DNA of 24,003 nt from a virus. The stretch is from IMG/VR virus record IMGVR_UViG_3300025732_002031, positions 1-24,003 of that record. One strand, given 5' to 3'. The position numbers were made by a program, and so were the translations under genes. The notes below the pieces were generated by a model. It made no database searches and was not told the DNA's origin. It worked only from the letters and a program-made list of their open reading frames with translations. Below are positions 1-24,003 of this stretch, in pieces. Within the stretch, counting starts at the first letter, position 1; every line of letters begins with the position of its first letter.

Positions 1-395
1 ACTTTGTATTCGTGTAATTGGCTTAAATCCGGCGACCACCACGAGATCGTTCTCGGATTCTTTAATTTCTTTATATGTTTAATCCCTGTCATTATCGTTC
101 TATAACCATTCGCGCATAAGAGGACAAAGTGTACGTTCGGGCCGTCTTGAGTTAAAAGGTTCTTTAAGATGTCAAACCTTGTTATGTCTAAATCTTTCAA
201 CAGGGCGTAGAACTCATCTGTAATGTTTACAAATATCGCCACCCCTTCAATATGCTCGTCCCGGACTACGATTACCTTATCCCGGTTATTCTCTAACGCT
301 TGAATGAGATCGTTCTTATTTGGAACTATGTCATTCCGCGGCCCCTTATACCTTGAATAGTAATTAACCATCAGGTACTCAGCGACCTCGCTCAT
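1..395 (-). CDS. partial small phage protein, possibly GNAT-fold
   Basis: This is an open frame of 131 codons that runs off the left edge of the window, so its C-terminus is missing. It begins MSEVAEYLMVNYYSRYKG and its last visible part contains a stretch reading RTISWWSPDL. The ATG shares four bases (ATGA) with the terminase large-subunit stop, so it is translated as the next gene of the packaging operon. The mixed alpha/beta pattern, the run GVAIFVNI near residue 50 and the final I-S-W-W strand resemble the small acetyltransferase-fold (GNAT-like) proteins often found beside podovirus terminases. No acetyl-CoA binding loop is clear in the visible part, so that assignment is tentative. A small internal or accessory virion protein is the alternative. 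Confidence 0.6.
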   Translation of the reverse strand, partial: MSEVAEYLMVNYYSRYKGPRNDIVPNKNDLIQALENNRDKVIVVRDEHIEGVAIFVNITDEFYALLKDLDITRFDILKNLLTQDGPNVHFVLLCANGYRTIMTGIKHIKKLKNPRTISWWSPDLSQLHEYK

Positions 396-1744
396 CTCAC
401 CCCCGCAACTGAGAATAAGCTATCCTCCTTCACATACTGCGGATGCCGCACGAAACGATTGTCCTGTTGAGCCTTAACCTCTCCAACCAACGAAACGGCC
501 ATAATCAAAGCGTCTGCAAGGTTAGGACTCTTGACCTTGAACTTGCTTCGCATAATCTCTTTGGATATTAGAATCTTTCTCTGGTTATGATCGAAGGTGT
601 ATCTGAACGCTTCCTCCAACTCATGAAGGATAGTTTCATCGGGGATGTGAATATGCCCCTTTAAGATCATATCTTTGAGCTTGTAAGTGTTTAAGGTTCT
701 AGGATTGGCGTACTCTTTGTTGTCTGAGTAGCCTATGGAAGGATTGCGGAAACCTACGAAATTATCCATCCCTCTCCCTTTACTCAAATTATCTAGCGGC
801 CCTGAGCCTATCCCGTCCTCGTCAATGATGCACTTATCAACTTTATTCTCCGCGGCTGTGGTTAGAATACGCCCTGTGGTGTAATTCAAATCTTTATGTT
901 GCCATTGATCGGCGAAGATAACTTCCCAATGCAAAGAACCGTTCTGTTGCAAGATAACACACGCACACTTATCATCCCCGTACCGAGCAATATCAAATCC
1001 AGCGATTCTGTAGCCGTACGATTCCCTTAGTGGGTATACATTGGTCTTACAGGAAAAAAGCTCATCGTGTCCGAAAACACAATCCTCAGCACGTGCTAAA
1101 GGCTCACCTAACCAGATATGCTCGTAATCCTCTAAACTCTTTTTCTTACATTCTTCGGCTTCTCTCTTGAGGGCGGCGGTGCAGTGTTTGTTGTCGTCAT
1201 AATTGATCTTGATATGTAAGCAATCGCTTCTGTCGCGGAACTTCTCGAACACCGGATCGTTGTGGACGTGGCGGTTCATCGTGAAGAATATCTTTGCCTT
1301 GTCTTTACGAATGGTCGGGATGAGTACGTCCAGCGTTTGCTTAGTGATCGCCTGTGCCTCATCTATCCAAAGAACGTCAACCCCTTCCATACCCTGAATG
1401 TTGAAAGAGCCTTGTTCTCTGAAACCTCTAAAGTTAATCGTTGTCTGTGTGCCTCGGTGAGTTATCTTTGAGGCTCCGATGTCGAAATATAAATTGTTGC
1501 TGCGTACAATATCAGCCAAGAGGGAATAAACAGATTCATTGATACTGTTCTGCGTTTCACGACCGCATACCATTCTTAAAGATTTATGTTCAGCTAAATA
1601 AAGAAAGATACGCCCGATGGTTTGTGACTTACCACCACCGCGGCCGCCTTCGATTAGAAAGTATCGAAAGTCGTTAATTCGTTGGATTATCGGGAGTAGC
1701 TTCTCCGGCACGTCCAGCAGAGCCGGCAGGATCATTTGAACCAA
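392..1744 (-). CDS. terL: terminase large subunit (DNA packaging ATPase/nuclease)
   Basis: This 450-aa protein is the motor that drives genome packaging into the prohead and cuts the concatemer. The ATPase domain has the Walker A loop GGRGGGKS at residues 33-40 (K39) and Walker B VLWIDEA around 124-130 (D128, E129), with a TMNRH coupling segment near 155. The nuclease domain has the RNase H-like acidic residues in AGFDIARYGDD (D251, D257), IIDEDG (D308, D310) and LADAL (D411). Length and motif order fit the family. The start is TTG: AGGAG lies seven bases upstream of it, while the in-frame ATG three codons later is badly spaced from that site. It overlaps the small-subunit gene by 71 bases and the following gene by ATGA. 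Confidence 0.97.
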   Translation of the reverse strand: MVQMILPALLDVPEKLLPIIQRINDFRYFLIEGGRGGGKSQTIGRIFLYLAEHKSLRMVCGRETQNSINESVYSLLADIVRSNNLYFDIGASKITHRGTQTTINFRGFREQGSFNIQGMEGVDVLWIDEAQAITKQTLDVLIPTIRKDKAKIFFTMNRHVHNDPVFEKFRDRSDCLHIKINYDDNKHCTAALKREAEECKKKSLEDYEHIWLGEPLARAEDCVFGHDELFSCKTNVYPLRESYGYRIAGFDIARYGDDKCACVILQQNGSLHWEVIFADQWQHKDLNYTTGRILTTAAENKVDKCIIDEDGIGSGPLDNLSKGRGMDNFVGFRNPSIGYSDNKEYANPRTLNTYKLKDMILKGHIHIPDETILHELEEAFRYTFDHNQRKILISKEIMRSKFKVKSPNLADALIMAVSLVGEVKAQQDNRFVRHPQYVKEDSLFSVAGVR

Positions 1745-2021
1745 TGTTAAGCTCCTGTGCTTGACCGTCCATGATTACCGACGGCATACTTACAAAATTA
1801 ACTTCCCCATCTATTGTTGAGATTGTTGAATCAGGCACGAACTTCTTCATAACCGCGATCATTATGTTTTTATCTCTGAAAGCGTACTCGGCAACCTTAT
1901 CCCAAAAGTTCTCTCCTCGGCGTGTTCCTTCTTTTTCTAGCGCGGCACGAAGCAGATCAGGTTCGGCGTTCTTAGGTCTGCCTTTACGATTTATGTTTGG
2001 ATCACCTTTAACGAAGGGCAT
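1674..2021 (-). CDS. terS: putative terminase small subunit
   Basis: This 115-aa protein lies directly upstream of terL. Its N-terminus (GDPNINRKGRPKN, residues 6-18) is the basic Gly-Asn-Pro...Lys-Gly-Arg-Pro motif seen at the start of many phage small terminase-like proteins (DUF5681 type). It is followed by a predicted helical segment and a low-complexity Gly/Ala/Pro tail from about residue 97. The small subunit recognises the packaging site and loads the large subunit. Function is inferred from the motif and position, since no DNA-binding fold can be proven by eye. The last 71 bases are also the start of terL in another frame, and the terL ribosome site lies inside this gene, so the two are likely coupled. 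A GGGG run four bases before the ATG is its only ribosome-site candidate. Confidence 0.75.
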   Translation of the reverse strand: MPFVKGDPNINRKGRPKNAEPDLLRAALEKEGTRRGENFWDKVAEYAFRDKNIMIAVMKKFVPDSTISTIDGEVNFVSMPSVIMDGQAQELNIGSNDPAGSAGRAGEATPDNPTN

Positions 2022-2061
2022 AGTTTCCCCATAAGAAGAAGTCAGTTTTACTATCTACATC

Positions 2062-2080
2062 CCTTATTGTATAAATAAGG
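2062..2080. promoter_or_regulatory. short palindrome in the gap upstream of the packaging genes
   Basis: The gap 2022-2105 is very AT-rich and holds CCTTATT, a five-base spacer and AATAAGG, a perfect 7-base inverted repeat. On the minus strand TACAAT, a good -10 match, overlaps it, but no -35 box lies at an ideal distance (TTTACA is only 14 bases away). No U-tract follows on either strand, so it is not a standard terminator. A promoter or operator for the packaging genes is the simplest reading, with low certainty. Confidence 0.3.
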
Positions 2081-2105
2081 TTATTTGTAAATAAATATTG
2101 GCATT

Positions 2106-2318
2106 CTAACGGGAGAGGATGTGGGTGGTCGAAACCGTGATCGAGGGGCATTTTCTATCTGTCTTGCGTTGTTTGCGTTCGTAGAGAAGATGGTGTAGGT
2201 ATTGACAGCCAGGGTGTCCGCACGTGACTCTTTTTCTTGGGCGGGTCTTGCAGTACGGACAAGCCCTGGTGTACTTAGTGACAGTGACCTCTGTATGTGA
2301 ATGAGAGATCAGGTGCAT
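2106..2318 (-). CDS. small putative zinc-binding protein
   Basis: This 70-aa protein has a Cys/His cluster: ACPYCKTR (two Cys, residues 19-22), then CGHPGCQYLHH (two Cys plus His) ten residues later, followed by a basic region. The spacing is that of a small treble-clef or zinc-ribbon finger, as seen in the N-terminal fingers of phage HNH proteins and in stand-alone phage zinc proteins. No nuclease motif is present. It starts three bases after the preceding gene's stop and its ribosome site is weak. The last twenty residues are low in recognisable structure. Nucleic-acid binding is likely for such a finger, but no specific role can be given. Confidence 0.5.
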   Translation of the reverse strand: MHLISHSHTEVTVTKYTRACPYCKTRPRKRVTCGHPGCQYLHHLLYERKQRKTDRKCPSITVSTTHILSR

Positions 2319-2321
2319 TGG

Positions 2322-2735
2322 TTATTTATACCACCAATAATGATATGGATGTTTAATGACCCATCCTTGATAAGCGTCCCCTTCTTTGTATAGCGGGCGA
2401 AGGTCGCCTAGTACGTCCATAAAATAAGACAGTTGATCTGACTCCATTTTCATCGTGACACTGCCTGAGAAGTAACCCTTAACAAAACGATAAGGTATAT
2501 ACACAAGGTCGTTTTCGATCTTTAATTCGTCCGTTGAGTCGCCCTGATTGCCTTTGACGAAGTGATCGTTTAAAAACTTTGTTACTTCCCCGGCCCCGAC
2601 CGTTCCTTTAAGTTTAACGATTATTTGAGCCTGTTGCCGCCAAGTGCCGTCATAAAGCTCACCTAAATAGGTAATAATCTCGCTGACACTTGTCTTAGTT
2701 GCTACGATATTCCCATCTTTGAACTCGATGTCCAT
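2322..2735 (-). CDS. hypothetical protein, 137 aa
   Basis: I do not recognise this protein. It is soluble, of balanced charge, with no signal peptide or membrane helix, and ends in an aromatic-rich stretch (HPYHYWWYK). The ATG is well supported: GGGGGTAAG precedes it, and that ribosome site is made by the last codons and stop of the GT2 gene upstream, so the pair is translationally coupled. Its place at the distal end of the glycan cassette, before the packaging genes, leaves open which module it belongs to. Confidence 0.7.
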   Translation of the reverse strand: MDIEFKDGNIVATKTSVSEIITYLGELYDGTWRQQAQIIVKLKGTVGAGEVTKFLNDHFVKGNQGDSTDELKIENDLVYIPYRFVKGYFSGSVTMKMESDQLSYFMDVLGDLRPLYKEGDAYQGWVIKHPYHYWWYK

Positions 2736-2737
2736 TC

Positions 2738-3322
2738 TTACCCCCTTAGTTTTAACCTTAGTTTAAAAGACTCAACGAAACTCCTGAACACATTGAATAA
2801 CCTCATAGGCTTGGCTGTGGAACCGTGGTCGGTTACTTCAACAGGAACTTCGATTATTTGTAAACCTTTCATCCGGGCCTTGTAGAGTATCTCAAGGTCG
2901 AATATGTACGAACTGCTTTCCCAAGGGAGGAGTGAGTAGTATTTGAATAGTTTAATCCCAGTCTGTGTATCATTTGTGATACCAAACAGCCATTTGATAT
3001 ATAATCTGCTACATTTAGTTAATAGCCTGCGCCCAAGTGATCCCCTAACCTGCTTCTTCCCAACCACGATGTCATAGTCCTTCAGGAAAGGCAGAAGCCT
3101 ATGTATCATCCGCGGGTGGATGTCCAAATCACCATCTATGAAGCAGATCGTGTCCCCGGTGCATTGACTTAAAGCCTCTCTTACCGCCCAACCCTTCCCC
3201 TTTCCAAGTGAGTCGTTACAGACTATGATCTGGTGTGCTTCGGGGAACTCTCTCTCAACCTCCTTGACCATTTCGTGTATCTTGGGTTCATCGCGGCTAG
3301 GGATTAGGATGGATAGTTTCAT
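2738..3322 (-). CDS. GT2 glycosyltransferase, polyprenyl-phosphate sugar synthase-like
   Basis: This 194-aa GT-A glycosyltransferase belongs to the dolichol-phosphate-mannose synthase (DPM1/GtrB-like) branch. It has the start KLSILIPSRDE, GKGWAVREAL at 42-51, the metal/nucleotide DxD as DGDLD at 63-67, and the diagnostic later motifs RGSLGRR, DTQTGIKLF and FDLEILY. These enzymes move a sugar from a nucleotide donor to a membrane polyprenyl phosphate on the cytoplasmic face. The protein lacks the C-terminal membrane helices of GtrB, and the usual DDGSxDxT loop near residue 37 is shortened to NDSLG, so it is near the minimum size for the fold. It starts within the ATGA overlap of the TMTC-like gene, which would be the natural user of its lipid-linked product (inference). 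Confidence 0.88.
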   Translation of the reverse strand: MKLSILIPSRDEPKIHEMVKEVEREFPEAHQIIVCNDSLGKGKGWAVREALSQCTGDTICFIDGDLDIHPRMIHRLLPFLKDYDIVVGKKQVRGSLGRRLLTKCSRLYIKWLFGITNDTQTGIKLFKYYSLLPWESSSYIFDLEILYKARMKGLQIIEVPVEVTDHGSTAKPMRLFNVFRSFVESFKLRLKLRG

Positions 3323-4629
3323 AAGAGGACTACGATATTACCTTTCTTCCAACCTTCGATTAACTCGTTGGCTTGTTTTTCTTGTCCGGCCGGGATGTTC
3401 TCCTCGGCTTGCTTGATAAACTGCTCTGCTTCTTTATCGTGTTTACCTAGTTTTAAAGCTGAGGCGATGTTAAATAGTATCTTAAACTCTTTCGGGCTGA
3501 TTAACCGAGCCATAGTCCACATGATAAGAGCTTCTTGATAAGATTGATTCCCCCATCTTTTCATCGCGCGGACGTGCCAGACAAACCAAGAGTTGGGAGA
3601 GGCTATACAAGATGCCTCAACAGTGTAGTAATCGTCCTGAAAAGCGTCCATCCAAAACCACATCTTAGTTGCGTACATTGTGATAAATACAGCCGACCAT
3701 ATTGGCGAAGCCAACAAAAAAGACGCTAAGGCTACCATCAATCCGGCGTTTGGAAGGTAGCAATATCTCTCAGCAATCTCCTGCTGTAACCTAAACAGAT
3801 TACAGAAAGGAGCCAGAGTGATAAGCCACCACAAAAGTCCGAATGAAGCCATAGTCCAAGGTTGTGTAGTCCAATACCAGATCATCCACCCGAAGATCAC
3901 AAGACCTAACCAAAAGAATCTGTCTCTAAGTGAATAGGCTTTTTCTTTTCCCGCGCCGGCCATACTCTGCATATACGAGTGATAAAAGGTCGTCTTGATC
4001 GGGATGATCGAGTGGATGAAGTAGAACGAAGCGGTCTTAATAAAGAGGATAAGTTTTGATATGTGAATCTTCCTGTCCTCGGTATACATCTCCTGGCTGA
4101 TTTTGTTCTGTACATTATTTTTAAATCTTTTCCAATAAAACCCCCAAATGAGAGGCATAAACAGAAGGAACCAGGAATAGTCTGATCCTAGGAATACAAG
4201 CGGAGCCAGGAACCCGGCGTTTGAGTAACAGGCTAGCAAGATCCAAGCCGGAGCCAGCAAAGGCATACTCATCGCCCCCACCATTCCTAATGTGGACAAA
4301 ACGTACCCTCTCCCTGAAATCCAAACCGAACCTTGATTGTTGATAGGATTGAAAGAGAAAAGTAAGGCAGCTAGAAAAGACACGTCGTTAGCCCCGAATC
4401 CTATATAAATAAAAGCACAAACTAAGGAGTGTAAAACTATGGTGATGGCGTGATCAATTACAGGATTGCTTTTTAAATGGCCTTCTAGGACTAGAAGCCA
4501 ATACTTCCACTTAGGGTGAGTTTCTTTGCGGTTTGCGGAAGGAATGTCGTCTGATACGTATTTAAATCCGAGACATTTTAAGTAGAAACATAAGTTTACT
4601 AACAGGATGATACAGACTTTTTCAAACAA
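3319..4629 (-). CDS. TMTC-like membrane GT-C glycosyltransferase with TPR tail
   Basis: This 436-aa polytopic membrane protein carries the hallmarks of the TMTC / bacterial O-glycosyltransferase-like family. They are an early Asp pair after TM1 (YVSDD, 24-28), a helix pattern NPVIDHAITIVLHSL, the block FNPINNQGSVWISGRG at 93-108, and late TLAPFCNLF...ERYCYLP (271-293). These are followed by a helical tetratricopeptide-like tail (about 340-415). The family transfers a sugar from a polyprenyl-phosphate donor to protein or glycan outside the membrane. The start is TTG at 4629, because the frame holds no usable ATG before TM1. It overlaps the radical SAM gene by 31 bases. The adjacent downstream gene encodes the lipid-sugar synthase, which supports a two-step pathway. 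The acceptor is unknown. Confidence 0.85.
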   Translation of the reverse strand: MFEKVCIILLVNLCFYLKCLGFKYVSDDIPSANRKETHPKWKYWLLVLEGHLKSNPVIDHAITIVLHSLVCAFIYIGFGANDVSFLAALLFSFNPINNQGSVWISGRGYVLSTLGMVGAMSMPLLAPAWILLACYSNAGFLAPLVFLGSDYSWFLLFMPLIWGFYWKRFKNNVQNKISQEMYTEDRKIHISKLILFIKTASFYFIHSIIPIKTTFYHSYMQSMAGAGKEKAYSLRDRFFWLGLVIFGWMIWYWTTQPWTMASFGLLWWLITLAPFCNLFRLQQEIAERYCYLPNAGLMVALASFLLASPIWSAVFITMYATKMWFWMDAFQDDYYTVEASCIASPNSWFVWHVRAMKRWGNQSYQEALIMWTMARLISPKEFKILFNIASALKLGKHDKEAEQFIKQAEENIPAGQEKQANELIEGWKKGNIVVLL

Positions 4630-5651
4630 AACTTTCTCACTTTCTCCTCCAGTACTAGCCTACCCCCGCGAAGAAGGTAGGTAAAATCTTCCCATCGTTT
4701 AATGTCTTTTACTTTATGAAACCAAAACTCAGGACTTCTGTATGCGTCGAAAAACCTAGGAACGTACTTATGGCCTGGGGAATTTGGATCTGGCTGTGTC
4801 CTGGGTGGGGAATATACGCTTGCCTGCGCTGTTTTGAGATACCCTTTTTTAAGAAGGTAGTGGCAAAGCTCTATCGTGTTCTTTTCTTCTTCCGGCGTCT
4901 CCCAAGGGTAGCCACACATGAAGGTTCCGTGAGGATCCAGTCCTGCATCTGACATCGCCTTTATGTTCTCAATAACTTTATCTGCTCGTTGCCCTTTCTG
5001 AATCTTGTTAATAGTATTTTGATTGGCAGATTCAATGCCTACCAATATGAACCTAAATCCAGCTTCTCTCATTAATTTGAAATCCTGTTTAATCGGTTTA
5101 AGATTACACCCCAATACAATCTTTTTATTTAGTCCGGTATCTATCATTTTTCTGCATAATTCATTCAACCACTCATTTATCGGTATTGTTCCAGCATCAT
5201 CAAACAACTCCTTATGCCCTAACTTAACGCAATCTTCAATCTCAGTTAAAACATGATCTACTGTCCTAAGCCCTCGTTTCTCATTTTCAATGATCCTCAA
5301 AGAATCCACACAAAAGGTACACCCCTTTGCCCCGGCCCACCAGCAAAGGTTAGAGGATAAAAGATGACTACCTGGAAAATATTTATAATTTCCATAAGAA
5401 AGATATTTAGGATTCATTGAATTAGTAAATTTCCTGTCAGGTATCGGCAGTTTATCAAAATCAACATCTATCTCTCGATCAGATTTAATAATCCTATCAA
5501 ACTTACCATCATCTTCACCAAACCAAACAACTTCATTCCCTTTATCTCTAAGGAGCGTCGCAAACATCGCAAGATGAGCCGGATAAATCCAAACCGGCTT
5601 CTCATATTGACGCTGAGAATGATAAGGGCTGTCTTTAAATAATATTCTCAT
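4599..5651 (-). CDS. radical SAM protein, Cx7CxxC type
   Basis: This 350-aa radical SAM enzyme binds its [4Fe-4S] cluster through C103, C111 and C114 in CWWAGAKGCTFC. That spacing (Cx7CxxC with two Trp) is known from RiPP-maturation-like radical SAM proteins, not the common Cx3CxxC. Barrel motifs follow: FDDAGT, ILVGIESANQ and GTFMCGYPWETPEEE. The N-terminal 70 residues resemble the remains of a B12-binding Rossmann domain (YPAHLAMFATLLRDKGNEVVWF) but lack the DxHxxG cobalamin motif. The ATG overlaps the HNH stop by ATGA. The 5' half is visibly richer in A/T than the 3' half. It is placed among glycan genes, so modification of a sugar, lipid or peptide is possible, but the substrate is unknown. 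Confidence 0.9.
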   Translation of the reverse strand: MRILFKDSPYHSQRQYEKPVWIYPAHLAMFATLLRDKGNEVVWFGEDDGKFDRIIKSDREIDVDFDKLPIPDRKFTNSMNPKYLSYGNYKYFPGSHLLSSNLCWWAGAKGCTFCVDSLRIIENEKRGLRTVDHVLTEIEDCVKLGHKELFDDAGTIPINEWLNELCRKMIDTGLNKKIVLGCNLKPIKQDFKLMREAGFRFILVGIESANQNTINKIQKGQRADKVIENIKAMSDAGLDPHGTFMCGYPWETPEEEKNTIELCHYLLKKGYLKTAQASVYSPPRTQPDPNSPGHKYVPRFFDAYRSPEFWFHKVKDIKRWEDFTYLLRGGRLVLEEKVRKFCLKKSVSSC

Positions 5652-6112
5652 AATTTATGAACTTTCTTATGGCACGAATGACACAAAGTAACTCCATTAT
5701 TAATATCCCAAAGCAAAGAACAAGAAATCGCTTTAGCAATAGTATCAATCCCTTCATCAACTAAAATCCTTTTCATTCTTACAACATGATGTGCATTTAA
5801 TACTTTTCCAGACTCCAAACACATCTGACAAACAAACCTGTCTCTGCGAAATACTTTTAAACGCCATTCGGAATACTCAACCAAATCCCTAATTCGAGTA
5901 GCGATGCGTTGAAGATAAACACCATTAATCTTCTTCGCCCAACCCTTTTGCCTAACACTTGGATTTCTATATTTCTTTAACTTTGAACACGGCTTACATC
6001 TAGAAGATGTTTCATGGCAAACATCCCCACAATCTAAACATTTATTATTATATCTACGTTTGTTCCTTAATCTAAAATATTCTCTTTGTACTTCTTTATC
6101 TTTATATGGCAT
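5648..6112 (-). CDS. HNH endonuclease with N-terminal zinc finger
   Basis: This 154-aa protein has an N-terminal Cys cluster (C25, C28, C39, C42) that probably forms a zinc finger. The HNH nuclease domain has C95/C98, the catalytic HH at 108-109, N138/N139 and the second zinc pair C144/C147 with H148 and H152. It is a typical free-standing phage HNH endonuclease, able to nick or cut DNA and often mobile by homing. The gene is clearly more A/T-rich than its neighbours, which suggests recent acquisition. It nevertheless sits in phase with the operon: it starts immediately after the 84-aa gene's stop and ends in the ATGA of the radical SAM start. Confidence 0.92.
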   Translation of the reverse strand: MPYKDKEVQREYFRLRNKRRYNNKCLDCGDVCHETSSRCKPCSKLKKYRNPSVRQKGWAKKINGVYLQRIATRIRDLVEYSEWRLKVFRRDRFVCQMCLESGKVLNAHHVVRMKRILVDEGIDTIAKAISCSLLWDINNGVTLCHSCHKKVHKL

Positions 6113-6367
6113 CTATTGAACCACCTCCCTCGGAACTTCCTCCGGCCACTTCCACCCTTTAGGACACCTTAGAATGACATCGTGTCCTTCTTCCATTAGT
6201 TTGAATATCTCTGCCATCTTTTCTTTCGCCGCCCTCTCTGATACCCCGTAAGTGTCGGTAAGAATAAAAAAATATTCAGCGATTATCTTTGCCCTATCAG
6301 GGAAGTTTTTTTCGAATATCTTCCTCCACTGCTTTTCAGGGATGGTGACTGATAACTCGTATCTCAT
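6113..6367 (-). CDS. hypothetical protein, 84 aa
   Basis: I do not recognise this protein. It is a mostly helical, soluble protein with a Trp-rich end (CPKGWKWPEEVP). Its ATG is in an ATGA overlap with the 48-aa gene upstream, and its stop directly abuts the HNH start, so it is a real member of the leftward operon. It has no membrane segment or cofactor motif. Confidence 0.7.
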   Translation of the reverse strand: MRYELSVTIPEKQWRKIFEKNFPDRAKIIAEYFFILTDTYGVSERAAKEKMAEIFKLMEEGHDVILRCPKGWKWPEEVPREVVQ

Positions 6368-6510
6368 ACTAACTTCTTTCTTCTTCCCCGGCGCGCGCCG
6401 TTATACAAAACGTCCTTATAGTCTATTTCCTCTCGTGTTTCCCTAGCCCATCGGAAATGCTTAGCGTAATGCTTAGCTATTCTCTTAGCTTCTTTCATTA
6501 GACTTTTCAT
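6364..6510 (-). CDS. small basic protein, 48 aa
   Basis: This short gene fills what would otherwise be a 140-base gap. The product starts MKSLMKEAKRIAKHYAKHF and ends in the basic run GARRGRRKKLV, giving a strongly positive helical protein that could bind nucleic acid or acidic phospholipid. Support comes from coupling at both ends: its ATG overlaps the dehydratase stop as ATGA, and its stop overlaps the ATG of the 84-aa gene as ATGA. No family is recognised. Confidence 0.7.
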   Translation of the reverse strand: MKSLMKEAKRIAKHYAKHFRWARETREEIDYKDVLYNGARRGRRKKLV

Positions 6511-7514
6511 TCTAGCCACTCCTTATTGTTTAACGTCCACTTGACCATCTTCTCAAGCGACGAATGAAGGTTAACGGGGAATTTATAACCATAAGACTCT
6601 AACTTTTTACCACACAGCCCATAGTGAGGATCATGCCCCGGACGGCTTGAGTGTGCGTCAACAAGCTCGTAATCTAAATCTTTTCCCATAACATCGGCGA
6701 TCATCTTTGCGATTTCTAAATTGGAGATTTGTTTCTCCCCTACAATGTTAAATCTCTCCGGCCTGTCTACCTCCGGGAACTTCTTAACATCGACATTCTT
6801 TAATATAAAAAGAATCGCATCTGACGTATTCCGGGCGTGTAACCAAAATCTTGACCCCGGCTCCCCGCTTTTAGGATCGGCGTGGACTTGCACCTTCTCA
6901 CCATTTAAAATCTTCTTAATAACCATTGGAACATACTTCTCGCTTGACTGATATTCCCCGGCGGTGTTCATAATGTTAGTAATCATTACCGGAACCCCGT
7001 AAGTCCTCCAATAGCTTATAGCGATAGCTTCTTGACAAGCCTTGCTTGCTGAATACGGGTTAGAAGGAAGAATAGCACTCCATTCTGGATGAGTATATTT
7101 TCCATCAGTAGCACCATAAACCTCGTCGGTGGAGATTTGAACAAACTTCTCCGGGTTTATTTCCCGCGCGTACTCAAGCATATTCAAAGCAATATCTACG
7201 TTATTCTTAACAAAAGGAACTGGGTTTGTGATCGACCTGTCAACGTGGGATTCTGAGGCGAAATTAATTATATAATCCACCTTCCCAATCTTGCTTTTTA
7301 ATACGCTAGATATGGGAGCAATCAAGTCGTGTGTGTAAATATTGACTCTCTTGATGTGTTTTAAGAAGTGTTCGTTGTGAGTTAATCTCTCCGAAATTCC
7401 TTTATGCCGCCAACTATCTATCCCAACGATCTCCCAATCTGTGTTGACTAATAAATGTGATAAACAATGTGAACCTATGAAGCCCCCGATACCAGTTATT
7501 AAACAACGTTTCAT
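6507..7514 (-). CDS. nucleotide-sugar 4,6-dehydratase (extended SDR)
   Basis: This 335-aa protein is of the extended short-chain dehydrogenase family. The NAD-binding glycine motif is TGIGGFIGSH (7-16). The signature FASESHVDRSI near 85-95 is the one seen in dTDP-glucose 4,6-dehydratase (RmlB). The catalytic STDEVYG gives T129-D130-E131, and the YxxxK pair is Y154/K158 in YSASKAC. The Asp-Glu pair after the Thr marks 4,6-dehydratases rather than 4-epimerases. The product would be an NDP-4-keto-6-deoxy-sugar, the precursor of 6-deoxy sugars. The sugar and nucleotide cannot be read from the sequence. No downstream epimerase or reductase is visible here, so host enzymes may finish the sugar. A GAGGGGAA ribosome site precedes the ATG. 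Confidence 0.92.
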   Translation of the reverse strand: MKRCLITGIGGFIGSHCLSHLLVNTDWEIVGIDSWRHKGISERLTHNEHFLKHIKRVNIYTHDLIAPISSVLKSKIGKVDYIINFASESHVDRSITNPVPFVKNNVDIALNMLEYAREINPEKFVQISTDEVYGATDGKYTHPEWSAILPSNPYSASKACQEAIAISYWRTYGVPVMITNIMNTAGEYQSSEKYVPMVIKKILNGEKVQVHADPKSGEPGSRFWLHARNTSDAILFILKNVDVKKFPEVDRPERFNIVGEKQISNLEIAKMIADVMGKDLDYELVDAHSSRPGHDPHYGLCGKKLESYGYKFPVNLHSSLEKMVKWTLNNKEWLE

Positions 7515-8392
7515 TTTTCCCCTCTCATGATGATTTTGACCAAGTTGCGGTTTATTCTGTGCCTGTAAAATGATGTTAAATGTCTTAATATAAAACTAGG
7601 TACTAACAAAGCCACTAGAGCATACAACCAAAAGTTTATAATTTTTAATACGTCTGGATCGTGCTTAACTGTCAGCCTTATCTCTTGCCAAAGTAAATGA
7701 GGAGCGCGGTTTTTTAGTTGGATGAAACCTTCGTTGAACCTTAAAGGTTGCCCTAAAAGCTCAAGCCAATTCATAAAAGGTGACTCTGTGTAATAAGACT
7801 TCTTTGTTCCGGTGTTTCCTCCTGGGTGGAACCTTGCCGCCACCACGTCCCACTTGAACATTGACCACCGCCACATTTTTAGGTATTGAGATACGATGTA
7901 AGGCATTTCTACAAAGATTTTGTTTGTACCTTCCACTTCCATCTTGCGGAAAGCCATCCCCGAAGGACAGCAGGACTGAGTTAAGATATTCTCATCGCGA
8001 CTCACTCCGATAGCTCCGGGATAGCCGTCGCGGAAGAAGTAAAAGTATCTACCGAGTACACCTATATCAGAGTCACCTGTATCAAACTGATGCACCACGT
8101 CCCCGGCGAAGCGTTTGTCTGTGAAAACATCGTCAGCGCAGAGATAGATTACATACTTGCCTTGAGCTTCTTTCATCAACTTGGCGAGGGTAAGACCTAT
8201 TCCCTCATTCTTCTCGTTGAGTATCAGTCGGACATCGTACAACCTTGCCACCTGTGCAGTAGCGTCTGTTGATCCGTCGTCTATGACCAGAACCTCTTTG
8301 TCTGGATAATTTTGTTCTAGCGCGGACTCTATGCTTTCGGCGAGAGTACGCTCGGAGTTATAGGCTGGTATGCAGATGGTTAGTTTTGGCAT
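7511..8392 (-). CDS. GT2 glycosyltransferase with C-terminal membrane anchor
   Basis: This 293-aa GT-A enzyme starts LTICIPAYNSERTLAESIES and has the nucleotide-binding DDGSTD at 38-43 and a CADD metal motif at 86-88. It has the acceptor-side segment PSGMAFRKMEV, and a hydrophobic C-terminal stretch (about 256-274) that would tether it to the inner face of the membrane. It transfers a sugar from an NDP donor, but specificity cannot be predicted. Its middle and C-terminal parts match the adjacent upstream GT (8380-9306) in order and motif, so the two look like tandem paralogues. It overlaps both neighbours, by 13 bases upstream and by ATGA with the dehydratase. Confidence 0.92.
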   Translation of the reverse strand: MPKLTICIPAYNSERTLAESIESALEQNYPDKEVLVIDDGSTDATAQVARLYDVRLILNEKNEGIGLTLAKLMKEAQGKYVIYLCADDVFTDKRFAGDVVHQFDTGDSDIGVLGRYFYFFRDGYPGAIGVSRDENILTQSCCPSGMAFRKMEVEGTNKIFVEMPYIVSQYLKMWRWSMFKWDVVAARFHPGGNTGTKKSYYTESPFMNWLELLGQPLRFNEGFIQLKNRAPHLLWQEIRLTVKHDPDVLKIINFWLYALVALLVPSFILRHLTSFYRHRINRNLVKIIMRGEK

Positions 8393-9306
8393 TTTCTTTT
8401 CACTTCTCTAGTCGTCCATCGGCCCCACGTCTTGCGGTAAATATCGGGGATATTCCTTAATATCCTTCGCGGTGTTAAAATGGCGAGTAAAGCAAAAAAT
8501 ATAAAAGCCGGATTGATTAAGTTTAAAGGACGTAAGCGGATAAAATTCCACACCTCTTTTAAAACCGCTTCCATCGTGAAGTAGTTTTTTATTTGTAAAA
8601 TGGATGTGTAGTCTTTGAGTAAGGCATACCCTCCAACCTTAGACCATTCCTCTACCGGCGAAGAAGTCCATCTCTTTAGGTAGTAATCTTTACTGCGGGA
8701 AATGCTCTGGTGTATACGAACAGCCACGGTGTCGTATCTTAGAATATCGTAACCCCATTCCAAGCAAACCTCGCTTACCAAACTAGAAACTTCCACAAAC
8801 ATACGATTGGTTAATTCTTTCCCATAGATTGCTTCCCGGCGAAACGCTAGACCCGAAGGGTTATTAGCAAGCTCCATAACATCATCCCCTCTCCACGCTC
8901 TTACCGGACGCTTATCCCCGTCGATAAACTGATGGTAGTATCTTGATATATGCCCCAAAGAAGGAACGTGATTAAATAAATCAACAATGTCTTGGATTAC
9001 GTTTCGGTCTAAAAAGTAGTCGTCCGCGCAGAGGAGAATAATAATCTCCCCCTTCGCATAGCTGATCGCCTTGTTGAATGACCCCCCTGTTCCTGATGGA
9101 GTTTCGCTTCGGTAATATTTAAACTTTGGCTCTTTCTCCCCATACCAAGTTAGGTTCTTATACTTCGGCGTTTCGTCTGTGGAAGCATCGTCTAAGAAAA
9201 TTACTTCTACGTTCTGATACGTCTGTAACAATGATGTGGTGATTGCGTCTATCGCAAATTGAGACTGATTGAAACACGGAATACACACGGAAACTAGCGG
9301 TTGCAT
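8380..9306 (-). CDS. GT2 glycosyltransferase, paralogue of its neighbour
   Basis: This 308-aa GT-A enzyme begins MQPLVSVCIPCFNQSQ and has DDASTD at 39-44, CADD at 93-96, then NPSGLAFRREAI and a FVEVSSLVSEV segment parallel to those of the 7511-8392 protein. A C-terminal hydrophobic stretch (NPAFIFFALLAIL) may anchor it. The frame is open for another 40 codons upstream to an ATG at 9426, but those residues do not belong to the fold. They lie inside the preceding gene, whereas the ATG at 9306 starts the canonical N-terminal strand and has a GGGGGA ribosome site about ten bases away. I therefore use 9306. It overlaps the preceding GT gene by 13 bases. Confidence 0.9.
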   Translation of the reverse strand: MQPLVSVCIPCFNQSQFAIDAITTSLLQTYQNVEVIFLDDASTDETPKYKNLTWYGEKEPKFKYYRSETPSGTGGSFNKAISYAKGEIIILLCADDYFLDRNVIQDIVDLFNHVPSLGHISRYYHQFIDGDKRPVRAWRGDDVMELANNPSGLAFRREAIYGKELTNRMFVEVSSLVSEVCLEWGYDILRYDTVAVRIHQSISRSKDYYLKRWTSSPVEEWSKVGGYALLKDYTSILQIKNYFTMEAVLKEVWNFIRLRPLNLINPAFIFFALLAILTPRRILRNIPDIYRKTWGRWTTREVKRKCQN

Positions 9307-10001
9307 ATATAAATGATCCCCCTTAAAAAGATAATCCCCATCACACACGCGAATAGGATAGGATGTTGTAAAATTTTTCTCCACTTTCCCTTTTCCAAGA
9401 ACACTCCAAAACACCGCCACTTCCAATCTAAAATCTTGTCTGTCGGGTTTCTCTGCACATACCTTTTCATACTCTTAGAGTAGTAGGCCTTTTTACGGAA
9501 GTATTCAATGAAACCTATGTCGTCGTGGTGATATAAAGGATAACTTGAAGTTACTCTTGGCCCTAAAATCCTATTACCCCAATCCGAATCCTCGGGGCCT
9601 CGAAGATTAGTATCAAACTTGGGGCATAACCTTTTCTTAACGAACCTCGGCACGTCCACCGCTGTACCTGTATAGAACTCCCTCTCATACGCCCGAACTT
9701 TCCCGAAGAAACTCTTGGCGACAATAATCTCAGGTATATAAACCGAACCATAACCCATCTGACAAAGAGAAACACATTCCTCGATTAACTTGGGATGAAC
9801 GCTCTGGTCGGAGTCTAGGATTAAAAACAATTCCCCTTTTGCTTCGGCGATCCCCATGTTCCTCTGTTCGCTTCTTTCATACCCGCGGTCGATTACCAAA
9901 AGCTCCACGTCCTTATATGTGGAGTTTCTAATTGACTCCACTAAGGTCGTTATGATTCTTCCGTGATTAGGTACGATTACGCTAACAAGCATTGAACCCA
10001 T
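9294..10001 (-). CDS. GT2 glycosyltransferase, short form
   Basis: This 235-aa GT-A enzyme starts LVSVIVPNHGR, with DRGYERS in place of the usual DDGS loop, then RNMGIAEAKGE and the DxD motif as ILDSDQS (D63, D65). The catalytic-base region is GPEDSDWGNRIL (about 135-146). A hydrophobic C-terminus (LFACVMGIIFLRG) suggests membrane attachment. The changed DDGS loop sets it apart from the other three GTs. Two ATGs, at 10001 and at codon 4, are both possible. The gene overlaps the mutase-like flavoprotein by 20 bases, and neither start has a strong ribosome site, so translational coupling is likely. Confidence 0.88.
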   Translation of the reverse strand: MGSMLVSVIVPNHGRIITTLVESIRNSTYKDVELLVIDRGYERSEQRNMGIAEAKGELFLILDSDQSVHPKLIEECVSLCQMGYGSVYIPEIIVAKSFFGKVRAYEREFYTGTAVDVPRFVKKRLCPKFDTNLRGPEDSDWGNRILGPRVTSSYPLYHHDDIGFIEYFRKKAYYSKSMKRYVQRNPTDKILDWKWRCFGVFLEKGKWRKILQHPILFACVMGIIFLRGIIYICNR

Positions 10002-11106
10002 CCATTATTGATTCGGACATTCCCTGAAATTTCCATTTACCATATCTCCCTGTCGAGATAACTCCCTGCGTAGCCAAAGACTGCAGATAAACTTCTCTCT
10101 CCTCCGGCGTTCTGTTCCAAGTGTACGCGCAACGAACCCAGGTCGGGTCTACCACTCTAACCTCATCAATAAATCTCCAAGACTGTAACTCGGAAACAAC
10201 CTCTGCACACATAGAGTCAATGGGGAGATCGGCATACTCTAAATTCCTAATTGCTATCTCTGCGGACACAGAAACCATCCCTTCTGGAGCTTTCTTCTTA
10301 TTGACGTTCGTGTAAAACCCTAATCGGTAAAAACCTGATTGAGAAAAAGGAACGTATAACCAATGTTCATCCGGGTAATTAACCCCTCTTTCCGCGCCGA
10401 TGTTGATAACCAAAACCGAGGAATAGGGTAATTCATACTTATTCTGCCCGCATAGCTTGAGCAACTGATCGAGTGGGATAGTGGAGATCAGCTTGTCGTA
10501 CTTAACCACTTCCCCATCGGCAAAGACTACCATCTTTTCATCTAGGGCGACCTTAATCGCTCGCTTCTTATAATTAATCATGCACTTCTCAGCCATCTTA
10601 TTAACCAACTCGGTTAAACCATTCACTGGATCGTGGAATCTTGAAACAAAACCTACCCCACCGGCCGGGGGAGTCTTATAAGAGTCAAACTGAACGATAC
10701 TGTCGTACAAGCCTGCTGTGTATCTCTCGTTGAAAGGATAGAAAAACATATTACATTCAGCTTGACTAAACTTCTTTGAGAGCCAGTCTTTAAAGTACCC
10801 AGGAGTGGAAACCGACTCTTTCTGCGTGAAGGTCTGGATAGGGTAAGGGAAGATTTTGTTATAGTAAATTCCCGCCTTTCGATCGTAAGAATTAAGCTCG
10901 ACCAACCCCCGGATAAACTCCATCGCTTTCTGAGTCTTTTCATTCTCAAATATCCAATGCCCCCCGCCTGTTGAAAAGTCGAACCCGTATTTCTTATAAG
11001 ACCGGCAAATCCCCCCGGCGTGTTCTGTGGCCTCGTAGATAGGGATGTCTGTTCCGTAACCTGCCGCCAACCCTGTAAAACCTGCTCCTAGAATAATAGT
11101 TTTCAT
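9982..11106 (-). CDS. FAD-dependent UDP-galactopyranose mutase-like protein
   Basis: This 374-aa flavoprotein has the dinucleotide-binding loop ILGAGFTGLAAG at 5-16, the ribose-binding acidic residue and second glycine motif in EATEHAGGICRS, and FSTGGGHWIF near 50. A FPYPIQ segment and the C-terminal GRYGKWKFQGM are both seen in UDP-galactopyranose mutases and in related amine-oxidase-like proteins of polysaccharide loci. A true mutase converts UDP-galactopyranose to UDP-galactofuranose using reduced FAD. Overall similarity is to the broader mutase / protoporphyrinogen-oxidase-like group, so the reaction is not certain. It is the first gene of the glycan cassette. It begins right after the phosphoesterase stop, and the last codons of that gene supply its GGAG ribosome site. 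Confidence 0.85.
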   Translation of the reverse strand: MKTIILGAGFTGLAAGYGTDIPIYEATEHAGGICRSYKKYGFDFSTGGGHWIFENEKTQKAMEFIRGLVELNSYDRKAGIYYNKIFPYPIQTFTQKESVSTPGYFKDWLSKKFSQAECNMFFYPFNERYTAGLYDSIVQFDSYKTPPAGGVGFVSRFHDPVNGLTELVNKMAEKCMINYKKRAIKVALDEKMVVFADGEVVKYDKLISTIPLDQLLKLCGQNKYELPYSSVLVINIGAERGVNYPDEHWLYVPFSQSGFYRLGFYTNVNKKKAPEGMVSVSAEIAIRNLEYADLPIDSMCAEVVSELQSWRFIDEVRVVDPTWVRCAYTWNRTPEEREVYLQSLATQGVISTGRYGKWKFQGMSESIMDGFNAC

Positions 11107-12018
11107 TTAATGCTCCGAATAATTACAGGCGTGAAACTCTATGTGTAACCATCTTTTTTCTTCACGATGGTATTTCCTGCCTATTTCTGGTGTTATTAAG
11201 TGCGTTTCTTTTCTCGGTGTGATGTGAAACTCAATATTCCCTAAAGCGTTTGGAGGAAGGTTAGAATCTGCCACATAAGACCTTTGCTCATTAACATACC
11301 CTTTTAGAAAACCACCAGTCCTAGCACAATGCTTGACTCTCTGTAAAACTGTGGGACTTCCTTTCCTCGCGTCTGTTACCCCTAACTCTGTCACTTGGAT
11401 ATGGTTTATGCGGTGATCGTGGCCCTGTAATATTATGTCTGCGTTTGTCGTATGAGCCATATTCTCTAACTTTGAAACACTCGAGCTTGACCTTCTCCCC
11501 CCACCTTCCCCGTGGTGATAACAAAGCACCATCTGATGAGCGTGATGCTTGTCGTATCTAAAACGAATAATTACGAAACACTTAACACCTAAATAAGTTG
11601 TATTAAGCTCCTTACACATCATTTGTGTTGTAGTAATCCCTGAGTGCATAGCCTGAAAGTAATGGTTCCCCTCGCAAAGACCGATCAGCCGACCTTTCAT
11701 AAAAGAAATCTCTTTAGCGAATCTCATAGCTCTTTGAATATAGAAATCATTTAAGTTTGCTTCGGTGCTGTCGTGCCGATGGGCTGCATAAAAGGCGTGT
11801 CTTTCGGACGTACTTAATTCGTCCATGTAATCCCCACCACCTATAAAGTAAGCGGACTTATCATTCTTGTACCTATCAATAAATTTATGCCAGACCTTCT
11901 CGGCGTGGAGAGGGGCAAATCGGTGAATATCGCTGAAAGGGACAATCTTAAACTTATCCCCGTAGTGCTTAAAAGGTATTTCGTACTCGTGAACCTTAAA
12001 AAATCCTGTCGTCTTAAT
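11107..12018 (-). CDS. calcineurin-like metallophosphoesterase, ATT start
   Basis: This 303-aa protein has all five metal-binding blocks in order: SDIH (D30, H32), GGGDYMD (D63), CEGNHY (N118, H119), CYHHGEGGG (H168/H169) and GHDH (199-202). Such enzymes hydrolyse phosphate mono- or diesters with two metal ions. The first ATG in frame is at 11826, which would remove the first block and split the second. Between that ATG and the upstream in-frame stop there is no ATG, GTG, TTG or CTG. An ATT at 12018 lies six bases after a perfect GAGGAG, so I take it as the start. The long Ser-rich insert after the fourth block is unusual. It could act on DNA, RNA, nucleotides or a sugar phosphate. Confidence 0.88.
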   Translation of the reverse strand: MKTTGFFKVHEYEIPFKHYGDKFKIVPFSDIHRFAPLHAEKVWHKFIDRYKNDKSAYFIGGGDYMDELSTSERHAFYAAHRHDSTEANLNDFYIQRAMRFAKEISFMKGRLIGLCEGNHYFQAMHSGITTTQMMCKELNTTYLGVKCFVIIRFRYDKHHAHQMVLCYHHGEGGGRRSSSSVSKLENMAHTTNADIILQGHDHRINHIQVTELGVTDARKGSPTVLQRVKHCARTGGFLKGYVNEQRSYVADSNLPPNALGNIEFHITPRKETHLITPEIGRKYHREEKRWLHIEFHACNYSEH

Positions 12019-12024
12019 CTACTT

Positions 12025-12030
12025 CTCCTC
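12025..12030 (-). promoter_or_regulatory. ribosome binding site deciding the ATT start
   Basis: GAGGAG on the minus strand overlaps the TGA stop of the 61-aa gene and stands six bases before ATT at 12018-12016. It is one of the better ribosome sites in the operon and has no other start codon at a usable distance, which supports initiation at ATT. Confidence 0.7.
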
Positions 12031-12214
12031 AATGTAACAAATTCTCAGCTGCTTTTTGACGTTGATGGTTTTCTAACAAGATGATCGCGGCCTCACAATG
12101 CTTCTTAGTCTTTTCAAAATCCCCACACTCGCTTAGGCTGGAATACTTCCTACCGTTTATCTTCTTTAGGGCCTCGCGTTCGGCTTTTTCTAAGATTTCT
12201 ATGGCTTTATACAT
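12029..12214 (-). CDS. small helical protein, 61 aa
   Basis: I do not recognise this protein. It is highly charged and Ala/Glu/Lys-rich, probably two helices, with two cysteines (C30, C40) and a basic end. It starts from ATG with GGTGAGGG a few bases before it, a site formed by the last codons of the gene upstream (8-base overlap). Its stop overlaps the ribosome site of the phosphoesterase. It is part of the early operon, with no visible enzymatic motif. Confidence 0.7.
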   Translation of the reverse strand: MYKAIEILEKAEREALKKINGRKYSSLSECGDFEKTKKHCEAAIILLENHQRQKAAENLLH

Positions 12215-12584
12215 TTTCCCTCACCTGCTTGGCTCCGAATTTGGAACAGATGGCTTTGGCTAAATCTCTAGGATTGTCAATACCATCTTGCATTTTTTCT
12301 TTCATAGAGCCATCATCATAGCTAAAGTCTACATAATGAAAACTGCTAAGTAACTTATAAACCACCTCCTCACTCAACGGCTCTAGGTCGGTGGGCTTGG
12401 CTTCCCCCCTGTTCAGAGAGGCTAGGTGGGCGTGGAGGTGTATTTTTACCTTCTCTTTTGTTTTGTTTGGGCAAAATTCTTCGCACATACAATTAAAATC
12501 ATTTCCCGTGTGCCCATTCGCTAACTTTCTATAAAATTCGTGAATTGTTTCTACCAATTCATTCAACTCTCTAGGCTCCTTCAT
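12207..12584 (-). CDS. hypothetical protein, 125 aa
   Basis: I do not recognise this protein. It has an N-terminal helix (ELNELVETIHEFYRKL) and a Cys pair in FNCMCEEFCPN that might bind metal with nearby His residues (HLHAHL). The C-terminal half is acidic then helical. AAGGA stands five bases before the ATG, and the ATG overlaps the stop of the 46-aa gene as ATGA. The ordered Cys and His suggest a small metal site, but this is a guess. Confidence 0.7.
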   Translation of the reverse strand: MKEPRELNELVETIHEFYRKLANGHTGNDFNCMCEEFCPNKTKEKVKIHLHAHLASLNRGEAKPTDLEPLSEEVVYKLLSSFHYVDFSYDDGSMKEKMQDGIDNPRDLAKAICSKFGAKQVRENV

Positions 12585-12721
12585 TTGGTTCCTTTTGTCT
12601 TGGGGTTCGTTCTCTTAAACTTCATTTTTTGCAATTTCTCCCATACCGATTTCTTAACCTTTGTTGCTTCATCAACCCATATAAAAACCCTACCCTTCAT
12701 TGGGAGCCTCGGCTTGATCAT
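12581..12721 (-). CDS. small basic protein, 46 aa
   Basis: This gene falls in a 130-base interval between two longer genes. The product begins MIKPRLPMKGRVFIWVDEAT and continues as a Lys-rich helix ending KTKGTK. It is linked by ATGA at both ends: its start to the stop of the 77-aa gene and its stop to the start of the 125-aa gene. The strong positive charge fits nucleic-acid binding. No family is recognised. Confidence 0.65.
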   Translation of the reverse strand: MIKPRLPMKGRVFIWVDEATKVKKSVWEKLQKMKFKRTNPKTKGTK

Positions 12722-12951
12722 GGTTTTAAGCAGCCCATAATGCCCTTTTCGAGCCTGTCATAAAATTTCTTTTTGCTATCCGCACGAAGAAAATAATCTA
12801 AATCACCGTCATTAATAAACGCTCTAATTTCCTGTCTTACGGCATTTTTAATCAGCTTCTTCCCCTCATCGGAGCCTAAAAACCTATCGGCTTCTTCAAG
12901 GATTAACGCCCTCTGCTTCTTAATCATCAAAGCCTCTGTTAAATGGCTCAT
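12718..12951 (-). CDS. hypothetical helical protein, 77 aa
   Basis: I do not recognise this protein. It is predicted to be all-helical and highly charged (IKKQRALILEEADRFLG), with no membrane or cofactor motif. The ATG has AAGGAAGTGAGGG upstream, a good ribosome site, and the gene ends in an ATGA overlap with the 46-aa gene. A 34-base gap separates it from the 44-aa membrane protein gene upstream. Confidence 0.7.
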   Translation of the reverse strand: MSHLTEALMIKKQRALILEEADRFLGSDEGKKLIKNAVRQEIRAFINDGDLDYFLRADSKKKFYDRLEKGIMGCLKP

Positions 12952-12985
12952 CCCTCACTTCCTTTCTCGGCTATGCCGGTGGGTG

Positions 12986-13120
12986 CTACAAAAGTATCCC
13001 AATTAAAAGCCCTATTAGAAAACAGGCACACATCGCAACAATCAAGTGCCCAGAACAAAACAAATGCTTATCTGCATATTCTTTGGCGCAATCACAAACA
13101 TCATATTCCCCTAACTTCAT
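12986..13120 (-). CDS. small single-pass membrane protein, 44 aa
   Basis: The product begins MKLGEYDVCDCAKEYADK and ends with one long hydrophobic helix (HLIVAMCACFLIGLLIGILL) at the very C-terminus. The start is well supported by GAGGTGAG two bases before the ATG. The N-terminal part has a Cys-x-Cys. A tail-anchored helix with a small polar head is seen in phage holin- or antiholin-like and inner-membrane accessory peptides, but nothing specific can be claimed. It is the first gene after the structured non-coding region, whose last direct repeat runs into this ribosome site. Confidence 0.7.
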   Translation of the reverse strand: MKLGEYDVCDCAKEYADKHLFCSGHLIVAMCACFLIGLLIGILL

Positions 13121-13128
13121 CTCTCACC

Positions 13129-13143
13129 TCAATTTATTGGCTG
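13129..13143 (-). repeat. direct repeat copy A (15 bases)
   Basis: On the minus strand this reads CAGCCAATAAATTGA and is identical to copy B at 13287-13301. It stands at the 3' side of structured unit 1 and runs straight into the ribosome site of the 44-aa gene. Confidence 0.85.
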
Positions 13144-13286
13144 GGATGGTGGCTGATTAGGCTCTTATTTGTGCGTTGGACTCTAGATATCAACCTGTTG
13201 TCCTTATCCGCTAACGCCAAACTTCAACTAGCTCCCGACTGTTAAATCGGTAAGGGGCTTTCAACCCTCGGTAGCGAACCATCCCA
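13142..13286 (-). ncRNA. structured RNA-like cassette 1 (145 bases)
   Basis: The ends TGGGATGGT (13142-13150) and ACCATCCCA (13278-13286) form a perfect 9-bp closing stem. Inside are a long arm closed by GCGTT/AACGC (13173-13177 with 13213-13217), a hairpin CCGA/TCGG (13235-13238 with 13247-13250) and a hairpin AGGG/CCCT (13253-13256 with 13265-13268). The arm order resembles a cloverleaf, and one loop contains CTGTTAA as in tRNA-Asn, but arm lengths and T-loop do not fit a tRNA on either strand. Strand is assumed from the operon. No known RNA family is recognised. Confidence 0.5.
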
Positions 13287-13301
13287 TCAATTTATTGGCT
13301 G
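13287..13301 (-). repeat. direct repeat copy B (15 bases)
   Basis: This is identical to copy A at 13129-13143, 158 bases away. Part of it is the 3' arm of the unit 2 closing stem on the minus strand, so unit 1 is bracketed by the two copies, as if a segment had been duplicated. Confidence 0.85.
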
Positions 13302-13407
13302 TTGGCATTGGTATGCGACTAGGTCGGCTATTTTAAGTTAAGAACGTTACTTAACCCTCAAGTCTGTTACAGGTCACCTAACGGGACACCATATCCCACA
13401 ACAGCCA
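13296..13407 (-). ncRNA. structured RNA-like cassette 2 (112 bases)
   Basis: The closing stem is TGGCTGTTG (13296-13304) with CAACAGCCA (13399-13407), 9 bp perfect. Internal hairpins are CGAC/GTCG (13316-13319 with 13323-13326), GTTAAG/CTTAAC with a 7-base loop (13337-13342 with 13350-13355) and GGGA/TCCC (13383-13386 with 13394-13397). It is separated from unit 1 by nine bases and from unit 3 by six. No coding frame or ribosome site was found in it. Confidence 0.5.
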
Positions 13408-13413
13408 TATCAC

Positions 13414-13505
13414 TTCGGGTTAGGTATTGCTTCCCGCAATCGTCATTAGGTTTGGTGAGTAATCTCAAACTGCCAAACTTTCTTTGACACTTGAACTAAC
13501 CCGAA
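13414..13505 (-). ncRNA. structured RNA-like cassette 3 (92 bases)
   Basis: This is the most regular of the three. The closing stem is TTCGGGTTAG (13414-13423) with CTAACCCGAA (13496-13505), 10 bp perfect. Three hairpins give a true cloverleaf outline: ATTGC/GCAAT (13426-13430 with 13436-13440), GTTT..GAG/CTC-AAAC (13450-13470) and TGCCAAA/TTTGACA (13471-13477 with 13483-13489, one G-T). It lacks tRNA D- and T-loop consensus bases. The stem starts only three bases after the stop codon of the 100-aa gene. Confidence 0.55.
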
Positions 13506-13508
13506 TAT

Positions 13509-13811
13509 CTATTTCCCCAAGATTACCTTAGTTTCATTACACCATCGCCTAACTTCATCCCAAACTTCACACTTCGCTTTTCTCACGGCTTCGTCGAGTT
13601 CGGATTGGGTGTGCATAGCAATTTTTATATCACGAAAAACATCTGGCTTGACCTCCCCCTCCACAGGCTTCTCGAGTTCTTCGACAAATCTTAACAACCT
13701 TGAGCTAATAATGGCGTGTATACAATCAACCACCTCCATTGAAACAGCGAATACCTGTTTCTCGTTTTTTAATCTTTCTTTTACCGACTCCTTAGCGTGT
13801 TGTAGACTCAT
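13509..13811 (-). CDS. hypothetical helical protein, 100 aa
   Basis: I do not recognise this protein. It is helical with alternating charge and three cysteines (VDCIH, KAKCEVW, RRWCNE), with no membrane segment. The ATG overlaps the stop of the NinG-like gene as ATGA. The stop is followed three bases later by the closing stem of structured unit 3, so ribosomes finishing this gene would reach the start of that RNA structure. Confidence 0.7.
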   Translation of the reverse strand: MSLQHAKESVKERLKNEKQVFAVSMEVVDCIHAIISSRLLRFVEELEKPVEGEVKPDVFRDIKIAMHTQSELDEAVRKAKCEVWDEVRRWCNETKVILGK

Positions 13812-14158
13812 CTTATCCCCTCCAGATTTTTAAGTAACTCTTGCATTTCTTCTATCGTCCATTTCTTTATAGACCCGGCCCTATTCTTTAGCGGCGTATA
13901 GTCTGCCCCCAACCACTCCTTCACAAAGTCCCCGAATAATGTTGGGTTCTGATGCGCCCAAAAGTGACATCCAGCACACAAACAAAGCAGGTTCTTTAAA
14001 TCCCACCGCACAGCCCGATTCGCCCTTGAGAAAATGTGACAGCATTGAAGCAACGAATAAGTTGTATTCCCACACCGCAGACACGATCCCTGACTCCTGA
14101 TTATGCGCGAACACTCGCGGTCTAGCTTATGGGTTAGGCTTTTCTTAGTGGGTTTCAC
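13808..14158 (-). CDS. NinG/HNH-like phage nuclease
   Basis: This 116-aa protein has a zinc pair in SCLRCGN (C26, C29), the conserved CCHIFSRANRAVRWDLKN (H41, N56) and a second pair with His in CAGCHFWAH (C61, C64, H65, H69). The H..R...VRWD..N....C..CH layout is that of the NinG (Rap)-like branch of HNH nucleases, which cut branched DNA during phage recombination, and more broadly of HNH enzymes. The N-terminal basic helix (THKLDRECSRIIR) also fits NinG. It is flanked by ATGA overlaps on both sides. Its place beside other recombination/replication genes supports a housekeeping role rather than homing. Confidence 0.8.
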   Translation of the reverse strand: MKPTKKSLTHKLDRECSRIIRSQGSCLRCGNTTYSLLQCCHIFSRANRAVRWDLKNLLCLCAGCHFWAHQNPTLFGDFVKEWLGADYTPLKNRAGSIKKWTIEEMQELLKNLEGIR

Positions 14159-14571
14159 TTGATCGCCCCCATCTTCCGGAGTAACTCGTCTGTCGCGTCT
14201 GCGTCGTTATTGACCTTTTTCTTCTTAACGGCCCGGTACTCTAACCAATACTTATCTAGGGTTTCTAGTGTCCAGCTAAGCTCATCCCCAAACTTCTTAT
14301 CCATCCAGTCAATCCCCCGATTTACTTCTTCGGCGTTCCCGTCTGTCCTCTCTAAAAGCTCGTTGATCCTCTTATAGAACCGACCATAGTCCCTAGACCG
14401 GATCTCTTTAATAGGGAACCCCTTGACATCGCAGTAGTGGAATAAAACCTTGTTGAGTGTGTCTTTATCCATTTTTATATAGCCCGACTTAAACGCTCTT
14501 TCCTTTGGATATGTATTTATCTTTGGGAAAGGGGTAACTACGTTTATCGGGATAACCTTTTGGCTTTTCAC
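14155..14571 (-). CDS. putative replication-associated phage protein, 138 aa
   Basis: No clear family is recognised. After a Pro-rich start there is a helical region (YGRFYKRINELLERTDG) and a block IDWMDKKFGDELSWTLETLDKYWLEY. That block resembles the C-terminal segment of phage replication or helicase-loader proteins, in which a Trp-containing helix pair precedes a disordered end. This is a weak resemblance. The start is GTG at 14571 with no strong ribosome site. A later ATG (codon 34) is possible but has none either. The stop overlaps the next gene by ATGA. Confidence 0.6.
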   Translation of the reverse strand: MKSQKVIPINVVTPFPKINTYPKERAFKSGYIKMDKDTLNKVLFHYCDVKGFPIKEIRSRDYGRFYKRINELLERTDGNAEEVNRGIDWMDKKFGDELSWTLETLDKYWLEYRAVKKKKVNNDADATDELLRKMGAIK

Positions 14572-14699
14572 CTTGGGCGTTACCAGCCCTCAGCACTTCA
14601 CTTTATCCAAAGTCGGGGTGGACAGGTTGTAGTCGGGTTTATCGCGTCCATGCTTCCCCTCTGATCCGAGCCGTATCGGTAGCGTTCTCAACAGAGTCG
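14572..14699. other. 128-base gap without a confident gene
   Basis: This is the only other sizeable gap in the early operon. The minus strand holds a 33-codon frame from TTG at 14691 to TGA at 14590 without a ribosome site, and two small hairpins (GGGC/GCCC just before the 138-aa gene and CCGA/TCGG near 14675). No promoter with good -35 and -10 boxes was seen. It may be a leader or an unrecognised short gene. Confidence 0.3.
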
Positions 14700-14936
14700 C
14701 TAGGTTTGAAACAAAAGTTGTCCGTTAGCTTCTACTTCCTGCTTTACATATCGGAACCAGGAGTGTTGGACTCCGTTTACCCACTCTGTTCGGTTCTCGA
14801 TAGTCATTCCTGAATCTCGTAACTCTTTAACGCGCGCCCCGTATTGGGCGATGTGCATATCCAATATCCGGTAAAGAGGAATCCATTGGTTAGCACAGCT
14901 TTCAAACATCGTTTTTAGGCGTTGTCTTTGCGTCAT
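14700..14936 (-). CDS. winged-helix DNA-binding protein, 78 aa
   Basis: This protein matches the small phage winged-helix pattern. A first helix region is followed by NQWIPLYRILDMHIAQYGARVKELR, where the recognition helix is the QYGARVKELR segment, then the wing GMTIENRTEW...G...SWFRYV. Such proteins bind DNA, often as regulators or as accessory replication factors. The ATG overlaps the stop of the preceding gene by ATGA without its own ribosome site, so it depends on coupling. It could bind the operator at 17096-17137, but nothing in the sequence proves a target. Confidence 0.75.
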   Translation of the reverse strand: MTQRQRLKTMFESCANQWIPLYRILDMHIAQYGARVKELRDSGMTIENRTEWVNGVQHSWFRYVKQEVEANGQLLFQT

Positions 14937-15133
14937 CGGGCCGCGTCGATTAACTTCTTCTCGACCATCAGGGCTTCTTGAATGGTCTTTAGGTTGTTTT
15001 GTTGTTTCTTAACTTCGTTTTCGGCGAGCTTGTGCTGATGGCTCGCCGTAGTTTCTTCGTCTATTGCCTGGTTAAGCAATTTCTTTTGGGCCTCTAGCTT
15101 ACTAATTAACTCTCGAAGATAGTCACCACTCAT
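14933..15133 (-). CDS. coiled-coil protein, 66 aa
   Basis: This is a highly charged, helical protein with heptad-like hydrophobic spacing (LREL, KLEAQKKLLNQAIDEE, NNLKTIQEALMVEKK), likely a coiled coil. The frame extends to a TTG at 15154, but the ATG at 15133 overlaps the preceding stop as ATGA and has GAGAAAG upstream, so it is the better start. No enzymatic motif is present. Its place between the zinc-ribbon and winged-helix proteins suggests a structural or accessory role in DNA metabolism. Confidence 0.7.
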   Translation of the reverse strand: MSGDYLRELISKLEAQKKLLNQAIDEETTASHQHKLAENEVKKQQNNLKTIQEALMVEKKLIDAAR

Positions 15134-15447
15134 TCTTTCTCTGCTCTCTGCCAATCTAGGGCCTTTGTATCCTCATTCTTGCGGAAGTAATAAGCGTCAC
15201 CCGTGGTGGACTTACCCAGGGTTAAACCTGCATTACACGCCTTGCAAGACACTTTGATATACTTAAACTTCTTCTCTTTGGTTTCGTAGGCGAAAAGGGC
15301 CAGCCGGTTAGACTCGCATAGGCCGCAAGCGGAAAGGTCGTGAAAGCTGATCTTCTGGCTCTCTACCAGGACTTCCCACAGGTCTTTCCCCTCGAAAGAG
15401 AAGCTGTAAGTGTTAGTTCCGATCTTTTTTTGAATAGTCAATCTCAT
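15130..15447 (-). CDS. phage zinc-ribbon protein, 105 aa
   Basis: The protein begins MRLTIQKKIGTNTYSFSFEG, a beta-rich N-terminus followed by a helix. It has two Cys pairs: CGLC at about residue 41 and CKAC at about 68, spaced as in a zinc ribbon. Phages often carry proteins of this kind next to exonucleases or single-strand annealing/binding proteins, and here it directly follows the Cas4-like nuclease. A DNA-binding accessory role is likely but not shown. A strong GGAGGT site, encoded in the last codons of the nuclease gene, precedes its ATG. Confidence 0.75.
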   Translation of the reverse strand: MRLTIQKKIGTNTYSFSFEGKDLWEVLVESQKISFHDLSACGLCESNRLALFAYETKEKKFKYIKVSCKACNAGLTLGKSTTGDAYYFRKNEDTKALDWQRAEKE

Positions 15448-16109
15448 CAGTTACCTCCGTTTTTTGTCCAAACACTTCCCCCAAATTCCTTGCACTTGTC
15501 TTTCCAAGAGCAATAGGAACATTCTTTTCCTTCATAGGCGCGTGGGATAGCGTCAGGGACTTCTTGTTTTTGCCAAATATCAATCAGGATTCCTTCTTCT
15601 TTGGCGACTTCCTCGGTCCACTGCTCAAGAGGAAATCCGTACTCCTCGATACATAAGTCGTCTTTTGAGATAAAGATTAACCTTCCCCACTTCTTGCCTA
15701 GGTGCTTGGCGTAAAACATAACTTGGAGAATGTTATTTTTCTTTTTCTCATTAACGTCGTAGGAGTCTTTTTTCATGTACCAAAAGCCCTTTGAATGTTG
15801 GCTCTTAATATCACCTACATATTCCTCGGTTACGAAGTCCGCGTAGCCGCAGAAGTGTTCCGTTTCGACTTTAACCTCGACCTGTTCAGGTTTTAAAAGG
15901 TTCTGCACTAGATCGTGGAATAAGTGACCGGCTTCAAAGACTCTTAAACTTCTTTTATCCGGCGGGTTCGTTTGCGGTTCGTTCTTACGGTTCCAATACT
16001 GCGCGCGGTAACAACGCCCTAACATAGATGGGGAGTATTTACCGGAACGGACTCGGTTCGGGTCACGACGTGAAGCGATATGATTATCGACTAATTCTTG
16101 GACGGTCAT
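15447..16109 (-). CDS. Cas4/RecB-like PD-(D/E)XK nuclease with Fe-S cluster
   Basis: This 220-aa nuclease has the RecB-family motifs GHLFHDL (about 61-67), CGYADFV with D91, GDIKSQ giving the D-x-K pair D100/K102, and the helix ILQVMFYAKHL (Q129, Y133). Four cysteines, C33 in LGRCYR and C197, C200, C206 in CSYCSWKDKC, are spaced as the [4Fe-4S] ligands of Cas4/AddB-type nucleases. Such phage enzymes act as DNA exonucleases in recombination and replication. There is no CRISPR array nearby, so it is not a CRISPR Cas4. It has a perfect GGAGGT ribosome site, overlaps the upstream gene by ATGA and ends in TGATG with the zinc-ribbon gene. Confidence 0.93.
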   Translation of the reverse strand: MTVQELVDNHIASRRDPNRVRSGKYSPSMLGRCYRAQYWNRKNEPQTNPPDKRSLRVFEAGHLFHDLVQNLLKPEQVEVKVETEHFCGYADFVTEEYVGDIKSQHSKGFWYMKKDSYDVNEKKKNNILQVMFYAKHLGKKWGRLIFISKDDLCIEEYGFPLEQWTEEVAKEEGILIDIWQKQEVPDAIPRAYEGKECSYCSWKDKCKEFGGSVWTKNGGN

Positions 16110-16279
16110 TTTTTACCTCCAAGGTAGTCTTGAAACTCTCTGTCAATTTGCTTCATAATCTCATCGTGGGCTTCTCGCTGAGCATCAAAGTTATACTCAT
16201 TGACAAACTCCAACCCAGCCTTAAAACCTTCTAAAAACTCTCTTGACTTAAACTTCGTGTATTTTTCGGGGATAATCAT
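16106..16279 (-). CDS. small charged protein, 57 aa
   Basis: The product starts MIIPEKYTKFKSREFLEGF and is a soluble, mostly helical, acidic protein of unknown function. The frame is open 15 codons further upstream, but the ATG at 16279 has GGAGGT at ideal spacing and overlaps the stop of the gene before it as ATGA, so it is chosen. Its final codons (Gly-Gly-Lys-Lys) form the ribosome site of the nuclease gene. Confidence 0.7.
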   Translation of the reverse strand: MIIPEKYTKFKSREFLEGFKAGLEFVNEYNFDAQREAHDEIMKQIDREFQDYLGGKK

Positions 16280-16482
16280 TTGCCACCTCCAGGGTTCATA
16301 AACTTGTCTATCGCCGCGGCCCATGCCCGGTTGATAGTTCGGACGTTTTCTAAGTAATCAATCTCTACTGCTAGTTCTTCTTTCAATGCTTCCATTCGGG
16401 CGATGTCGGACTTGATCTTAGAGATCAGTTCCTTTTCGCTCATTTCGTCGTTCTTCGTCTTGTAATTCTTGTAAATCGTCAT
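16276..16482 (-). CDS. coiled-coil protein, 68 aa
   Basis: After a short basic start (MTIYKNYKTKND) the protein is a long charged helix (KIKSDIARMEALKEELAVEIDYLENV) with coiled-coil character, ending NPGGGK. GGAGG six bases before the ATG supports the full-length start over the internal ATG at codon 14. Its first 65 bases are also read in another frame as the end of the 42-aa gene. No family is recognised. Confidence 0.7.
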   Translation of the reverse strand: MTIYKNYKTKNDEMSEKELISKIKSDIARMEALKEELAVEIDYLENVRTINRAWAAAIDKFMNPGGGK

Positions 16483-16546
16483 AAGTGTCCTCCTTTGGTT
16501 CGCTCCAGGGTTCGTCGTACGATTGTAAATTTTCTAGGGGAGGCAT
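16418..16546 (-). CDS. small acidic protein, 42 aa, overlapping gene
   Basis: The product (MPPLENLQSYDEPWSEPKED then a Glu/Arg-rich end) is acidic and probably disordered. It has one of the best ribosome sites in the window, GGGAGGTGA four bases from the ATG, and its start overlaps the upstream stop as TAATG. It runs 65 bases into the next gene in a different frame and itself contains that gene's GGAGG site. It is a real small gene by its signals. Its function is unknown. Confidence 0.7.
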   Translation of the reverse strand: MPPLENLQSYDEPWSEPKEDTYDDLQELQDEERRNERKGTDL

Positions 16547-16776
16547 TATTCACCTCCCTTTTTGATGGGTTTCTCCACACACTGAATCTCTACCTTCATT
16601 CCAGGAAACTTCTTCTCCATCTCTTTAAGCTGGTAATAGGCTTTCTTCATATCCTTATCTAGCTCGGAAGGATCGCTACACTCTGCCGAATGAGCCGGTA
16701 AGGACAAAAGAAGAAGTCCTAAAAGAATCCAAATAGGCCCGAGATACAACAGTAAATAGATAATTTCTCTACGCAT
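16546..16776 (-). CDS. small exported protein with signal peptide, 76 aa
   Basis: The N-terminus has a basic start, a long hydrophobic run (IIYLLLYLGPIWILLGLLLLSL) and a likely signal peptidase site after PAHSA. The mature part is about 45 residues with two cysteines (AECSDP and IQCVE) that could form a disulfide, and a central charged helix. It would act outside the inner membrane. Rz1-like spanin subunits are also small and exported, but no lipobox or Pro-rich tail is seen, so I do not assign that. It overlaps the upstream gene by 8 bases. Confidence 0.72.
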   Translation of the reverse strand: MRREIIYLLLYLGPIWILLGLLLLSLPAHSAECSDPSELDKDMKKAYYQLKEMEKKFPGMKVEIQCVEKPIKKGGE

Positions 16777-17056
16777 GAATAATCCCCCCTAAGATAGCTC
16801 CCATGATGACTACTAGAACCATCCCCAAACAAACAGCTACCACTAAAGCACTCCACTCCTGATCTTCTGTTTCTACGAGTTTCATACTTCCTCCAATTTG
16901 TATGGAGGGGGTGAGAGGTAAGGTCGCTTGATGTCGGGCAGGCCCCCATCCATAAGTAAAGGCAGGGAAAGGCCCCTGGAGGGAGGACACGCCGTGGCTT
17001 TTGGCTTTTGGTGTGATTTTACCTTCCCCTACCTTAGATTTTTTTGTGTTAACCAT
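16769..17056 (-). CDS. small membrane protein with two possible starts (95 or 38 aa)
   Basis: This is the first gene after the operon promoter. The frame ends in one hydrophobic helix (ALVVAVCLGMVLVVIMGAI). Two ATGs each have a strong ribosome site: 17056 (GGAGG, five bases away) gives 95 residues with a basic, Gly/Pro-rich head, and 16885 (GGAGG, four bases away) gives a 38-residue peptide that is mostly the helix. The frame is open further to 17083 without a better site. One frame making a long and a short form of a membrane peptide recalls dual-start holins, although those have more helices. Which forms are made is unknown. Confidence 0.65.
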   Translation of the reverse strand: MVNTKKSKVGEGKITPKAKSHGVSSLQGPFPAFTYGWGPARHQATLPLTPSIQIGGSMKLVETEDQEWSALVVAVCLGMVLVVIMGAILGGIIHA

Positions 17057-17095
17057 TTCTCCCTCCAGAGTAAAAGTATTCATCGACGAAGATTG

Positions 17096-17137
17096 TTAAG
17101 ATTTTGTGAGTTATCGAGAATCACAAAACAATCTTAA
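17096..17137. promoter_or_regulatory. operator-like inverted repeat over the early promoter
   Basis: The left arm TTAAGATTTTGTGA (17096-17109) pairs with the right arm at 17121-17137, with one 3-base bulge. The core TTTTGTGA/TCACAAAA is perfect and separated by eleven bases. It covers the -10 box and the expected transcription start of the leftward promoter, the usual position for a repressor operator. A hairpin in the leader RNA is the alternative. No U-tract follows on the minus strand, so it is not a standard terminator. Confidence 0.6.
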
Positions 17138-17159
17138 TTCACATAAATAAACTTGTCAA
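17131..17159 (-). promoter_or_regulatory. sigma70-type promoter of the leftward operon
   Basis: On the minus strand there is a perfect TTGACA (17159-17154), a 17-base spacer and TAAGAT (17136-17131). The predicted start is near 17124, about 70 bases before the ATG at 17056. It is the best-placed strong promoter for the tightly packed operon reaching to at least 12986. It lies just after the tail appendage gene, so it also separates late from early genes. Confidence 0.8.
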
Positions 17160-17172
17160 TAGTTTTTTTAAA

Positions 17173-17859
17173 TTAATTTTTAAGTATTGCCACAGTGATG
17201 TATTTCGTGTCAACCGCCGCGAACGAAGTGTTGATGGTGCTGATCGTGATTTTCTGCGTCGAGGTCGTCGTACCATCTTTAATCTTCCCCCCTAGAAAGT
17301 TAGTCGTCCCTCCCCCGGAAATAATAACCGCATAGTTCGTGTTTGAGAACGTAGGCACGAAAAACACCGTATAATCCCCTGTCCCGTTCTTGATAACCGA
17401 GGAAGATGTGGCATAAACCGCCGTTGGAGTGATCGGGTTTGAGCCCGTCCCGTCAAAAGTAACCCAAGCCGTTACCTTATTAGATACGTCTGCTATATCG
17501 TCTGCCTGTTCCTGGGCCATTAAAGTTAACCGGTCAATATCCGTTTCTAAGGTATTAGCCGGGAATTGAGAGTAATCGTCATAATCCGAGGACTGTGTTA
17601 AGCTAGACTCCCTTTTAACCACCTGTGTATAAGTGGTCGCATAAGTAGGGTTTACTCGGACAGTCCCACCTATCCCACTGGTATTGATCGTTACCGTGTA
17701 GTCTGTGTTATAGACTAATCGGGTTTCCTGACCAGTAGCCGTTACCCTCTCGATTAGCTTGATGTCTGACTCATATCCGGGAACCGCGCGGAAGGTAAAG
17801 GTTAAATTCTGCTGTCCACCGGAGAAAAGTTGCGTTGAATTGGTTGTTGATACTGTCAT
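17173..17859 (-). CDS. tail appendage protein with T7-fibre-like attachment region
   Basis: In this 228-aa protein, residues 1-130 are a beta-rich domain followed by YDDYSQFPANTLETDIDRLT (93-112) and the helix LMAQEQADDI. This is the Phe-Pro-Ala...Glu-x-x-x-Asp-Arg pattern that ends the tail-attachment domain of T7-like fibres and many podovirus tailspikes. The C-terminal part (about 135-228) is a small Ser/Thr/Gly-rich beta domain (YTVFFVPTFSNTNYAVII) like a fibre tip. It is short for a receptor-binding fibre, so it may be an adaptor that carries another fibre, or a compact fibre. AGGAGG precedes the ATG. Confidence 0.85.
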   Translation of the reverse strand: MTVSTTNSTQLFSGGQQNLTFTFRAVPGYESDIKLIERVTATGQETRLVYNTDYTVTINTSGIGGTVRVNPTYATTYTQVVKRESSLTQSSDYDDYSQFPANTLETDIDRLTLMAQEQADDIADVSNKVTAWVTFDGTGSNPITPTAVYATSSSVIKNGTGDYTVFFVPTFSNTNYAVIISGGGTTNFLGGKIKDGTTTSTQKITISTINTSFAAVDTKYITVAILKN

Positions 17860-17877
17860 GGTGCCTCCTGATTATTG

Positions 17878-17906
17878 TTGCTTTATATATGCCTTAGTGG
17901 TATAGT
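17878..17906 (+). promoter_or_regulatory. promoter for the plus-strand membrane protein gene
   Basis: TTGCTT, a 17-base spacer and TATAGT end six bases before the GTG at 17913. Transcription would begin at or next to the start codon, giving a leaderless mRNA. It lies in the 53-base gap upstream of the divergent tail appendage gene. Confidence 0.6.
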
Positions 17907-17912
17907 GAGCGC

Positions 17913-18155
17913 GTGAAAGTTAATAAAGAAAAGATGGTTAGGTTTATATTTTGGGTTACGTTCTTCTCATCTATTATTGGGCCAGCCATGGCTCTTTATT
18001 ATTTTATGGTTAACAAATATATTGACTCGGATTTTGCTCTTTTTTTCTCCTTAGCTTACTTTTATGTCCATGCTTTCTTATTTAATAAACTGATACGAAT
18101 GGGGCCGCGCGCTCTAGATAGCTTGGATGATATACTAAAAAATACTCAACGCTAG
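17913..18155 (+). CDS. two-helix membrane protein on the opposite strand
   Basis: This 80-aa protein has two hydrophobic helices (FIFWVTFFSSIIGPAMALYYF and FALFFSLAYFYVHAFLF) and a basic C-terminal tail (about 60-80). It is read against the direction of the virion genes on both sides, has its own promoter, and starts with GTG. No Shine-Dalgarno site is present, which suits leaderless translation; the ATG at codon 8 is the alternative. Its TAG and the TAG of the convergent 1234-aa gene share the four bases CTAG. It looks like a moron, perhaps for host-membrane alteration, superinfection exclusion or lysis. No family is recognised. Confidence 0.65.
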   Translation: MKVNKEKMVRFIFWVTFFSSIIGPAMALYYFMVNKYIDSDFALFFSLAYFYVHAFLFNKLIRMGPRALDSLDDILKNTQR

Positions 18156-21100
18156 TCACGCACCCTTCTTTTATTATCTTTTAGCTTATTATTCACTGAT
18201 TCTGCTATTGTCGTTGATCCAGGCACCCCGGCTAAAGCCCCTCCAGCACCTAAAACTTTTACAGCCCCTTTTAGTTTTGTCTTTGACTTTTCCCCTTTAG
18301 CAACCGTAGATGCTCCATCAAATACATCATTCATGGTTTTGATAATAGGCACAGGATTTGAAGAATAAGCGATAGATGAAGATAAACTTCCAACAAGAGG
18401 AACAGTACCGATGGCCTCCTTAACCATTTCTTCTGTGAAAGTTGGCTCGTCTTTCCTCTTTGGTTTACCGGTGATAGCATTACTCATTTTTCTTGTTCCA
18501 ATACTACCAGCCAATCCGAATGTTACTAACCACAGCAAGGACATAATTGCTTTTTTATAGTTTCTGTCTTTTATCCCTAATCTGTATATTTGTCGATTAA
18601 TATTATCCCAACGCCCAAGCATGAAACTTTGGAATTGAAGGATAGTCTTATTTACAGATTGGTTTTCTGCAAGTCCATACCCTGTGGTAATAGCAAGTGG
18701 CTGATCCTTAAAAAATGATGAACCTTGGCTTTGACGCATGAGCTTTGTCGCTTCTTGGATTATATCTTTATCCGGATTAGCAAGGTCAACGGCTACGCCT
18801 CTCTCTGCGGCAATCTTTTCATAAGCCCCGGAAGCCGCAACAGAACGCATAACGCCATCCATAAACTGTAATGGAGCCATCCCAAGTCGTACAGCTTTAT
18901 CAAAATAACTATCTCCAAACTCTCGAAAAGCAACATCGTCCCCAACGGCTTTTTTGATTTCAGGGAAATGATCCATAATGAAATTACGCCATTCTTGAGA
19001 AGTGGCAATATTCGTTGCCCCTTTGGTGGCGTATTTCTCGCCCATCGTTGCCATTGTGTCACCAAAAGAAGAAATCTGCACCAAAGCCGAAGATAAACGA
19101 TAAGCTAAAACCCCTGCCCCTACATTTCTTCTAAGAATATCCAGGGCCGCTATCCTTTTAGCTGAGTCAACTCCTCCCTTTCTTGCCATCAAGTCTAACC
19201 ATTGTAACCAAGCCATAGCCCCTACATCACCGAGGGATTCTCTCATTTCAGGAGAATTAACAACTTCATAATACATCTTAATATCTCGGCCCATTGTTAA
19301 CAGGTATGCAACATCGTCAAGATGCCGTCTAAATATCTTGTCTATATTTGTTTCTATTTGAACATTGCTCGTTGCGGCGCGGCTCTTTGTGAACCCCTGC
19401 TCAACTGTCTTAGTTCTCTTATTAATAGCTTCTTGCGGGCGTTGTCCGAAGCGGTCGTACATTTCTAAATCATTCATATTCTCAAAATCAGACATGAATG
19501 AAACATAGTTTTCGACTTTCCCAACAGACTCGTTATAAACCTCTTTTGAATATTGAGCAACCTGATCGAAATACTTATCAAAAGTTTCTCGCGCAAAATT
19601 ATACGCTTTTTCTTCTTCCGCACTTAATTCAATCTTAGTCGCGTCTGTTATTCCGGAGTTTAAAAGACGCTCAATCCCTCCCTCTTGTTGAGAGATAGCG
19701 TATGCCCCAATCCTATCAAAATTCCCCTCGTCAAAATCTTTTGTGAGTTCATACCACTTGCGGAAATTATCATCATTAAAAGATAAGTATTCTCCAAAAT
19801 TCTTATCTAACTCTTTCTTCATGCTCTGCATACCAGTTACATCCGCCAACCCCTCCATAGGAGTCAACCCCACTCTGGTTTTAGTGAAGTAATTTCTTAG
19901 ATTGATGTACCTATCAACCATCTTATTTGTAGATTCCCCAAGAGGAACGTTTGGTTTAGATACAGAGTTAATAGCGTGGACATCTTGAATAAGTTTTTGC
20001 TTAATCTTCTCTTTCTTTGCTTCGTAAGTAATCTCTCTTGCTCTTTGTTTTGTCTTACCAAGCCGCGCAAGATGTTCTACCTCAGCGCGAACCTTTTTTA
20101 ATTCCTCAATATCTATTTCTTGTAAAGAGGGGCGATCTAACATCGCAATAGTCTTTTCTGGTATAGGGATGTCCTTGCCTTCTGACTTTAGGCGGTTAAT
20201 GAAGTCCCTCATTTGCTCTCGTTTAGCCAAAGTCTTTCCTGACCTATTTTTTAAATCGAATCTTTCTTGGATATTCTCTATAGCTTTCTTGTATTCGACG
20301 GCCAGCCCTTCTGTTTTAACATTATTAATGTCTGAGGCGATATTCCTCCTCTCCATCTTATCAAGTAGAATGTTTATTTTCTCTTCTAACCCGACACCGA
20401 CCACCTCTCCCTTCTTATTAATCTTTGGAGCTAATGCTTTTTGTAAATCCTCCGGGGTTTGTATGTTTTTAATAGTCTTTAGAAACTTAGCTTTATCTGC
20501 CGGTTCTAATTCTGACTTATCAATCAATTCGGTTAAATCTTTCTGAGTGTCAAAAATTTCTTCCTTCGTGAAGTTCTCAGCCTGTTTAGCTGCCTTAACA
20601 CGATCACGCAGGGATTGAATAAAAGCTACCCTCTCAGAAACAACCCCACCGGTGTCTTTAATCTGACCAGTTTCTTCCCTGACAATTTTCTTTATTTTAG
20701 AAGCCGGTAGTTCTTGACTAAGCGTTTTTTCTGTTTCCTCAAATTTCTTTAATGCTTCCTTTTTAGATACATTCTCAGGTAAACTATTAACAAATTTCAA
20801 GAGCTCTCTGCTTTGTTTTGGTGAATATCCAACAAACCCTTCCCCTTGAATAGCGGCTTTAAATTCCAAGAGCTTTACTTCCTCCGTAGCTCCGCTAGGG
20901 AATAGCGTATCTTCTTTTTCAGCCAATGGAGGTAATCTAAACTGCGACATCATAGCTATTATCTGCCGCCCCTCTGCCTCGACCGTTACTCTGTTCCCCA
21001 ATATCTCCGTAACTTTCCCCAGGATAGGTTTGCCTTTAGACATTACAGTAACCGTATTCCCAACAACCGGCTTGATAGATAAACCAATAGACAAACCAGA

Positions 21101-21856
21101 AGCGTCTATCTCATCTAATAACATTCTTGTTATTGTTTTTCTCGCCGCCAACTGTTGCCACCCGGTCATCCGCGTATCAACGTCAATCGCTCCCAATTTT
21201 TCCATATAGGCATTGACAAACTTTTCCTTTAAACCTTCTAGCTTGCGCGCGAACCCTGCCTTATCCCCTGCCAAAACACCTTCCCCCTTAGTCATCGAAC
21301 CAAGCATTTCCTCCGCTTGCATTGTCGCCGCCCGATCAACGTCCTTCGCCAAGCTCTTAGCTAACAACTTAGTCTTTAACCCACCCTGGACAATCCCTGC
21401 CACGCCATACTTGACAATATCCTCCGACACCCCTGCAAGAATAGCCCACCCACCCGTGACGTTCTCTCCACCAGGTAACTTGGTATAAAGACCCTTTGTT
21501 TTCTCAGGATATAAAATTCCTCTCGTCACTCTGTCCATCATCAAATCATCGTCGCCGGTGATCGCCCCCGTTGCCCCCTGAATAACAGGATAAGCCCCAC
21601 CCGTCGCGGCAGTCATTAACCCTGCCTTAGCAACAGCCAATTCCTTTTCGTGGGTTAAGACCCAATCCGTGACGGCTTCCTCTGTCTTTTTCTCTCGCTC
21701 AGCCTCCAACTGTTCCGGCGGTTTTTTCATCGCTTCCAAAACAGTACCAACAGGCCCCGGAATAGGCATAGCCGTAGATACGTCGAAAGTGTCCTTTTCA
21801 TAGAACCCATCATCGCGTTTTCTAACCTTCACGGCTGATTCAAAATCAAATATCAT
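18152..21856 (-). CDS. large internal virion / ejection-type protein, 1234 aa
   Basis: This is a very long helix-rich protein. The first 200 residues include Gly/Ala-rich amphipathic stretches (LMTAATGGAYPVIQGATGAI). Around 255-310 there is a small beta-barrel-like module (GKPILGKVTEILGNRVTVEAEG). Residues about 380-680 are charged coiled coil. The last 450 residues contain segments common to phage polyvalent internal virion proteins (LAYRLSSALVQISSFGDTMA; SLLWLVTFGLAGSIG). Podoviruses place such proteins inside the head and eject them to form the DNA channel. No lysozyme or transglycosylase motif was seen. The ATG is in an ATGA overlap with the 485-aa gene, which supports a shared role. Confidence 0.75.
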   Translation of the reverse strand: MIFDFESAVKVRKRDDGFYEKDTFDVSTAMPIPGPVGTVLEAMKKPPEQLEAEREKKTEEAVTDWVLTHEKELAVAKAGLMTAATGGAYPVIQGATGAITGDDDLMMDRVTRGILYPEKTKGLYTKLPGGENVTGGWAILAGVSEDIVKYGVAGIVQGGLKTKLLAKSLAKDVDRAATMQAEEMLGSMTKGEGVLAGDKAGFARKLEGLKEKFVNAYMEKLGAIDVDTRMTGWQQLAARKTITRMLLDEIDASGLSIGLSIKPVVGNTVTVMSKGKPILGKVTEILGNRVTVEAEGRQIIAMMSQFRLPPLAEKEDTLFPSGATEEVKLLEFKAAIQGEGFVGYSPKQSRELLKFVNSLPENVSKKEALKKFEETEKTLSQELPASKIKKIVREETGQIKDTGGVVSERVAFIQSLRDRVKAAKQAENFTKEEIFDTQKDLTELIDKSELEPADKAKFLKTIKNIQTPEDLQKALAPKINKKGEVVGVGLEEKINILLDKMERRNIASDINNVKTEGLAVEYKKAIENIQERFDLKNRSGKTLAKREQMRDFINRLKSEGKDIPIPEKTIAMLDRPSLQEIDIEELKKVRAEVEHLARLGKTKQRAREITYEAKKEKIKQKLIQDVHAINSVSKPNVPLGESTNKMVDRYINLRNYFTKTRVGLTPMEGLADVTGMQSMKKELDKNFGEYLSFNDDNFRKWYELTKDFDEGNFDRIGAYAISQQEGGIERLLNSGITDATKIELSAEEEKAYNFARETFDKYFDQVAQYSKEVYNESVGKVENYVSFMSDFENMNDLEMYDRFGQRPQEAINKRTKTVEQGFTKSRAATSNVQIETNIDKIFRRHLDDVAYLLTMGRDIKMYYEVVNSPEMRESLGDVGAMAWLQWLDLMARKGGVDSAKRIAALDILRRNVGAGVLAYRLSSALVQISSFGDTMATMGEKYATKGATNIATSQEWRNFIMDHFPEIKKAVGDDVAFREFGDSYFDKAVRLGMAPLQFMDGVMRSVAASGAYEKIAAERGVAVDLANPDKDIIQEATKLMRQSQGSSFFKDQPLAITTGYGLAENQSVNKTILQFQSFMLGRWDNINRQIYRLGIKDRNYKKAIMSLLWLVTFGLAGSIGTRKMSNAITGKPKRKDEPTFTEEMVKEAIGTVPLVGSLSSSIAYSSNPVPIIKTMNDVFDGASTVAKGEKSKTKLKGAVKVLGAGGALAGVPGSTTIAESVNNKLKDNKRRVRD

Positions 21857-23310
21857 TCTCCAGGCTCCGTTATCTCTAACCCGTTCTCTCCGCGTTTAAT
21901 CATCTTGACAGACCCGTCCTCGTCAATAAAAAGCTGCCCTTCTTCGGGGATAGTCATAATGCTTGGATTTCTGTTTACCGCGTCCTCATCTAAGACTTGC
22001 TGAACCGTTGTCGGTATCTTACTCGGATCGTAACTAGATAATAGTTTCTTAATAGCCAACGCTGAGTCCTGTTCGGTAGCGGATTTCCTCATCATCATCG
22101 CTTCTTTAATGGCAAAGATGGCGTTCTTGAAAGGAATAAGATTATTCTGTGACATATCCGCTTTCTTCCTCGCCCATTGGATATTCTCCGCTTCCCTTTT
22201 CAAGCTGTTAAGCATAGTAGCTTCTTTGGTCGAGAGAATACCGTCCTTGAAAGACTTAACGATAAGCTCCCGCCCCTTCTGCCTGTCGGTTTCGTCGTCG
22301 ATAAAGGTATCAACAAAATTTAAGTAACTTTCAGCTTTCGAGTTACTTTCTACTATCAACTCCAAGTCGGACTTAATCCTAGACTGAACCCCTTTGCGAA
22401 TATCAAGGATTTGTTTCTGGTCTAAAGCACCCACCACTCCACTCTCAGCCGCCGCTTGCTCCGCGTCTAAATCGGCTAAGGTAAGAGTTCCCTCATTGGC
22501 TTTTTGAAATATATTATTAAACCTTTCATCCTTTCCAGACTCATCAGCCCTTTTGAAAGTCTGGTTATTCTGGAATATCCGTCGCTGGCTTTCCTCAATC
22601 AAATCCAATCTCTCATCCGGCGGTAAAAAGGAATACTTCCCGTTATGCTTTTTTAACTCTTTTAAAACAACCGAATCCTTCTCCTGTGTCGCTGTGTCGG
22701 CATAAATCTCGTACTGCACCCCTGTTTTCTGAGCGTTCTTAATCATACTGTCAGCTTCTTTATAATCCAACACCCCGGCCGCTAGGTTAGCGTTAATCAA
22801 TCCCTGCATCTCTCCGTCAATCTGTTTCCTCTCTACATCCGTGACAGCATTAAGTCTTTTCTGTTGCATTATATCTAAGCTCTGAGCGATATTGATTTTA
22901 TTCGCCTGCATTTGCTTAGCCTGAAAATCTGCCCCGATCTTCATTCCTGTAACAACGTTCCCTCGCTCAAAGTCCATCCTTAACTGACCGGCGATCATTT
23001 GATTAGAAACACCTTTTAAACTCTCGACCTTTACTTTCTCCAATTCTTTAAAATACTTAGGCGAGTTATTAAAGTCCGGGTCTGCCGCGGCCCTAGACTG
23101 TATCTCTGCCGAGGCTATTTCATATTTAGTCTTAGCTTCCGTCGCTTGCATTACGTCGTTAGCATCACTCCACTTTTGGGCGATCTGCGTCACAGTATTC
23201 AAAACCTGATTCTGGTTAGCGGCGTTCTGCCCTGCCTCTTGACGGAAAGGAGCAGATTGCATTGGCTGTATATTATTGCGCGAGTTGTAAATAGGTAGAG
23301 ATGGACACAT
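21853..23310 (-). CDS. internal virion-type helical protein, 485 aa
   Basis: This protein is almost entirely helical. It has an Asn/Gln-rich N-terminus (QNAANQNQVLNTVTQIAQKW), many KA/ARA repeats typical of long helical bundles, and a short beta end (GQLFIDEDGSVKMIKRG). Length, composition and position between another virion gene and the 1234-aa protein fit the T7 gp15-like class of ejection proteins. That is an inference from synteny and fold type, not from a diagnostic motif. AAGGAG seven bases before the ATG marks the start. That site overlaps the -35 region of the opposite-strand HNH promoter, so the two genes could interfere. Confidence 0.7.
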   Translation of the reverse strand: MCPSLPIYNSRNNIQPMQSAPFRQEAGQNAANQNQVLNTVTQIAQKWSDANDVMQATEAKTKYEIASAEIQSRAAADPDFNNSPKYFKELEKVKVESLKGVSNQMIAGQLRMDFERGNVVTGMKIGADFQAKQMQANKINIAQSLDIMQQKRLNAVTDVERKQIDGEMQGLINANLAAGVLDYKEADSMIKNAQKTGVQYEIYADTATQEKDSVVLKELKKHNGKYSFLPPDERLDLIEESQRRIFQNNQTFKRADESGKDERFNNIFQKANEGTLTLADLDAEQAAAESGVVGALDQKQILDIRKGVQSRIKSDLELIVESNSKAESYLNFVDTFIDDETDRQKGRELIVKSFKDGILSTKEATMLNSLKREAENIQWARKKADMSQNNLIPFKNAIFAIKEAMMMRKSATEQDSALAIKKLLSSYDPSKIPTTVQQVLDEDAVNRNPSIMTIPEEGQLFIDEDGSVKMIKRGENGLEITEPGE

Positions 23311-23321
23311 TAAGATACTCC

Positions 23322-23350
23322 TTGATAAATGTCTGTTACCAGTCTATAAT
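23322..23350 (+). promoter_or_regulatory. sigma70-type promoter of the plus-strand HNH gene
   Basis: TTGATA (23322-23327), a 17-base spacer and a perfect TATAAT (23345-23350) give the closest match to consensus in the window. The GTG start of the HNH gene follows seven bases later, so the transcript would be leaderless. Confidence 0.78.
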
Positions 23351-23357
23351 ACAAGAT

Positions 23358-23810
23358 GTGGGGAGAAAAAATAGACCAACAATATATTATTTCTTGGCGC
23401 AATGTGAAGTAAATCCTTATGATTGCTGGAAGTGGAAAGGAACTATCAGTAGTGTTGGTTATGCTAAATTTTTTGATAAAGGCATTACAAAAGATGGACA
23501 CAGATTCTCCTATGAATATTTTGTAGGCCCGATCCAAAAGGGCTTTCACATTCACCACAAATGCGAGAATAGATGGTGTACCAATCCTGAACATTTGAAA
23601 CTTGTTTCCCCAAAAGAACATATTATCTACCATGATGGAGCAGCGGGTATAAATTACAGAAAAGAAAACTGTCATAATGGGCACCCTTTAAACGAAATAA
23701 ATTTATATGTAACACCTGATGGTCGCAGACAATGTCGAGAATGTATACGAGCCAGAACAAAGAAACACGCCATGAAATTAAAAAATAAAATGTGCATTAC
23801 TCCTTATTGA
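23358..23810 (+). CDS. HNH homing-type endonuclease
   Basis: This 150-aa protein has the phage HNH_3 layout. It has CWKWKG near 23-28, GYAKF, HRFSYE, the catalytic FHIHHKCENRWCTNPEHL (H66, H67, C69, C74, N76, H79) and a C-terminal zinc module (NCHNGHPLNE... CREC, about 105-129) that helps recognise DNA. The open frame reaches back to an ATG at 23301, but that lies upstream of the promoter and inside the start of the divergent virion gene. GTG at 23358 gives the usual family N-terminus and follows the -10 box. It is placed between two virion genes on the opposite strand and ends seven bases into the upstream gene's end, as expected for a homing insertion. Confidence 0.88.
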   Translation: MGRKNRPTIYYFLAQCEVNPYDCWKWKGTISSVGYAKFFDKGITKDGHRFSYEYFVGPIQKGFHIHHKCENRWCTNPEHLKLVSPKEHIIYHDGAAGINYRKENCHNGHPLNEINLYVTPDGRRQCRECIRARTKKHAMKLKNKMCITPY

Positions 23811-24003
23811 TGATAAAACTTACTCCAAGACCCTGTGTCGATTGTTCCCTTCGGCGTTCCACTTCCATAGATATTTCCTTTGTTACTTATTCCACCGCCG
23901 CCCATATCTTGACCCCATCCCTTATACATCCCGTAATTAGAAACGCCAGTTAAAAGAGTAGAAAAAGCGTTTGTATACCCTGTCCTCGCCGCTTGCGCTC
24001 CGT
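23804..24003 (-). CDS. partial virion structural protein (C-terminus)
   Basis: The open frame enters from the right edge and ends with TAA at 23804. The visible 65 residues (GAQAARTGYTNAFSTLLTG, then a Gly-rich stretch and a Ser/Gly/Thr end) resemble the C-terminal part of the smaller internal virion proteins (gp14/gp7-like) that precede the gp15- and gp16-like genes in podoviruses. The order of the next two genes agrees. The assignment is tentative because most of the protein is outside the window. Its 3' end overlaps the convergent HNH gene by seven bases. Confidence 0.65.
   Translation of the reverse strand, partial: GAQAARTGYTNAFSTLLTGVSNYGMYKGWGQDMGGGGISNKGNIYGSGTPKGTIDTGSWSKFYHQ

Follow-up and report, generated by a model that had tools for sequence, protein, structure and literature searches.

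Three tandem closed units in the gene-free gap of a tailed-phage fragment, a candidate cluster of small structured RNAs

To our knowledge, phage non-coding RNAs encoded outside tRNA clusters are few and mostly without a known role. In bacteriophage T4, rnaD (119 nt) and rnaC (139 nt) lie head-to-tail with a 6-nt spacer. Both have been observed as transcripts (PMC9697503), and the roles of rnaC (species 1 RNA) and rnaD (species 2 RNA) are unknown (PMC3014915, PMC9697503). GOLLD and ROOL are large structured RNAs of phages and prophages, also without known function, with folds supported by covariation and a frequent location near tRNA islands (PMC12286853). Structured RNAs of cyanophages include the wcaG, manA and glnA leaders (PMC9964418).

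The DNA analysed here, referred to as the window, is the 24,003-base IMG/VR virus record IMGVR_UViG_3300025732_002031. It holds a gene-free region whose layout comes closest to that of the T4 pair, with tandem putative RNA units of similar size set apart by spacers of 6-9 nt. The T4 genes sit in a tRNA cluster and rnaC has a tRNA-like T arm (CCGGGTTCGAATCCCGG), whereas the present record has no tRNA and the region has neither a T arm nor similarity to rnaC or rnaD (nhmmer against 13001-13600, no match at E up to 10). GOLLD is much longer than the region, often exceeding 800 nt, and neither GOLLD nor ROOL matches it. The analysed phage also carries an epimerase/glycosyltransferase cluster (read from translations), a point of comparison with the wcaG, manA and glnA leaders, but none of these curated Rfam families matches the region at E up to 5.

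The gene-free gap and its three closed units

The record is a fragment of a tailed phage, encoding a Terminase_3 large subunit, with nearly all genes on the - strand. Nearly all of them abut or overlap, and the sole long gene-free gap, 13121-13508, is bounded by the 100-aa gene's stop codon and the 44-aa gene's Shine-Dalgarno sequence. The features are as follows, z giving the folding energy relative to shuffled sequence for the strand in brackets.

12986..13120, - strand: 44-aa gene, hydrophobic stretch at the C-terminus of its product, next downstream on the - strand; Shine-Dalgarno GAGGTGAG
13121..13508, - strand favoured for the putative RNA: predicted structured non-coding region, 388 nt, no gene-like ORF on either strand; z -3.9 (+), -2.5 (-)
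13129..13143: 15-nt sequence TCAATTTATTGGCTG, first copy, beside unit 1
13142..13286: unit 1, 145 nt, last in - strand order, 9-bp closing stem; z -2.9 (+), -2.2 (-)
13142..13150: unit 1 closing stem, left arm TGGGATGGT
13278..13286: unit 1 closing stem, right arm ACCATCCCA
13287..13301: 15-nt sequence, second copy, overlapping the outer arm of unit 2
13296..13407: unit 2, 112 nt, cloverleaf-like in the + fold, 9-bp closing stem; z -2.1 (+), -2.3 (-)
13296..13304: unit 2 closing stem, left arm TGGCTGTTG
13399..13407: unit 2 closing stem, right arm CAACAGCCA
13414..13505: unit 3, 92 nt, first in - strand order, 10-bp closing stem; z -5.0 (+), -3.6 (-)
13414..13423: unit 3 closing stem, left arm TTCGGGTTAG
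13496..13505: unit 3 closing stem, right arm CTAACCCGAA
13509..13811, - strand: 100-aa gene with no family assigned, next upstream on the - strand, its stop codon abutting the region

Inspection of ORFs revealed no plausible gene in 13121-13508 on either strand. The sole + strand ORF lying partly over the region (12943-13245) is antisense to the 44-aa gene, the ORFs seen by eye on the - strand are all very short, at 13-23 codons, and two - strand frames searched with stops masked gave no Pfam match. Reassignment of a stop codon was considered and dropped, since the record uses the standard code, each of the three stops being used to end genes, and stops close every frame of the region. The 12-bp repeat CCTAACTTCATC at 13110 and 13548 could suggest an insertion with target duplication, a reading that was also dropped, as chance accounts for about one such repeat per window. 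The 44-aa protein belongs to no Pfam family above its cut-off, and no homologues of the neighbouring 138-aa, 100-aa and 125-aa proteins were found in annotated phages.

Elsewhere in the record, genes that by eye resemble those for glycosyltransferases, epimerases and radical-SAM proteins cluster at 2738-11106; they are probably involved in surface sugar modification and show 50-68% identity to the corresponding cluster of a related 39.8-kb contig (G016). A 169-aa ORF at 23301-23810 (+), opposing the other genes, resembles an HNH homing endonuclease by eye.

The preliminary description of this DNA had placed three perfect closing stems of 9, 9 and 10 bp in the gap. All three are exact at the positions listed above, and the unit lengths of 145, 112 and 92 nt are right, with spacers of 9 and 6 nt. 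It had also described hairpins inside each unit; internal folds are indeed predicted, but the individual hairpins depend on the model and are unlike on the two strands. The number of 9-bp inverted repeats in the region is unremarkable (10 seen, 10.1 expected). An unbroken chain of three closures of at least 9 bp, with gaps up to 12 nt between them, arose in 0 of 400 and 0 of 3000 dinucleotide shuffles, and no other such chain occurs in 1.39 Mb of related phage DNA except in copies of the same locus. The earlier judgement that three closures in a row are hard to explain by chance is thus borne out (0/3,400 shuffles). The margin over chance is real yet not vast, because chains with 8-bp arms do arise by chance inside genes of related phages; the 8-bp-stem chains of three relatives (L105, L109 and L124) overlap genes and were judged to be of this kind. 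As the chain of at least 9-bp closures falls in the one long gene-free gap that this densely packed genome has, the balance tips towards a functional structured element.

The 15-nt sequence provides a further link between two of the units. In its - strand form, CAGCCAATAAATTGA, it ends units 1 and 2 each, the unit 1 copy preceding the Shine-Dalgarno sequence of the 44-aa gene, and shuffles seldom yield a repeat of this length within 500 nt. A role in processing or as a leader is possible. Its occurrences in 67 other viral contig stretches are mostly intragenic and look like chance. The notion of a modular set is supported only by the tandem layout and by this one sequence common to units 1 and 2; beyond it, the three units show no similarity to one another.

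Known RNA families and relatives of the locus

No Rfam covariance model matches the region, either at its gathering score or in a second pass with relaxed filters and E up to 5, and this includes riboswitches, leaders, ribozymes and introns. The initial impression that no known phage RNA such as GOLLD or ROOL is present is in line with these searches.

A DNA search of INPHARED phages for the locus gave no match. Viral contigs were scanned with the NinG-like, 77-aa, Cas4-like, 1234-aa, 138-aa, terminase and 100-aa proteins, and the only other holders of the locus were contigs 100% identical to it. Of the 63 loci returned by the terminase scan, 60 differ from the analysed record (45-69% identity), and most of the longer contigs were fetched for comparison. 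No recognisable counterpart of the locus was found in these terminase relatives, including the one that has the largest number of genes in common with the record. The nearest by gene content is G016, which has in common with the record the terminase, the epimerase/glycosyltransferase cluster and a NinG homologue (53-54%); beside the latter lie ordinary genes and no counterpart of the three units. Covariance models built from the single sequence of each unit match the analysed record only, within 1.41 Mb of related phages. Two further contigs recovered by a terminase scan of genome contigs (59-65%), from metagenome-assembled genomes labelled Saccharibacteria and Methanoperedens and possibly either prophages or misbinned sequences, gave no match to the unit models. 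Gap candidates in two relatives (L105:4943-5577 and L122:3149-3479) were set aside with z of -1.5 and +1.1, not clearly better than shuffles.

A different kind of repeat is found in G016 (L091:12640-13900), where a 21-nt leader, CCCTCCTTTAACAATGCCGTT on the + strand and AACGGCATTGTTAAAGGAGGG on the coding strand, occurs six times ahead of small ORFs, five copies being identical and the sixth 90%. The array includes a 298-nt stretch with one 81-aa gene duplicated unchanged, and from its sequence it is read as a set of small genes with a common ribosome-binding leader.

The region had been proposed as a new phage non-coding RNA. It is non-coding on both strands, free of tRNA and Rfam matches and more stable than shuffled sequence, and its status as an RNA is that of a candidate, all other copies found being 100% identical. 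Judged from its sequence, it is a well-supported candidate RNA rather than a demonstrated one and, on the predicted folds, probably a cluster of small structured RNAs outside known families.

Folding, strand and possible functions

Comparison with shuffled sequence, which had been suggested as a check, places the region below shuffles on both strands. On the + strand, its z of -3.9 is the lowest when set against all other 388-nt windows sampled (best other -3.0), and on the - strand its z of -2.5 would rank third. Unit 3 has the strongest fold, whereas units 1 and 2 are moderate, with z about -2 to -3. In a 421-nt context, mean pair probabilities for the three closing stems are 0.92-0.97 (+) and 0.60-0.93 (-). 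In the context of 13000-13700, the stems of units 1 and 3 reach 0.90-0.97 and that of unit 2 seldom forms (0.12-0.21). The most negative 130-nt windows of the record, also relative to shuffles, are 15641-15770 and 16041-16170 (-), with z of -4.95 and -5.35; they lie within the Cas4-like exonuclease gene or overlap it.

The reading we tentatively prefer, at somewhat less than an even chance, is that of three autonomous closed RNA domains, most likely leftward (-), in an operon with the NinG-like, 100-aa and 44-aa genes. The evidence on strand is conflicting. The energies point to the + strand, whereas gene orientation, composition and predicted loops point to the - strand: the region has there the same purine-rich composition as the neighbouring genes, and its predicted unpaired bases are A-rich (33-45% A), but on the + strand those of units 1 and 3 are U-rich. 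Structured RNAs typically have A-rich loops. Neither strand carries a recognisable promoter ahead of the units, and transcription signals around the region do not rise above chance. On these predictions, an RNA on the - strand is modestly favoured. One or several rightward (+) RNAs of the same three-unit build, antisense to the operon, would explain the better energies of the whole region and of unit 3 on that strand. On that strand, however, 12900-13900 shows no sigma-70-like promoter, and the sole terminator-like site lies about 230 bases past the region, within the 100-aa gene, chance alone predicting about one. Such RNAs would also run against nearly all genes and bear U-rich, G-poor loops, and they are considered unlikely. 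The main rival lies on the - strand itself, where the region ends directly ahead of the Shine-Dalgarno sequence of the 44-aa gene. It could be a long structured cis-regulatory 5' leader serving this membrane-protein gene and perhaps also the small genes that follow, a reading to which we give a low though appreciable probability. With the same low weight, its folds would either shield the gene from upstream translation or mask the ribosome-binding site until a signal comes. In favour of this explanation, structured leaders are frequent for small hydrophobic proteins of phages or of toxin-antitoxin systems, and the Shine-Dalgarno sequence is mostly paired in a 700-nt context (unpaired probability about 0.06-0.25 at most positions). 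The same sequence is, however, largely open in the 421-nt context (about 0.43-0.88), three independently closed domains exceed the needs of a translation switch, no Rfam riboswitch or leader matches, and the 44-aa gene has no assigned family.

Next comes a decayed or neutral spacer, for instance what is left of small genes since lost, with three stems aligned by coincidence. This is comparably improbable, although inverted repeats are in total no more numerous than expected, the folds of units 1 and 2 surpass shuffles only moderately, the - strand ORFs are very short and a recognisable counterpart is lacking from both the nearest syntenic phage and the other terminase relatives; moreover, rare coincidences are expected from an initial scan that spanned many sequences. 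Against decay stand the absence of a three-unit chain from every shuffle, its location exactly in the one gene-free gap, a composition equal to that of the surrounding genes rather than to degraded DNA, and the lack of any protein-family trace in the two - frames searched. Degenerate or intron-bearing tRNA genes could be evoked by three tandem units, by stems each readable as a 7-bp acceptor with a GG start and a CC end followed by a purine, and by the + strand cloverleaf of unit 2. They are very improbable, as had been anticipated: ARAGORN finds no tRNA anywhere in the record, the Rfam tRNA model (RF00005) gives no match at E up to 5 while scoring the eight T4 tRNAs at 49-75 bits in the same program, and no 5-bp T arm with a 7-nt TTCRANY loop adjoins a closing stem on either strand of any unit (by eye).

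In the preferred reading of three autonomous leftward domains, each would fold independently during transcription and be locked by its 9-10 bp terminal stem. Host ribonucleases would then cut at the single-stranded spacers of 6-9 nt, their natural sites, and free, much as with T4 rnaC and rnaD, three RNAs (about 92, 112 and 145 nt) that are compact and resist nucleases; as a guess, these might regulate host or phage genes in trans. We infer the transcription, strand, cutting and stability of the units, with spacer cutting and persistence proposed by analogy with T4. This reading has to accommodate the better energies of the + strand, the modest folds of units 1 and 2, the loss of the unit 2 closure in longer context, the lack of a counterpart in G016 and of matches to the unit models, and the lack of a recognised promoter. 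A bolder form, which we regard as rather improbable, would see here a new class of phage RNA genes, in which three different closed multi-hairpin RNAs, arranged in a compact tandem without tRNAs, are cut at their spacers from one transcript and act in trans. If the region does encode RNAs, their roles could conveniently be tested on so compact a cassette of three, borne by a phage estimated at about 40 kb from related contigs.
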